From Clostridia bacterium (GTDB lineage Bacteria > Bacillota > Clostridia > Oscillospirales > CAG-272): 52,283 nucleotides of DNA. This document shows, piece after piece, positions 1 through 52,283 of the stretch. Numbering within the stretch: the first letter of the stretch is position 1; each line of letters opens with the position of its first letter. A model generated the notes under the pieces. The model did no database searches, had not been told where the DNA came from, and saw only the letters and a list, made by a program, of their open reading frames with translations. Made by a program: the position numbers and the translations under genes. The DNA is taken from NCBI GenBank assembly GCA_017461945.1, contig JAFTSB010000008.1, positions 1 to 52,283 of the forward strand, written 5' to 3'.

Positions 1-36
1 CCCGCCGAAGACGAGGAGCCCAAGGCCGAAGCGTAA
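1..36 (+). CDS. C-terminal end of an unidentified protein (partial)
   Basis: Frame 1 reads eleven codons (PAEDEEPKAEA) and a TAA stop, followed two bases later by a clear rho-independent terminator. The tail is acidic and rich in Glu and Pro. This is too little to identify the protein. The reading as a coding end rests on the in-frame stop placed directly before the terminator. Confidence 0.5.
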   Translation, partial: PAEDEEPKAEA

Positions 37-37
37 T

Positions 38-66
38 AAAAAAGCCGCACCAATGCGGCTTTTTTA
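38..66. terminator. Bidirectional intrinsic terminator
   Basis: The stem GCCGCA/TGCGGC has a four-base loop and is flanked by A and T runs. It can end the rightward gene that stops at 36 and also the leftward coat-protein genes. Confidence 0.8.
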
Positions 67-101
67 TTTTTGCAACGAAAAAATAGTACCGTTTTCGGAT
101 T

Positions 102-371
102 TTATTGACAAACCAAGCTGCCAAGCTTTTGCTTTGCCTGCATGATTTTCTGTTCCTCGGCCTTGGTTACGGAATACCAGCCGCGACTCTGCATCTCCTC
201 AAACAGCTGCTGCTGTGCCGTGTGTGTATCGCACAACAGCTCGCTGAGGCAACGCGCCACCTCGGGCGTGGCGCATTCCAGCACATAGCTATTATAGGCG
301 GATGCCAAAAACTTTTCGCTTTGCAGCAGATCGGTCATCTGCTCCTTGTCGCCGAACGTACAACAATTCAT
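102..371 (-). CDS. Spore coat protein, CotF-like
   Basis: The 89-residue product resembles the small coat F (ferritin-like helical) proteins that clostridia place in the spore coat. It is almost wholly helical in character, with heptad-like hydrophobic spacing, a Cys pair near the start (NCC) and a GWY motif near residues 65-67, which is typical of these proteins. The start is set by AAGGAGGTAAGGGT just upstream of ATG at 371. It follows the 61-codon coat-like gene at 384-569 with a 12-base gap, so the two are cotranscribed and probably form paired coat components. No sporulation-type promoter could be assigned with certainty. The family assignment comes from sequence character, not from a search. 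Confidence 0.7.
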   Translation of the reverse strand: MNCCTFGDKEQMTDLLQSEKFLASAYNSYVLECATPEVARCLSELLCDTHTAQQQLFEEMQSRGWYSVTKAEEQKIMQAKQKLGSLVCQ

Positions 372-383
372 ACCCTTACCTCC

Positions 384-569
384 TTATTTCAAATGGGAAA
401 ACAGCTCGTCAAAATGACGCTGATGGCGCTGGGCCATTTGCGTATAGCGATCCTGCAGGGCGGTGTCGCCGGTCTGCTGTGCCATATGGCAGCACTTGGC
501 AGCCAAAACGCTTTCCACCGACATCAAATCCTCCAGGGCGGTCAATTCCTTTTCTGTGATCTGTGCCAC
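384..569 (-). CDS. Small CotF-like spore coat protein
   Basis: The best start is GTG at 569, seven bases after AGGAGGGG. A longer frame back to 677 would run through the terminator of the neighbouring gene and has no ribosome site. The product has 61 residues, two helices with Glu/Leu and His/Gln-rich faces, and a Cys-Cys pair at about residue 25. It looks like the N-terminal half of a coat F helical bundle. It sits directly before the 89-residue coat protein, so it is likely its partner in the coat. This is a family-level inference; the length is shorter than most CotF proteins. Confidence 0.6.
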   Translation of the reverse strand: MAQITEKELTALEDLMSVESVLAAKCCHMAQQTGDTALQDRYTQMAQRHQRHFDELFSHLK

Positions 570-633
570 GTGATCCCCTCCTTTTCCTGTGATAAGACTA
601 TTCTTTCCCAAAATGCGCCGAATATACAAAAGA

Positions 634-664
634 AAAAGAGCTTTGCCAATGGCAAAGCTCTTTT
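634..664 (-). terminator. Intrinsic terminator after the small lipoprotein gene
   Basis: A 14-base stem (AAAAGAGCTTTGCC with its complement) and a three-base loop end in a T-rich run on the minus strand. It separates the lipoprotein gene from the downstream coat genes, so the coat genes probably have their own promoter. Confidence 0.8.
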
Positions 665-673
665 CATCATAGA

Positions 674-880
674 TCAAGAGCGGCCGGTAGAATCGGGCAT
701 GACCTTGTCGGGCATATTGGGATTAACAGACGCACTATCGTCGGGGGTCACGTGAATTTCACCCTGCTTCTGATCATCGGAGGGAGCGGGTTCCGGTTCT
801 TCATCAGGTTTGCAGGACACAAAAACCAAGCACAGGCACAGGCAGAGTGCCATCAGCAGGCAAAGGATGCTTTTTTTCAT
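674..880 (-). CDS. Small secreted lipoprotein, acidic tail
   Basis: The start is ATG at 880 (MKKSIL...), nine bases after AAAGGA; an upstream start at 898 is in frame but less well placed. The 68-residue product opens with Lys-Lys, a very hydrophobic stretch with three Cys-Leu repeats, and a lipobox-like FVSC at about residue 23, so a lipid-anchored protein is likely. The mature part is short, rich in Pro, Glu and Asp, and without a recognised domain. It is transcribed alone from a strong promoter (923-951). The function is unknown. Confidence 0.65.
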   Translation of the reverse strand: MKKSILCLLMALCLCLCLVFVSCKPDEEPEPAPSDDQKQGEIHVTPDDSASVNPNMPDKVMPDSTGRS

Positions 881-922
881 TTTCACATATCCTTTCACAC
901 AATTTGGGTATTCTTCAGTATT

Positions 923-951
923 ATTGTATCAAAACTGCTTCGGTTTGTCAA
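923..951 (-). promoter_or_regulatory. Sigma-A promoter for the small lipoprotein gene
   Basis: On the minus strand TTGACA (946-951) and TACAAT (923-928) are 17 bases apart, and the gene begins 43 bases downstream. Confidence 0.8.
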
Positions 952-1009
952 CACTTTTTTATGATTTTAGTGACTGCCTTTTTTTCACGGCCAAAAAAGT
1001 AAAAAGGGA

Positions 1010-1038
1010 TTGCCTTTTTTAGCAAAATATATTATAAT
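1010..1038 (+). promoter_or_regulatory. Candidate sigma-A promoter for the DUF2238-like gene
   Basis: TTGCCT (1010-1015) and TATAAT (1033-1038) are 17 bases apart. The expected transcript would start at about the ribosome site, giving an unusually short leader, so the exact start needs care. Confidence 0.5.
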
Positions 1039-1054
1039 AAGTAGGAGTCTAACC

Positions 1055-1861
1055 ATGAAAAAAGATCTGCAAAAAAGTCAAAAGCTTCCTCCATCCCCTA
1101 AGAGAGGCTCCCACGAGAGCAAAACGGCCTTTTATGTTTTTCTGGTGCTGCACGTGGTAACTTTGATGATTCTTGTGCGCGGTGCAATGCTGGGGCGCTC
1201 TGAAACCGTGTTCACTGCCTGTCTGGCATTGTTGTTGCTGTTGGTTCCCTCCATACTGGAAAGAAGCCTGCGTATTGAGCTGCCGAGTGCAATGGAAATC
1301 CTGGCCTATCTGTTTGTATTCGCCTCGGCCATACTGGGAGAGATCGGCAACTTTTATCAGCAGTTTCCCTTATGGGACAGTCTATTGCACGGGGCCAACG
1401 GTTTTTTGTTTGCAGCCTTTGGCTTTTGTCTGTTTGATCTGTTCGACCGCAAACGGCACAACTCCTTTTCCCTCTCCCCTGCCTTTCTTTCATTGGTGGC
1501 CTTTTCCTTTTCTATGACCATTGGCGTTTTTTGGGAATTTTTTGAGTTCGCTGCCGATCGTCTTCTTTTCACCGATATGCAAAAAGACACCCTGCAGCAC
1601 AGCATTCACTCGGTCACGCTCCCGGGGCTCCCCGGCGAAAAGGTGGCACATGTGAGCGACATCACCTCCACCGTGATCCACACCGCCTCCGGGGAAAGCA
1701 TCACCGTTGCCGGCTATCTGGACATTGGGCTTGTAGACACGATGAAGGATCTGTTGATCAATTTGGTGGGAGCCTTGATCTTTACTTTGATTGGGTATTC
1801 CCATTTCAAACACCGACAAAAGCGTTCCATTGCTGCGGGACTGATCCCCAAAGTAAAATAA
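1055..1861 (+). CDS. DUF2238 (YjdF-like) membrane protein
   Basis: The product has 268 residues, starting at ATG 1055 behind AGGAG. It has a basic N-terminus and about six hydrophobic segments: two between residues 30 and 75, two near 90-140, one near 150-180 and a last one near 235-260. Motifs of the family are visible: LLHGANG after the third helix, GVFWEFFEFAAD in the middle, and DTMKDLLINLVGA near the end. The conserved acidic and His residues lie at membrane borders. The reaction or substrate of the family is not known. It precedes trkA by about 90 bases and may be partly cotranscribed with it. Confidence 0.75.
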   Translation: MKKDLQKSQKLPPSPKRGSHESKTAFYVFLVLHVVTLMILVRGAMLGRSETVFTACLALLLLLVPSILERSLRIELPSAMEILAYLFVFASAILGEIGNFYQQFPLWDSLLHGANGFLFAAFGFCLFDLFDRKRHNSFSLSPAFLSLVAFSFSMTIGVFWEFFEFAADRLLFTDMQKDTLQHSIHSVTLPGLPGEKVAHVSDITSTVIHTASGESITVAGYLDIGLVDTMKDLLINLVGALIFTLIGYSHFKHRQKRSIAAGLIPKVK

Positions 1862-1877
1862 CGTTAAGTATAAAAAA

Positions 1878-1895
1878 TCACAATACGTATTGTGA
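1878..1895. promoter_or_regulatory. 18-base perfect palindrome upstream of trkA
   Basis: TCACAATACGTATTGTGA reads the same on both strands. It lies 27 to 60 bases before the two possible trkA starts. It has no T run, so it is not a terminator, and a dimeric regulator site is the simplest reading. Confidence 0.5.
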
Positions 1896-1955
1896 AATCG
1901 CATTCAGAAAGGTACAAATAGCATGAAGATCTCCCGTGTCAAGTCCGAGGGCGGT

Positions 1956-3311
1956 ATGAACATCATTATCGTTGGCTGCGGCAAGATCGGTCAGAATCTG
2001 GCCGAGCAACTCAACGAGCAGGGCAACAATATCACGGTGGTTGACATTTCCCCCGAAAAGGTACAGGAGGTGTCCACACGGCTGGACGTTATGGGCGTGG
2101 TGGGCAACGGCGCCACCCACGCGATCCAGCAGGATGCCGGCATTGAGCAGGCCGATCTGCTGATTGCCGTTACCGGATCGGACGAATTGAATCTGCTTTG
2201 CTGTATTGTAGCCAAAAAATCCAGCGACTGCCACGTTATCGCCCGTGTGAAGCAGCCCGAATACAGCACCGAAAGCGCCTATCTCCAGCAGGAGTTGGGG
2301 CTGGCTATGGCCATCAACCCCCAGTATGCCGCCGCCGAGGAGATCGCCCGCGTACTCCGCTTCCCTTCTGCTATGAAGATCGACACTTTTGCCGATGGAC
2401 GTGTGGAGTTGGTCAAATTCCGCTTGCCTGAAAATAGCCCCTTGGTGGGCATGTCGGTGCGCGATGTGGTATCTCGCTTACACTGCGATGTGCTGATCTG
2501 CACCGTAGAGCGTGAGGACGAGGCGCTGATCGCTAAAGGCGACCTGACCTTTAAGGGCAAGGACGTAATCTCGCTGGTGGCCTCTCCCAAAAACGCAGCT
2601 CATTTCTTTTCTAAAATCGGATACCGCACCCACTCCGTCAAGGATGTGATCATCGCCGGCGGCGGCAAGACCGCCCATTATCTTTGTGAAATGCTGCTGC
2701 GCGACGGCATTGCCGTCAAGATCATTGAAAAAGAAACCAAGGTCTGTGAGGACCTGTGTGCGCAATTCCCCTCTGCCACCATCATCCACGGCAACGCCGG
2801 CGATCAGGAGATTCTCGCCGAGGAGGGATTGGCCGACGCCGGTGCCTTTGTGGCCCTGACCAATATGGACGAGGAAAATATTCTGCTGTCGCTGTATGCC
2901 AAGCGTGTTTTCCACGGCAAGCTGGTCACCAAGATCAACCGTTTTGATTTTTCAGATGTGGTGACACATTTGGATCTGGATTCCATTATTTACCCCAAAA
3001 ATATCGCCTCCGACGTGATCGTGCGCTACGTACGCGCCATGAAGAACACCATCGGCTCTAATGTAGAGACCCTCTACAACATCATTAAGGGCAAGGTCGA
3101 AGCCTCGGAATTCATCGTTAAAGAGGGCTCGGCCATCACCGGAAAGCCCCTAATGGAGCTGGCTTTTAAGGAAAACGTGCTGATTGCCTCGATCCTGCGC
3201 GGCAAAAAGGTGCTGATCCCCCGTGGCCACGACACCATCGAGCCCGGCGATCACGTGGTGATTGTTTCGGCCCTGACCGGTCTGCACGACATTACCGACG
3301 TGCTGAAATGA
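1956..3311 (+). CDS. trkA: Trk potassium uptake regulator TrkA
   Basis: This is the cytoplasmic nucleotide-binding subunit that gates the TrkH potassium channel. The 451 residues form two RCK repeats. The first opens with the Rossmann loop GCGKIG and the second, near residue 220, with GGGKTA; each is followed by a TrkA-C domain, the last ending in GDHVVIV. The start at 1956 (MNIIIVGCGKIG) agrees with the family and has GAGGG five bases upstream. An in-frame ATG at 1923 with a weaker AAAGG would add eleven residues. trkH follows after seven bases, so the two form one transcript. An 18-base palindrome lies upstream and may be an operator. Confidence 0.92.
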   Translation: MNIIIVGCGKIGQNLAEQLNEQGNNITVVDISPEKVQEVSTRLDVMGVVGNGATHAIQQDAGIEQADLLIAVTGSDELNLLCCIVAKKSSDCHVIARVKQPEYSTESAYLQQELGLAMAINPQYAAAEEIARVLRFPSAMKIDTFADGRVELVKFRLPENSPLVGMSVRDVVSRLHCDVLICTVEREDEALIAKGDLTFKGKDVISLVASPKNAAHFFSKIGYRTHSVKDVIIAGGGKTAHYLCEMLLRDGIAVKIIEKETKVCEDLCAQFPSATIIHGNAGDQEILAEEGLADAGAFVALTNMDEENILLSLYAKRVFHGKLVTKINRFDFSDVVTHLDLDSIIYPKNIASDVIVRYVRAMKNTIGSNVETLYNIIKGKVEASEFIVKEGSAITGKPLMELAFKENVLIASILRGKKVLIPRGHDTIEPGDHVVIVSALTGLHDITDVLK

Positions 3312-3318
3312 GGTGTCC

Positions 3319-4752
3319 ATGAATTATCGTATGATCACCTACATCCTTGGATGGATCCTGCTGTTTGAAGCGGCCTTTCTGCTGTTCCCCACCGTTACGG
3401 CTCTTGCCTTTGGCGAGGAGGCCATCAAAGCGTTTCTGCTGACCATCGCCATCTGCGTACTGGCCAGCGCGCTGCTGATCTTCCGCAAGCCCAAGCATAA
3501 GGAGTTACGCTCCCGCGATGGCTTTGTCATCGTGTCTCTCAGCTGGATTGTGCTCAGTCTTTTCGGCGCTCTGCCCTTTATGTTCACCGGTGTCACCACC
3601 TCCTATGTGGATGCCCTTTTTGAAACCGTTTCGGGATTTACCACCACCGGCGCTTCTATTTTGCCGGATGTGGAGGTCATTCCGTATTCCATCCGCATGT
3701 GGCGTTCCTTTACCCACTGGGTGGGTGGCATGGGCGTTCTGGTCTTTATTATGGCCTTTCTGCCTCTGAGCGGTGGCCGTAATATGCACATTATGAAGGC
3801 CGAAAGCCCGGGCCCCTCGGTCAGCAAGCTGGTGCCCCGTGTGCGTACCACAGCTTTGCTCCTTTACGGCATATATTTTGTTTTGACCGTAATTTTATTT
3901 GTTTTGATGCTGTGTGGCGGAATGAACGTATTCGAAGCCCTTTGCACCGCTTTTGGTACCGCCGGCACCGGTGGTTTTGGCTTTTACAATAGCAGCATGG
4001 GCAGCTTTTCGCCCTTTTTACAGGTCACGATTGGCGTGTTTATGCTGATTTTTGCCATTAACTTTGAGTCTTATTTTGCCTTGCTACAACGCAGATGGCG
4101 AGATATTTTCACCACCGAGGTCGTTACCTTTTTGCTGATCGTGGCCGGTGCCGTGGGCATCATTACGTTCAATCTCTACAGCTCCTTTGGTTCTGTTTCT
4201 GAGGCTATGCGTCACGCCTTCTTTACCGTCTCCTCCCTCATTTCTACCACAGGTTTTTCCACGGTGGACTTTGACCTGTGGCCAGAGCTTTCTAAAACGG
4301 TGCTGTTTTTTCTGTTCTTTATCGGTGCTTGCGCAGGTAGCACAGGCGGCGGTGTAAAGGTATCGCGTATTGTTCTTTTATTCAAGGGCATTGCCAGAGA
4401 GATCCGTTGCTCTATTCACCCCAAGCAGGTCAAACGGATCACTGTGGACGGGAAAACCGTGGAGCAATCCACCGTGAATTCGGTCTTTATCTTCTTTGCC
4501 TGTTATGTTATTATATTCGGCTTCTCGTTGCTGATCCTTTCCCTGGACGGTGCGAATTTTTTGACCAATTTCTCTGCCGTCGCCACCACCATTGGAAATG
4601 TAGGTCCCGGCTTTGCAGGTGTTGGCCCCACCCGTAACTTTGCATTCTTCTCTCCCCTTTCCAAGCTGGTACTGATCTTTAATATGCTGGCCGGGCGCTT
4701 GGAGCTGTTTCCCATGTTGCTGCTCTTTTCGCCTGTTACCTGGAAAAAGTAA
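3319..4752 (+). CDS. trkH: Trk potassium transporter membrane subunit TrkH
   Basis: This is the membrane channel subunit for K+ uptake, paired with TrkA encoded just upstream. The 477 residues carry about ten hydrophobic helices and the four pore loops of the TrkH/KtrB family: SGFTTTGAS, GTAGTGGFG, LISTTGFSTVDF and ATTIGNVGPG. A GACAGSTGGGVKVSR motif near residue 340 is also typical. The true start is ATG 3319 after GAGG, not the GTG two codons earlier. Length is normal for the family. A bidirectional terminator at 4785-4822 ends the transcript. Confidence 0.93.
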   Translation: MNYRMITYILGWILLFEAAFLLFPTVTALAFGEEAIKAFLLTIAICVLASALLIFRKPKHKELRSRDGFVIVSLSWIVLSLFGALPFMFTGVTTSYVDALFETVSGFTTTGASILPDVEVIPYSIRMWRSFTHWVGGMGVLVFIMAFLPLSGGRNMHIMKAESPGPSVSKLVPRVRTTALLLYGIYFVLTVILFVLMLCGGMNVFEALCTAFGTAGTGGFGFYNSSMGSFSPFLQVTIGVFMLIFAINFESYFALLQRRWRDIFTTEVVTFLLIVAGAVGIITFNLYSSFGSVSEAMRHAFFTVSSLISTTGFSTVDFDLWPELSKTVLFFLFFIGACAGSTGGGVKVSRIVLLFKGIAREIRCSIHPKQVKRITVDGKTVEQSTVNSVFIFFACYVIIFGFSLLILSLDGANFLTNFSAVATTIGNVGPGFAGVGPTRNFAFFSPLSKLVLIFNMLAGRLELFPMLLLFSPVTWKK

Positions 4753-4784
4753 AAAACAGCTCTACGTATTCACTTTTTTAAAAC

Positions 4785-4822
4785 AAACAGAGGGGAAGCC
4801 CGTGGGCTTCCCCTCTGTTTTC
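4785..4822. terminator. Bidirectional terminator between trkH and the metallophosphoesterase
   Basis: A perfect 17-base stem (AAACAGAGGGGAAGCCC with its complement) with A and T runs on both sides ends the two converging genes. Confidence 0.9.
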
Positions 4823-5677
4823 TTACTTGGAAAATCCGGTTTGATACATATCCTGATAGCCATAAGGATGCTCTACGGTCTTCTCCTCAAAAACGATGGT
4901 ATTGGCAGGTGTGATGTAGCGGGAGGTCAGCATGCCGTCCTCCAGAATCAGATCGCGAAAGCCCCACATGGAGTTCATAGGCGGGCCATTTTTGCCGTTG
5001 TTGTAGGAGTATTGCCCCGTGTATAGCAAAGCCTTGTTGCCCCATTCCTCCCCAAGCTCCACCACGTTGGAGCGGTGAACGTGACCGCCGAACAAGCACA
5101 GGATGCGATCCTCCTGCGCCACCAATTGGCGAAAGGCGTCGCTCTCGCGAGACGGCTCAAAATGATGGGCGCACAGAATTACTTTTTTATCCGGATGCTT
5201 GGCCATTTCCCTGCGGACAAAATCCACATCGGTACCACAGTAGGTACCGTCGCTATGCACGGTGGGATCCAGATTAGCACCAAAGGTATCCGGAAGGATG
5301 AACAGCACATCTCCCACCGCCAGTGCATCGGTACGGGCAAAGCCGGTCAACTCGTGCCACAGCACGTTGCCGTACTGCTCGTGATTACCGGCAATGGCGG
5401 CCATGGGAATATTCAGCTCCTTTAGACGGGTGATAACGCGGTCTGCGAACACCTTGGTATTGCTGCGGCCCTCGGTCAACCAGCAGCCCTTGATATTCCA
5501 TTTCCAATGGTCCAAGGAATAATCGCCCAAAAGCAGCAGGGCTTCAAAGGGCTCCTTTTCGTATTCCTCACGCACGTGGCGCACAAAGCGCTCCATACGT
5601 TCCTCGGTGGATACGCCATACCATTCCAAATGACACCAATGGGTATCAGAGGCGATCAAAAAACGTTTGCGACTCAT
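4823..5677 (-). CDS. Calcineurin-like metallophosphoesterase
   Basis: The product has 284 residues with the metal-ligand motifs in order: SDTH at about residue 10, GDYSLDH near 51, GNHEQYG near 97, CAHHFEPS near 168 and GGHVHRS near 197. It belongs to the two-metal phosphoesterase fold that hydrolyses phosphodiesters or phosphomonoesters; the substrate cannot be read from sequence. There is no signal peptide, so it acts in the cytoplasm. The start ATG at 5677 has AAGGAG upstream. It is transcribed alone from its own promoter (5725-5752), whose start region carries an inverted repeat. Confidence 0.85.
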   Translation of the reverse strand: MSRKRFLIASDTHWCHLEWYGVSTEERMERFVRHVREEYEKEPFEALLLLGDYSLDHWKWNIKGCWLTEGRSNTKVFADRVITRLKELNIPMAAIAGNHEQYGNVLWHELTGFARTDALAVGDVLFILPDTFGANLDPTVHSDGTYCGTDVDFVRREMAKHPDKKVILCAHHFEPSRESDAFRQLVAQEDRILCLFGGHVHRSNVVELGEEWGNKALLYTGQYSYNNGKNGPPMNSMWGFRDLILEDGMLTSRYITPANTIVFEEKTVEHPYGYQDMYQTGFSK

Positions 5678-5702
5678 TTTTATGCTCCTTTTGAAAGAGT
5701 GG

Positions 5703-5721
5703 AAGGGATCACAGATCCCTT
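5703..5721. repeat. Inverted repeat at the transcription start of the metallophosphoesterase gene
   Basis: AAGGGATC and its complement are separated by three bases and lie just after the -10 box of the minus-strand promoter, at about +1 to +16. It may be an operator or a 5' hairpin. Confidence 0.5.
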
Positions 5722-5724
5722 TTT

Positions 5725-5752
5725 ATTATAGCAAATGCCGCGCAAAAGTCAA
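5725..5752 (-). promoter_or_regulatory. Sigma-A promoter for the metallophosphoesterase gene
   Basis: On the minus strand TTGACT (5747-5752) and TATAAT (5725-5730) are 16 bases apart. Confidence 0.75.
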
Positions 5753-5760
5753 GCAAGGAC

Positions 5761-5789
5761 TTGCAAATATACAGCGAGCATGATATGAT
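5761..5789 (+). promoter_or_regulatory. Sigma-A promoter for the unknown gene at 5820
   Basis: TTGCAA (5761-5766) and TATGAT (5784-5789) are 17 bases apart, divergent from the promoter at 5725-5752. Confidence 0.65.
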
Positions 5790-5819
5790 AGAGGTATATT
5801 TGTACGGAGGGTAAACACT

Positions 5820-6764
5820 GTGGCGAACCTGTACTATGCCGATCGGATCGGAGAGATCGACGGTACAAAAAACAAGTTTCCAGAAAACTTATATCTACTG
5901 GACGACAGCTTTCACGTATTGGGAGTGCGAGAGGCTACCAACCCCGAGCGCCCTTGCCTGCGGCAGGGCGATGACTTTTTTGCTGCGTTCCCCCTGGATC
6001 CGGCAGAGGGAAACACGCTATCCCGCGCCTTGCGCTCTTTGCTGGGAGATTCCCTTTTGCTGGAGGCCGGCGGCCGCCCTGTTCTGATCGTCACCGCATT
6101 TTTTGCTCGCACCAGGACGCTGTTGGCCGTAGTACCGGAGAAGGAATTGATCCCCGTACTGGATTGTGCCGCCCATTGGGCAGATATATTGAGCGAAATG
6201 CACCTGCAATTTTCCTTGAATATGCTGGCGCGTAAATCCAAGGAGTGCTGCGAGAGCGATTATAGAACGCTCACCGGCTGGCTGCAGCGCATACAAAGCC
6301 CCGTGTTTGCACAGACGCTGACCAATCAAGGGGCTGAAGGCATCATTGCTGCTATCGCTTATCGGTTAGGAGCTGTTGCCTCGCTTTGCGGCTGTCGGCT
6401 CTCCTACGATCTGAAGGGGCTGGGGTATACGATGCTCCCTTCTGACAATATGGATCTGCTGACCGGCTTGGCCTTTTCGGTATTTATGGCCATCCGCCGC
6501 ATTGCAAGAGATCAGCAGGCTGTGATCGAGGCAGACCGCATCTATACCGACGACCCTATGCTGTATGTGATCTTTCACCGTATCCCAGACGATAGCCCCG
6601 TGGTCGAGCTGGAGGGATTGATCCATCGCGCTTCCACCACCGGCGAGACTCTATGTATGTACGACGATCCCAAAGGAACCGATATGTGCTATATCCAGTT
6701 TTCCTTTTTCCCCAAGGAGCTATCGGCACAAGGGATCAAGCATCCTCAGATCTATCGTTATTAA
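5820..6764 (+). CDS. Unknown conserved-type protein, 314 residues
   Basis: The start is GTG at 5820, eight bases after GGAGGG, downstream of a sigma-A promoter. I do not recognise the family. The protein is soluble, without a signal peptide or membrane helix. It has two halves: residues 1-120 with a strand-rich core around VLIVTAFFARTRTLLAVVPEKE, and residues 125-314, mostly helical, with a Cys pair (ECCESDY) near 141 and a stretch AIAYRLGAVASLCGCRLSYD near 175-200. The layout vaguely recalls a sensory domain followed by a degenerate kinase-like fold, but no ATP-binding motif is seen. It is transcribed alone. An AT-rich element follows the stop. Confidence 0.7.
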   Translation: MANLYYADRIGEIDGTKNKFPENLYLLDDSFHVLGVREATNPERPCLRQGDDFFAAFPLDPAEGNTLSRALRSLLGDSLLLEAGGRPVLIVTAFFARTRTLLAVVPEKELIPVLDCAAHWADILSEMHLQFSLNMLARKSKECCESDYRTLTGWLQRIQSPVFAQTLTNQGAEGIIAAIAYRLGAVASLCGCRLSYDLKGLGYTMLPSDNMDLLTGLAFSVFMAIRRIARDQQAVIEADRIYTDDPMLYVIFHRIPDDSPVVELEGLIHRASTTGETLCMYDDPKGTDMCYIQFSFFPKELSAQGIKHPQIYRY

Positions 6765-6766
6765 AA

Positions 6767-6793
6767 ATTTCCATTTTTACATACATATTTTCC
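6767..6793 (+). repeat. AT-rich element, copy A
   Basis: A 27-base element with TTTCCATTTTT near its start and ATTTTCC at its end begins three bases after the stop of the gene at 5820. A second copy with about 22 matching bases lies at 22922-22948. Confidence 0.4.
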
Positions 6794-6888
6794 AATTTTT
6801 ATATAATGATATTTCAAATTTCGTTCTATACTTTTTAATATTGGCGGTTTTTGCACAAATTTGGCCGATTTTCAAAATCCATGAAAAA

Positions 6889-6919
6889 GAAAACACCCGA
6901 GCAACGCTCGGGTGTTTTC
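6889..6919 (-). terminator. Terminator of the lipoprotein gene at 6932
   Basis: A 13-base stem AAAACACCCGAGC and its complement with a three-base loop, followed on the minus strand by a T run. Confidence 0.85.
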
Positions 6920-6931
6920 TATGTTGGTTAA

Positions 6932-7315
6932 TTAGTCGACCTTCTTGTAGGTAACAAGACCGATCTTAATGGTATCGTTTTCTTTGTCGATTTCGAAATC
7001 GTAGGTGCCCTCAACAGACTTGGTGTCGTCGTTCTCATCTTCAAAGCTGAACTTGATGTCCATGGTATCATCATCGTTCTCGATGATCTCGTACTTACCC
7101 TCGTAGGTTCTGGTCTTGGACTGGCCGAGTACCTCGCCTTCCATAGTCACGGTAACTTTGCCAAAAGAACCGAACTCGTAAGTGGTAGAGGTCTTAGCCA
7201 AACCGATGTCGAGCTCTGCCTTATAGGCGCCGCTAACCTTACCGCAGGAAGCGAGGGTTGCGCAAAGCATCACTGCAACGAGAGTGAGGCAAAGAATGCG
7301 TACAAACTTTTTCAT
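6932..7315 (-). CDS. Lipoprotein of unknown function
   Basis: The start ATG at 7315 has GGAGG upstream. The 127-residue product has a classical lipoprotein signal: Lys-Lys, a hydrophobic core, and lipobox LASC with the lipidated Cys at about residue 25. The mature part is rich in beta-strand-like alternation (TTYEFGSFGKVTVTM; YEGKYEII; KSVEGTYDF) and in Asp/Glu, resembling small lipocalin-like lipoproteins of clostridia in which each strand pair ends in a Gly-Thr-Tyr turn. It is probably anchored on the outer face of the membrane. It has its own promoter and terminator. The role is unknown. Confidence 0.75.
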   Translation of the reverse strand: MKKFVRILCLTLVAVMLCATLASCGKVSGAYKAELDIGLAKTSTTYEFGSFGKVTVTMEGEVLGQSKTRTYEGKYEIIENDDDTMDIKFSFEDENDDTKSVEGTYDFEIDKENDTIKIGLVTYKKVD

Positions 7316-7352
7316 TTTTGTTTCCTCCATTGAAGTTTTTTGGGGTACTGTC

Positions 7353-7381
7353 ATTATATCACGCTCCCCTCAAAAAAGCAA
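7353..7381 (-). promoter_or_regulatory. Sigma-A promoter for the lipoprotein gene at 6932
   Basis: On the minus strand TTGCTT (7376-7381) and TATAAT (7353-7358) are 17 bases apart. Confidence 0.75.
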
Positions 7382-7487
7382 CACTTTTTCATAAAAAAGA
7401 CGAAATTTTGTAAACAAATCAGAAGGAATTGTCACATGTTATTCTTTGTTCGGCCACAAAGCAAGCAGATTTGTCTGCGGTTGACTG

Positions 7488-8945
7488 TTATTTTCGTTCA
7501 AAGGTGGTGCCGGTGGGCGTGTCCGTCAATACAATACCCTTGGCCAGCAGCTCGGCGCGGATGCGGTCGGCCTCGGCATAATTTTTGGCCTTTTTGGCGG
7601 CGGCGCGGGCATCAATGGCCTCCTCAATGGCACGGATCTCCGGGTCATCGGAATAAACGCGAACCGCACTGGCGGCAGCGGCAGCCTTTTTGGCTTCCTC
7701 GGCAGCAAAGGCATCGGCATTCTTCAAAAGATCCAGGCAAAGCACCGTGTCAAACTCGGCAAGGGCAGCGCGCTTAGTAGCGGTATTGGCAGCAGATTTT
7801 AATACGTTATGAATGGCGGTAATAGCCAACGAGGTATTCAAATCGTTATCCAGGCCAGCCACAAACTTAGCACGCAGCTCGGCCAAGGCAGCCTCGTCTA
7901 CAGCCTCGCCCTCGGTCTGCTTCCAACCGGCGATCTTGGCAATGATCTTATTATAGGCCACCACGGCGTTGTCCAGATTCTCCCAAGAGAACACCAAGGA
8001 GCGGCGGTAGTGGGACTGCAGGCAGAAGAAGCGATAGGCAACAGGGTCATAGCCCTTTTCCTCCAACAGAGAAACCGTCAAGAACTCACCCTTGGATTTG
8101 GACATCTTGCCGCTGTCGGTATTCAGGTGCAGCACGTGCATCCAGTATTTGCACCAGGCGTGACCTAAATAGGCCTCGCTTTGTGCGATCTCGTTGGTGT
8201 GATGCGGAAAGGCGTTGTCAATACCGCCACAATGGATATCCAGATGCTCGCCCAGATGCTTCATGCTGATGCAGGAGCATTCAATGTGCCAGCCGGGATA
8301 GCCGATGCCCCAAGGAGAATCCCATTTCAACTCCTGATCATCAAACTTGGATTTGGTGAACCACAACACAAAGTCGGCCTTATTGCGCTTGTTGCCATCC
8401 TCCTCTACGCCCTCACGAACGCCAACGGCTAGATCCTCGGAGGTGAAGTCGTTGAAGATATAGTACTGACGAAGCTTGGAGGTGTCAAAATAGATGTTGC
8501 CGCCGGCCTCATAGGCAAAGCCCTTTTCCATCAGCGACTGGATCACCTTGATGAAATCGTCGATGCAGCCGGTGGCAGGCTCCACCACATCGGGGCGACG
8601 GATGTGCAGCTTTTCGCAATCGGCAAAAAAGCAATCGGTATAAAACTTGGCGATCTCCATCACCGATTTTTTTTCGCGCTTGGCACCCTTGAGCATCTTA
8701 TCCTCGCCGGTGTCGCCGTCGCTGGAAAGATGGCCCACGTCGGTGATATTCATAACGCGTTTCACGTCATAACCGCTGTAGCGCAGATAGCGATCCAGAA
8801 TATCCTCCATAATATAGGTGCGCAAATTGCCGATGTGAGCAAAGTGATATACCGTGGGGCCGCAGGTATACATGCTGACCTTGCCGGGCTCGTGTGGGAT
8901 GAAATCCTCGCGCTGATGCGTAGCGGAATTGTAAAGCTTTAACAT
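7488..8945 (-). CDS. cysS: Cysteinyl-tRNA synthetase
   Basis: This enzyme charges tRNA-Cys with cysteine using ATP in the cytoplasm. The 485 residues show the class I signature: Cys ligand and HIGH-like motif in CGPTVYHFAHIGN (residues 28-40), the zinc-site region WHIECS near 219-224 and HCGGIDNAFPHHTNE, and the KMSKSKG loop near 281. The C-terminal part is Ala-rich and helical, as is usual. The start has AAGGAG upstream. It follows cysE by 32 bases, and the pair is controlled by the T-box at 9773-10024, so cysteine synthesis and charging respond together to uncharged tRNA-Cys. No strong terminator was seen after the stop. Confidence 0.96.
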   Translation of the reverse strand: MLKLYNSATHQREDFIPHEPGKVSMYTCGPTVYHFAHIGNLRTYIMEDILDRYLRYSGYDVKRVMNITDVGHLSSDGDTGEDKMLKGAKREKKSVMEIAKFYTDCFFADCEKLHIRRPDVVEPATGCIDDFIKVIQSLMEKGFAYEAGGNIYFDTSKLRQYYIFNDFTSEDLAVGVREGVEEDGNKRNKADFVLWFTKSKFDDQELKWDSPWGIGYPGWHIECSCISMKHLGEHLDIHCGGIDNAFPHHTNEIAQSEAYLGHAWCKYWMHVLHLNTDSGKMSKSKGEFLTVSLLEEKGYDPVAYRFFCLQSHYRRSLVFSWENLDNAVVAYNKIIAKIAGWKQTEGEAVDEAALAELRAKFVAGLDNDLNTSLAITAIHNVLKSAANTATKRAALAEFDTVLCLDLLKNADAFAAEEAKKAAAAASAVRVYSDDPEIRAIEEAIDARAAAKKAKNYAEADRIRAELLAKGIVLTDTPTGTTFERK

Positions 8946-8977
8946 GGGAAATGTCTCCTTTTTATCAATACGTATGC

Positions 8978-9754
8978 TTATTTTTCTTCTTTTTTGGTTT
9001 TAGCCGAGGCCTTTTTACGCGGAGTGACCTTGCGTGCAGAAACCTTTTTTTCAAGGGCATCCAGTTGGGCGCGCAACGCCTTCAACTCCTGGCTGACAGG
9101 GTCGGGGATGTGGATCTGATCCAGATCGTTGGCCACGCGCTGTCCTGCCACGCGAACCACCTTGGCCGGAATGCCCACGGCGGTGCTATCGGCGGGGATC
9201 TCATCCAGAACCACCGCCCCTGCGGCGATCTTGGCGTTATCGCCAATGGTCATAGGTCCAAGAATTTTGGCGCCTGCGCCCACCATTACATGATTCCCCA
9301 AGGTTGGATGGCGCTTGCCCTCGTCCTTGCCGGTACCGCCCAAGGTCACCCCTTGATACAGGGTGCAATCATCACCGATCTCGGCGGTTTCACCGATCAC
9401 CACGCCGGAACCGTGGTCGATCACCAAGCCGCGCCCAATGGTGGCACCGGGATGGATCTCGATCCCCGTTAATGCTTTGGCGCCTTGGCTGACTGCACGG
9501 GCGGCAAAGGTATGCCCGTTGCGATACAGGGCGTGAGAAAGGCGATGTGCCAATCGGGCGTGCAGACCGGAATACAGCAGCAAGACCTCCAGATCGCTGT
9601 GTGCGGCAGGATCACGCTGGCGAAATGCCTCGATATCATAGCGAACCTCCTCGACCAGGTCTTCTGCCTTATGGTACAGCTTTTCCGACATACGGTAGGC
9701 TTTTTTTGTGCAATGGCGCATCAAAATGGCGCACTCACGCTTCAGTTGCTTCAT
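8978..9754 (-). CDS. cysE: Serine O-acetyltransferase
   Basis: The enzyme makes O-acetylserine from serine and acetyl-CoA, the first step of cysteine synthesis. The start is ATG at 9754, downstream of the T-box terminator and with GGGAGA upstream; longer frames would run through the leader RNA. The 258 residues include a helical N-terminus, then left-handed beta-helix hexapeptides (IHPGATIGRGLVIDHGSGVVIGETAEIGDD, conserved His and Asp in VIDHG; YQGVTLGGTGK; AKIAAGAVVL). A Lys/Ala-rich tail of about 20 residues (RKKASAKTKKEEK) is longer than in textbook CysE and may be disordered. It is the first gene of the T-box operon with cysS. Confidence 0.94.
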   Translation of the reverse strand: MKQLKRECAILMRHCTKKAYRMSEKLYHKAEDLVEEVRYDIEAFRQRDPAAHSDLEVLLLYSGLHARLAHRLSHALYRNGHTFAARAVSQGAKALTGIEIHPGATIGRGLVIDHGSGVVIGETAEIGDDCTLYQGVTLGGTGKDEGKRHPTLGNHVMVGAGAKILGPMTIGDNAKIAAGAVVLDEIPADSTAVGIPAKVVRVAGQRVANDLDQIHIPDPVSQELKALRAQLDALEKKVSARKVTPRKKASAKTKKEEK

Positions 9755-9772
9755 AAACGATTCTCCCGAAAA

Positions 9773-10024
9773 ACAAAAAACACCTCCGTGCCAAGGCACA
9801 GAGGCGGCGAACCGCGGTCCCACTCTGCTTTTCGGGGTCTCCCCCTCTCTACTGCTAAATAACAGATTCCCCTTAACGCGGGATACGTCGGCAGATACAG
9901 CATCGCTTTCCCCACCGCATCTCACAGGTGCACATCTCCCCCTCCCACCGCGCATTGCTTTCAGCCATGGCAACGCTCTCTGCAGCGGCTTTGTGAGGCC
10001 TTCTCCTGCTCACAGACTTTGTTC
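9773..10024 (-). promoter_or_regulatory. T-box leader, cysteine type, upstream of cysE-cysS
   Basis: The minus-strand leader has the T-box bulge sequence GTGGGACCGCGG (within 9812-9826), a Stem I with the usual AGAGAG element near its apex, and a terminator hairpin (CCTCCGTGCC with its complement) with a T run at 9773-9808. The best specifier is TGC at 9917-9919, in GAGATGCGGTGG, followed by a purine as expected; another TGC at 9930-9932 is possible. Both read Cys. Uncharged tRNA-Cys would favour the antiterminator and let cysE-cysS be made. Confidence 0.9.
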
Positions 10025-10030
10025 TTTATT

Positions 10031-10059
10031 ATTATACACAAAAACCGAAGGTTTGTAAA
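10031..10059 (-). promoter_or_regulatory. Sigma-A promoter of the cysE-cysS T-box operon
   Basis: On the minus strand TTTACA (10054-10059) and TATAAT (10031-10036) are 17 bases apart, so transcription begins at the 5' edge of the T-box. Confidence 0.8.
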
Positions 10060-10081
10060 CCCCTTGTGTAAGATTTTTTTC

Positions 10082-10107
10082 AAAAGGGCGACCATAGTCG
10101 CCCTTTC
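10082..10107 (-). terminator. Terminator of the HAD gene at 10109
   Basis: A ten-base stem AAAGGGCGAC/GTCGCCCTTT with a short loop lies directly after the stop codon and is followed on the minus strand by TTTTGAAAAAAAT. Confidence 0.65.
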
Positions 10108-10108
10108 T

Positions 10109-10738
10109 TCAAAGAAGCTCGGTAAAGTCGTAAATATACCGATCGGTTATTGCTTTGATCTCCTCAACGTATTCCTTGGAGGAATCGTCATAGACGCCAT
10201 ATACCTGCATACCGGCCGACTTGGCGGTGCGATCGGCGTTGTAATTGTCATCCAAAAAGATGATTTCACCCACCGGCCGTTGCAGACGCTCGGCGGCCAT
10301 ATGATAGATGGCCGGATCGGCCTTGGTGGTGCCAAAATCGTTACAGGACCAGACGTTGTCAAACAGATCATAAATCCCCAACCGTTTCAAACAGGGATCA
10401 AGGGTATCATGGGGGCTGGCGGTCAGTACATTGATGCTATCGCCCCGCGCCTTGAGAGCGCGCAGTACCTCGGGCACGTGGGCCTTGGCCGGCACCCGAT
10501 GGGTATAGGCATCGATCATATAGGTGATCATCAGCGCGACGATCTCCTCGTGGGGTTTCTGCAATCCCATTTCCATAAAATATTTGGCCGTGTTGGGAAT
10601 GCCCAGGGGGGTAATGATCTTAATGATATCCTCACCGTAAGGGATGTGATGCTCATCCAAAATGCGCAGCATCACGCCACCGTAGGTGGGCATCGAATCC
10701 ACCAGGGTGCCGTCAAAATCAAACAAATAGGTGTTCAT
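10109..10738 (-). CDS. HAD-family phosphatase (phosphoglycolate phosphatase-like)
   Basis: The start is ATG at 10738; an in-frame TTG lies one codon upstream. AGAGG precedes by seven bases. The 209 residues have HAD motif I DFDGTLVDS at residues 7-15, a helical cap with PTYGGVM, motif II around NVLTAS, the Lys in GTTKADPAIY, and motif IV FLDDNYNAD. This is a cytoplasmic hydrolase for a small phosphorylated metabolite, close to phosphoglycolate phosphatase and beta-phosphoglucomutase; the substrate is not predictable. It has its own promoter, divergent from the GH20-like gene, and a 39-base hairpin in its leader. Confidence 0.8.
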   Translation of the reverse strand: MNTYLFDFDGTLVDSMPTYGGVMLRILDEHHIPYGEDIIKIITPLGIPNTAKYFMEMGLQKPHEEIVALMITYMIDAYTHRVPAKAHVPEVLRALKARGDSINVLTASPHDTLDPCLKRLGIYDLFDNVWSCNDFGTTKADPAIYHMAAERLQRPVGEIIFLDDNYNADRTAKSAGMQVYGVYDDSSKEYVEEIKAITDRYIYDFTELL

Positions 10739-10770
10739 CAAAGGCCTCTGCTTTCATTTTGTCCATTTTT

Positions 10771-10809
10771 TGCGGTACGGGTCGTTGTTTTTTTGACAAC
10801 GGCACCGCA
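10771..10809. repeat. Long imperfect hairpin in the HAD-gene leader
   Basis: TGCGGT...CGTTG and CAACG...ACCGCA pair around a T7/A7 centre. It is not followed by a T run on either strand, so it is a leader structure and not a terminator. Confidence 0.45.
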
Positions 10810-10820
10810 GTATCAGCCTT

Positions 10821-10849
10821 ATTATACCATTTTCTGTCGTCCTTGTCAA
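10821..10849 (-). promoter_or_regulatory. Sigma-A promoter for the HAD gene
   Basis: On the minus strand TTGACA (10844-10849) and TATAAT (10821-10826) are 17 bases apart. It diverges from the promoter at 10862. Confidence 0.8.
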
Positions 10850-10861
10850 CGCAAAAGCTCC

Positions 10862-10889
10862 TTGACAGCCCCCGAAGTTGTGCTATAAT
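10862..10889 (+). promoter_or_regulatory. Sigma-A promoter for the GH20-like gene
   Basis: TTGACA (10862-10867) and TATAAT (10884-10889) are 16 bases apart. Confidence 0.8.
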
Positions 10890-10920
10890 AAAAGCAGAAC
10901 GATCACAAACGGAGGTTATG

Positions 10921-12990
10921 ATGGAAAAACCGTATACATTTCGCCAGCGCCTGTTGCAGCTACATCGCCCACACCGCCGTATGCCAAAGCCCTGTGGCAA
11001 GGGGCAAATTGAGATCACCGCCGCTTGGCACATCGCCGCTCCAGGCACACCGTTCTTGCGCCGATGCGCTGAGGATCTGCAGGACTATTTTAAAACCTCG
11101 ATGGAGCTGGATCTGCCCATTCTGGACGGCACAGCATCGGATTTCTGCATCTCCTATCGGGTCGATCCCACCTTGGAGCAAGAGGGTGCCTATGGCGTCG
11201 TGACCACCGAAAAGCAAATCACGCTCGTTGGCCGCGACCTACGAGCCGCAGCCCAAGCAAGCTATCTGCTGGAGGATCTGCTGAATCTGGAGGAGGCACC
11301 CTACCTGACGCCGGGTACCGAGAAGCGCTGTCCCCTTTTCCGTTGTCGTATGATTCACTCCGGCTATGGCGAGGATGATTTCCCCGATCAGCATCTGGCG
11401 GCCATCGCCCACAGCGGCATCAACGCCATTCTGGTCTTTGTCAAGGGTGTAGATCAGACCCTGACCCATGCCTTGGACTTTAACGATCTGATCGCTCGCG
11501 CCCAGCGATACGGTCTGGATGTGTACGCCTATAGCGGTATGCAAAGCCGTCTGCACCCGGATGACCCCCATGCAGCGGCCTTTTACGATGCGCTTTACGG
11601 CGAGCTGTTCCGCCGCTGTCCCGGATTCAAGGGCATTGTTTTTGTGGGAGAGAGTATAGAATTCCCCAGCAAGGATCCTCGCACCTCCGGGATGCTCCGA
11701 TTGGATAACAAAGGCCCGGACAGCAAGCGACTGGTGAATAAACCCAATCCCGGATGGTTTCCTTGCCTGGATTATCCCCAATGGTTGGATATGGTCAAAA
11801 ACACGATCCGGCGTGAAAAGCCCGATGCAGATATCGTTTTCTGGACCTACAACTGGGGAGGCTGCGCCGAGGAGGATCGCCTTGCTCTGATCGATCGGCT
11901 CCCCACCGACATCAGTCTGCAGGCCACCTTTGAAATGTTTGAGAACGGGCAGCGGCAGGGCGTTGCCACGCACGCCACCGACTATACCCTATCCTTCCCC
12001 GGCCCAGGCGACTATTTTGTCAGCGAGGCCAAGGCTGCCGCCAAGCGCGGCATTCCCCTTTACGCCATGACCAATGCGGCAGGACTAACGTGGGATGTGG
12101 GTGTCGTACCCTTTGAGCCTGCCCCTTATCAATGGTTAAAGCGGTATGAGGGGGTGCGGCAATGCCATGAGGCATACGGTCTTTGCGGCTCGATGGATAG
12201 CCATCATTACGGCTTCACCCCTTCTTTCATTTCTGATCTGGCCAAAATCTATTTTACCACCGAAAGCCCTGACGGTGCGCAGATTATCAAAAAGCTGATT
12301 GCAAGGGATTGGGGTGCAGAAAACATCGAAACGGTAGAGGTGGCCTATCGCTTGTTCAGCGATGCCATACACGACCTGATCACCAGCAACAGAGATCAGT
12401 ACGGTCCCCTGCGCATCGGCCCCGCTTATCCTTTGGTACTGTTTGACGATGAAGATATTCAGATCCCCAATCCCACGGGGATGCGACACGGCGGCAACAT
12501 CATTTGTAATCCCCATTACAAGACCAAAACCGGCTTGACCGATCCCGCCGAACGCTTGCAGCTGGATGGCGCGATCCGCGTGATCGGCAGCTGTGCCAAG
12601 CGGATGCTACAAGGAGCAGAAATGCTGACAGCACTGCTCCCAACCCTGCCCCAGAGCAAGCGGGACGAAGCCGCGCGCGTAGCCGGTGTAGCCGCCTTTA
12701 TCGGGCGTACGCTGCTCACCACCCACCATGTCAAACGCTGGTACAAAGAAAAAATGGCCATTCTTCATCACGAGGGTGACCTGCAGGCTCATATCAACGC
12801 ACTGCGTACGATTGGGGCATTGGAAACCGAAAACGCAAGAGCCACCCTGCCCTTGGTGGATGCCGATTCCCGTCTCGGATTTGAGCCCAGCATGGGTTAT
12901 ATTGGTGATCGCCCCCATTTGGAATGGAAGATTGCCGTCATGGAAAAGATCTTGCGTGAGGAGTTGCCTCGGTTAGAGAAAATGGTATAA
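10921..12990 (+). CDS. Large GH20-like glycoside hydrolase homologue
   Basis: The start is ATG at 10921, five bases after GGAGG; the ATG one codon earlier is too close. The 689 residues have an N-terminal alpha/beta domain like that before GH20 and GH67 barrels (ITAAWHIAAPGTPFLRRCAEDL; ITLVGRDLRAAAQASYLLEDLL), then a barrel-like region beginning FRCRMIHSGYGEDDF, with GIVFVGESIEF at about 238-248 offering a Glu at a position suited to catalysis, and DIVFWTYNWGG near 300. The C-terminal third is helical. There is no signal peptide, so it acts inside the cell, perhaps on imported oligosaccharides. The family call is by motif pattern; the substrate is unknown. It is transcribed alone and ends at a shared terminator. 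Confidence 0.65.
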   Translation: MEKPYTFRQRLLQLHRPHRRMPKPCGKGQIEITAAWHIAAPGTPFLRRCAEDLQDYFKTSMELDLPILDGTASDFCISYRVDPTLEQEGAYGVVTTEKQITLVGRDLRAAAQASYLLEDLLNLEEAPYLTPGTEKRCPLFRCRMIHSGYGEDDFPDQHLAAIAHSGINAILVFVKGVDQTLTHALDFNDLIARAQRYGLDVYAYSGMQSRLHPDDPHAAAFYDALYGELFRRCPGFKGIVFVGESIEFPSKDPRTSGMLRLDNKGPDSKRLVNKPNPGWFPCLDYPQWLDMVKNTIRREKPDADIVFWTYNWGGCAEEDRLALIDRLPTDISLQATFEMFENGQRQGVATHATDYTLSFPGPGDYFVSEAKAAAKRGIPLYAMTNAAGLTWDVGVVPFEPAPYQWLKRYEGVRQCHEAYGLCGSMDSHHYGFTPSFISDLAKIYFTTESPDGAQIIKKLIARDWGAENIETVEVAYRLFSDAIHDLITSNRDQYGPLRIGPAYPLVLFDDEDIQIPNPTGMRHGGNIICNPHYKTKTGLTDPAERLQLDGAIRVIGSCAKRMLQGAEMLTALLPTLPQSKRDEAARVAGVAAFIGRTLLTTHHVKRWYKEKMAILHHEGDLQAHINALRTIGALETENARATLPLVDADSRLGFEPSMGYIGDRPHLEWKIAVMEKILREELPRLEKMV

Positions 12991-12996
12991 CAAAAC

Positions 12997-13026
12997 AAAA
13001 AATCCCGACACGTGTCGGGATTTTTT
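12997..13026. terminator. Bidirectional terminator between the GH20-like and decarboxylase genes
   Basis: A perfect stem AAAAATCCCGACAC/GTGTCGGGATTTTT with A and T runs ends the two converging genes. Confidence 0.88.
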
Positions 13027-14368
13027 ATTTTGTCACCGTGCAAGCAGCAATGCCGTAATAGGAAAAGGCCTGCAAGGCATTCTTATCAATGCGCTCACCG
13101 CAGCACACGATGGGCACCGCAGGGGGGCACCCCACGTTGGCTTGCGCCAACACGCGGCCAAGGCAATCTGCTATCGGCAGCGTTTCTTGCGGTGAAAACA
13201 ACGCAGCGCGGGGAGACATCACGCGATCGGGCGCCATAACTGCAGGCGGTGCGGCACGCAGAGAAGGCCTTGCTTGGATGCGCAAAAGCGCCTTAGCAAC
13301 CTGCTCCAACTGTGTTTGTGTTAGCGTAGCAGCCAGCATCAGCACCACGTGATCCGGGTCGGCAAATTCGCACTCGATGCCAGCCTCTCGCAGCCTGGTC
13401 GCCAGCTCGGTGCCGGTGTAACCGTAGGGCTTGGTCAGAATGGTCCATTTCAAGGGCTCGTTTCCCCCAAAAGCATAGCCTTGCTGCTGCAAACGGCAAC
13501 GGAATTGATCGGCCATTTGCGCCAGATCAGCAAACTGCCTTGAATGCTCGGACAAATAGGCATTGGCAGCATCCAAAGATTGTAAGATCAAGTAAGAAGG
13601 ACTGGTAGAACCGAATAAGGCCAACGCCGCTTTGGCTTGATTTTGAAAAACGGGTGGCAGCTTTGACGAAAGATGCAGATAGGCACCACCCGTCAGCACC
13701 GGCAAGGTTTTGTGCGCCGAATCGCAGCAAAGGTCAGCTCCCAGATCCATGGGATGGGCCGAGGGTTGCAGAAATTTCAGATAGGCGCCGTGTGCATTAT
13801 CCACCAACAGATACACGCCATGGGCGTGGCACACCTGCGCTAACCCTGCGATGTCGGCTACGTTCCCCAAATAGTCGGGGCTGGTCACATAAACCGCGGC
13901 AGGCTTTTCGGTCATATCCGTTAGAATCGTATGCAAGCGTTCGGGCGTGACCGTACAGGAAAGATAGGATTCCTCCGGCAGGGGGTAGATCCACTCCACA
14001 TCCAACCCCAATAGTGCCAGCGCCGTGAGAAATGTCTTATGTACGTTGCGAGCGGCCAAGATGCAAGGGCTCTTATTCTGCTCGGCCGCACATTGCGCCA
14101 CCAAGTACAGCATGGCGCGAATGCATTGAGACGAGCCCTCGGTAGAATAATAAGTAGGGGCGCCAAAAAGTGCCGAGGCGTTTTTCTCACTTTGGGCAAT
14201 GATACCGTCAGCCTCATACAGGCTGTCAGCCCCCGCGATCTCGGTAATGTCCAACGCCTCGGGACCCAGGTGAGAAATGCCCTTATGGCCCGGCATATGA
14301 AGCCGCAATGTGCGATTTTCAGCATACCGTTTCACAAAATCGCAGATCGGCGTTGTCATTTTTGGCAT
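13025..14368 (-). CDS. Orn/Lys/Arg decarboxylase-family PLP enzyme
   Basis: The 447 residues have the fold type I PLP enzyme pattern of the short Orn/Lys/Arg decarboxylases (SpeA/YaaO-like). LHMPGHKG is at residues 23-30, STEGSSQ near 75, the cofactor Asp in LVDNAHGAYL near 193, and the PLP Lys in SAHKTLPVLTGGA near 218-230. The product would be a polyamine precursor such as agmatine or cadaverine; which amino acid is used cannot be read. It starts four bases after the stop of scfB, with AAGGGA embedded in the end of scfB, so it is translated from the SCIFF transcript or its maturase part. A role in the SCIFF pathway is not implied by this alone. Confidence 0.8.
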   Translation of the reverse strand: MPKMTTPICDFVKRYAENRTLRLHMPGHKGISHLGPEALDITEIAGADSLYEADGIIAQSEKNASALFGAPTYYSTEGSSQCIRAMLYLVAQCAAEQNKSPCILAARNVHKTFLTALALLGLDVEWIYPLPEESYLSCTVTPERLHTILTDMTEKPAAVYVTSPDYLGNVADIAGLAQVCHAHGVYLLVDNAHGAYLKFLQPSAHPMDLGADLCCDSAHKTLPVLTGGAYLHLSSKLPPVFQNQAKAALALFGSTSPSYLILQSLDAANAYLSEHSRQFADLAQMADQFRCRLQQQGYAFGGNEPLKWTILTKPYGYTGTELATRLREAGIECEFADPDHVVLMLAATLTQTQLEQVAKALLRIQARPSLRAAPPAVMAPDRVMSPRAALFSPQETLPIADCLGRVLAQANVGCPPAVPIVCCGERIDKNALQAFSYYGIAACTVTK

Positions 14369-14372
14369 ATGC

Positions 14373-15752
14373 TTATCCCTTCAGCGCCCGCGCTACGGCT
14401 ACCATAATGGCACACTCCATACGCTTGCGGAACAGGTCACAGCCCTTTTCGTAAATGCCGGTCACAGAGCCGCTGGCGTGATAGGCATTGGCTGCGCAAC
14501 CGCCGGAGCAATACAATCTTGCCCAGCAATCCTTACACTCGGGGCGAGCATAAACATTGCAGGCGGCAAACTCGGCACGCACCTGGGGGTTGGTAACGCC
14601 CTCATAGACGTTACCCAGCTTAAAGCGCTCCTCGCCCACAAACTGATGGCAAGGATACAAGTCGCCCCAAGGGGTCACGGCCATATACTCGGTTCCCGAT
14701 CCGCAGCCCGAGATCCTCTTATAGATGCAGGGGCCGCCGAATAGATCGATCATATAATGATAGAAGGTAAAAGGCTTTCCTTCGGCATCGCGCTGCAGCA
14801 TCAGCTCGGCCAGCTTTTCATATTGCTGTTTCACGATCTCCATATCTGCCTCGGTCAGCTCCGAAGGGTCACCGGGGGCACAGACCACCGGCTCCATGGA
14901 CAGCTCGGTAAAGCCAAGATCCAGCATCACCTTGATATCCTCCAAAAAGTCGGGGTTGGCGTGGGTAAAGGTGCCGCGCATATAGTAGCCCTTGCCTCCC
15001 CGCGCCTCCACAAATTTCTGGAACTTGGGTACAATTCGCTCCCAGCTGCCGTTGCCGGCATAGTCCACGCGATAGCGATCGTGAATCTCCTTTCGGCCAT
15101 CCAGGCTGAGCACCACGTTGTGGCACTCCCGATTGGCAAACTCGATCACGTCGTCATCCACCAGCATACCGTTGGTAGTCAGCGTAAAGCGGAAATTCTT
15201 TCCCTTTTCCTTTTCAATGCTGCGGGCATAGGCCACCAGATCCTTGACCACCTGAAAGTTCATCAAGGGCTCGCCACCGAAAAAGTCCACCTCAAGATTG
15301 TGTCGCGTGCCGGAGTTCTCAACCAGATAATCCAATGCCCGCTTGCCCACCTCAAAGCTCATTACCGCACGGTCTCCGTGATATTTGCCTTGGCTTGCAA
15401 AGCAATAGGAGCAATTCAGGTTGCAGGTGTGTGCAATATGCAAACAGAGCGCCTTAACCACGCCTGCGGTCTTTTCCTTCAGCTTGCCGGCCATAGGGGC
15501 AAAGGTGTCGGGCACAAACAGCTTGCCCTGCTCCTTGAGCGCGGTCACATCGTCATAGCATTCTTCAATATCTGCCACAGTGATATCCGCACGATCGGCA
15601 TATTTTTCACGCATAGCGGCGATCACTTGCTCTTTGCGATTGGCCTCGTACATCGCAATGATGTCATAGGCCACCTCATCCACGGCGTGAACAGAGCCGG
15701 AGCAAATGTCCAAAACGATATTGTAGCCGCCCAGTTTATATTGATGTATCAT
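14373..15752 (-). CDS. scfB: SCIFF peptide maturase, radical SAM/SPASM
   Basis: This enzyme installs Cys-derived thioether bonds in the SCIFF peptide encoded upstream. The start ATG at 15752 has AAGGAG upstream. The 459 residues have an N-terminal peptide-recognition domain (about 1-90), the radical SAM cluster motif CNLNCSYC near 109-116 with the GGEPLMN segment near 160, and a SPASM domain with Cys-rich motifs (CGSGTEYMAVTPWGDLYPCH; CKDCWARLYCSGGC; a final Cys in KGCDLFRKRMEC) that hold two auxiliary Fe-S clusters. Length is normal. A terminator-like hairpin separates it from scfA, so it is probably made at a lower level than the peptide. Confidence 0.95.
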   Translation of the reverse strand: MIHQYKLGGYNIVLDICSGSVHAVDEVAYDIIAMYEANRKEQVIAAMREKYADRADITVADIEECYDDVTALKEQGKLFVPDTFAPMAGKLKEKTAGVVKALCLHIAHTCNLNCSYCFASQGKYHGDRAVMSFEVGKRALDYLVENSGTRHNLEVDFFGGEPLMNFQVVKDLVAYARSIEKEKGKNFRFTLTTNGMLVDDDVIEFANRECHNVVLSLDGRKEIHDRYRVDYAGNGSWERIVPKFQKFVEARGGKGYYMRGTFTHANPDFLEDIKVMLDLGFTELSMEPVVCAPGDPSELTEADMEIVKQQYEKLAELMLQRDAEGKPFTFYHYMIDLFGGPCIYKRISGCGSGTEYMAVTPWGDLYPCHQFVGEERFKLGNVYEGVTNPQVRAEFAACNVYARPECKDCWARLYCSGGCAANAYHASGSVTGIYEKGCDLFRKRMECAIMVAVARALKG

Positions 15753-15770
15753 AACAGCTCCTTTGTTCCA

Positions 15771-15809
15771 TAAAAAACGCCGCCGCGGCACCGTTGGCGC
15801 CTTGGCGGC
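15771..15809 (-). terminator. Intercistronic hairpin between scfA and scfB
   Basis: On the minus strand GCCGCC/GGCGGC encloses GGCGCC/GGTGCC around a three-base loop and is followed by G and six T. It would end most transcripts after the peptide gene and let some reach scfB. Confidence 0.8.
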
Positions 15810-15820
15810 ATCTTTTTAAA

Positions 15821-15970
15821 TTACTTGCTTTCCTTGCTCTCGCACTGCTGATTGGCGATGCCGCAGCTGGTCTTGCAAGCGGACTGGCAGGAAGTCTGGC
15901 ACTCGCCGCAACCGCCGTTCTTTGCGCTGTCGCAGAGATTACGAGTTTCAAGAGTCTGAATATGCTTCAT
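15821..15970 (-). CDS. scfA: Six-cysteine ranthipeptide precursor SCIFF
   Basis: The 49-codon gene starts at ATG 15970 behind GGAGG and has an excellent promoter. The product starts MKHIQTLETRNL and has the invariant core GGCGECQTSCQSACKTSC followed by a last Cys in NQQCES. These six Cys (residues 21, 24, 28, 32, 36, 43) are the SCIFF signature; here there is a seventh, Cys13. The peptide is modified by ScfB, encoded next, which forms thioether links to acceptor residues. SCIFF is nearly universal in clostridia and its role is unsettled. It is a real gene that ORF finders with a length cut-off miss. Confidence 0.95.
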   Translation of the reverse strand: MKHIQTLETRNLCDSAKNGGCGECQTSCQSACKTSCGIANQQCESKESK

Positions 15971-16003
15971 GATAATGCCCTCCATAGGATTATTGTTGGA
16001 TTG

Positions 16004-16032
16004 ATTATATCACTTTTTGCCTTTAAAGTCAA
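16004..16032 (-). promoter_or_regulatory. Sigma-A promoter of scfA
   Basis: On the minus strand TTGACT (16027-16032) and TATAAT (16004-16009) are 17 bases apart. Confidence 0.85.
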
Positions 16033-16138
16033 TATCCCTGTGCCATTATTCCCGATATTTTTTCTCCCTTTTTCACTTTTGAAGCCCTTGGGCAGCCGAA
16101 AACCGTGCAAAGTCAGGGTCAAAGTAAAAAATTTCCTA

Positions 16139-16167
16139 TTGACATCGGGGTGAAAAGATGGTACAAT
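16139..16167 (+). promoter_or_regulatory. Sigma-A promoter of the aspS-gatCAB operon
   Basis: TTGACA (16139-16144) and TACAAT (16162-16167) are 17 bases apart, directly before the T-box. Confidence 0.85.
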
Positions 16168-16174
16168 AATACCA

Positions 16175-16422
16175 TATTTTATATTGGCTATGATGGAACG
16201 AGTACCCTTTGACCTGCGCTTGCAGAGAGCCGTTGCTGGTGAAAATACGGCAGTGCAACTTTGGGAAAAAACAGTCCGGAGCCGACGGAAGAAAGCCTTT
16301 GGGTGATTAGAACCGTCCGTTCATCGCGTCAAGATGCAAATGAGAGGACCTTGCGGTCAATTTGGGTGGTATCGCGGAAGCACGTCTTTCGTCCCATGGG
16401 GGATGAAGGGCGTTTTTTGTTT
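16175..16422 (+). promoter_or_regulatory. T-box leader of aspS-gatCAB, probable Asn specifier
   Basis: The leader has an AGAGAGCC apical element, the T-box sequence TGGGTGGTATCGCGG at 16363-16377 and a terminator hairpin ending in a T run at 16412-16417. The best specifier is AAC at 16270-16272, placed as expected after GGGAAAA and followed by A and GTCCGGAG; this is an Asn codon. No GAC (Asp) is found at an equivalent site. This fits a role in which AspRS and GatCAB make Asn-tRNA-Asn. An AAC at 16257-16259 is a less likely alternative and would also read Asn. Confidence 0.88.
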
Positions 16423-16467
16423 GATACGACCTTACCCCGGCAATGCAACAGTATTGGAGGAACTATC

Positions 16468-18243
16468 ATGCTCAGAACCCACCACTGCAACGAACTGAAC
16501 ATTTCCCACATCGGGCAGCAGGTTACACTGACCGGTTGGGTGGATACCGTCCGCGACCACGGCGGCGTGTTGTTTGTAGACCTGCGTGACCATTATGGCA
16601 TTACCCAGATCGTGCTTTCCGACGATAAGATGCTTTGTGGCATCACCAAGGAGACCGTGGTATTGGTCTCGGGCGAGGTAACCAAGCGCGACGAGGACAC
16701 CGTTAACCCCAAGCTGGCAACCGGCCTTGTGGAGGTGCGTGCTGCCAAGATCGAGGTGCTGGGACCCTGTCAGCTGGGATTGCCCTTTGAGATCGATGCC
16801 TCGCACCTGACACGCGAGGAAGTGCGATTGAAGTATCGCTATCTGGATCTGCGCAATCGCCGCATTCACGACAACATCGTACTGCGTGCCAAGGTGCTTT
16901 CCTATCTCCGCGCACAGATGGAGGAGCTGGGCTTTTTGGAAATCCAGACTCCCATTCTGACCGCCTCCTCCCCCGAGGGCGCCCGTGACTATCTGGTGCC
17001 CAGCCGCAAGCACAAGGGCAAGTTTTATGCTCTGCCCCAGGCGCCCCAGCAGTTCAAGCAGCTGCTGATGACCTCGGGCTTTGACCGCTACTTCCAGATC
17101 GCCCCCTGCTTCCGCGATGAGGATGCCCGACAGGATCGTTCGCCCGGAGAATTTTATCAGCTGGATTTTGAAATGGCCTTTGCCACCCAAGAGGATGTGT
17201 TTGCCGTGGCCGAGCAGGTCGTGTACAATACTTTTAAAAAGTTCTCGGACAAAAAGGTCTCCGAGCCCCCCTTCCGCCGCATCACCTTTGCCGATGCCAT
17301 GCTGAAATACGGCACGGATAAGCCCGATTTGCGCAACCCCTTGGAGATCAAGGATCTGACCGGCTTTTTTGCCAGCCATGATTTTTTGGAGATCAATGGC
17401 CGTTCCATTCCCTTTAAAAACAAGCCCGTACGCGGCATCGTTGCCAACTATCTGGTGAAAAAGGATGGCGAGGGCGACGGCAAAAAGGCATTTGAAAAAG
17501 CCATCGACACCTATTCCCGCAGTATCGGCATGCGCTTTGGATGTGGCTATATCACCCTGGAGGAGGGCGAATACAAGGGCCCCCTGGCCAAATTCCTTTC
17601 CGAGCAAGAAAAGGCTGAGCTGACAGAGCTTTGCGGCATTGGGGAGGGCGATTCGCTGTTCTTTATCAGCGATGCACCTGCCGTGATCAACTCCTTGGCC
17701 GGCCAGATGCGTACCTGGATCGCCAGTGAACTGGGGCTGATTCGTGAGGACTCCTTTGAGTTCTGCTTTATCGTGGATTTCCCGATGTACGAGCGCAATG
17801 AGGAGAGCGGCAAGATCGATTTCACCCACAATCCCTTCTCTATGCCCCAAGGCGGCATGGAGGCGCTGACAACCAAGGATCCCTTGGACATTTTTGCTTA
17901 TCAATACGATATCGTGTGCAACGGCGTGGAGCTTTCCTCCGGTGCCGTTCGCAATCACAACCCCGAGATCATGCGTAAGGCCTTTGAGATCGCCGGCTAT
18001 GGCGAGGACGAGATCAAGAGCAAGTTCGGTGCCCTGTACACCGCCTTCTCCTATGGCGCTCCCCCTCACGCCGGCATGGCCCCCGGCGTGGACCGCATGA
18101 TCATGCTGATCGCAGGAGAAGAAACCATTCGCGATGTGATCGCATTCCCCCTCAACGGCAACGCACAGGATCTGATGATGGGCGCGCCCGGCGAGGTCAC
18201 CGAGCAGCAGCTCCGTGAGGTACACATCAAGGTTCGTGACTAA
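16468..18243 (+). CDS. aspS: Aspartyl-tRNA synthetase, probably non-discriminating (Asp/Asn)
   Basis: The 591 residues are the length of the bacterial AspRS with its inserted GAD domain. The N-terminal OB fold (GQQVTLTGWVDTVRDHGGVLFVDLRDHYG) recognises the anticodon. Class II motifs follow: motif 1 with FLEIQTPILTASSPEGARDYLVPSR, motif 2 with FRDEDARQDRSPGEFYQLDFEM, and motif 3 near the end with GMAPGVDRMIMLIAG. The start ATG at 16468 has TGGAGG upstream. It is the first gene of an operon with gatC, gatA and gatB and sits behind an Asn-type T-box, so it probably charges tRNA-Asn with Asp for amidation. A discriminating enzyme cannot be excluded from sequence. Confidence 0.94.
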   Translation: MLRTHHCNELNISHIGQQVTLTGWVDTVRDHGGVLFVDLRDHYGITQIVLSDDKMLCGITKETVVLVSGEVTKRDEDTVNPKLATGLVEVRAAKIEVLGPCQLGLPFEIDASHLTREEVRLKYRYLDLRNRRIHDNIVLRAKVLSYLRAQMEELGFLEIQTPILTASSPEGARDYLVPSRKHKGKFYALPQAPQQFKQLLMTSGFDRYFQIAPCFRDEDARQDRSPGEFYQLDFEMAFATQEDVFAVAEQVVYNTFKKFSDKKVSEPPFRRITFADAMLKYGTDKPDLRNPLEIKDLTGFFASHDFLEINGRSIPFKNKPVRGIVANYLVKKDGEGDGKKAFEKAIDTYSRSIGMRFGCGYITLEEGEYKGPLAKFLSEQEKAELTELCGIGEGDSLFFISDAPAVINSLAGQMRTWIASELGLIREDSFEFCFIVDFPMYERNEESGKIDFTHNPFSMPQGGMEALTTKDPLDIFAYQYDIVCNGVELSSGAVRNHNPEIMRKAFEIAGYGEDEIKSKFGALYTAFSYGAPPHAGMAPGVDRMIMLIAGEETIRDVIAFPLNGNAQDLMMGAPGEVTEQQLREVHIKVRD

Positions 18244-18273
18244 TCCATCCTGATTTTGCAAGGAGGCTCCCAT

Positions 18274-18555
18274 ATGGAAAAGGACACTTTGTTGCTTTTG
18301 GAGAAAGTAAACCAGCTGCACCTTGAGGATGCAGAAAAAGAAACCGTATTAACATTTTTTGCACAACAAGAGCAAAATGCTGCCATACTGGAAACCATCG
18401 ACACCACCAATACCGAGCGCATGGTGCATGTGCTACCCATTCTGACCGTGGTACGCGAGGATGTGGCCCAAAAGCTGTTCACCCGAGACGAGCTGCAAAG
18501 AGGCGCACCCGAAACCATGGACGGCTATTGGCAAGTCCCCCGCGTGGTAGAATAA
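18274..18555 (+). CDS. gatC: GatC, amidotransferase subunit C
   Basis: The 93-residue GatC bridges GatA and GatB in the tRNA amidotransferase. The start ATG at 18274 follows AAGGAGG. It has the usual helical N-terminus (LLLLEKVNQLHLEDAEKE) and the C-terminal pattern LQRGAPETMDGYWQVPRVVE that wraps GatA. Spacing to aspS is 30 bases and to gatA 12 bases, so it is part of the aspS-gatCAB transcript. The protein looks intact, although its GatA partner is unusual. Confidence 0.87.
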   Translation: MEKDTLLLLEKVNQLHLEDAEKETVLTFFAQQEQNAAILETIDTTNTERMVHVLPILTVVREDVAQKLFTRDELQRGAPETMDGYWQVPRVVE

Positions 18556-18567
18556 GGAGGGGCAGAT

Positions 18568-19671
18568 ATGAAAAACGTTTATCTGGATCAAATGATCCTG
18601 ACCACCTGCTGCCCCACCAACGCAGGCTCTAAAATGTTGGAGAGCTACGTTAGCCTTTTCAACGCAACCGTAGTGGAAAAGCTGACCGCCGCCGGTTATG
18701 AGATTGCCGGCAAGCTACCCGTTGGAGAATTTGCCATTGACCTTGTGGGTGAGACCTGCTTTCACGGCAAGGCTGACGCATCTCCCCTGCGCGATGCGAT
18801 GGGCGGGCTCTCTTTTGATGTAAACGGTGCCCCCCGCCGTGTGGCCGCGCAGAACGATCTTGTATTTGCAAAGCCGACTTACGGTATTGTTTCCCGCTTT
18901 GGCACCATCCCCGTAGCCTGCTCGGGCGAGTGCGTGGGCGTGACCGCCAAGACCGTGGCCGATTGCCGCGAGATCCTTTCTACCATTGTAGGTAAGGACG
19001 AGCGTGACGGCACGATGCACGCCGACGATGTGTGCCAAAAATCCGTAAACGGGTGTCAAAAATCCGTCAAACGGGTGGCTGTGATCCAAATGGAAGCGGA
19101 TGACCAGGTCCGCGCCCATCTGGAGGCCGCCAAGACTGAAATGGCCGCAAACGGTATTGAAATCTGCGAGATCGATGCCGGTGTGATCGGCGCTGCCTAT
19201 GCCGCTTGGAATATGCTGATGTGCGCCGAGCTGTGCAACAACGTTTCGCGCTATGACGGCATCAAATACGGCTACCGTACCAAGAATTATAAGACCCTTG
19301 ACGAGCTGTATACCAACAGCCGCACCGAGGCCTTTGGCCTGACGCTGAAGAGCGCGATCCTGTATGGTTCTGATGTGCTTTCCACTAAAAATTACATGGC
19401 CAAATATGACAAAGCCCTTCGCGTACGCCGCGTGGTGGTTGAAGCCTTTGCTGACATTTTTGCCAAAGTGGATGCCGTAATGCTGCCGGCATGCTCGAAA
19501 ATGTCTTACACCGAGGGGGATAGCCCCTTTGTTGAAAACAAGTTCACCGCTCCTGCCTCGATCACAGGCCTGCCCGCTGTGGTGATCAAGGGTGTTCAAC
19601 TGATGGGCCCCGCCTTTAGCGACGGCACACTGCTGGACCTTGCAAGGGTCATTGCAAAGGAGGGCAAATGA
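18568..19671 (+). CDS. gatA: Short GatA homologue lacking the amidase catalytic residues
   Basis: GatA normally hydrolyses glutamine and feeds ammonia to GatB, using a Lys-cisSer-Ser triad. Here the product has 367 residues instead of about 480. The start ATG at 18568 has a perfect AAGGAGG and lies 12 bases after gatC. It begins at the segment that in normal GatA follows the catalytic Lys (SKMLESYVSLFNATVVEKL at 21-39). It then lacks the GGSSGGS loop with the cis-Ser, has Ala88 (in NGAPRR) where the nucleophile Ser of GGSIRQP should be, and rejoins the family at AKPTYGIVSRFG (101-112). Later family segments (NNVSRYDGIKYGYRTKNYKTLDELY; TNSRTEAFG) are kept. There is no frame break or stop. It probably cannot release ammonia. 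Confidence 0.85.
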   Translation: MKNVYLDQMILTTCCPTNAGSKMLESYVSLFNATVVEKLTAAGYEIAGKLPVGEFAIDLVGETCFHGKADASPLRDAMGGLSFDVNGAPRRVAAQNDLVFAKPTYGIVSRFGTIPVACSGECVGVTAKTVADCREILSTIVGKDERDGTMHADDVCQKSVNGCQKSVKRVAVIQMEADDQVRAHLEAAKTEMAANGIEICEIDAGVIGAAYAAWNMLMCAELCNNVSRYDGIKYGYRTKNYKTLDELYTNSRTEAFGLTLKSAILYGSDVLSTKNYMAKYDKALRVRRVVVEAFADIFAKVDAVMLPACSKMSYTEGDSPFVENKFTAPASITGLPAVVIKGVQLMGPAFSDGTLLDLARVIAKEGK

Positions 19672-19672
19672 G

Positions 19673-21109
19673 ATGAAATTTGAAACCGTTATCGGACTTG
19701 AGGTCCACGTAGAAATGGCCACCAAGTCCAAGATCTTTTGCTCCTGCTCGGCCGAATTCGGCGGCGAGCAGAACGATCACGTCTGCCCTGCCTGCTGCGG
19801 CATGCCCGGCATGCTGCCCATTGTGAACAAGAATGTGGTCAATCTTGGTATGACCGCCGGCATGATGCTGAACTGTCACATCAACCGCACCACCACCTTT
19901 GATAAAAAAAGCTACTATTATCCCGATCTGCCCGCCGCCTATCAGACCACACAATGGTTTGCCCCCATTGCCGTAAATGGCACGGTAGAAATTGAAACCA
20001 CCAAGGGCAAAAAGGCAATTCGTATCAAGCAGATCCATATGGAGGAGGATGCCGGCAAGCTGGTGCACGACGACTGGACCGACACCACTCTGGTAGACTT
20101 TAACCGCACCAGCGTGCCCCTGATTGAGATCGTTAGCCAGCCCGACCTTTCCTCGGCCGAGGAGGTCGTAGCCTATCTGGAGCGCCTGCGCTCGCTGCTG
20201 CGTTTTGCCAAGGTTTCCGATTGTCGCATGGAGCAGGGCTCGATGCGTTGTGACGTAAACCTTTCGGTTCGTCCCGAGGGCAGCCAGGTGCTGGGTGTGC
20301 GCACCGAAATGAAGAACATGAACTCTCTTTCTGCCATTGTGCGCGCCATTGAATATGAGACTGCACGTCATATTGACGCCATTGAAAACGGCACCGAGGA
20401 GCTGGTGCAGGAAACCCGACGTTGGGATGACGTAAAGGGCAAGAGCTTGGCCATGCGCAGCAAGGAGACTGCCGGCGATTATCGCTATTTCCCCGACCCC
20501 AATGTAATGCCCATCGTCATTGACGACAATTGGTACAACGGTATTAAAAATTCGTTGCCGGAGTTCCCCGAGGTCAAGAAGGCTCGCTATACCGCAGAGC
20601 TTGGCCTTAGCGATTACGATGCCGGTATTCTGACTGACAGCCGCGCTCTTTGCGACTGCTTCGAAGCCGCATTGACCGTTTGCGGCAGCGCCAAGGAGGC
20701 AGCAAACTGGCTGATCTCCGACTGCATGAACGTGCTGAACAAAAAGCAGCTGACCGCCGATCAGCTGACGGTGAACGGCAAGGCCCTTGGCCAGCTGATC
20801 AAGCTGGTGACCGACGGCAAGGTGGGCCGCGGCAACGCCAAAAAGATTTTGGAGGTCCTGTTTGAAACGGACGTGGACCCCGCCGTATATGCCGAGGAGA
20901 ATGGGCTGATCGTTTCCAACGATACGGGCCTGATCGAAACCGTGATCAAAGAAGCCATTGCGGCAGACCCCAAGGCCGTTGCCGACTTTAAGGGTGGCAA
21001 AGAAAAAGCTTTGATGGCTCTGTTTGGCAAGTGCATGAAGCAGCTGAAGGGCAACTGCGATCCGCAGGTGCTGCGTGCGCTGCTGATTGACGAAATCAAC
21101 AAAGCATAA
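19673..21109 (+). CDS. gatB: Asp/Glu-tRNA amidotransferase subunit B
   Basis: GatB phosphorylates the side chain of Asp-tRNA-Asn or Glu-tRNA-Gln and replaces the phosphate with ammonia. The start is ATG at 19673, one base after the gatA stop, with AAAGGAGGG upstream. The 478 residues have the normal layout: METVIGLEVH-type opening (FETVIGLEVHVEM), zinc Cys pairs in CSCSAEF and CPACCGMPG, KKSYYYPDLPAAYQ, LVDFNRTSVPLIEIVSQPD, GSMRCDVNLSVRP, and the C-terminal YqeY-like helical domain with GRGNAKKILE. Length and motifs look intact, in contrast to GatA, so the transamidase step may use ammonia from another source. Confidence 0.95.
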   Translation: MKFETVIGLEVHVEMATKSKIFCSCSAEFGGEQNDHVCPACCGMPGMLPIVNKNVVNLGMTAGMMLNCHINRTTTFDKKSYYYPDLPAAYQTTQWFAPIAVNGTVEIETTKGKKAIRIKQIHMEEDAGKLVHDDWTDTTLVDFNRTSVPLIEIVSQPDLSSAEEVVAYLERLRSLLRFAKVSDCRMEQGSMRCDVNLSVRPEGSQVLGVRTEMKNMNSLSAIVRAIEYETARHIDAIENGTEELVQETRRWDDVKGKSLAMRSKETAGDYRYFPDPNVMPIVIDDNWYNGIKNSLPEFPEVKKARYTAELGLSDYDAGILTDSRALCDCFEAALTVCGSAKEAANWLISDCMNVLNKKQLTADQLTVNGKALGQLIKLVTDGKVGRGNAKKILEVLFETDVDPAVYAEENGLIVSNDTGLIETVIKEAIAADPKAVADFKGGKEKALMALFGKCMKQLKGNCDPQVLRALLIDEINKA

Positions 21110-21154
21110 AAACAAGCACCGGATAGCAAAAACGCTATCCGGTGCTTGTTTTTT
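21109..21154. terminator. Terminator of the aspS-gatCAB operon, bidirectional
   Basis: An 18-base stem AAACAAGCACCGGATAGC and its complement around AAAAAC is followed by six T. It also serves the converging phosphoesterase gene. Confidence 0.9.
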
Positions 21155-21173
21155 ACAACCGTATCATGATTTT

Positions 21174-21863
21174 TTAAACACCGAGAGGCAAAATATCGTG
21201 ATAAAGTGCCGTTTTGCGATCGGTCACATAGCCGTCGACATGATAGTGTCCAAAGTACCAATGCCGATACTGTATGGTGCGTTCAAACTCCATGAGCATC
21301 TGATTTTCCGGGTAAACGGTCATGGATTTGGACACCGTTCCAAGTAAGGGTGAGTACAGCGCTTTTTCGTCACAGGAATGGGTGATCACATAATCCACCC
21401 GATGCCCATGAGCCTTAAGATTGGCCACCGCCTCGTCAAATTCCTCGTAGCTTGGGATCTCCTGGGGCCACCAGCTGATCCTCTCGCGGCGCATATAGCG
21501 GTCAATACTGGTGCCGCCGCCAAAGGTGAAGATACGATTCCCCTCCAGCTCAAAGATCTGCCCACGCATCAAATGGATCACATGGGGGCGCACGCGATGG
21601 ATCTTACCACCCTGCCACATTTCCACAGGAAAGCTGTTCAACAGGTCAAAATTTTCGTGATTTCCATCCACAAACAGTACCGTAAAGGGGAGCTCCTCAT
21701 AAGGGGTCAGATCCCGATCCAGCGTTTTATCATACCAAACACCGCCAAAATCTCCCGCAATAATCACAAAATCCGCTTTGGTCAGCTGTGGAGTGTGGGC
21801 AGCAAAGCGCACCAGCTTGTCAAAATCGTAAGTACCGTGCGTATCACCGGTCACATAGATCAT
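21174..21863 (-). CDS. Metallophosphoesterase
   Basis: The start is ATG at 21863, six bases after GGGAGGG; an ATG two codons earlier is too close. The 229 residues carry the calcineurin-like motifs TGDTHG (residues 5-10), AGDFGGVW near 36, DGNHENFD near 66, THSCDEKAL near 160 and FGHYHVDG near 205. It has no signal peptide. It differs from the phosphoesterase at 4823 and is closer to the bacterial Ser/Thr phosphatase-like group. The substrate is unknown. It lies downstream of degV on the same strand and has a probable own promoter within the end of degV. Confidence 0.82.
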   Translation of the reverse strand: MIYVTGDTHGTYDFDKLVRFAAHTPQLTKADFVIIAGDFGGVWYDKTLDRDLTPYEELPFTVLFVDGNHENFDLLNSFPVEMWQGGKIHRVRPHVIHLMRGQIFELEGNRIFTFGGGTSIDRYMRRERISWWPQEIPSYEEFDEAVANLKAHGHRVDYVITHSCDEKALYSPLLGTVSKSMTVYPENQMLMEFERTIQYRHWYFGHYHVDGYVTDRKTALYHDILPLGV

Positions 21864-21928
21864 ATGCATCCCTCCCTTTGCGTGATACTTTATTATAGCA
21901 TATGCAGGGAGGAATTGTCCAGATGCTG

Positions 21929-22795
21929 TTAACGCTCTTTTCCCACAAAGCAAAGAACCAATGTACCGGGGCCTGCGTGTGCGCCCAGCACAGGGCCGAT
22001 ATCGGCGATCACCTTGGTGTTGACATTATACCGATTCAGCAAAGTATCCGCCAGCGCTTGTGCCTCAGCTCTGCAATCAGCATGGGAAATGAACACCGTA
22101 CCGTTGGCCGGATGCTCGGCATATGCGCCGTATTTTTCTGCCAGGGCCGAGATCATATTTTTGCGGCCGCGCACAGTAGAATGACTATGTATTTTTCCCT
22201 CGTCGGTAATGCGCAGCAACGGCTTGAGCCCCAGTGCCTTTCCCACAAATGCCACCGTGGGGCTGATGCGTCCACCGCGCTTCAGATACACCAGATCCTC
22301 CACCATCACCCAATGGCAGACCTTGGTGCGTAAGGAAAGGATCTGCTGCTCGATCTCCTTCATCTCCTTACCGGCACGCAAGCCCTGTACCGCTTGCCAG
22401 ACCAATAACCCTTGCCCTACCGACCCCGACAAAGAGTCCACCGTGATCACGCGACGATCCGGATAGCGCTCCTCTAGCTCCCGGCCGGCGCGATATGCGG
22501 CACCGCAGGTGGCGCTAAGGCCGCCCGAAAAGCCAATGTAAAGCACATTCAAGCCCCTTTGCAGATAGGATTCGAACAGATCGGAAAAGGCCGTACTATT
22601 GATGGCCGCTGTTCTGGCACATTTCCCCTCACGCATTTTGCGATAGAAATCAGAGGGCGTCATATCCCCATTGGTATAGATCACAGGGTCGCCGTCAAAT
22701 TTAAAATTCATATTGCAATAGCCGACGTCCCACTCCCGCAGCAGCTCTGCGGGCAGGTCGCAGGCCGAATCGGTACAAATCACAAAGTCGTTCAT
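21929..22795 (-). CDS. DegV family fatty-acid-binding protein
   Basis: DegV proteins hold a single fatty acid and in Firmicutes act as FakB, delivering it to the kinase FakA for phospholipid synthesis. The 288 residues show the two-domain layout: the N-terminal DSACDLP motif (residues 8-14), a conserved Ser in the loop with NGDMTPSDFYRKM and SGSVGQGLL near 126, the stretch YIGFSGGLSATCGAAY near 85-100, KRGGRISP near 175-182 and a C-terminal HADC motif near 240. ATG at 22795 has AAGGAG. The promoter is overlapped by two nearly identical 14-base palindromes, so a repressor probably controls the gene. No fakA is nearby. Confidence 0.9.
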   Translation of the reverse strand: MNDFVICTDSACDLPAELLREWDVGYCNMNFKFDGDPVIYTNGDMTPSDFYRKMREGKCARTAAINSTAFSDLFESYLQRGLNVLYIGFSGGLSATCGAAYRAGRELEERYPDRRVITVDSLSGSVGQGLLVWQAVQGLRAGKEMKEIEQQILSLRTKVCHWVMVEDLVYLKRGGRISPTVAFVGKALGLKPLLRITDEGKIHSHSTVRGRKNMISALAEKYGAYAEHPANGTVFISHADCRAEAQALADTLLNRYNVNTKVIADIGPVLGAHAGPGTLVLCFVGKER

Positions 22796-22816
22796 ATCGC
22801 ACTCCTTATATTATTT

Positions 22817-22860
22817 GTTGACTTATCAACATTATACCACTTGTCAGTTGACTTGTCAAC
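22817..22860. promoter_or_regulatory. Two palindromic operator candidates at the degV promoter
   Basis: GTTGACTTATCAAC (22817-22830) and GTTGACTTGTCAAC (22847-22860) are palindromes whose centres are 30 bases apart, about three helix turns. The second is perfect and the first has one mismatch. They sit on both sides of the -10 box, and the second overlaps the -35 box. Confidence 0.7.
22831..22859 (-). promoter_or_regulatory. Sigma-A promoter of degV
   Basis: On the minus strand TTGACA (22854-22859) and TATAAT (22831-22836) are 17 bases apart, embedded in the palindrome pair. Confidence 0.85.
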
Positions 22861-22921
22861 ATCTTTTCAAAATTTTTTATGATGTCCCAATCTTTTTTAT
22901 TTTTCTAAATATTTTTATACA

Positions 22922-22948
22922 TTTTCCATTTTTGTATATTTATTTTCC
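22922..22948 (+). repeat. AT-rich element, copy B
   Basis: TTTTCCATTTTT near the start and ATTTTCC at the end match the element at 6767-6793. The similarity continues weakly downstream (a TTCGTT-CTAT-TTTTT pattern) in both places. Confidence 0.4.
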
Positions 22949-22991
22949 ATAAATTGCGCCCTTCGTTTTCTATTTTTATTACTCAAATTTT

Positions 22992-23028
22992 AAAAAAGCC
23001 TTGCAGCGCGTTGCTGCAAGGCTTTTTC
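22992..23028 (-). terminator. Terminator of the glycerophosphodiesterase gene
   Basis: A 15-base stem AAAAAGCCTTGCAGC and its complement around GCGTT, with T runs. Confidence 0.88.
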
Positions 23029-23047
23029 TTTGTTTTAAAGGGTGTGA

Positions 23048-23884
23048 TCACTTCTTCAGCTTACGAACACCCAGCTTATCCAGATATTCACCGCAGATAT
23101 CGGGGTGATCGCAGGTAAAGCCAATGGCTCCATTTTCAACCGACTTGCGATAAACCTCTTCGTCGATATTCATGCCGTAATGCACGCAGGGCTTGATACC
23201 CATCAGCGCAAACTCGGCAAATCTCTCTTTGGCAACCACAAGGCCATCGGGCTGCGTAGGAAAGCCCTCAGGATTTTTGGCAGGGCGACTGAAAATGCAA
23301 ACCTCATCATAATACTTATAGGGGTCGATCTTATCCGATCCCTTCATCATGCTCTTGGGATAAAAGCCGTGGATCGAGAATTCCTCCTTGGTGTGGCGAG
23401 TACGCAGCCAAGCGCAAAGGCCGGCGGAGAAGGTGATCACCGTCAAGCGGTCCTTTCCATATACACCGTACTGCTGACAAAGGGTCAGCGTCTTTTCGGC
23501 AGAAGCATAGGCAAAGTCACCCAGGTCCTCGGGATAGTCCTTCAGCTCCAGCAACAGCTTAATGTCGGGGCGGGTAGCCATCAGCTCCAGAAACTCCTCC
23601 ATGGTAGGAACGCGCTCACCCTTAAATTCTTCACCGAACTTAATGCCGGCATCCGCCTTCTTGACCTCTTCCAAGGTCATATGATAAATTTTGCCCTTGG
23701 TGTCGGTGGTACGGCCAAGATCGGCATCGTGACAAACCACGATCTGATAGTCCTTGGTCATATGGGCATCCATCTCAATGGCATCCACATCAATCTTCAA
23801 CACCTCGCGGAAGCCGCGCATGGTATTTTCGGGGTATTTTGCGCGCCAGCCTCTATGGCCGGCCAAAGTTACCTTTGTTTCCAT
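23048..23884 (-). CDS. Glycerophosphodiester phosphodiesterase
   Basis: The enzyme splits glycerophosphodiesters into glycerol 3-phosphate and an alcohol, recycling lipid head groups. The start ATG at 23884 has AAAGGA. The 278 residues open with GHRGWRAKYPENTM, which holds the catalytic His and Arg, and go on with the metal-binding EMDAHMTKDYQIVVCHD motif containing the second His, then a TIM barrel with LLLELK near 125 and FYPKSMM. No signal peptide, so it is cytoplasmic. It is transcribed alone with its own promoter and terminator and lies between degV and asnB. Confidence 0.9.
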   Translation of the reverse strand: METKVTLAGHRGWRAKYPENTMRGFREVLKIDVDAIEMDAHMTKDYQIVVCHDADLGRTTDTKGKIYHMTLEEVKKADAGIKFGEEFKGERVPTMEEFLELMATRPDIKLLLELKDYPEDLGDFAYASAEKTLTLCQQYGVYGKDRLTVITFSAGLCAWLRTRHTKEEFSIHGFYPKSMMKGSDKIDPYKYYDEVCIFSRPAKNPEGFPTQPDGLVVAKERFAEFALMGIKPCVHYGMNIDEEVYRKSVENGAIGFTCDHPDICGEYLDKLGVRKLKK

Positions 23885-23927
23885 TTTAATATTCCTTTCT
23901 GTCCGTTGCCCTGTGGGGCTTGCCATC

Positions 23928-23957
23928 AGTATAGCACTCCGCAGGCAGAAAAGTCAA
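23928..23957 (-). promoter_or_regulatory. Sigma-A promoter of the glycerophosphodiesterase gene
   Basis: On the minus strand TTGACT (23952-23957) and TATACT (23928-23933) are 18 bases apart. Confidence 0.7.
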
Positions 23958-23974
23958 GCATTATACGCAAAAAA

Positions 23975-25801
23975 TCACACCAGCTCCACGTGATATTCTT
24001 CAAACCAAACATCCAGCTGATACAGCCAGGCAAGTAGCTGTGGGCGCGCCATCAGCTGGCCAAACCATGTGCCGCTTTCTCCCTCCACCAGCTGCTGCAA
24101 GCGCTGACGGTTCAGATATTCTGCAAGAAAGCCCGATTGCGATAGTCGCTGTTGCAGCAATTGCAGTACGATCTGCTCGTATGCGGGATTGTGCGTTTTG
24201 GGATAGGGGCTCTTTTTGCGCCACAAGACCCGATCGGGGAGATATCCCGTCATGGCACGGCGCAAAAGCGCTTTTTCCACGCCGCCCTCAAACTTGATGC
24301 TCCAAGGAAGATTAAACACATATTCCAGAATACGGTGATCCGCAAAAGGCACGCGCACCTCCACCGCATTATACATGCTCATGCGGTCCTTGCGCGAAAG
24401 CAGGCTGGCCATAAAATAGCGCGTTGACAAAAAGGTAGCAATCCGCGCCGTGCGGTCCGCCTCGCACTCTCCCTCCAGTGTCGGGCAATCGACCGTGCTC
24501 TGACGACAAACGCCGCGCAGATAGTCCAACCCCTCCGCAGCGTGCACCAGCTCATCGCGAAACAGCCCGATACGGGTGTGTGGATCGTGCAGCCAAGGAA
24601 AGAAATCACGGTATAGCATTTCAGGGCGATAAAACCACGGATAACCACCGAAAATTTCATCGGAGCATTCACCAGAAAGCAATACCGTATGCTGATTTTT
24701 GATACATTTGCAAAAATAAAGCAGTGAGGAATCAATATCAGCCTGCCCCGGGAGATCGCGTGCCAGAACCGCCGTTTTCAGATGCTCGGCTACCGCTTGC
24801 GTGGGGGCGGTCAGCACCGTATGCGCGGTGCCCAGCTCGGCGGCCAGCGCTCCGGCAAAATCCTCATCGCTTTGGGGTTGGAACAGGGTGGCGTGAAAGC
24901 TCTCTTTGTTCCCCTCATACTCAAAGGAGTAGGTGGAAAGCGTGCGCCCCTCGCGGCGGAACTGCTCCGCCGCCACCGCCGTGATAGCCGACGAATCCAA
25001 TCCTCCGGAAAGCAGCACCGCCAACGGTACATCACTGGCAAGCTGTCGTTTCACGGCATCGCAAAACAGTTCCCGGACCGTGGCCGCTGCTGTGGCAGCA
25101 TCGTCATGGCAGGGGGCTGCCTGCAGCTGCCAATAGGGGCGTATTTTCAGCCCTGTTTCGTCCACAATAGCGGCACTGGCGGGCGGAAGCTCGTAAATAT
25201 CGCGGAATACGCCGCTGCCCGGCAAGGTCACGGGTGTGAGATAAAATAGCTGCCACAAGCCCTGCAGGTCCAGTCGGGGACGCACCTCGTCGTGCGCCAA
25301 CAGTCCTTTGACCTCCGAGGCAAAATACAGCGTGTCGCCGCAAAGAGCATAAAAAAGCGGCTTGACCCCCAAGCGATCGCGAGCAAAAAACACGCACCGT
25401 TTGCCGGGATCGTATACCGCAAAGGTAAAAATACCGTTCAAGTGTACGGGACATTTCTCGCCCCATAAAATATAACTCCAAAGCACCACCTCGGTATCAC
25501 AGGTGGTGCGAAAGGTGGCACCCATTCCCTGCAGCTTGTGCCGCAGCTCGTTGCCGTTATAGATCTCACCGTTATAAACGATGGTGTACCATTGACCGTT
25601 GTGAAAGGCGCGCATCGGCTGAGCACCGCCCTCCGGATCCATAACGGCCAGCCGATTGTGATAAAGCCCTACACCCGTTGCAAAAAATGCACCATTGGCA
25701 TCCGGGCCGCGATGTGCCAAAATTCCTCCTGCCTGCCCGACCTGTGCACCGCTGACGGCGGCGGGCCGACGAAAATTGATCATGCCATTGATCGAACACA
25801 T
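23975..25801 (-). CDS. asnB: Asparagine synthetase, glutamine-hydrolysing
   Basis: The enzyme makes free asparagine from aspartate, ATP and glutamine. The start is ATG at 25801, because the next residue Cys2 must become the N-terminal nucleophile of the glutaminase domain (MCSINGMINF). The N-terminal class II amidotransferase domain has AHRGPDANG and YNGEIYN near 30-80. The synthetase domain has the ATP loop LSGGLDSS at residues 264-271 and SGECSDEIFGGYPWF further on. The 608 residues match the family. Its presence means the cell can make free Asn, so the aspS-gatCAB pathway is not the only Asn source. No clear terminator was seen after it. Confidence 0.95.
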   Translation of the reverse strand: MCSINGMINFRRPAAVSGAQVGQAGGILAHRGPDANGAFFATGVGLYHNRLAVMDPEGGAQPMRAFHNGQWYTIVYNGEIYNGNELRHKLQGMGATFRTTCDTEVVLWSYILWGEKCPVHLNGIFTFAVYDPGKRCVFFARDRLGVKPLFYALCGDTLYFASEVKGLLAHDEVRPRLDLQGLWQLFYLTPVTLPGSGVFRDIYELPPASAAIVDETGLKIRPYWQLQAAPCHDDAATAAATVRELFCDAVKRQLASDVPLAVLLSGGLDSSAITAVAAEQFRREGRTLSTYSFEYEGNKESFHATLFQPQSDEDFAGALAAELGTAHTVLTAPTQAVAEHLKTAVLARDLPGQADIDSSLLYFCKCIKNQHTVLLSGECSDEIFGGYPWFYRPEMLYRDFFPWLHDPHTRIGLFRDELVHAAEGLDYLRGVCRQSTVDCPTLEGECEADRTARIATFLSTRYFMASLLSRKDRMSMYNAVEVRVPFADHRILEYVFNLPWSIKFEGGVEKALLRRAMTGYLPDRVLWRKKSPYPKTHNPAYEQIVLQLLQQRLSQSGFLAEYLNRQRLQQLVEGESGTWFGQLMARPQLLAWLYQLDVWFEEYHVELV

Positions 25802-25834
25802 ATTTCTCACCTCACTCCTATCCTATGAGCCGTT

Positions 25835-25863
25835 TTTTTATGGGGTGCATAGAATGGTATCAA
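25835..25863 (-). promoter_or_regulatory. Possible promoter of asnB
   Basis: On the minus strand TTGATA (25858-25863) and TAAAAA (25835-25840) are 17 bases apart. The -10 is a weak match. Confidence 0.35.
25848..25855 (+). promoter_or_regulatory. Possible sigma-E -10 element before spoVM
   Basis: CATAGAAT resembles the sporulation sigma-E -10 (CATACAAT) 43 bases before the spoVM start. A matching -35 is not clear. spoVM is known to be sigma-E dependent in Bacillus subtilis. Confidence 0.3.
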
Positions 25864-25897
25864 GCCCTGTAAATACAAAGCGGAAAAGGAGTGCCTT

Positions 25898-25978
25898 ATG
25901 AAGATCGTATTGATGAGGTCGCCCGGATTTCTTGCCCCCCTTTTGCGGCGGATCTTTGGCGTAGAAAGAAAGAAATAA
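25898..25978 (+). CDS. spoVM: Stage V sporulation protein SpoVM
   Basis: This 26-codon gene starts at ATG 25898 behind AAAAGGAG. The product is MKIVLMRSPGFLAPLLRRIF followed by GVERKK. SpoVM of Bacillus subtilis also has 26 residues and forms an amphipathic helix that senses the convex forespore membrane and anchors the coat basement layer. Pro9, which sets the helix tilt, is at the same position here, followed by the hydrophobic helix with basic residues on one face. It is followed at once by a terminator. The length, Pro9 and the pattern make the call strong. It lies in the asnB divergent region. Confidence 0.9.
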   Translation: MKIVLMRSPGFLAPLLRRIFGVERKK

Positions 25979-25980
25979 GA

Positions 25981-26024
25981 AAAAAGCGCTCACAGCTGTG
26001 CCGTGGGCGCTTTTCTCTTTGGCT
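25981..26024 (+). terminator. Terminator of spoVM
   Basis: AAAAGCGC and GCGCTTTT enclose a CACAGCTGTG palindrome and are followed by TCTCTTT. Confidence 0.75.
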
Positions 26025-26042
26025 CTATTTTTTCTTTTTGAC

Positions 26043-26071
26043 TTGCATGTCATTGCAAAATATGTTATACT
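26043..26071 (+). promoter_or_regulatory. Sigma-A promoter of the GH20-like gene at 26094
   Basis: TTGCAT (26043-26048) and TATACT (26066-26071) are 17 bases apart. Confidence 0.65.
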
Positions 26072-26093
26072 GCAAGAAAAGGAGGTGCTTTCC

Positions 26094-27467
26094 ATGCCCT
26101 TTTACCTTTCCGATGCCATAACGGCAGCAACTGACACTCGTATGCACAACGAGACCGTTTGCCATCTGTTTGACGGATTTTCCATGCACCGTTGTACACT
26201 TTCCTTGACAAGCGGTACCCCAAACACCTTTGTGGTGGGCACCCCCATTTTGCCAAGCCTTGGTGCAAATGCCGAATACGTTGTCCACGCTGACGAGGGC
26301 GGTTTGGCCGTGATCGCCCGGAATATCGATGCCTTGATGCGCGGCTATCTTTCCCTGCTGCAAAAAATCGAATACAACGCAGACGGTGCGCTGTACGTGG
26401 CACCGTTCACCGAAAACGGCGTGTTTAAAATTGCCAACCGTATGATCCATTTCTGCATTTTCCCAGAAAATTCACGGTTGTTTATCCGGAAATGCATCCG
26501 ATTGGCCGGGGCTTTGCAATATACCCATGTGGTGCTGGAATTTTGGGGGATGCTTCGCTTTGACTGCTGTGCCGCCCTTTCCTGGCCTAACGCCTATTCC
26601 AAGGAGGAGGCCGCCGATCTGATCCGTGAGATCCGCGAATTCGGAATGGAGCCTATCCCAATGTTTAACCACCTGGGGCACGCCAGCGCCTGCAGGCTTC
26701 TTTCCGGCAAGCACGTGGTGCTGGATCAGGACCCCTCGCTTTATGCGTTGTTCACGCCGGACGGATGGTCTTGGAACGTGGACAACCCTCAGGTGTGGGC
26801 GCTTCTGAAGGCCGTGCGCGGCGAGCTGTACGAGCTATTTGGCCAATGCCAATACTTCCACGCAGGTCTGGATGAATCCTATATGCACGCCAACCATCCC
26901 GCCCTTTATCAAAAGCTGCCCGATTTTTTGGGGCGGCTGACCCAGGAGATCAGCCGCGAGGGCAAGCGCCCCATGATCTGGATGGATATGTTTCTCCCAC
27001 CCGAGGCCTATCAAGGCCGCAAGTCCCACGCCTGCACCAAAAAGACCCCCGAGGACTGCATCGCGGTGCTTTCCCGCCTCTCCCCCGATACCGTTCTGAT
27101 CGATTGGCAATACAAAGACACCCAACCTCCACTCCCCTCCTCTCTGTATTTCAAGGATCAAGGCTTTGCTATTATGGGGGCGCCCTGGTACGAGACAGCC
27201 AACGGCAGGGCGCACATTGAGACCGTGCAGACAAGCAATCTGTTTGGCGTTATGCTAACCACCTGGCACACATTGAATGCAGAGCTGCCTTCTCTGCTCA
27301 CCTTCGCCCGTTATTGCGGTGCCGCAGCGGCCCCTTGGTCGGATTATAGCGGTTGCCGTGAGGAAACCGCTACACTTTTGCGCAAGCTCACATGGGAAGC
27401 GCATGCATACGAGGATGCCGGCTGGATGAAAAACCAGATCGTTTTGGGCTCCGAAAAAACAATTTGA
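26094..27467 (+). CDS. GH20-like beta-hexosaminidase homologue
   Basis: The start ATG at 26094 follows AAGGAGG. The 457 residues have a short N-terminal alpha/beta domain (VVHADEGGLAVIARNIDALMRGYLSLLQ) like the one in front of GH20 barrels, and then a TIM barrel starting NRMIHFCIFPEN with EFGMEPIPMFNHLGHASACR in the middle and the motif HAGLDE near 262-267. The GH20 family uses the Asp-Glu pair of H-x-G-x-D-E for substrate-assisted hydrolysis of N-acetylhexosaminides. WMDMFLPPE near 300 is also typical. No signal peptide, so it acts inside the cell, as does the larger relative at 10921. Substrate is inferred only from the family. Confidence 0.75.
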   Translation: MPFYLSDAITAATDTRMHNETVCHLFDGFSMHRCTLSLTSGTPNTFVVGTPILPSLGANAEYVVHADEGGLAVIARNIDALMRGYLSLLQKIEYNADGALYVAPFTENGVFKIANRMIHFCIFPENSRLFIRKCIRLAGALQYTHVVLEFWGMLRFDCCAALSWPNAYSKEEAADLIREIREFGMEPIPMFNHLGHASACRLLSGKHVVLDQDPSLYALFTPDGWSWNVDNPQVWALLKAVRGELYELFGQCQYFHAGLDESYMHANHPALYQKLPDFLGRLTQEISREGKRPMIWMDMFLPPEAYQGRKSHACTKKTPEDCIAVLSRLSPDTVLIDWQYKDTQPPLPSSLYFKDQGFAIMGAPWYETANGRAHIETVQTSNLFGVMLTTWHTLNAELPSLLTFARYCGAAAAPWSDYSGCREETATLLRKLTWEAHAYEDAGWMKNQIVLGSEKTI

Positions 27468-27470
27468 CAC

Positions 27471-27497
27471 AAAAAAAGCAACACGTGTTCGCTTTTT
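27471..27497. terminator. First of tandem terminators after the GH20-like gene
   Basis: A-rich run, AGCAACACGTGTTCGCT hairpin and T run. Confidence 0.6.
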
Positions 27498-27501
27498 ATG
27501 C

Positions 27502-27534
27502 CAAAAGGGCACCGCAAAAGCGGTGCCCTTTTCT
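27502..27534. terminator. Second tandem terminator, shared with the long minus-strand operon
   Basis: AAAAGGGCACCGC and its complement around AAAA, with T and A runs on both sides, close both the GH20-like gene and the remA-to-thiN operon. Confidence 0.88.
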
Positions 27535-27959
27535 CATTGACACTTATATATTTTGACCGCAAGCAAGCGGCTTTTTTCCAGATTATGAGCCAGCCGCCCC
27601 AGCCGCTCACGGTCGTTTTCTAAAAAGCGACATTCCCGTTGATATTCGGGAGAGCGCAGAAAATCCTGCACGTATAAGAAGTTGGCGTATGCCTGATGGC
27701 ACCAATGATTGCGCACATTTTTCATACGAAACAGATAGTCGTAATCTTCCTTGAGAATATATGGGTCATTGTCCGACCGATCCAGCACCTGCAGCTCCAC
27801 CAGCACGTCGCCAAGGGGCTTGCGGCGTACCGTTTCAAAGTTTTGGTCAAAATCCCCCTTTCGCAGGGCAGCATAGATCATTTTGACCTCCTCCTCAATG
27901 TGCTGACAGTGCATGATCAGCTCTCCCACTCGGCTGTGAAACTCCTGCAGGGTCATCAT
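27534..27959 (-). CDS. HEPN-like helical protein of unknown function
   Basis: The 141 residues are all-helical. RNHWCHQAY at 83-91 matches the R-x4-H motif of HEPN-type nucleases and HepT toxins. The start overlaps the thiN stop by four bases (ATGA) and has GAGGG seven bases upstream. HepT proteins normally pair with an MNT nucleotidyltransferase antitoxin, but no such gene lies next to this one, so it may be a solitary HEPN protein. It could equally be an unrelated helical protein that carries the motif by chance. It is the last gene of the long operon. Confidence 0.6.
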   Translation of the reverse strand: MMTLQEFHSRVGELIMHCQHIEEEVKMIYAALRKGDFDQNFETVRRKPLGDVLVELQVLDRSDNDPYILKEDYDYLFRMKNVRNHWCHQAYANFLYVQDFLRSPEYQRECRFLENDRERLGRLAHNLEKSRLLAVKIYKCQ

Positions 27960-28588
27960 TTTGGGTCCCTCGACTCCACAATGTACACGCCGCCCTTTCG
28001 CACAGAAATAAAAGCGCAGTTGCCCGTGAGCTCGTTGCTGACACCAAGAGAAGGGGCAGCGCGGCGAAGCTTGGCATTTTTCAAGGGGTATTTCACGCCG
28101 GCGATCTCCACACCCTTGACCACCTCATCCACAGGAATCAAGGACAGATAGGTGTAGGCGCTTCGCCCGATCAATGTGCTGTTGCTCTGTAGAAATCTTA
28201 CGCGGTTAAAGCCATCGTGAAAAACGGCATGCACGCCGCTTTGGGTCAGATGCCGCAGAATCGTCAGATTGGAAAGAGTGTGGTCCAACCGGCCGGCCAG
28301 GCCACCGATGATCACCAAATCCCGTATGCCCTTTTGCAAAGCATAGTCCACGGCTAATTGGGTATCGGTCATATCCTTTTCGGCAGGAACCTGATAGACC
28401 TCCACGCTTTCCGGAATCTTTTTATCGCGAATCGAATCAAAATCACCCATGAGCACTGTGGGATGCTCCCCCAGGCGGCAGGCGTTATCCCACCCGCTGT
28501 CGGCGGCAATGACCAGATCATCGCCCGTGGGATGCTCGGTGATGTAGGCGGGGTCAATGGCCCCACCAACGTATATGTAGGCACGCAT
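27956..28588 (-). CDS. thiN: Thiamine pyrophosphokinase
   Basis: The enzyme transfers a pyrophosphate from ATP to thiamine. The start is ATG at 28588, which shares one base with the rsgA stop (TAATG) and has GGAG nine bases upstream; a longer start at 28603 has no ribosome site. The 210 residues contain the family motifs GDFDSI near 49-54, EKDMTDTQLA near 71-80 and GGLAGRLDH near 94-102, and a C-terminal beta domain with SNELTGNCAFISV. rpe usually separates rsgA from thiN but is absent here. Confidence 0.92.
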   Translation of the reverse strand: MRAYIYVGGAIDPAYITEHPTGDDLVIAADSGWDNACRLGEHPTVLMGDFDSIRDKKIPESVEVYQVPAEKDMTDTQLAVDYALQKGIRDLVIIGGLAGRLDHTLSNLTILRHLTQSGVHAVFHDGFNRVRFLQSNSTLIGRSAYTYLSLIPVDEVVKGVEIAGVKYPLKNAKLRRAAPSLGVSNELTGNCAFISVRKGGVYIVESRDPK

Positions 28589-29571
28589 TATTTTTTGCTC
28601 CATTCATGCTTGTTTTTCAAGGCATCAAACATACTGACATAGCTTTGATGGCGACTGGGTGCGATTTCGCCCGATCGCACCGCCTGCAAAATGGCACAGC
28701 CCTCCTCGCGGGTGTGGGTGCATTTTTTATAGCGACACGCCCCGATATAAGGCTCGAACTCTCGCATCGTATCGGCCAGATCGTCGCGAGAAAAGAAATC
28801 AAAGCGAACAAAATCCAGCATACTGAAGCCGGGAGTATCCGCGATATAGGCATGATCGGTATCGGTCAGCGGATAGAGCTCCACTCGCCGTGTGGTGTGC
28901 TTGCCGCGCTCGATGCGGTGGCTGATCTCACCCGTTTGCAGGGCAAGCTCCGGAAACAGCGCATTGAGCAGTGTGGATTTACCCACACCCGAGGCGCCGG
29001 CAAAGGCGGCCGTTTTGCCCGCCATAGAGGCACGGATGTAGGCGTGAAGCTCGGCCACACCATCTCCCTGCCCTGCAGACAGTGCAAAGGTATGAAATCC
29101 TGCACACGTATACAGGTTTTTCAGCTCCTGCGCATAGTCGGGTGCCATATCGCGCTTGCCAATGACGATCACAGGCTCAATGCTGTTATACTCGGCAATG
29201 GAGATCAGCTTATCCACCGTTTCCAGCACCGGCGCAGGGTGCGCGGCGGCAAAGGTGATAAACAAAACATCCAAATTGGCCATAGGGGGGCGAATGAGAG
29301 CGTTTTTGCGGGGGAGGATCTCCTCGATCACAAGGCCACCACCGTCTGCCGAGGGGATGGGATTGCCCTGCCCATCACGGGTCAGCGTATCGGAGTCGAA
29401 TGCCACCGTTACCCGATCACCCACCAGAGGGGTGATGCCCTCGTGGCGGAAATTGCCCTTGGCACGGGAGGCCACGCGGTACCCCGATAACGGTGTGTCG
29501 CCCGGATCCAGCACGATCTCATATAAGCCGCCCACGCCGCGAATCAGCCTTCCTTGTTCCTTATATTGCAT
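28588..29571 (-). CDS. rsgA: Ribosome small-subunit GTPase RsgA
   Basis: RsgA checks late 30S assembly. The 327 residues start at ATG 29571 (MQYKEQGRLIRG); GGAAG is a weak ribosome site. The OB fold opens the protein, followed by a circularly permuted GTPase: the G4 site VIGKRDM, then the P-loop GASGVGKST near 177 and DTPGF near 224. A zinc knuckle (CRYKKCTHTREEGC) ends it. A frame extending upstream to 29778 would overlap the small membrane gene and is rejected. It is cotranscribed with thiN. Confidence 0.94.
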   Translation of the reverse strand: MQYKEQGRLIRGVGGLYEIVLDPGDTPLSGYRVASRAKGNFRHEGITPLVGDRVTVAFDSDTLTRDGQGNPIPSADGGGLVIEEILPRKNALIRPPMANLDVLFITFAAAHPAPVLETVDKLISIAEYNSIEPVIVIGKRDMAPDYAQELKNLYTCAGFHTFALSAGQGDGVAELHAYIRASMAGKTAAFAGASGVGKSTLLNALFPELALQTGEISHRIERGKHTTRRVELYPLTDTDHAYIADTPGFSMLDFVRFDFFSRDDLADTMREFEPYIGACRYKKCTHTREEGCAILQAVRSGEIAPSRHQSYVSMFDALKNKHEWSKK

Positions 29572-29588
29572 GTGTTCTTCCGTTCTTT

Positions 29589-29735
29589 CTAAAAAATAAA
29601 AGCAAATACACTGTCCAAAAGTCCAAGGCAAAATAGGGTGACCACTGTCACCGTCAGCAATCCCAGCGCCGCCAGCAGGTTGGCCACCAGCAGCCCCTTT
29701 ACCGTGATCCGTTTCTTTTGCTTTTTGCCTTTCAT
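29589..29735 (-). CDS. Predicted 48-residue basic membrane peptide
   Basis: ATG at 29735 has GAGGTG six bases upstream. The product starts MKGKKQKKRITVKG, followed by a hydrophobic helix of about 30 residues (LLVANLLAALGLLTVTVV, then TLFCLGLLDSVFAFIF). The positive-inside rule places the N-terminus in the cytoplasm. It lies 55 bases after rlmN and 18 before rsgA, exactly where prpC-prkC is found in many Firmicutes. I do not recognise it. It could be a small membrane adaptor or a leftover of the kinase membrane segment. Confidence 0.6.
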   Translation of the reverse strand: MKGKKQKKRITVKGLLVANLLAALGLLTVTVVTLFCLGLLDSVFAFIF

Positions 29736-29790
29736 GGTGGGCACCTCTCTTTTTGCAGGTTGCCCTTATTTTACCCAACTTGGGGGCGCT

Positions 29791-30861
29791 TCATTCCGAT
29801 TCACGTTCTTGCTCTGCCGTTTCCTTGCGCAGCTGACCGCAAGAGGCATTGATATCTGACCCAAGAGTGCGGCGGATGGTGGCGCGGATGCCATTTTTCT
29901 CCAACACAGCGGCAAAGGCCTTGACCGCCTTGGTACCCGAGCGCTGAAACCCGGTTTCCTTCACCTCATTGACCGGAATCAGATTGACATGGATGGGCAT
30001 GGTCTCGGTGCGGGTACGCAGGCTTCGGTTTAACAAAAGCGCCAGACGCTCTGCCGCCTCGCGAGAGTCGTTCTTGCCCGAAATGAGGGTGTATTCAAAG
30101 GAGATACGGCGACCCGTTTTTTGAAAGTAGCGCTTGCAGGTCGCAAGCAGTGCAGCAATGTTATATTTTTTGTTGATGGGCATAATAGCGCTGCGGGTCT
30201 CATCGTCGGCCGCGTGCAATGAGATCGACAACGTAATGGGGAGCCCCAGCTCCGCCAGTCGATCAATACGATCACACAGACCGCAGGTGGAGAGTGAAAT
30301 ATGGCGATAACCGATATTCAAGCCCTCGGGGCGATTGACCAGATCCAAAAAACGCACCACCGCGTCAAAGTTATCCAAGGGCTCACCAATGCCCATCATG
30401 ACAATGCCGCCAATCGTTTCCCCGGAATCTCTGGCAGCGGCGATCACCTGCCCCAGCAGCTCACCGGCGGTCAGATTGCGCACCTTGCCACCAATGGTGG
30501 ATGCACAGAATTTGCACCCCATATTGCAGCCGACCTGACTGGAGATGCAGATGGTAATACCGTGCTCATAGCGCATCAATACACTTTCGACACAGTTGCC
30601 ATCAGCAAGCTCGAACAGATATTTAACAGTACCGTCCAAGGCTGACACCAGCTTGCGCTTGACCTTGGGCAAATGATACGCGGCCACTTCAGAAAGCTTG
30701 GCGCGTGTCACCTTGCCGATGTTGGTCATTTCCTCCGGCGCAAGGCCCTTATGTAATTGCGGAAAGATCTGTCCGGCGCGATACTTGGGTTCACCAACGG
30801 AGAGGAGCAGTTCCTCCAATTCCTTGGGTGTTAACGCCAGCAATTCCTGTTTTTCGTTCAT
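29791..30861 (-). CDS. rlmN: 23S rRNA A2503 / tRNA methyltransferase
   Basis: RlmN is a radical SAM enzyme that methylates C2 of A2503 in 23S rRNA. The start ATG at 30861 has AAAGGA. The 356 residues include the N-terminal helical RNA-binding domain (LTPKELEELL), the cluster motif CNMGCKFC near 120, GGIVMMGIGEPLDN near 160, and the catalytic Cys in SDINASCGQLRKE near 345. The gene starts five bases after the rsmB stop. Both enzymes modify rRNA. Confidence 0.95.
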   Translation of the reverse strand: MNEKQELLALTPKELEELLLSVGEPKYRAGQIFPQLHKGLAPEEMTNIGKVTRAKLSEVAAYHLPKVKRKLVSALDGTVKYLFELADGNCVESVLMRYEHGITICISSQVGCNMGCKFCASTIGGKVRNLTAGELLGQVIAAARDSGETIGGIVMMGIGEPLDNFDAVVRFLDLVNRPEGLNIGYRHISLSTCGLCDRIDRLAELGLPITLSISLHAADDETRSAIMPINKKYNIAALLATCKRYFQKTGRRISFEYTLISGKNDSREAAERLALLLNRSLRTRTETMPIHVNLIPVNEVKETGFQRSGTKAVKAFAAVLEKNGIRATIRRTLGSDINASCGQLRKETAEQERESE

Positions 30862-30865
30862 ACGT

Positions 30866-32155
30866 TTATCCTTTTTTGCACATTTTTGCGATGAAGAAGC
30901 CGTCGGTGCCGTTCGTATCGGGGGCAAGCGTCAGCATACCGTCGCAGGCGATCCCACCCACACAAAAGGGCTCAAACGCAAACTCCCCATGTCGGGAGAG
31001 GAACGCCGCGATCTGCTCCTCGTTCTCAGCCGGCAGCAGGGTGCAGGTGGAATAGACCAGCACGCCGCCCGGTCGTACGCAGGCAGCGGCGCTTTCTAAA
31101 ATAGCTTTTTGAATGGGGGGCAGCCCGGCAGCAGCAGCAAAATCCTTGTAGCGTATATCGGGCTTTTTGGCAAGCACGCCATAGCCCGAGCAGGGCACGT
31201 CCGCCAGAACGCAATCGAAATGTCCCAGCTCCGCAGGGTTTGCCTGCCGCGCATCGGCAACGGCAGCCGTCAGATTGGTCAGCCCCAGGGCTTTGGCACC
31301 ACGGCGGATCAAAGAGATCTTGCTTTCGTGCAGATCAAAGCTGTGTACCTCACCCGTGTTTTGCATGGTGAGAGCCGCCCCAAAGGACTTGGAGCCGGGG
31401 GCGGCGCACAGATCCAACACCCGATCTCCCTCCTTTACGCCAAGAGCCGCCACGCAGATCTGCGAGGCCTCATCCTGCACAAAGAAATCCCCTGCCGCAA
31501 GGGCACAAGAAAGCGCGGAAATATCCGAAAACGACACACCGTAAGGCGCGTTTTTGGTTGGCGCACCGCCAAACTGCTGCAAAAACGCCTCGCGATGATA
31601 ACGAAGTGTATTGATGCGCACCGTCACCTCGGGCGTGCGATCAAAGGCTGCCAGCAGCGATTCGGCGCGCGGAAAGCCATAGCCCTGCACAAAGGCGCGA
31701 GCCAGCTCCTCCGGCACAGAATAACGCACCGAAAGATAGCGGATCGGCTCCCGTTCGGCATCCGGAAAGGTGATCTCCTTGTGGCGACGGCAAAAGCCCC
31801 GCAGAATGGCATTGACAAAGCCCTTGCTGCGTTTTGGAGTCAGCTCCACCATTTCATCAATGGCGGCGTGATCGGGGATCCGATCAAAATACAGCAGCTG
31901 GGCAAGGCCCATCCGCAGGATCATACGCACCCGCCGTTCGATGGCAGAGGGGGCGATAGAAGAAGCACCGTCGATGATATGATCCAGTGTGATCTTGTGC
32001 TCAATGGTGCTGTAAAACAACGCGGTAAACAGCCCCTTTTCCGCACCCGTCATCGTGGTTTCACGCTTCAGAGCGCTATCCAGCGCCAGATTGGCATACT
32101 GCCCCGCCGCCTCGCATCGAAGAAGCACGTCAAGGGCAAGGGCGCGGGCGGTCAT
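30866..32155 (-). CDS. rsmB: 16S rRNA m5C967 methyltransferase
   Basis: RsmB methylates C967 of 16S rRNA. The 429 residues have an N-terminal NusB-like helical domain (1-140) and the Rossmann methyltransferase part with LDLCAAPGSKSFGA near 250 for SAM, DVPCSGYGVLAKKPDIR near 315 and the catalytic Cys in STCTLLPAENEE near 370. The start overlaps the stop of the zinc peptidase by four bases (ATGA), so translation is coupled. Confidence 0.95.
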   Translation of the reverse strand: MTARALALDVLLRCEAAGQYANLALDSALKRETTMTGAEKGLFTALFYSTIEHKITLDHIIDGASSIAPSAIERRVRMILRMGLAQLLYFDRIPDHAAIDEMVELTPKRSKGFVNAILRGFCRRHKEITFPDAEREPIRYLSVRYSVPEELARAFVQGYGFPRAESLLAAFDRTPEVTVRINTLRYHREAFLQQFGGAPTKNAPYGVSFSDISALSCALAAGDFFVQDEASQICVAALGVKEGDRVLDLCAAPGSKSFGAALTMQNTGEVHSFDLHESKISLIRRGAKALGLTNLTAAVADARQANPAELGHFDCVLADVPCSGYGVLAKKPDIRYKDFAAAAGLPPIQKAILESAAACVRPGGVLVYSTCTLLPAENEEQIAAFLSRHGEFAFEPFCVGGIACDGMLTLAPDTNGTDGFFIAKMCKKG

Positions 32156-32877
32156 CGGCTGTTGCGACGAGAGCCAAAGCTCGCCGCGATCAGCAGCAGA
32201 CGAAGCAAGCTGAGCAACCCCACCGCCAAAGCTGCCACATAGGTCATAGCTGCCGCAGAAAGCACCTTGCGCGAGCCCTTCAGCTGGGCATTGGTCATCG
32301 TACCGGAGCCCTCCAGGCAGCGTAGCGCACGGCGACTGGCATTAAACTCCACGGGGAGTGTGACCAGCTGAAAAAAGACCGACAGCGAAAAGGCGGCAAT
32401 GCCGGCAAGCATCAGCCAATCGGCAAAGGCCGACAAACCGGCCATAAACAAACCAATGATGAACAGGGGCATCGCCAGGCGGGAGCCCACGTTGCACACC
32501 GGCACGATAGCAATGCGGAATTTCAAGGGCAGATAGCCTCGCTCATCCTGCAGGGCGTGTCCTGCCTCGTGTGCGGCAACCCCCACAGCGGCCACGTTAT
32601 TGCCGTGATACACCGCCTCGGAAAGGCGAAGCACCTTGTGACGGGGATCGTAATGATCGGAAAGGTGACCGCGCACCATTTCCACCGGCACATGGGAAAG
32701 GCCGTTTGCATCCAGCATACGGCGTGCCACCGCAGCGCCGGTCATATAGGGGGGCAGTAGCTCTTGCGCATAGCGCGAATAGGAGGATTTGACCTTGAAC
32801 TGTGCCCACAGAGTAAAGAGCAGACCGGGGATCACAAGAATCAGCGTCCAGTCGCCCCAAAAGAAGCCAAAAAACAT
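32152..32877 (-). CDS. YugP-family zinc metallopeptidase
   Basis: The 241-residue protein has an N-terminal membrane helix (1-30), a cytoplasmic or membrane-facing catalytic region with HEAGHALQDE near 104-113 (the HExxH zinc site) and about three further helices in the C-terminal half. It matches the DUF2268/YugP type of neutral zinc metallopeptidase. The start ATG has AAAGGA. It lies between fmt and rsmB, as in many clostridia; a role in membrane-protein turnover is only a guess. Confidence 0.88.
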   Translation of the reverse strand: MFFGFFWGDWTLILVIPGLLFTLWAQFKVKSSYSRYAQELLPPYMTGAAVARRMLDANGLSHVPVEMVRGHLSDHYDPRHKVLRLSEAVYHGNNVAAVGVAAHEAGHALQDERGYLPLKFRIAIVPVCNVGSRLAMPLFIIGLFMAGLSAFADWLMLAGIAAFSLSVFFQLVTLPVEFNASRRALRCLEGSGTMTNAQLKGSRKVLSAAAMTYVAALAVGLLSLLRLLLIAASFGSRRNSR

Positions 32878-32892
32878 AAAAATTCCTTTCGG

Positions 32893-33831
32893 TTATCCGA
32901 GAATATCTCCCAGCTGCAATCGCCGCCCCCGGATATAATCGGCGGCACTCATACGCCCCTTGCCCTCGGGCAGGACACGCAGCAGCTCCAACGCAGTTCC
33001 CTCTCCGCAAGCCACGGTGATCGTGTCGGAAAGTGCTAAAACGGTGCCGGGTTTGGCATCAACGGGTGCGGATTTTTGCGACACGCGGCTTTCGACCACC
33101 TTCAGCATTTTGCCGTCGGGTGTGCGGGTAAAGGACAGCGGAAAGGGAGAGAGGCCGCGGATGCGATCATGCAGCGCCTTGGCGCACACAGAGAAATCCA
33201 GCAGGCAATCGGCCTTTTCGATCTTGGCGGCATAGGTGGCAAGGCTCTCATCCTGAACCGTGGCCGTCAGCGTGCCGTCGCGCAGGCGCTTCAACGTCTC
33301 GGTCAGAGCATCTGCACCGGCCACACCCAGGCGGTCGTGGATATCCTCGAAGTTGTCATTTTCACCGATGGGCACCCGAACCGTCACCAGCATATCGCCG
33401 GTATCCATTCCCTCGGCCATTTGCATGGTGGTCACGCCGGTTTCGGTCTTGCCGTCGATGATGGCGCGTTGCATCGGCGCCGCACCGCGATACTCCGGCA
33501 GCAAAGAGCCGTGCACGTTGATGCAGCCGTATCGGGGCAGCTCCAGCACCGATTTGGGCAGAAGCTTGCCATAGGCCACCACCACGATCAGATCGGGGGC
33601 CAGCTGTTGCAATTCCTCATCGAAAGCGCCGTTGCGCAGGGTCTGGGGTTGATAAACGGGCAGACCTTGCTCCAAGGCGAACACCTTGACCGGGGGTGGG
33701 CAAAGCTCGTACCCTCTCCCCTTGGGCTTGTCGGGCTGGGTTACCACGCCCACGATATTTTCACCGGCCTGCACCAGCGCCTTTAACGAAAACAGCGCAT
33801 AGTCCGGTGTTCCCATAAATACGATGCGCAC
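32893..33831 (-). CDS. fmt: Methionyl-tRNA formyltransferase
   Basis: Fmt formylates the initiator Met-tRNA. The start is GTG at 33831, set by GGAGGAG seven bases upstream. The 312 residues begin VRIVFMGTPDYAL and contain the formyl-transfer segment HGSLLPEYRGAAPMQRAI near 107 and the metal/formyl site in TGDMLV. The C-terminal domain (ALRFPLSFTRTPDGKMLKV-like) binds tRNA. It begins one base before the end of def, with which it works as a pair. Confidence 0.94.
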   Translation of the reverse strand: MRIVFMGTPDYALFSLKALVQAGENIVGVVTQPDKPKGRGYELCPPPVKVFALEQGLPVYQPQTLRNGAFDEELQQLAPDLIVVVAYGKLLPKSVLELPRYGCINVHGSLLPEYRGAAPMQRAIIDGKTETGVTTMQMAEGMDTGDMLVTVRVPIGENDNFEDIHDRLGVAGADALTETLKRLRDGTLTATVQDESLATYAAKIEKADCLLDFSVCAKALHDRIRGLSPFPLSFTRTPDGKMLKVVESRVSQKSAPVDAKPGTVLALSDTITVACGEGTALELLRVLPEGKGRMSAADYIRGRRLQLGDILG

Positions 33832-33832
33832 G

Positions 33833-34288
33833 TCAGATCTCCTCCATACGGCTGGCACGGTCCACGTACAGCTTGCCATCCAAATGATCCAGCTCGTGAC
33901 AGAAGGCGCGAGCCAGCAGATCCGAGCCGCTGATCTCAAAGGTCTGACCGTTACGGTCGGTGGCGCGCACCGTGACGTGGCGAGGACGTTTGACCGTGCC
34001 TCGACGGTTGGGAACGGAAAGACAGCCCTCTACCCCCTCTTGCTCGCCGGCGGTGGCAATGATCTTGGGATTGATCAGCTCGATCACGTTGCCCTCCTCC
34101 ACCTCGATCACCACAATGCGGCGCAAAATGCCCACTTGGGGGGCAGCAAGACCCACACCGTCAGCGGCGCGCATGGTCTCTACCATATCGTCCAGCAGCA
34201 TCAAGGTGCGGGGGGTGATCTCCTCTACGGGACGGCAGACCTTGCGCAGGGCCTCGTCACCGATCTTACGAATTTTCAGCTTTGCCAT
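33833..34288 (-). CDS. def: Peptide deformylase
   Basis: It removes the formyl group from new proteins. The 151 residues have the three motifs of the metal site: GVGLAAPQVG near 44-53 (Gln), EGCLSVP near 86-92 (Cys) and HELDHLDG near 130 (two His and Glu). The start ATG has GGAG upstream. It is 25 bases after priA. Confidence 0.95.
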   Translation of the reverse strand: MAKLKIRKIGDEALRKVCRPVEEITPRTLMLLDDMVETMRAADGVGLAAPQVGILRRIVVIEVEEGNVIELINPKIIATAGEQEGVEGCLSVPNRRGTVKRPRHVTVRATDRNGQTFEISGSDLLARAFCHELDHLDGKLYVDRASRMEEI

Positions 34289-34312
34289 AATGTGTTCTCC
34301 TATGTTACTGTG

Positions 34313-36796
34313 TTACAGGCCGGAGGGGTTGAAATCCACCGACAATAGCGGTGTGCCGCCGCCCTGCTTTTGAAAAGCGGAAAGAATTTCCGCAAACAGC
34401 GCGCGTGTCCGTTTGGACAGCACGCATTTAATGACCATACGCATACGGTACTGACCGTCAGCGCGATAAATGGGAGCCTCAAAGGGGCCAAAGGCCACCA
34501 GCTTCACATCGCTGTAATCGGCGGCCACCCGACGGGAAAGCTCGTCGGATAGTGCCTTTGCCCCCAGCAGCAGCTCGTGCTCGTCCTTGTGAGATAGCGT
34601 CAGTAGAGCAATATCGCAGAAGGGCGGAAAGACCAGCAGCCGACGCAGCTTGATCTCGCGCTGGTAGAAGGTTTCGTAATCCTGGGCGCAGGCCAACCGG
34701 ATCACATCGTGATCGGGGTTGCAGGTCTGGATCACGGCCATACCCTTCTTTTTGGAGCGACCGGCACGACCGATCACCTGCGTAAGCATGGAAAAGGTGC
34801 GCTCGGAGGCGCGGTAATCGTCCAGGTACAGCGAGGAATCGGCCATCAGCACACCCACCAGCGTTACGTCGGGGAAATCGTGCCCCTTGGTGACCATCTG
34901 GGTGCCCAGCAGCACATCCGCCTCATGGCGACGGAAGGCGCCCAGCATTTCATCGTAAGAAAAACGGGTAGACGTAGTGTCGGTATCCATACGCAGCACC
35001 CGTCCATTGGGCAACAGCTCACCCAGCTCCTGCTCAACACGCTGGGTGCCGTAGCCCAGTCTTGCCAGATGCTCTGATCCACAAGAGGGACAGATCTTGG
35101 GCAAGGGTTGACGACGACCGCAGAAGTGACAAACCAAATAGCCCTCATCCCAGGAATGTCGTTTGGTATGATAGGTGAGCGATACGCTACAGGAGGGGCA
35201 GGTCACCGCCTGGCCGCAGGAGCGGCAGGAAACCACGTGATTATATCCCCTTCGATTGAGGAACAGCACCGCTTGGTTGCCGGCGGCCACATGCTCCTTC
35301 AGGGTGGCGGTCAGTTCACCGCCAAGAGGAGACAAGTTGCCACCGCCCGCCTCGCCGCGCATATCGGCCACACGGACCTCGGGTAGCTCTGCCCCGGCGT
35401 GACGGTGCTTTAACGTCAGCAACGTATAGCGCCCCTCGGTGGCGCGTTTATAACTTTCCAGCGAAGGCGTGGCCGAGCACATCAGCAGAATGGCCTTATG
35501 ATAGGCGCAACGATAGCGAGCCACATCCCTTGCGTGGTATTTGGGATTCATATCGGATTTATAGGTGTGCTCGTGCTCCTCGTCCATGACGATCAGCCCG
35601 AGATGTTTTACCGGTGCAAACACAGCAGAGCGCGTGCCGACCACCACGTCGGCCTCGCCTGACAGAATGCGATGATAGGCATCCATCCGCTCTCCGGCAT
35701 TCAAGGCCGAGTGCATCACCGCCACCCGATTGCCGTATCGGGAGCAGAAAATGGCCAGGGATTGCGGTGTCAAAGCGATTTCGGGCAGCAACACGATCAC
35801 TCCCTTGCCTCGTGCCAGCATCCCATCAATGGTACGTAGCATCACGCAGGTCTTGCCGCTGCCGGTTACGCCGTGCAGCAGCACACCGTGAGGCGCACCG
35901 TCCGTGGCCATTTGCTCCAACGCATCAAAGGCCATCTGCTGCTCCGGGTTCAAAACGAGTGTCTCGGGAGTGGAGGCGGAAATATTCTTTGCCGCATACG
36001 GGTTGCGATATTCCCGACTGACCGTAGCAGTAATCAGGCCGTATTTCAATAGTGCATCGGTCTGCGCCTTGCCGCATCCTTGCTCACGCAGCTCCTCGGC
36101 GTTTTTTTCGCCCTCCAATAAAAGGCGGAGCGCTGTTTTTTGTTTTTCACCCATACGAGGCGCTTTCACACGCCCCTCCAACAGATCCCATGCCGTTTGT
36201 TCCGGGATCGCCAGCGAAAAGCGCGTGATCTCCTTGGCGGCCATCGCCTGTCGTTCGGCCAACTCGCGAGACACCAGTCCAAGGCGACACAAATGCAACA
36301 GATTTTGCTCAGTATCCGGGCCAAAACGGTTTTTCAGACTGTCGCCACCGCTTTGCCCCACCTTTTCCAGATGAGCCAACAAAAAGGCCTCGGCAGAGCT
36401 GAGTCGCCGCACATCGCCCACCGGCTTATCGGTGCGGCGATATTGCTCCGAAAGACCCGAAAGCGCCCCCGACGGAATCATTGCATGAACCGCATCTCCC
36501 GTGGTACAAAGGGTCTGCTCCCTCAAAAAAGACACAAGCCCCAGCATTTCCTCTGAGAGCGAAATGCGAGGCGTCGAAACAGAGCGGATGGGCTTGGTGG
36601 CAAGCAGGGTGGGATCGCGCTGCGTCTCGGCAACCACCAAAGCCATATGGCGCCGGTTGCCGCCCCCAAAGGGCACGATGACAAAGGAACCCACGCGCAC
36701 CTGCGCGTTAAGCTCCTCGGGCACGCTGTAGTCGTACTCCCGATCCAAAAAATAGGGGGAGTCCAGCAGTCTGACCTTTACATAGCGCTCCTGCAT
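34313..36796 (-). CDS. priA: Primosomal replication restart helicase PriA
   Basis: PriA reloads the replicative helicase at stalled forks. The start ATG at 36796 has AAGGGGGAG upstream. The 827 residues have the 3'-DNA-binding domain (YVKVRLLDSPYFLDREYDY), a helical part, helicase motif I GVTGSGKTCV near 311, DEEHEHTYKSD, and eight zinc Cys in two groups (CRSCGQAVTCPSC; CHFCGRRQPLPKICPSC), then motifs V and VI (GTQMVTKGHDFPDV; QVIGRAGR). Length is normal. coaBC, normally between rpoZ and priA, is missing. Confidence 0.95.
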   Translation of the reverse strand: MQERYVKVRLLDSPYFLDREYDYSVPEELNAQVRVGSFVIVPFGGGNRRHMALVVAETQRDPTLLATKPIRSVSTPRISLSEEMLGLVSFLREQTLCTTGDAVHAMIPSGALSGLSEQYRRTDKPVGDVRRLSSAEAFLLAHLEKVGQSGGDSLKNRFGPDTEQNLLHLCRLGLVSRELAERQAMAAKEITRFSLAIPEQTAWDLLEGRVKAPRMGEKQKTALRLLLEGEKNAEELREQGCGKAQTDALLKYGLITATVSREYRNPYAAKNISASTPETLVLNPEQQMAFDALEQMATDGAPHGVLLHGVTGSGKTCVMLRTIDGMLARGKGVIVLLPEIALTPQSLAIFCSRYGNRVAVMHSALNAGERMDAYHRILSGEADVVVGTRSAVFAPVKHLGLIVMDEEHEHTYKSDMNPKYHARDVARYRCAYHKAILLMCSATPSLESYKRATEGRYTLLTLKHRHAGAELPEVRVADMRGEAGGGNLSPLGGELTATLKEHVAAGNQAVLFLNRRGYNHVVSCRSCGQAVTCPSCSVSLTYHTKRHSWDEGYLVCHFCGRRQPLPKICPSCGSEHLARLGYGTQRVEQELGELLPNGRVLRMDTDTTSTRFSYDEMLGAFRRHEADVLLGTQMVTKGHDFPDVTLVGVLMADSSLYLDDYRASERTFSMLTQVIGRAGRSKKKGMAVIQTCNPDHDVIRLACAQDYETFYQREIKLRRLLVFPPFCDIALLTLSHKDEHELLLGAKALSDELSRRVAADYSDVKLVAFGPFEAPIYRADGQYRMRMVIKCVLSKRTRALFAEILSAFQKQGGGTPLLSVDFNPSGL

Positions 36797-36836
36797 ATTG
36801 ACTCCCCCTTTCTTGTTTACGTAATAAAGCCGCCGC

Positions 36837-37133
36837 TCAGTCCTCGAGGATCTCCTCGGTCTCCTGCACCTCGGGCTCATCTACGATCTCGTATTCGCCG
36901 TTGTTGATGCGATTGATGGCATTCTTGACTGCCTTTTCATTGGCCAATGCAGGGTCAATAAGAGAGGCGATGGTGGAGGAGCCCTCCTTGCTGCCCGTCA
37001 GGGCACTTTCGGCAGCGCTGCGCTGCTTGACGTACTCATCGGTGATCAAACGGGCACACTTGGCCGTGGCGATGGCCAGCTGATAGCGGTTAAAATTGCC
37101 CTTGGTCAACTCCTGAATGGTGGGATAAATCAT
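36837..37133 (-). CDS. rpoZ: RNA polymerase omega subunit
   Basis: The 98-residue subunit helps assemble RNA polymerase. The best start is ATG at 37133, seven bases after AAAAGGAG; the ATG two codons upstream is too close. It has the family patterns NFNRYQLAIATAKCARLI near 15-32 and ANEKAVKNAINRINNGEYEI. The C-terminus is acidic. Confidence 0.9.
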   Translation of the reverse strand: MIYPTIQELTKGNFNRYQLAIATAKCARLITDEYVKQRSAAESALTGSKEGSSTIASLIDPALANEKAVKNAINRINNGEYEIVDEPEVQETEEILED

Positions 37134-37183
37134 GTTCATACTCCTTTTATCTATGGTGATAGGATTGGTTACAAAAGAACGGT

Positions 37184-37810
37184 TTATGCAAAATAAGTTT
37201 TTGCAATATCGGGATTGTGCGCGGTGGAAAAGCGCTCGGAATACACAATGTGGCGGATGATCTCGGCCGCCTCGGCAGCCTGACCGTCATAGTTGTAGAC
37301 CACATAGTCGTAATTTTTCAGCTGTGCCACCTCGTTGCGTGCCTGTGCCATCCGCTCACGGATGACCTCCTCGGTCTCGGTGCCACGGCCGCGCAAACGC
37401 GCCTCCAGTACAGCACCCGAAGGGGGCAGCAGCATAATGGTAACGGCATCGGGATATTTGCGCTTTACATTAGCGGCACCCTCCACCTCGATCTCCAGAA
37501 TCAGGTTATAGCCCTGCTCCAGCATCTCAATGGCTTCTTTTTGGGGCGTGCCGTAATAGTTTCCGCAGTACTCGGTATATTCCAGCATCTCGTCACGGGA
37601 AAGACGATTGATAAATTCCTCGCGTGTGAGGAAATGATAGTTAATGCCGTTGATCTCGCCGGGGCGAGGCTGACGGGTGGTGGCAGAAACCGAATAGCGA
37701 TAGTGGTCGTCCTTGAGCAGGTGGGAAAGCACGGTGCCCTTGCCGCTGCCGGCAGGACCGGATACCACGATCATCAAGCCTTTGTTAAAATCAGCGGGGC
37801 GGTTATTCAT
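37184..37810 (-). CDS. gmk: Guanylate kinase
   Basis: Gmk phosphorylates GMP to GDP. The 208 residues have the P-loop [10 protein letters not shown] near 18-27, the GMP-binding TTRQPRPGE and YEFL-like segments ([13 protein letters not shown]), and an ordinary LID ([11 protein letters not shown]). It overlaps the end of remA by eight bases; AGGAGG lies upstream inside remA. Confidence 0.95.
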
Positions 37811-38078
37811 CCTCTACCTCCTCGTCGTCGGTGGTCTCAAGGGATTCATCCTCCAGGCGGTTGGCGATGGTCTCTGCCTGAATGGCCGACAGGATCACAT
37901 GCTCGCTATCGGTAATGATCACGGCACGGGTACGGCGACCGCAGGTCACATCAATGGTGCGACCGCTATCCTTGGCATCCTGAATCAAACGCTTGATGGG
38001 CGCCGAATCGGGGCTGACCAAAGCGACCATACGGTCGATCGCCACCATATTGCCAAAGCCGATGTTGATAAATTTCAT
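37803..38078 (-). CDS. remA: RemA-like extracellular matrix regulator (DUF370)
   Basis: The 91-residue DNA-binding protein is a RemA/YlzA homologue. RemA forms ring-like oligomers and activates biofilm matrix and osmoprotection genes in Bacillus subtilis. The start ATG at 38078 ([16 protein letters not shown]) has [36 protein letters not shown] near 48-78 matches the family. It is the first gene of the long minus-strand operon. Confidence 0.88.
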
Positions 38079-38147
38079 GCTTTTCACCTCAAAATTTTGT
38101 CAAGCCATATGGCGCGCATACAGATTGACGATAAATATACAGGATAT

Positions 38148-38176
38148 ATTATAATACAAAAAAATGGGTTTGTCAA
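38148..38176 (-). promoter_or_regulatory. Sigma-A promoter of the remA-to-thiN operon
   Basis: On the minus strand TTGACA (38171-38176) and TATAAT (38148-38153) are 17 bases apart. It is the only strong promoter seen ahead of the 13-gene run. Confidence 0.88.
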
Positions 38177-38238
38177 CGCATCCGTGCGATTTCTAAGCGA
38201 AAAATTCCCTTCTTTTTCAAGAAAATTCAAAAAACCCC

Positions 38239-38267
38239 TTGAAATATCGGGGCCGATACAGTATAAT
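38239..38267 (+). promoter_or_regulatory. Sigma-A promoter of efp
   Basis: TTGAAA (38239-38244) and TATAAT (38262-38267) are 17 bases apart, diverging from the remA promoter. Confidence 0.82.
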
Positions 38268-38335
38268 ATATGGTGATGCAATGGGCGCTATCGGTGCCCA
38301 TGTTTGGACAGATTACAATTCGGAGGATTAACACA

Positions 38336-38896
38336 ATGGTAGTAGCAGGCGATTTCAAAAATGGTATCACCTTTGACGACGGCCAGGGCAATGTCCTGCA
38401 GGTCGTTGAGTTTCAGCATGTAAAGCCCGGTAAGGGTGCTGCTTTCGTTCGTACCAAGCTGAAGAACGTTGTCACCGGTGCGGTCATCGAAAAGACCTTC
38501 AACCCCACGGACAAGTTCGAAAACGCTTATATCGAACGCAAGGAGATGCAGTACTCCTACAACGACGGCGATCTTTACTACTTCATGGACATGGAGACCT
38601 TTGATATGCTCCCCCTGAACAGCGACAAGCTGCCCGAGAGCTTTAAGTTTGTCAAAGAGGAAATGCTCTGCAAGATCGTTTCCTACAAGGGCAACGTCTT
38701 TGGCGTAGAGCCCCCCACATTCGTTGAGCTGGTTGTTACCCAGACCGATCCCGGCTTTGCAGGCAACACCGCCACCAATACCCTCAAGCCCGCCACCCTT
38801 GAGACTGGCGCTGAGGTAAAGGTTCCCCTGTTCATCAACGAGGGTGACGTTCTTAAGATCGACACCCGCACCGGCGAGTATCTCTCTCGCGCATAA
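38336..38896 (+). CDS. efp: Elongation factor P
   Basis: EF-P rescues ribosomes stalled on consecutive prolines. The 186 residues have three beta-barrel domains and the tip loop [15 protein letters not shown] with the modifiable Lys33. The domain III signature [23 protein letters not shown] is present. The start ATG at 38336 has GGAGG. No lysyl-modifying epmA or hydroxylase gene lies in this window. Confidence 0.95.
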
Positions 38897-38920
38897 TCTC
38901 ACCATAAAGGAGATCATAAC

Positions 38921-39331
38921 ATGAGCATTACCGAAAAGGCTGCATACCTGAAGGGCCTGGCAGAAGGCCTTGAGCTGGACACCACCACCAAGGAAGGCAA
39001 GCTGATCAACGCACTGTTGGATATGGTAGGCGAGCTGGCCGCCAAGGTGGACGAGCTGGAGGGCGACATTGCCGAGTTGACCGAGTATGCGGAAGAGCTT
39101 GATGAGGACCTGGGCGACGTAGAGGAGCTGCTTTACGACGACGAGGACGAGGATGACTACTGCGACGGCGATTGCGAAGGCTGTGACGGTTGCGACGATT
39201 ATGACATGGGCGAGACCTTTGAGGTTGAGTGTGCCAAGTGCGGCGAGACCATCTGTTTTGACGAGAGCATCGATCCCGACAATCTCATTTGCCCCGCTTG
39301 CGGCGCAAAAATCTCCTGCAAGTGCGAGTAA
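38921..39331 (+). CDS. CD1247-type protein with C-terminal zinc ribbon
   Basis: The 136-residue product starts with a helical region (AAYLKGLAEGLELDTTTKEGKLINALLDM) that is a common N-terminal domain in clostridia (CD1247 type). A long coiled coil rich in Glu follows (LAAKVDELEGDIAELTEYAEEL), then an Asp-rich, Cys-dotted link (YCDGDCEGCDGC) and a zinc ribbon (CAKCGETICF...CPACGAKISC). It follows efp by 24 bases and shares its transcript. The function is unknown. Confidence 0.78.
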   Translation: MSITEKAAYLKGLAEGLELDTTTKEGKLINALLDMVGELAAKVDELEGDIAELTEYAEELDEDLGDVEELLYDDEDEDDYCDGDCEGCDGCDDYDMGETFEVECAKCGETICFDESIDPDNLICPACGAKISCKCE

Positions 39332-39337
39332 AAAATC

Positions 39338-39377
39338 AAAAAGCGCACCGTTTTTTACAAACGGTGCGCTTTTTTTA
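39338..39377. terminator. Bidirectional terminator between the CD1247-type gene and tcdA
   Basis: AAAAAGCGCACCGTTT and its complement with A and T runs end the two converging genes. Confidence 0.9.
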
Positions 39378-40085
39378 TTACTTTAAAAGGTCACTGACCA
39401 CAGCCGCAGCAATCACCATCCCCGCCACATTTGGCACAAAAGAGATGCTGCCGGGAGCGTGACGGCCGTGCGCTTCACCCACGGTAGCCTTGATGGGAGG
39501 CTCGGAGGACCACAGTACCTTCACGTGTCGGATCCCCTCCTTACGGCACAATCCGCGAATGGTTCTGGCCAAGGGACACACCGATGTCTTTTCGATATCG
39601 GTCACCCGAAACCGGGTGGGATCCAGCTTGTTGCCCGTACCCATGGAGGAGATCAGTGGCACGTTTGCCGCCTTGCATCGACGGATCAATTCCATTTTTG
39701 CCGACACGGTATCAATGGCATCCACCACGTAATCGTAGGCAGAAAAATCCACCTCGTTTGCGTTTTCGGGCAAAAAAAACAGATGACGTGTTGCGATTTT
39801 TGCGTCAGGGTTGATATCCATGGCGCGTTCGGCAGCGACATCGGTCTTGTACTTTCCAAGCGTGCTGCAAAGGGCAATGAGCTGGCGGTTGCGATTGGTT
39901 ACGCTGACCGTGTCATTATCAAACAGCTCCAGAGAGCCGACACCTGCGCGCACCAGCGCCTCGACCACGGCGCCACCCACGCCGCCCACGCCAAACACAG
40001 CAACACGGGCATTCTTCAATTTTTTGATTCCCTCTTTGCCGATCAGCAGCTCTGTGCGCTCGGTCCAATGCTCCTGTTGTGTCAT
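39378..40085 (-). CDS. tcdA: tRNA threonylcarbamoyladenosine dehydratase
   Basis: TcdA turns t6A at tRNA position 37 into its cyclic form, using ATP in an E1-like reaction. The start ATG at 40085 has GGAG upstream. The 235 residues show the ThiF-fold nucleotide loop FGVGGVGGAVVEAL near 31-44, the Asp in LFDNDTVSVTNRNRQ, KTDVAAERAMDINP and DAIDTVSAKMELI. A Cys in VCPLAR near 165 is a candidate active residue. Confidence 0.9.
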   Translation of the reverse strand: MTQQEHWTERTELLIGKEGIKKLKNARVAVFGVGGVGGAVVEALVRAGVGSLELFDNDTVSVTNRNRQLIALCSTLGKYKTDVAAERAMDINPDAKIATRHLFFLPENANEVDFSAYDYVVDAIDTVSAKMELIRRCKAANVPLISSMGTGNKLDPTRFRVTDIEKTSVCPLARTIRGLCRKEGIRHVKVLWSSEPPIKATVGEAHGRHAPGSISFVPNVAGMVIAAAVVSDLLK

Positions 40086-40159
40086 TATGGCTCTCCTATG
40101 ATCTTTTATTGGCTCTATTATAGCAGTTTTGCGTGACCCCGTCAAGAGAATCATCATTG

Positions 40160-40198
40160 AAAAAGCACGGCTCTGCCACATAGCGAAGCCGTGCTTTT
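40160..40198 (-). terminator. Terminator of the DUF4965-type gene
   Basis: AAAAGCACGGCT and AGCCGTGCTTTT enclose a 14-base loop and are followed on the minus strand by TTTTTC. Confidence 0.8.
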
Positions 40199-40210
40199 GG
40201 TTTGCTTGTC

Positions 40211-42217
40211 TTAGCGGATTCTCATCATGCCGGTATATTCCAGCAGCTTGATGTACAGGCCGCCCTGAACGGTACGGTTCTGGAAGCCCTTCATCACCTG
40301 CTCGGGATGCAGATCGTTGTAGGAACGGCTGATATACTCCTTCTGACCGCCGGTTACCGTCCAGTACCAGTCGGTCATGGGAACGCGGGTCTGGGTGCTG
40401 TTGAAGGCATCCCACAGCTTGTTCACCATATGCTCGAAATCATCGCGGGACTCAGCCAGGGTTGCCGTCCACACCAGCCAGTCGCTCTTGGTGTAGGGCT
40501 GACGGTTGTCAAGGGGCAGGCCATAGGCGTGCTCGCGGCGGCGATAGGAGGCCACCTCGGATTCGATCACAGTGCGATCCATGATCTCGGTGCCGAACAG
40601 CTTATCCCAAACGATGTTATACTTCATCGAGAAGGTATCAGGACGGTCAAAGGCCAAGCGGTAGCTACCGTCACCATTTGCGGCACGCTTTGCCCAGTCA
40701 GCGGCCATTTCGCGAGCCATCTTGATGTATTTGTTTTCTTCTCTCTTTTTGCCATTCATACCCTGCAGAATGCCGTAGCAGGCAAGACCCATAATAGCCT
40801 TGAGGGTCAGGTTGCAGTTGTGTGCCAGGTGACCGGCAAAGTCATCGGTGCAAAGCTGGTTCTCGGGATCGCGGCCATTGGCAATGAGGTACTTGACCCA
40901 CTGATCCAGCACATCCATATGCTCGTTGGCAAAGGAAGCATCGCCGGTAGCGATGGCCACGGTAGCCTCCATGATCAGCATATTGCCGCACTCCTCCACG
41001 GGCATTTGCTTTTCGTAAAGCAGAACGCCATCCTTCAAGCCATACTTCTGACCGTTCAGCAAAGGATAACGACCGGCATCGTGAGGGGCAAAGTCAAACT
41101 TCCACTCGTCGCTGGCAGCCACACGGTAAACAGGGCGCATCATGCCCTTCACCAGCTCGGGGTTGTAAAGCAAGAACAGGGGGATGGAAGGATAAGAAAC
41201 ATCAACGGTTGCAGCACAGCCATTGGAATAGCACTCCTTGGAGACCCAAAGGATCTCGCCGTTTTCATCAATGGCCAGCTTATGGGCAGCCACGGTCTGA
41301 CGGAAGGCCAGCTGTAGCAGCTCGGCGTACTTTTCGCCGCCGGCGCGAACAGCATAAACAAACATCTCATCGGCAAAAACATCACACATTGCCAACACAG
41401 CATCGTAATCCGCATGAGCGGTCACGATCTCGTCCTCAATTTTGGCGCCATCCTTGTTCCAATAGGATTTGAGATTCTGGCCATAGTATTGAATAGAAGC
41501 GATATCATCATATGCAAAGGTAAACAGCGTAGAGTCGCCCAGCGTGGCTTCAGCGGTGGCAAAGGTCATCTCGGCCTCTTTTTCGGGATAGTTGCGGTAA
41601 GTAAAGAACTTAATGGTCTTTTTCTCGACACCGACGGATGCTTTTTTGGCATCGGTGGAAAGATAGAAATAACCCCAGTCAATACGAGCATCGTCGCCCT
41701 CGCGGCTCAGAATGTTTTGAGATTTGGAGCCCATTTTAACCGACTTGATGCCGGTTTCCAGATTCAGGATCTCAGTAACCACCTCATCGTCGCCCTCGTG
41801 ATCCAGACAGATCTGCTCGGAAACGGCAAGCTTTACCTTAACGGTGTGTCTGTGGCCGTCCAGGATCTCCTTTTGGATCTCCAGATAGCTGACGGGTCTG
41901 GTGAGATAATAGAGATCGTCGGGCATAATGGGAGAGGTAAAGAGCAGCGTCAAGCGGACACCGTCCTGCTCAAACACATAGGTGGTGGTAAAGGTATCCA
42001 CATCCAGCTCCACCTGCTTCATAGCGGGCAGGTTTTCGCCGTGATCCTTGCCGATCAGACGATACAGCTTGCCGTCGATCTCGGCGGTGCCAAGGATGGC
42101 ATTGGTGTAGCCAGTCCAATGGGCAGTATCAACGTCGGTCAGCTTATCGGCGGGAGACCATACGTTAAAGAAGGGGTCAATGTTAATCAGCGGTACGGAA
42201 GGGGGACGAAGTCTCAT
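40211..42217 (-). CDS. Glutaminase-like glycosidase-fold protein (DUF5127/DUF4965/DUF1793)
   Basis: The start ATG at 42217 has AAGGAG. The 668 residues begin with the family opener RPPSVPLINIDPFFNVWSP and HWTGYTNAILG, then a beta-sandwich (about 1-260) and an alpha/alpha barrel (about 290-668) with WVSKECYSNGCAATVDVSYPSIPLFLLYNPELVKG near 325 and CGNMLIMEAT. Fungal members are called glutaminase GtaA, but the fold is that of six-hairpin glycosidases, so the real substrate may be a sugar. It has no signal peptide, unlike many relatives, so it is intracellular. It is transcribed alone. Confidence 0.85.
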   Translation of the reverse strand: MRLRPPSVPLINIDPFFNVWSPADKLTDVDTAHWTGYTNAILGTAEIDGKLYRLIGKDHGENLPAMKQVELDVDTFTTTYVFEQDGVRLTLLFTSPIMPDDLYYLTRPVSYLEIQKEILDGHRHTVKVKLAVSEQICLDHEGDDEVVTEILNLETGIKSVKMGSKSQNILSREGDDARIDWGYFYLSTDAKKASVGVEKKTIKFFTYRNYPEKEAEMTFATAEATLGDSTLFTFAYDDIASIQYYGQNLKSYWNKDGAKIEDEIVTAHADYDAVLAMCDVFADEMFVYAVRAGGEKYAELLQLAFRQTVAAHKLAIDENGEILWVSKECYSNGCAATVDVSYPSIPLFLLYNPELVKGMMRPVYRVAASDEWKFDFAPHDAGRYPLLNGQKYGLKDGVLLYEKQMPVEECGNMLIMEATVAIATGDASFANEHMDVLDQWVKYLIANGRDPENQLCTDDFAGHLAHNCNLTLKAIMGLACYGILQGMNGKKREENKYIKMAREMAADWAKRAANGDGSYRLAFDRPDTFSMKYNIVWDKLFGTEIMDRTVIESEVASYRRREHAYGLPLDNRQPYTKSDWLVWTATLAESRDDFEHMVNKLWDAFNSTQTRVPMTDWYWTVTGGQKEYISRSYNDLHPEQVMKGFQNRTVQGGLYIKLLEYTGMMRIR

Positions 42218-42272
42218 ATCCTGTTCTCCTTATCTGTTATCAATTCTTTCTGCATAGCAGAGATGCAAATTT

Positions 42273-42301
42273 ATTGTATCATACCGTTGCAACAAAGTCA
42301 A
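42273..42301 (-). promoter_or_regulatory. Sigma-A promoter of the DUF4965-type gene
   Basis: On the minus strand TTGACT (42296-42301) and TACAAT (42273-42278) are 17 bases apart. Confidence 0.78.
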
Positions 42302-42321
42302 CGAAAAAAGGAAATTTTGCC

Positions 42322-42356
42322 AAAAAGCCCCGTGCACAGGGCACGGAGCCTTTTTT
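42322..42356 (-). terminator. Terminator of the ferritin-like gene at 42356
   Basis: A CCGTGC/GCACGG-cored stem with A and T runs. Confidence 0.8.
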
Positions 42357-42790
42357 TACAGATATTGACGAATATCCACCGCCAGCTTTTCCTCTTGGTT
42401 GATCAATCGCTTGGTGATATCCTTGGAGACCTCGTCCGCCGCTTTGTATTGATTGAGATAGCGATTCAAGGATTTCACGCCCATATTGCAGCCATCGGTC
42501 ATCAGGTCGGCAATGGTATGATCGGATTCGTGCATGACCAGCTTCATATTGGTTTTGAGCCACGACATACTTTTTGCCATGGGGTTGGGGTTTTTTCCAT
42601 CGTCTCCATAGCGATTCAAAAGACCGCCCAGCTCGTGCTTTAGCTCAGTGTGCTCCTTTTTGCAAGCAGTCAATCGTTGCTTCAGAATATCCGATCGCAC
42701 GTAGGGCAGCACCTCGTCGATAGAGGAAATTCCCATTTTGACGCCGGCGTCACATTCGCGCAGCAGCTTTACCGTATCGGGTTGGATCAT
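42356..42790 (-). CDS. Ferritin-like four-helix protein (DUF2383-type)
   Basis: The start ATG at 42790 follows AAGGAGGTG. The 144 residues form four predicted helices, with His/Glu residues spaced in the way of the DUF2383 group (KKEHTELKHELGGLL; MKLVMHESDHTIADLM), compatible with a metal-binding or merely structural bundle. Such proteins are often spore- or stress-related in clostridia; no partner is nearby. The family assignment is moderate. Confidence 0.6.
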   Translation of the reverse strand: MIQPDTVKLLRECDAGVKMGISSIDEVLPYVRSDILKQRLTACKKEHTELKHELGGLLNRYGDDGKNPNPMAKSMSWLKTNMKLVMHESDHTIADLMTDGCNMGVKSLNRYLNQYKAADEVSKDITKRLINQEEKLAVDIRQYL

Positions 42791-42871
42791 TGTTTTCACC
42801 TCCTTTTTTCAAAAAAAGCATACCCGTTTGCTTGTTTTCTATGATGAAAAGAAATTTCCAAGGAGCAGCAT

Positions 42872-43099
42872 ATGCCATATTTTAACTATCACGCCACCGC
42901 CAAGGCGCTGATCGCCAGCGGCAAGCTGAAGGGCTATCGCATTGTAGAGCGGCATGGCAACATTGCCCCTGCGTTACTATTGTATTTTGATGATGAAAAG
43001 CACCCCTTGATGCCCATTCGCGAGCATCGGTTTGCGGAATATCTCCCTTTGCTGTACGGCGTTGACCGTGTGAAAGGCTTTGATGATTTTAACTATTGA
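42872..43099 (+). CDS. Small conserved-type protein, 75 residues
   Basis: ATG at 42872 follows AAGGAG. The product has a helix, then strands (GYRIVERHGNIAPALLLYFDDEKHPLMPIREHRF). His and Arg residues cluster in the last third. I recognise the pattern as a short conserved hypothetical of clostridia but no function is known. Its stop overlaps the -35 box of the next gene. Confidence 0.6.
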   Translation: MPYFNYHATAKALIASGKLKGYRIVERHGNIAPALLLYFDDEKHPLMPIREHRFAEYLPLLYGVDRVKGFDDFNY

Positions 43100-43124
43100 C
43101 ATCAAGGCAATTTCATCGTATAAT
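43096..43124 (+). promoter_or_regulatory. Sigma-A promoter of the gene at 43160
   Basis: TTGACA (43096-43101) and TATAAT (43119-43124) are 17 bases apart; the -35 overlaps the stop of the upstream gene. Confidence 0.85.
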
Positions 43125-43159
43125 AGAAGATACAAACCATCAGCAAAGGAGTGTTTCCT

Positions 43160-43825
43160 ATGTTTAAGAATATTGGCAAACGCATTCAATTCCTGGCCAT
43201 CTTGCTGGCGCTTCTCACCTTTATCGGGTGTCTGGCCCTGGCCGTTTGGTTTTTGTTAGCCGCTTTAAAGACCAGCGATGAAACCCTCTATGCCGCAGGC
43301 ATTCAGGGCACCGTGATCTTTGGTGTACTGGCCTTGATCCTCCCGCTGTTCAGCTGGCTGATCTACGGCTTTGGCACACTGATCATCTCTGCTGAAAAGC
43401 AGGCTGAAAGCGAGCGCGAGGCCAAAGAGATCCTGCGTCACGCATTGGCCGAGGGTGCGCTTTCCGAGGATATCGCCCGCAAGCTGACTCCTGTTCTGGC
43501 CAAGCTGGCCAGCACTACCACTGCCATTCCCCGTGCTGCTGCACCCGCAAGACCCGCAGCGCCTGTGGCTCGCCCTGTAACACCCCCCGTACAAAAGGAG
43601 ACCCCCGTGGTTGAGCAAGCTCCCCAGCCTGCCGCAACCGAGGTAAAGGTAGAGGAGGTTGTCACCAAGGAGCCGGAGCAAAAGCCCGTTGAAAGCGCGC
43701 CTGTGTCCGCCCCTGTGGAAAAAGCCCCCGATCAGACCGTCGCCCCTAAGTCCGAGCCTCCCAAGCCCGTATCCCCCGCTTTCACCCCCCTCAAGCCTAT
43801 GGGCGGCAAGGGTAAAACCTATTAA
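43160..43825 (+). CDS. Membrane protein with Pro/Ala-rich cytoplasmic tail
   Basis: ATG at 43160 has AAAGGAG eight bases upstream. The 221 residues have two membrane helices (about 9-40 and 49-78), a charged helix to about 115 (SEREAKEILRHALAEGALSEDIARKL), and a long low-complexity tail rich in Pro, Ala, Val and Glu (residues 120-221), which ends in a basic GGKGKTY. The tail is probably disordered and may bind a partner. No known domain is recognised. It has a strong promoter and its own terminator. Confidence 0.7.
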   Translation: MFKNIGKRIQFLAILLALLTFIGCLALAVWFLLAALKTSDETLYAAGIQGTVIFGVLALILPLFSWLIYGFGTLIISAEKQAESEREAKEILRHALAEGALSEDIARKLTPVLAKLASTTTAIPRAAAPARPAAPVARPVTPPVQKETPVVEQAPQPAATEVKVEEVVTKEPEQKPVESAPVSAPVEKAPDQTVAPKSEPPKPVSPAFTPLKPMGGKGKTY

Positions 43826-43830
43826 CAGCC

Positions 43831-43869
43831 AACACTCGTGTGCTAAAATCGGCACACGGGTGTTGTTTT
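43831..43869 (+). terminator. Terminator of the gene at 43160
   Basis: AACACTCGTGTGC pairs with GCACACGGGTGTT around an eight-base loop, followed by TTTTTT. Confidence 0.85.
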
Positions 43870-43918
43870 TTGCGCAAAAAATTCACACCGTTGCCATAAT
43901 TTTGAAACCTCGCTCACC

Positions 43919-43947
43919 TTGACACGCACCATGGAATATGATAAGAT
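43919..43947 (+). promoter_or_regulatory. Sigma-A promoter of the DUF2974 gene
   Basis: TTGACA (43919-43924) and TAAGAT (43942-43947) are 17 bases apart. Confidence 0.7.
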
Positions 43948-43986
43948 AGAATCGTAAAAAATCATGGGAAAGGAGTGCGTTGCAGC

Positions 43987-45099
43987 GTGAGCAATTTGTT
44001 TGATTATTTGAACTGGCGTGGCGATCTTTCCTTCGGGAGTGTTTCACTATGCCCGGTGGATGCCTTGATCTTTTCGATGCTCCCCTACATACGCTTGGAA
44101 GGGATCGTGCCCGAGCTACCCGGTGCCGAGCCTGTACGGCTGGGAGATGCCGTGGCCACTTATTTGGCAACGCCCCCTTCAACTCCGTTGAATGACAATC
44201 ACTTGAAGCTGCTGGAACAGCTGAAAGCCTCACAACGCTTTGCTTCGCTCCGCCTATTGGGCGCGCAAAAGGAGCTTGACCCCGAAAACGGTATGCAATT
44301 TGCCGCCATAACGGCACTGCTCCCGGGGCAAAATCTATTGGTAGCCTTTGAGGGCACAGACGACACACTGGTGGGGTGGCAAGAGGATTTTCGTATGAGC
44401 TATGAGTGCCCGGTCCCCGCCCAGCTGCGTGCCGTGCAATATCTGCGTGCCGTGGCGGCCGCCCACCCCTTGCGGCGCATTTACGTTTGTGGCCACTCCA
44501 AGGGGGGTAATCTGGCCATGTTTGCCGCCGTACATTGCGGCAACGAGTATCGCTATCGCATCCGCGCTGTTTATAACAATGACGGCCCCGGATTTTGCGA
44601 CGATACCCTTTCCTCCCCCGAATACACCGAAATCCGACACCGTATCCACACATTTCTGCCACAATCCTCGATCGTCGGTGTGCTTTTGGAACACGACACC
44701 AACTATCGCATTGTAAAAAGCACCAACGTGGGGCTTTTACAGCACGATGCCTATTCGTGGCAGGTGATGGGGGCAGATTTTGAATATACCACCGAGCGCA
44801 CTGCCTTTGGCCGGGAGACCGAGGCTATCGTGGACCGCTTTGTCAACGAGCTGAGCCCGGAACGCAAGCGCCAGTTTGGAGAGGCGTTGTTTGCCATGCT
44901 GGAAAGCACCGGGCAGGAGACGGTTTCAGGCATTACGGGCAACAAGCTGCAAAGCTTGCGCCGTATGCTATCAAGCTATGCCGATCTGGATCCCAAGGTA
45001 AGAGAGATCCTGCACGATTCCTTTTCCTCTCTCAACCGGTTTCGCCGCGAGGCGAGAAAGGGACGCACCCCACTTTCTGATACCGAAAAATCCTCTTAA
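43987..45099 (+). CDS. DUF2974 lipase-like alpha/beta hydrolase
   Basis: The best start is GTG at 43987, eleven bases after AAAGGAG; the GTG at 43975 lies inside the ribosome site. The 370 residues match the DUF2974 (Mbeg1-like) group: SNLFDYLNWRGDLSF at the start, LLVAFEGTDDTLVGWQEDF near 119, then the nucleophile elbow GHSKGGNLA near 169-177 and VYNNDGPGF near 196. The Ser in GHSKG is the probable catalytic residue. Substrate unknown; a lipid or ester is likely. No signal peptide was seen. Confidence 0.8.
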   Translation: MSNLFDYLNWRGDLSFGSVSLCPVDALIFSMLPYIRLEGIVPELPGAEPVRLGDAVATYLATPPSTPLNDNHLKLLEQLKASQRFASLRLLGAQKELDPENGMQFAAITALLPGQNLLVAFEGTDDTLVGWQEDFRMSYECPVPAQLRAVQYLRAVAAAHPLRRIYVCGHSKGGNLAMFAAVHCGNEYRYRIRAVYNNDGPGFCDDTLSSPEYTEIRHRIHTFLPQSSIVGVLLEHDTNYRIVKSTNVGLLQHDAYSWQVMGADFEYTTERTAFGRETEAIVDRFVNELSPERKRQFGEALFAMLESTGQETVSGITGNKLQSLRRMLSSYADLDPKVREILHDSFSSLNRFRREARKGRTPLSDTEKSS

Positions 45100-45103
45100 A
45101 ATG

Positions 45104-45134
45104 AAAACACCTTTCTTTTGGAAAGGTGTTTTTT
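45104..45134 (+). terminator. Terminator of the DUF2974 gene
   Basis: AAAACACCTTTC and its complement around TTTTG, followed by six T. The -35 of the next promoter begins three bases later. Confidence 0.85.
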
Positions 45135-45136
45135 AC

Positions 45137-45165
45137 TTGACGAACGGGGTAAAATAGGGTATACT
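45137..45165 (+). promoter_or_regulatory. Sigma-A promoter of the GNAT gene
   Basis: TTGACG (45137-45142) and TATACT (45160-45165) are 17 bases apart. Confidence 0.75.
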
Positions 45166-45188
45166 GAAAGCAGAAAGGATGTGATCGA

Positions 45189-45917
45189 ATGGACGCAATG
45201 CGTGCGGCCTGCGAAGCACTTTATCATATGGCCTTTCCGGGAGAGCCCGAGGTCTTTACCAAAGCCATGTTTGACCGTTTTTATCCATCGTGCATCCGCA
45301 CGGTTTGTGAGGACGGCAAGCCGGTTTCTATGCTGTTTTCCATACCGTATCCCCTTGTCAGCGACGAGGGCACCCATGAAGCGCACTATCTTTACGCCGT
45401 GGCCACTCATCCCGATTACAGAGGCCGTGGGCTTGCCAAGCAACTGCTGTTAGCCGAGGCGCAGCACTACCCCGTATTCTTACGCCCAATGACGCCCTCC
45501 CTATTCGATTTTTATGCCAAGGCCGGATTTATGCCCTTTTCCCCCATGGAGCAGATGGAAGGAGAGGCGACAACGGCAGACAGCCATTGCCATTCACTCT
45601 CCCCCACCGATTATCTGGCCGCACGCGCCAAGCTGGCTCCTTTGCCTGCCTGCGTACCCACCCCGGAGTTTCTCTCGCTATATGAAATCGGTGGCGGCTT
45701 TGCCCACTATGGCGAAGATGCTGCAGTTTTGTACGAGCGACACGGTGACACCATCGTCTTTAAGGAATTTTGGGGCGACACGGATCGCGCGCCGTGCCTG
45801 GCAAGCTTTCTGGGCGGCAAGCGTTACACGCTACGCCGCCGCGCCGCGAATGGCGCGTGCTTTGGCGTTGGGATCAACGTGCCGCCGGACGCCTCTTTTT
45901 TGGCAGCCTTAGATTAA
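45189..45917 (+). CDS. GNAT-family N-acetyltransferase
   Basis: The 242 residues have a GNAT core with the acetyl-CoA loop ATHPDYRGRGLAKQLL near 72-87 and a second strand YPVFLRPMTPSLFDFYAKAGF near 97-117. A C-terminal extension (about 140-242) resembles the two-domain acetyltransferases of clostridia. The acceptor is not known. The start ATG has AAAGGA nine bases upstream. dinB follows after 44 bases and may be cotranscribed. Confidence 0.82.
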   Translation: MDAMRAACEALYHMAFPGEPEVFTKAMFDRFYPSCIRTVCEDGKPVSMLFSIPYPLVSDEGTHEAHYLYAVATHPDYRGRGLAKQLLLAEAQHYPVFLRPMTPSLFDFYAKAGFMPFSPMEQMEGEATTADSHCHSLSPTDYLAARAKLAPLPACVPTPEFLSLYEIGGGFAHYGEDAAVLYERHGDTIVFKEFWGDTDRAPCLASFLGGKRYTLRRRAANGACFGVGINVPPDASFLAALD

Positions 45918-45961
45918 AAAAGCGCATACGTCACAAGATTTTTGAGAAAGGAGGAGCACCC

Positions 45962-47185
45962 ATGGACAAGGACAGAGTGATTTTGCATTGCGACTGCAAC
46001 GGCTTTTTTGCCTCGGTAGAAACCCTGCTTGAGCCCTCGCTTGCCAACGTCCCCATGGTGGTGACCGGCGACCCGGAGAGCCGCCACGGCATCATTTTAG
46101 CCAAAAATGAGCGTGCCAAAAAATATGGCATTCAAACGGCCGAGACCATCTGGCAGGCCAAGCAAAAATGCCCTCAGCTGGTTTGTGTGCTCCCCCATCA
46201 CGGTATGTATGGCGAGATCTCCAAGCGCGTAAATGCCATTTATCTGGATTACACCGATCTGGTGGATCCCTTTGGCATTGACGAATCCTTTTTGGACGTC
46301 ACGGGCAGCTTGCGCCTGTTTGGGAAATCCCCTAAGGAGCTGGCCGACGACATCCGTGAGCGTGTCAAACGCGAGATCGGCATCACCATTTCGGTAGGCG
46401 TCAGCTTTTGCCGTGTGCTGGCCAAGCTTGGCAGCGATTATAAAAAGCCCGATGCTACCACAGTGATCGACCGTCATAATTATAAGGAAATCGCCTGGCC
46501 GTTGCCGGTTTCTGCCATGTTATTCGCAGGGCGGCGCACCTCCGAGACCTTGGCCAAGATGGGTATTTTCACCATTGGTGAGCTGGCCTGTGCTGACCGC
46601 GCCGTCGTAGTAGGACGCTTGGGTGAGGCAGGTGACACCCTGTGGCGCTATGCCAACGGTCTGGACGACGAGCCGGTGCATACCTATTGGGATCGTCCTG
46701 CCCCCAAATCCGTGGGCAACGGTATGACCTTTCGCCGCGACATTGCCGGTGTGGAGGAGATCCGCGCGGGCGTGATGGCATTGACCGACTCGGTGGCGGC
46801 CCGCTTGCGTGCCGCCGACCGTAAATGCACGGTGGTGCAGGTGCAGATCAAGGACCCCAATTTCCGCACCGTGCAAAAGCAATGCACCCTGCGCCGTGCC
46901 ACGTGGTTGCAGCAGGAACTGACCCAGCAGGCCATGGAGTTGATCCGTGTGGCGGTGGGCTTTGGCTCCAGCATCCGTTCCCTGACCGTAACGGCAGCGG
47001 GACTGGTTTCTCCCGGCGAGACCGAGGAGCAGCTGGATCTGTTTTCGGCAGCCAACCCCCAGGAGGACAAGCGCGAGAGCGTGGAAAAGGCTATGGCCGA
47101 CATCCGTGACCGCTTTGGCAAAAGCAGCATTCGCCTTGGCTGTTATGAAAACCGTGAGATCGGCACCGATAAGCCAAGAAAATAA
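45962..47185 (+). CDS. dinB: DNA polymerase IV (Y family)
   Basis: DinB copies past DNA lesions. The 407 residues start at ATG 45962 behind GGAGG. The palm motifs HCDCNGFFASVE (residues 9-20) and GIDESFLDVTG near 99-109 hold the catalytic acidic residues, with Phe15/Phe16 at the steric gate. The little-finger domain follows, and EEQLDLFS near 360 is the beta-clamp binding motif. A LexA-type operator was not seen upstream. Confidence 0.93.
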   Translation: MDKDRVILHCDCNGFFASVETLLEPSLANVPMVVTGDPESRHGIILAKNERAKKYGIQTAETIWQAKQKCPQLVCVLPHHGMYGEISKRVNAIYLDYTDLVDPFGIDESFLDVTGSLRLFGKSPKELADDIRERVKREIGITISVGVSFCRVLAKLGSDYKKPDATTVIDRHNYKEIAWPLPVSAMLFAGRRTSETLAKMGIFTIGELACADRAVVVGRLGEAGDTLWRYANGLDDEPVHTYWDRPAPKSVGNGMTFRRDIAGVEEIRAGVMALTDSVAARLRAADRKCTVVQVQIKDPNFRTVQKQCTLRRATWLQQELTQQAMELIRVAVGFGSSIRSLTVTAAGLVSPGETEEQLDLFSAANPQEDKRESVEKAMADIRDRFGKSSIRLGCYENREIGTDKPRK

Positions 47186-47260
47186 AGAGTATCATCTATA
47201 AAAGGTGTAAAATTCCCAAAAAATTCGGTTCAAACCCACCGATTTCAGCCAAAACGGCTC

Positions 47261-47289
47261 TTGACAAGATATTTTAGTTATGGTATAAT
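47261..47289 (+). promoter_or_regulatory. Sigma-A promoter of the manganese riboswitch transcript
   Basis: TTGACA (47261-47266) and TATAAT (47284-47289) are 17 bases apart. Confidence 0.88.
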
Positions 47290-47295
47290 GCTCCA

Positions 47296-47430
47296 CGTAA
47301 TATCCGTGAGGGAGTAGTTACGCCATTGCGATTGGCGGGCAAGTCAACAGCTCTGACCGTTTTCGGTCTGGCTTGCCTTGATTAACGAGACTCATGTAGG
47401 GCCCCAAAACTCTGCATGAGTCTCTTTTTT
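47296..47430 (+). promoter_or_regulatory. yybP-ykoY (Mn2+) riboswitch with terminator
   Basis: The leader has the family sequences GGGAGTAGTTACGCC at its 5' side, GTCAACAGCTCTGACCG in the middle and TGGCTTGCC...TTGATTAACGAGACTCAT at the 3' side. Its last arm forms a terminator stem GAGACTCATG/CATGAGTCTC with a T run to 47430. In known cases Mn2+ stabilises the switch and lets the gene be expressed, so the P-type ATPase downstream is probably switched on by excess manganese. Confidence 0.92.
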
Positions 47431-47485
47431 CGTCTTTTGCAAGGCGAACACCACACGGCGCCCGAAACGGGCAGAAAGGAACGCT

Positions 47486-50176
47486 ATGAAACACTATTTG
47501 GAAGAAAGCTCGGTAGTGATGAAGGAACTACAGAGCAGCCCCGAGGGCCTTTCTACCAAAGAGGCGGCTGACCGCCTGGAGAAAAACGGCCCCAACAAGT
47601 TGGCCGAGGGTAAAAAGGAATCCCTCATCCACCGCTTCCTCAAGCAGTTGGCCGAGCCCATGACCATCATTTTGCTGGTGGCCGCCGCTATCGCCGCCGG
47701 CATGGAGATCTACAACGGCGTGCAGAACGGCCATTGGGAGTTCCCCTTTGATGTGGTCATCATTCTGGCCGTTGTACTGATCAACGCTGTGCTGGGCGTA
47801 TTTCAGGAAAGCAAGGCGGAAAAAGCCATTGAAGCATTGCAGGAAATTGCAGCTGCCACCTCCAAGGTCATTCGTGATGGCAAGCAGATCACAGTCCACA
47901 GCAGCGACCTGGTGGTAGGCGATATCATCGTTTTGGAAGCAGGCGATGCAGTTCCCGCCGATGCCCGTATCATTGAATGTGCCTCGATGAAGATCGAGGA
48001 GGCCGCTCTCACCGGTGAGTCTGTGCCCGTTACCAAGCACGAGAATGCCCTGGAGGCCAACGCCAATGGCGATGTGGCGCTGGGTGACCGCAAGAACATG
48101 GTATTCATGGGCTCTACCGTGGTTTACGGCCGTGGCAAGGCCGTTGTGGTTGCCACCGGTATGGATACCGAGATGGGTAAGATCGCAGATGCCCTCTCCC
48201 AAGCTGAGGAGGGCAAGACCCCCTTGCAGATCAAGCTGGCAGGCCTTTCCAAGGTGCTGACCTATCTGGTCATCGGCATCTGCGTGGTCGTGTTTGGCAT
48301 CAATGTGATCCGTTCTCTGGCCCTTGGTGACGGCTTTAGCTTTGCCGTTGCGATGGATTTCTTTATGGTCGCTATTTCCCTGGCCGTAGCCGCCATCCCT
48401 GAGGGTCTGGCCACCGTTGTGACCATTGTACTTTCCATTGGCGTGACCAATATGTCCAAGCGCAACGCCATTATCCGCAAGCTGACCGCCGTTGAGACCC
48501 TGGGCTGCACCCAGATCATTTGCTCCGACAAGACCGGTACTCTGACCCAGAACAAAATGACTGTGGTGGATCATTACGGCGAGGACGAGGCTCTGCTTGC
48601 CACCGTGATGTCCATGTGCTCGGATGCAGAGTTTGACACCGAGGTCGGCACCGCCGTGGGCGAGCCCACCGAGTGCGCGCTGGTCAACTATGCTGAGAAG
48701 CTGGGCCTTTCGAAAAACATTCAAAAGGATGAATACGTTCGCGTGGGTGAGGTTCCCTTTGATTCCATGCGTAAGATGATGACCACCGTCCACAAGAAGG
48801 GTGACATCACCGTACAGTTTACCAAGGGCGCTCCCGATGAAATTCTGAAGCGCTGCACCAAGGCGCTGCGCGGCGGTGCCGTAGTGGATATGACCGACGA
48901 TATCCGCGCCGAGATCCTGGCCGCCAATAAGGCTATGGCCGATCAAGCCTTGCGTGTGCTGGCCGCTGCCAAGAAGGATCTGGATGCCGAGCCCGCCGTA
49001 TACGAGGCTGAGGCCGTAGAGAACGATCTGTGCTTTGTAGGTCTGACCGGTATGATCGACCCCGTTCGCCCTGAGGTCAAGCCCGCCATTGACGAGTGCC
49101 GCTCTGCCGGCATCCGCCCCATTATGATCACCGGCGACCACAAGGATACCGCCGTGGCCATTGCTTTGCAGTTGGGCATCATTACCGATGCATCCCAGGC
49201 CATTACCGGTGCCGAGCTGGACACCATCTCCGATGAGGAATTTGAAAGTGCCGTTGAAAAGTACTCGGTCTATGCCCGTGTGCAGCCCGAGCACAAGACC
49301 CGTATCGTCAACGCTTGGCGCAAGAAGGGTCGTGTGACCGCTATGACCGGTGACGGTGTGAACGATGCGCCCTCTATCAAGAACGCCGATATCGGTATCG
49401 GTATGGGCATTACCGGCACCGACGTTACCAAGAACGTGGCCGATATGATTCTGGCCGACGATAACTTTGCCACTATCGTTTCTGCCGCAGGCGAGGGCCG
49501 CCGCATTTACGACAACATCCGCAAGGCCATCCAGTTCCTGCTGGCCTCTAACCTCTCCGAGGTGCTTTCCATCTTCTTTGCCACCCTGATCGGCTTTACC
49601 ATCTTCCAGCCCGTTCAGCTCCTTTGGATCAACCTGATCACCGACTGCTTCCCTGCTCTTGCCCTGGGTATGGAAAAGCCCGAGGCCAACGTGATGAAGC
49701 GCAAGCCCCGTGAAGCAAACGAGGGTATCTTTGCCGGCGGTCTTGGTGCCGCTGTGGTCTATCAGGGCGTTCTGGTAACGCTGATCACTCTGATCTCTTA
49801 CTTTGTTGGCCACTATCTGGAGGCCGGCAATTTCGACATCCACCAGGAAAGCGTTCACGGCACCACCATGGCCTTCTTGACCCTTGCTATGTGTGAGGTA
49901 TTCCACTCCTTCAATATGCGCTCGCTGCGCGGCTCTATCTTCACCATGAAGGGCCAGAACAAGTGGCTGTGGGGCGCGGGCCTGCTGTCGCTGGTGCTGA
50001 CCTCTGTTGTGGTTTTGATCGAGCCCATTGCAAAGGCCTTTAGCATGACGGCCATCGACTGGAAGGAGTATCTGGTTGCCATGGTACTTGGCTTTGTGAT
50101 CATCCCCTTGGTTGAGATCGTCAAGCTGGTTCACCGCATCATCGACAAAAAGCGCGGTGTGGAGCACAACAACTAA
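47486..50176 (+). CDS. P-type cation ATPase, probable Mn2+ (or Ca2+) exporter
   Basis: The 896 residues have the layout of P2-type ATPases: an N-terminal cation_ATPase_N domain, TM1-2, the actuator domain with TGES near 178, TM3-4 with the ion-binding PEGL near 304, the phosphorylation site DKTGTLT with Asp348, KGAPDE, TGDGVNDAPS near 620, and six C-terminal helices with NLITDCFPALALG near 715. The 5' region is an Mn2+ riboswitch, so the substrate is likely Mn2+, as in similar riboswitch-controlled pumps; Ca2+ is possible. The start ATG has AAAGGA. Confidence 0.9.
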   Translation: MKHYLEESSVVMKELQSSPEGLSTKEAADRLEKNGPNKLAEGKKESLIHRFLKQLAEPMTIILLVAAAIAAGMEIYNGVQNGHWEFPFDVVIILAVVLINAVLGVFQESKAEKAIEALQEIAAATSKVIRDGKQITVHSSDLVVGDIIVLEAGDAVPADARIIECASMKIEEAALTGESVPVTKHENALEANANGDVALGDRKNMVFMGSTVVYGRGKAVVVATGMDTEMGKIADALSQAEEGKTPLQIKLAGLSKVLTYLVIGICVVVFGINVIRSLALGDGFSFAVAMDFFMVAISLAVAAIPEGLATVVTIVLSIGVTNMSKRNAIIRKLTAVETLGCTQIICSDKTGTLTQNKMTVVDHYGEDEALLATVMSMCSDAEFDTEVGTAVGEPTECALVNYAEKLGLSKNIQKDEYVRVGEVPFDSMRKMMTTVHKKGDITVQFTKGAPDEILKRCTKALRGGAVVDMTDDIRAEILAANKAMADQALRVLAAAKKDLDAEPAVYEAEAVENDLCFVGLTGMIDPVRPEVKPAIDECRSAGIRPIMITGDHKDTAVAIALQLGIITDASQAITGAELDTISDEEFESAVEKYSVYARVQPEHKTRIVNAWRKKGRVTAMTGDGVNDAPSIKNADIGIGMGITGTDVTKNVADMILADDNFATIVSAAGEGRRIYDNIRKAIQFLLASNLSEVLSIFFATLIGFTIFQPVQLLWINLITDCFPALALGMEKPEANVMKRKPREANEGIFAGGLGAAVVYQGVLVTLITLISYFVGHYLEAGNFDIHQESVHGTTMAFLTLAMCEVFHSFNMRSLRGSIFTMKGQNKWLWGAGLLSLVLTSVVVLIEPIAKAFSMTAIDWKEYLVAMVLGFVIIPLVEIVKLVHRIIDKKRGVEHNN

Positions 50177-50184
50177 AGAAAACC

Positions 50185-50214
50185 AAAAGAGCGGTTGACA
50201 ACAGCCGCTCTTTT
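50185..50214 (+). terminator. Terminator of the ATPase gene, its loop holds the next -35 box
   Basis: AAAAGAGCGG (50185-50194) and CCGCTCTTTT (50205-50214) pair. The ten-base loop starts with TTGACA, which is the -35 of the promoter for the gene at 50256. Confidence 0.85.
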
Positions 50215-50224
50215 GTATTATACT
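50195..50224 (+). promoter_or_regulatory. Sigma-A promoter of the DUF4234 gene
   Basis: TTGACA (50195-50200) and TATACT (50219-50224) are 18 bases apart. Confidence 0.75.
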
Positions 50225-50255
50225 TAAGACATCAAACACTGGGAGGTATTCTGTT

Positions 50256-50660
50256 ATGTTGAAAAACCGAAGCGTGATCAGCGTTGTGCTGTTCTCCATT
50301 CTGACCTGTGGCATCTATATGATCTGGTGGACCTATGTCACCTGCACCGATCTGCAGACCCACGGCCGCAAGACCTCTGTTCCCCCTGTACTGACCACTC
50401 TGATGATGCTGTTTTTCTCCTCGGTGGGTGGTGCATTGCTGGGCTTTGATGCCGACGAGAACATCAATTCCATCAAAGCGCAAAACGGTATGCCCCAGAC
50501 CGACAATAAGGTTTTGTGGTTGATTTTGGGCATCTTTATTCCCATTGTAACCGTGGCGTTGGTGCAATATGAGATCAATAACATGATCGCAATGGCACAG
50601 CGGAACGCCGCTTGGCAGCAGTACAATCAAAACAACGGACAGAACAACGGACAGGTATAA
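50256..50660 (+). CDS. DUF4234 membrane protein
   Basis: The 134 residues start at ATG 50256 behind GGGAGG. The N-terminal helix begins NRSVISVVLFSILTCGIYMIWW, the family signature, followed by two further helices (about 44-62 and 85-105) and a Gln/Asn-rich tail (NQNNGQNNGQV). It is a small bacterial membrane protein family of unknown function. It precedes the HAD gene by 12 bases and shares its transcript. Confidence 0.85.
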   Translation: MLKNRSVISVVLFSILTCGIYMIWWTYVTCTDLQTHGRKTSVPPVLTTLMMLFFSSVGGALLGFDADENINSIKAQNGMPQTDNKVLWLILGIFIPIVTVALVQYEINNMIAMAQRNAAWQQYNQNNGQNNGQV

Positions 50661-50672
50661 AAACGGATATTC

Positions 50673-51470
50673 ATGGGAAAGTTTGACGGTATTTTGCTTT
50701 GTAGCGATTTTGACCTGACGATGGGTGTCGGCGGTGTTGTCACCTCCGGCAACTGCGAGGCCATTCGCTATTTTCAAGAGAACGGTGGCCTTTTTACCAT
50801 CATCAGCGGACGGCACCCCGATTTTTTGAAAAGCCACCAAAACGGCTTTTGCGTCAATGCCCCCTTGGCGGGCTATAACGGTGCATTGATCAAGCATCAT
50901 CAAACAGGCGAGGTATTGTACAGCGGCGGCCGAAATGACCACCGGGCGTTTGCGCTATACAGCCGCTATTGGAACGAAGAAAAATGGGGGATGCGCTATA
51001 TTGCCGCCCATGATGCCACCACCAACAGCTTTAAGTGCCACCGCGACCCTGCAAAGGCAGATTTCCCCACTTTTGAGGCGCTGGAAAAAGCAACCGGTGT
51101 GCCTCTTTATAATCTGATGGGCACCACAAAAACCCCCGAGGAGGCCATTGCCCTGCGGCAATCGCTGGAAAGGGATGCAGGCCCCGATTTTGAGGTCGCC
51201 CGCAGCTGGAGCGTTGGCATTGAAATCATCTGCAAAGAGGATGGCAAGGGCGCGGCGGCGCGCCGTATGAAGGATATGCTGGGCGCCAAGCTTTTGGTCG
51301 CCGTCGGCGATTTTGAAAATGACCTCTCCATGATCCGCGATGCCGACATCGGTTATGCCGTGGAGAATGCCGTGCCCGAGGTCAAGGCTGTGGCCGACCG
51401 CCACACCGTTCATTATGAGCAGCACGCCATTGCGGCCATTGTGGCCGAGCTGGAGCGAGAATTGGCATAA
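50673..51470 (+). CDS. HAD-IIB (Cof-like) phosphatase
   Basis: The 265 residues have the Cof-type HAD motifs: CSDFDLTMG at residues 10-18 with the two Asp of motif I, ISGRHPDF near 44, LAGYNGALI near 68, the Lys in CKEDGKGAAARRM near 188-200, and VGDFENDLSMIRDADIGYAVENA near 210-232. It has a C2-type cap and dephosphorylates sugar- or cofactor-type phosphates. The ribosome site before ATG is weak (ACGGA), so translation may be coupled to the DUF4234 gene. Confidence 0.85.
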   Translation: MGKFDGILLCSDFDLTMGVGGVVTSGNCEAIRYFQENGGLFTIISGRHPDFLKSHQNGFCVNAPLAGYNGALIKHHQTGEVLYSGGRNDHRAFALYSRYWNEEKWGMRYIAAHDATTNSFKCHRDPAKADFPTFEALEKATGVPLYNLMGTTKTPEEAIALRQSLERDAGPDFEVARSWSVGIEIICKEDGKGAAARRMKDMLGAKLLVAVGDFENDLSMIRDADIGYAVENAVPEVKAVADRHTVHYEQHAIAAIVAELERELA

Positions 51471-51493
51471 AAACAAGAAAACGGTATAAATTT

Positions 51494-51539
51494 TAGGCCC
51501 CGTAGGCCAAGCAAACGCTTGACCCCACGGGGCTTTTTT
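51494..51539 (+). terminator. Terminator of the HAD-IIB gene
   Basis: AGCCCCGT-type arms pair (GGCCCCGT with ACGGGGCT), enclosing an inner GCCAAGCAAACGCTTGAC stem, followed by six T. Confidence 0.85.
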
Positions 51540-51652
51540 ATGTGCTTGAAATGACGATTAGAGGGAAACACTATCCGTATGGCTCTTTTTTGATAAAAAT
51601 CGGTCAAAGGGAGGTCATAAATTCATGGTAAAATAGCATGGGAGGTATTTTT

Positions 51653-52283
51653 ATGAATAACACGCTGATTACCGTTTCAAACACCAAAACCTTTGAGCGA
51701 TATTTGACGGAGCAAGAAAAAAGTCAAGCTACGATCTGCAAATATCTGCACGATCTGCGCACCTTTGCAAAATACGCACAGGGGCGTCCTGTCAACAAGC
51801 TGTTGCTATTATCCTACAAGGAACGGCTGGAGCAGGAATACTCCCTCTCCAGCGCAAATTCTATGCTGGCAGCCTTGAATTCCTTTTTGCGTTTTTGCAA
51901 GCGTCCGGAGCTATGCATAAAGCCCTTTCGCGTGCAAAAAGAGATCTTTCGGCACTCTGAACAAGAGCTGACCAAGAATGAATACCAACGGTTGGTCGCC
52001 GCCGCCGAGCGGCAACGGAACCAACGCTTATCATTGCTGCTTCAAACCATTTGCGGCACGGGAATTCGTGTCAGCGAGCTGCCATATATCACGGCAGAGG
52101 CCGTCTTGGCCGGCACCGCAAGGGTGACCTGTAAGGGAAAATCCAGAACCGTATTTATCGTGACAGCCCTGCAAAAAAAGCTGAAGCAATATATGAAAAA
52201 ACTGGGCATCCAAACCGGTGCCATCTTTGTCACCAAGACCGGAAAACCCCTGGATCGAAGCAATATCTGGAAAGAAATGAAGC
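51653..52283 (+). CDS. Tyrosine recombinase/integrase, cut by the window edge
   Basis: The gene starts at ATG 51653 behind GGGAGG and runs off the window. The 210 visible residues have the SAM-like core-binding domain (TFERYLTEQEKSQATICKYLHDL; SYKERLEQEYSLSSANSML) and the first part of the catalytic domain: LLLQTICGTGIRVSELPYI with the catalytic Arg near 140 and CKGKSRTVFI with the catalytic Lys near 166. The HxxR and Tyr box lie beyond the edge. It could be a chromosome-dimer resolvase-like or a mobile-element integrase; the lack of neighbours prevents a choice. No attachment site was seen in the 113 bases between the terminator and the start. Confidence 0.88.
   Translation, partial: MNNTLITVSNTKTFERYLTEQEKSQATICKYLHDLRTFAKYAQGRPVNKLLLLSYKERLEQEYSLSSANSMLAALNSFLRFCKRPELCIKPFRVQKEIFRHSEQELTKNEYQRLVAAAERQRNQRLSLLLQTICGTGIRVSELPYITAEAVLAGTARVTCKGKSRTVFIVTALQKKLKQYMKKLGIQTGAIFVTKTGKPLDRSNIWKEMK

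Follow-up and report, generated by a model that had tools for sequence, protein, structure and literature searches.

The stretch analysed here (the window) comprises 52,283 nucleotides of a Clostridia bacterium of the Oscillospirales and carries an aspS-gatC-gatA-gatB operon whose gatA is a real gene that, by its sequence, has no glutaminase machinery; an assembly error and a pseudogene are both rejected as explanations. We consider it probable that the operon encodes a tRNA-dependent amidotransferase that uses ammonium and keeps GatA for a structural role, and this is the best reading of the evidence as a whole. Loss of the amidase site with retention of the complex is strongly supported, and the place of the complex in tRNA-dependent asparagine synthesis is well supported by context. 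The observations that point this way are the site loss itself, its conservation and the selection acting on the gene, intact gatB and gatC, a probable T-box with an AAC specifier, His31 in the operon AspRS, and the lack of AsnRS and AsnA among relatives. GatA of characterised GatCAB produces the ammonia, which then reaches GatB through a tunnel; the short-GatA clade appears to have erased the ammonia-making site, and would let both the in vivo need for channelled ammonia and a role of GatA beyond glutaminase be tested. The features of the window are collected in Table 1.

Table 1. Coordinates of the operon, its leader and other genes discussed, as positions in the 52,283-nucleotide window.
Feature	Position	Strand	Properties
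SCIFF radical SAM maturase, upstream of the T-box	14373-15791	-	TIGR03974, 755 bits
T-box leader	16181..16399	+	RF00230, 87.6 bits (gathering score 93); specifier AAC (Asn) at 16270-16272; antiterminator motif GGTGGTATCGCG at 16365-16376
aspS, bacterial-type AspRS	16468..18243	+	591 aa; His31; NF001750, 757.8 bits
gatC, intact	18274..18555	+	93 aa; TIGR00135, 54.8 bits (cut-off 47.1); Arg61 and Asp63 conserved
Short gatA	18568..19671	+	367 aa; ATG start, ribosome site, frame unbroken
gatB, transamidase and kinase subunit, intact	19673..21109	+	478 aa; TIGR00133, 538.7 bits (cut-off 314.8)
asnB-type asparagine synthase (glutamine-hydrolysing), outside the operon	23975..25810	-	TIGR01536, 447 bits (cut-off 267)

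The original prediction had treated gatA as a real, unbroken gene separated by 12 bases from gatC and by one base from the gatB ATG, and each of these points was confirmed; because gatC ends 12 bases before gatA, there is no space upstream for the missing N-terminal part. When PDB GatA chains were compared with the short protein, the body aligned, the first ~70 residues were absent and the loop was collapsed. The product scores 141 bits against Pfam Amidase PF01425, above the cut-off of 27, and 208.3 bits against the NCBIfam equivalog TIGR00132, below the cut-off of 481.1, and the features tested place it outside the glutaminase-type GatA proteins. Alignment to S. aureus GatA (2df4), whose numbering is used for all columns below, agreed with the predicted loss of the Ser-cis-Ser-Lys site: Asp7 stands at Lys79, the loop bearing Ser154 is absent and Ala88 occupies the position of the nucleophile Ser178. 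The start, which had been placed after the catalytic Lys, had to be revised, as it lies a few residues before the Lys79 column. The losses also extend beyond the triad, with Ala263 and Asn324 at the columns of Arg358 and Asp425, residues that we take to be glutamine-binding in S. aureus GatA and equivalent to R334 and D418 of the yeast enzyme. The portion of the yeast study cited here names R334 and D418 as glutamine-binding residues (PMC4027206).

The same short form, which had been proposed for related genomes, was indeed found there. At least 70 short-GatA loci were collected, 67 of them free of in-frame stops (L115, L131 and L181 were dropped from the short set on that ground); these 67 comprise 65 distinct sequences (L121 equals L051, and L178 equals L103), and L047 is cut by a contig end. 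L058, a divergent GatA that keeps the triad, was left out of the short set, L057 and L059 were kept apart, and the count leaves aside other weak matches from the order, such as those in G063, G112, G138, G152, G179, G202 and G241. All 67 short forms carry an acid at the Lys79 column (Asp in 63, Glu in 4), compared with Lys in 35 and a gap in one of 36 full-length controls. At the Ser178 column, where the controls have Ser in 36 of 36, the short forms have Ala (38), Ser (18), Thr (9), Tyr (1) or Phe (1), so that Ala is not universal, 18 of the 67 having kept Ser. The GGSSGGS loop is unalignable in the short forms, with Ser at that column in 7/67; the Arg358 and Asp425 columns have lost their Arg and Asp in every short form, and 63 have Trp in place of Tyr309. 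Residues fixed across the short proteins, without being fixed in the controls, include, among others, Asp7 (63), Asp58 (64), Asn86 (65) and Arg91 (67/67), and 52 GatA columns are fixed in short forms and controls alike. Short proteins range from 364 to 409 aa, whereas the controls have a median of 486, a difference of about 80-120 residues.

The short form is far more widespread than the original prediction could see. Among 59 relatives searched, a GatA match occurred in 35 genomes and the short form in 11; in a draw of 394 genomes from the order, the short form occurred in 17 (scoring at least 364 bits, with the next match at 288 bits), and the two samples together place it in 15 numbered genera. 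When named genomes were scanned, at least 47 short forms were recovered among the best 80 loci; in 34 of these 47 records the title mentions a herbivore (goat, roe deer, sheep, cattle, buffalo or others), and the labels given to the records are Clostridia, Oscillospiraceae, Lachnospiraceae or the like. In a midpoint-rooted GatB tree, all 67 short-locus tips form one clade (support 0.965), to which the GatB of L059 is sister (1.0), followed by that of the catalytic L056 (0.974). Since the short clade nests among GatB of catalytic systems in this rooting, loss of catalysis is likelier than an ancestral non-catalytic state.

Several loci at the edges of the family differ in form. The short GatA of L183 (3005-4249, minus strand) has an SGGAA remnant, SDGS and a C-terminal loop, yet Asp in place of Lys79; from its sequence it looks like an intermediate, and the tree places its GatB at the first split within the short clade, with support of only 0.17. 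L059 (5860-6738, minus strand) encodes a 293-aa GatA in an aspS-gatC-gatA-gatB operon and has lost the entire nucleophile segment. One metagenome-assembled genome (MAG) holds two unlike short gatA-gatB copies (L043 and L052 in G004), one of them cut by a contig end. At L057 (contig C13 of G036, ~6335-7573, minus strand), a reduced GatA has a GatC-like N-terminal stretch and an acid at the Lys79 column, with no ATG found; its 13-kb locus shows no aspS or gatB match, a recA-like ORF was seen nearby by eye, and G036 also has a full GatA.

Decay or artefact, whether a truncated pseudogene, an assembly error or an intact GatA elsewhere in the genome, was also considered; the 85% completeness of the window genome, the in-frame stops in 3 of 70 loci and the catalytic GatA that G006 and G045 carry besides the short form all lean towards it. 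We nevertheless judge it extremely improbable. The identical form recurs in the 67 stop-free loci, the GatB proteins of short operons form a single clade, and PF01425 matches the window gatA only, so that the second GatA suggested by the original prediction was not found in this assembly (85% complete); 15 of the 17 genomes with the short form in the order draw likewise gave a single match. In five congeners, dN/dS is 0.12-0.24 for gatA, 0.05-0.10 for gatB and 0.04-0.09 for aspS, ratios that are rough, as a dS of about 1 brings synonymous sites close to saturation, and gatA dN is 2-4 times gatB dN. The gatA gene is under constraint, though looser than that on its partner genes. Decay was rejected on this range of ratios together with conservation across the 67 loci, and for the family as a whole the decay or artefact reading is refuted. 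No description of an amidase-dead GatA was found among the openly licensed papers searched, as judged on titles and the openings of abstracts.

The original prediction did not extend to the Asn T-box, the AspRS signature, the absence of AsnRS and AsnA from relatives or the asparaginase-family neighbour discussed below. The probable T-box leader scored 87.6 bits (E 9.9e-20) against RF00230, short of the gathering score of 93, a value reached by 8 of 22 related loci scanned. The AAC specifier is present in the window and in every relative's covariance-model alignment shown, and these alignments are firmer evidence for it than a regular expression. Of 61 short-GatA operons that could be tested, 60 are preceded by a T-box motif (L129 is without one), and AAC was found in specifier context in all 60, in 58 by regular expression, which is loose when taken alone, and in 2 by eye. 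The portion of a 2008 T-box survey cited here reports none upstream of amidotransferase genes and one that regulates aspS in C. acetobutylicum (PMC2494555). At L133, the T-box that precedes the aspS operon has a tRNA-Asn gene (2037-2111) immediately upstream.

His31 of the window AspRS aligns to Leu30 of E. coli, and the same His occurs in the P. aeruginosa Asp/Asn enzyme 4wj3. All 62 of the operon AspRS that were compared have it, whereas Leu is found at this position in the second AspRS of the window genome and in the E. coli and Thermus enzymes. From the Pseudomonas work, we take His at this position to mark non-discriminating enzymes, and the operon AspRS would by this signature be of the non-discriminating type. 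GatB and GatC, predicted to be intact, both score above their family cut-offs (Table 1). Residues E10, H12, E124/E125, E152, N196 and S198 of GatB are conserved with full-length systems and, taken by position, appear to correspond to the residues for ATP and magnesium that the cited part of PMC4027206 names. Eighty GatB columns are fixed in both the short-GatA and control groups, and a further nine, invariant in controls, are occupied by a different residue in the short group, perhaps through co-adaptation or simply through shared descent. The order aspS-gatC-gatA-gatB was observed in 65 of 65 loci holding all four genes, and a single ORF encodes both AspRS and GatC in 31 of 66 short operons and in 7 full-GatA controls. 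No glutaminase was seen in the window operon, and the next gene downstream lies on the opposite strand. Twelve short loci, one of them a duplicate, have a downstream, same-strand AlaX-like ORF (tRNA-synt_2c, tRNA_SAD, DHHA1), for example L050:1675-2886 (minus strand).

The route to Asn-tRNA across relatives suggests that the operon replaces the direct one. AsnA had no match in any of 23 short-GatA genomes, and AsnRS above cut-off was absent from 22 of these 23, the exception being the window genome; it was also absent from all 10 short-GatA genomes that are at least 90% complete. By comparison, AsnRS occurs in 14 of 16 relatives with AsnA and no GatA (exceptions G005 and G255), and asnA adjoins asnS by coordinates in six genomes (G002, G010, G015, G016, G197 and G284). 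Within the genus (21 genomes), GatA is found in 15, six with the short form (one of these also with the full form) and nine with the full form only; none of the 15 has AsnA, and AsnA is found in five of the remaining six (Fisher 0.0003, uncorrected for relatedness). None of the nine same-genus genomes with only a full-length GatA has AsnRS above cut-off. The order draw gave AsnA in 0 of 17 short-GatA genomes versus 242 of 377 others (p 5e-8, uncorrected for relatedness), and in genera g1, g4, g32, g79, g91, g100, g105 and g155 short-GatA species without AsnA stand beside species with AsnA.

The amidase-dead GatCAB would thus be the sole visible path to Asn-tRNA in most of these bacteria. A strong AsnB-type match is present in 7 of 11 short-GatA genomes; G033 and G045 (96-97% complete) have none, their best matches being 22-23 bits over 37-62 positions, so that no other asparagine route is visible in either genome and the amidase-dead complex appears to be their sole visible source of asparagine for protein. 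Because G045 also has a catalytic GatA, sharing of that subunit is possible there. Service to Gln-tRNA was considered for the complex and rejected on the presence of GlnRS in the window genome (675 bits) and in 10 of 11 short-GatA genomes, G045 with its catalytic GatA being the exception. The tRNA-Asn of the window genome has U1-A72, although this is not specific, since the four AsnA controls read have it too. According to the cited portion of PMC4206432, GatCAB requires the U1-A72 pair.

The window genome itself is an exception, with an AsnRS gene on another of its contigs (L061:5956-7362, minus strand; G000:C48) in addition to the asnB-type gene. Set against the enzymes of four congeners, this AsnRS shows 53-57% identity, compared with 71% for one from another genus; the composition of C48 falls inside the window's own range, which fits either a native or a foreign origin. 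Being closer to another genus than to congeners, it may derive from horizontal transfer or from contamination of the assembly (estimated at 2.58%). With AsnRS and AsnB both present, the operon would not be the only Asn-tRNA route in this genome, unless contamination accounts for the contig with AsnRS. Such redundancy, together with the lost GatA site, could be taken to mean that the complex is catalytically idle and binds or sequesters Asp-tRNA-Asn or regulates AspRS, with Asn-tRNA made otherwise. That seems very unlikely: the active-site residues of GatB are conserved, and since 22 of the 23 short-GatA genomes are without AsnRS above cut-off, no alternative Asn-tRNA route is visible in them.

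Returning to an active, ammonium-using complex, we infer both its activity and its nitrogen donor, and the following sequence of events is proposed. When Asn-tRNA is low, uncharged tRNA-Asn would bind the AAC T-box and the operon would be transcribed; the non-discriminating AspRS would make Asp-tRNA-Asn, and GatB would activate and then amidate the Asp on it. GatA, with its Ser-cis-Ser-Lys site and glutamine-binding residues gone, would hydrolyse no glutamine and would be kept as a structural subunit joining GatB and GatC, and AspRS as well. As the ammonia-producing subunit has lost its active site, the nitrogen must have another source, and free ammonium, which is plentiful in the gut, is the most likely replacement, taken up by the complex through an old ammonia path that GatA would leave open. 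In the cited part of the work on yeast GatFAB, truncating the prop of the glutaminase site raises NH4Cl-driven transamidation (PMC4027206), and typical single-domain NAD synthetases are described in the cited part of PMC3376133 as having ammonia for their physiological substrate. Points that weigh against this reading are the AsnRS and AsnB of the window genome, the higher dN of gatA, the in-frame stops in three of the 70 loci, the T-box survey cited above and the asparaginase-family neighbour discussed below, which hints at a different nitrogen source. A bolder version, which we judge less likely than not, is that the clade as a whole has a glutamine-independent system for Asn-tRNA synthesis in which the dead amidase was rebuilt as a putative ammonium port, and in which some lineages recruited a third class of the asparaginase superfamily. 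The putative port would be formed by the acids Asp7 (for Lys79) and Asp58 (for a Gly) beside a new Asn86-Arg91 motif, and the recruitment would create a hybrid of GatCAB and archaeal GatDE.

Alternatively, a separate partner amidase could make the ammonia, for example an asparaginase-superfamily neighbour acting as a bacterial counterpart of the archaeal GatD that serves GatB. Genes of the asparaginase family were found next to 19 of 70 short loci (18 of 68 once two duplicates are removed) and next to none of 36 full-GatA controls (Fisher 0.0003, uncorrected for relatedness), a comparison in which at least 1200 bases downstream of gatB were available in 65 of 70 short loci and 31 of 36 controls. 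The gene lies downstream on the same strand in 12 loci, upstream on the same strand in five and on the opposite strand in two (L133:7140-8237, L107:7122-8174 and L051:3326-4345 are examples, with 16 others), and occurs in both deep clades in differing arrangements. Among PDB sequences, GatD (1zq1) ranks third for the neighbour profile, and GGT and HGTD motifs are invariant in the 16 aligned of 19 neighbours. However, no such gene was matched in the 52-kb window or within the flanks of 51 of the 70 loci, and the catalytic Lys column of the neighbour aligns to an invariant Gln171. Six neighbours score 53-84 bits against NCBIfam GatD, below cut-offs of 310 and 324, and the L107 protein scores 98 bits against type I asparaginase (cut-off 260.5) and 82 against GatD (310), so that the neighbour appears to be a divergent asparaginase-superfamily protein scoring between the two. 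Moreover, the enzyme might just convert free Asn, unusable in cells without AsnRS, to Asp and ammonia, which are both substrates of the tRNA-dependent pathway. Overall, we regard a dedicated partner amidase as unlikely.

If the glutamine-independent system is real, it would be the only asparagine source for protein synthesis in members without AsnRS, AsnA and AsnB. The genome comparisons also show that gut Clostridia swap the asparagine route as a module, even within one genus, between AsnA with AsnRS, catalytic GatCAB and amidase-dead GatCAB, and such swapping would mislead auxotrophy predictions based on annotation.

Among known systems, canonical bacterial GatCAB shares with the window system the gene set, GatB and GatC, a homologous GatA and a tRNA-Asn with U1-A72; the window GatA differs in being shorter and lacking the Lys-Ser-Ser site and the glutamine-binding residues. 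In the Clostridium acetobutylicum system, reportedly described by Saad in 2012, GatA is said to be catalytic, and the GatCAB of Bdellovibrio, Deinococcus and Thermus is of the ordinary glutamine-dependent kind. As set out in the cited portion of PMC4206432, tRNA-dependent Asn synthesis in C. acetobutylicum likewise combines an extra AspRS and GatCAB with T-box control; Bdellovibrio, Deinococcus and Thermus also make Asn on tRNA-Asn by a non-discriminating AspRS and GatCAB, although the second AspRS of Deinococcus and Thermus is archaeal-type, unlike that of the window; and rescue of E. coli JF448, an Asn auxotroph mutated in both Asn synthetase genes, serves as a direct assay for the pathway. 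The AspRS-GatC fusion is known (NF009460, PRK12820) and resembles the fused short operons, whereas the window genes are separate. The ammonia-only NAD synthetase family offers a parallel in which members of an amidotransferase family use ammonia without a glutaminase, and the cited part of PMC3376133 describes its single-domain form as thought ancestral, whereas for short GatA loss is likelier and the dead subunit has been retained. Finally, archaeal GatDE, in which a relative of GatB is fed by an asparaginase-superfamily subunit, corresponds to the arrangement with a partner amidase, but the neighbour scores below the GatD cut-off and has Gln at the catalytic Lys column, and GatA and GatC are kept here.
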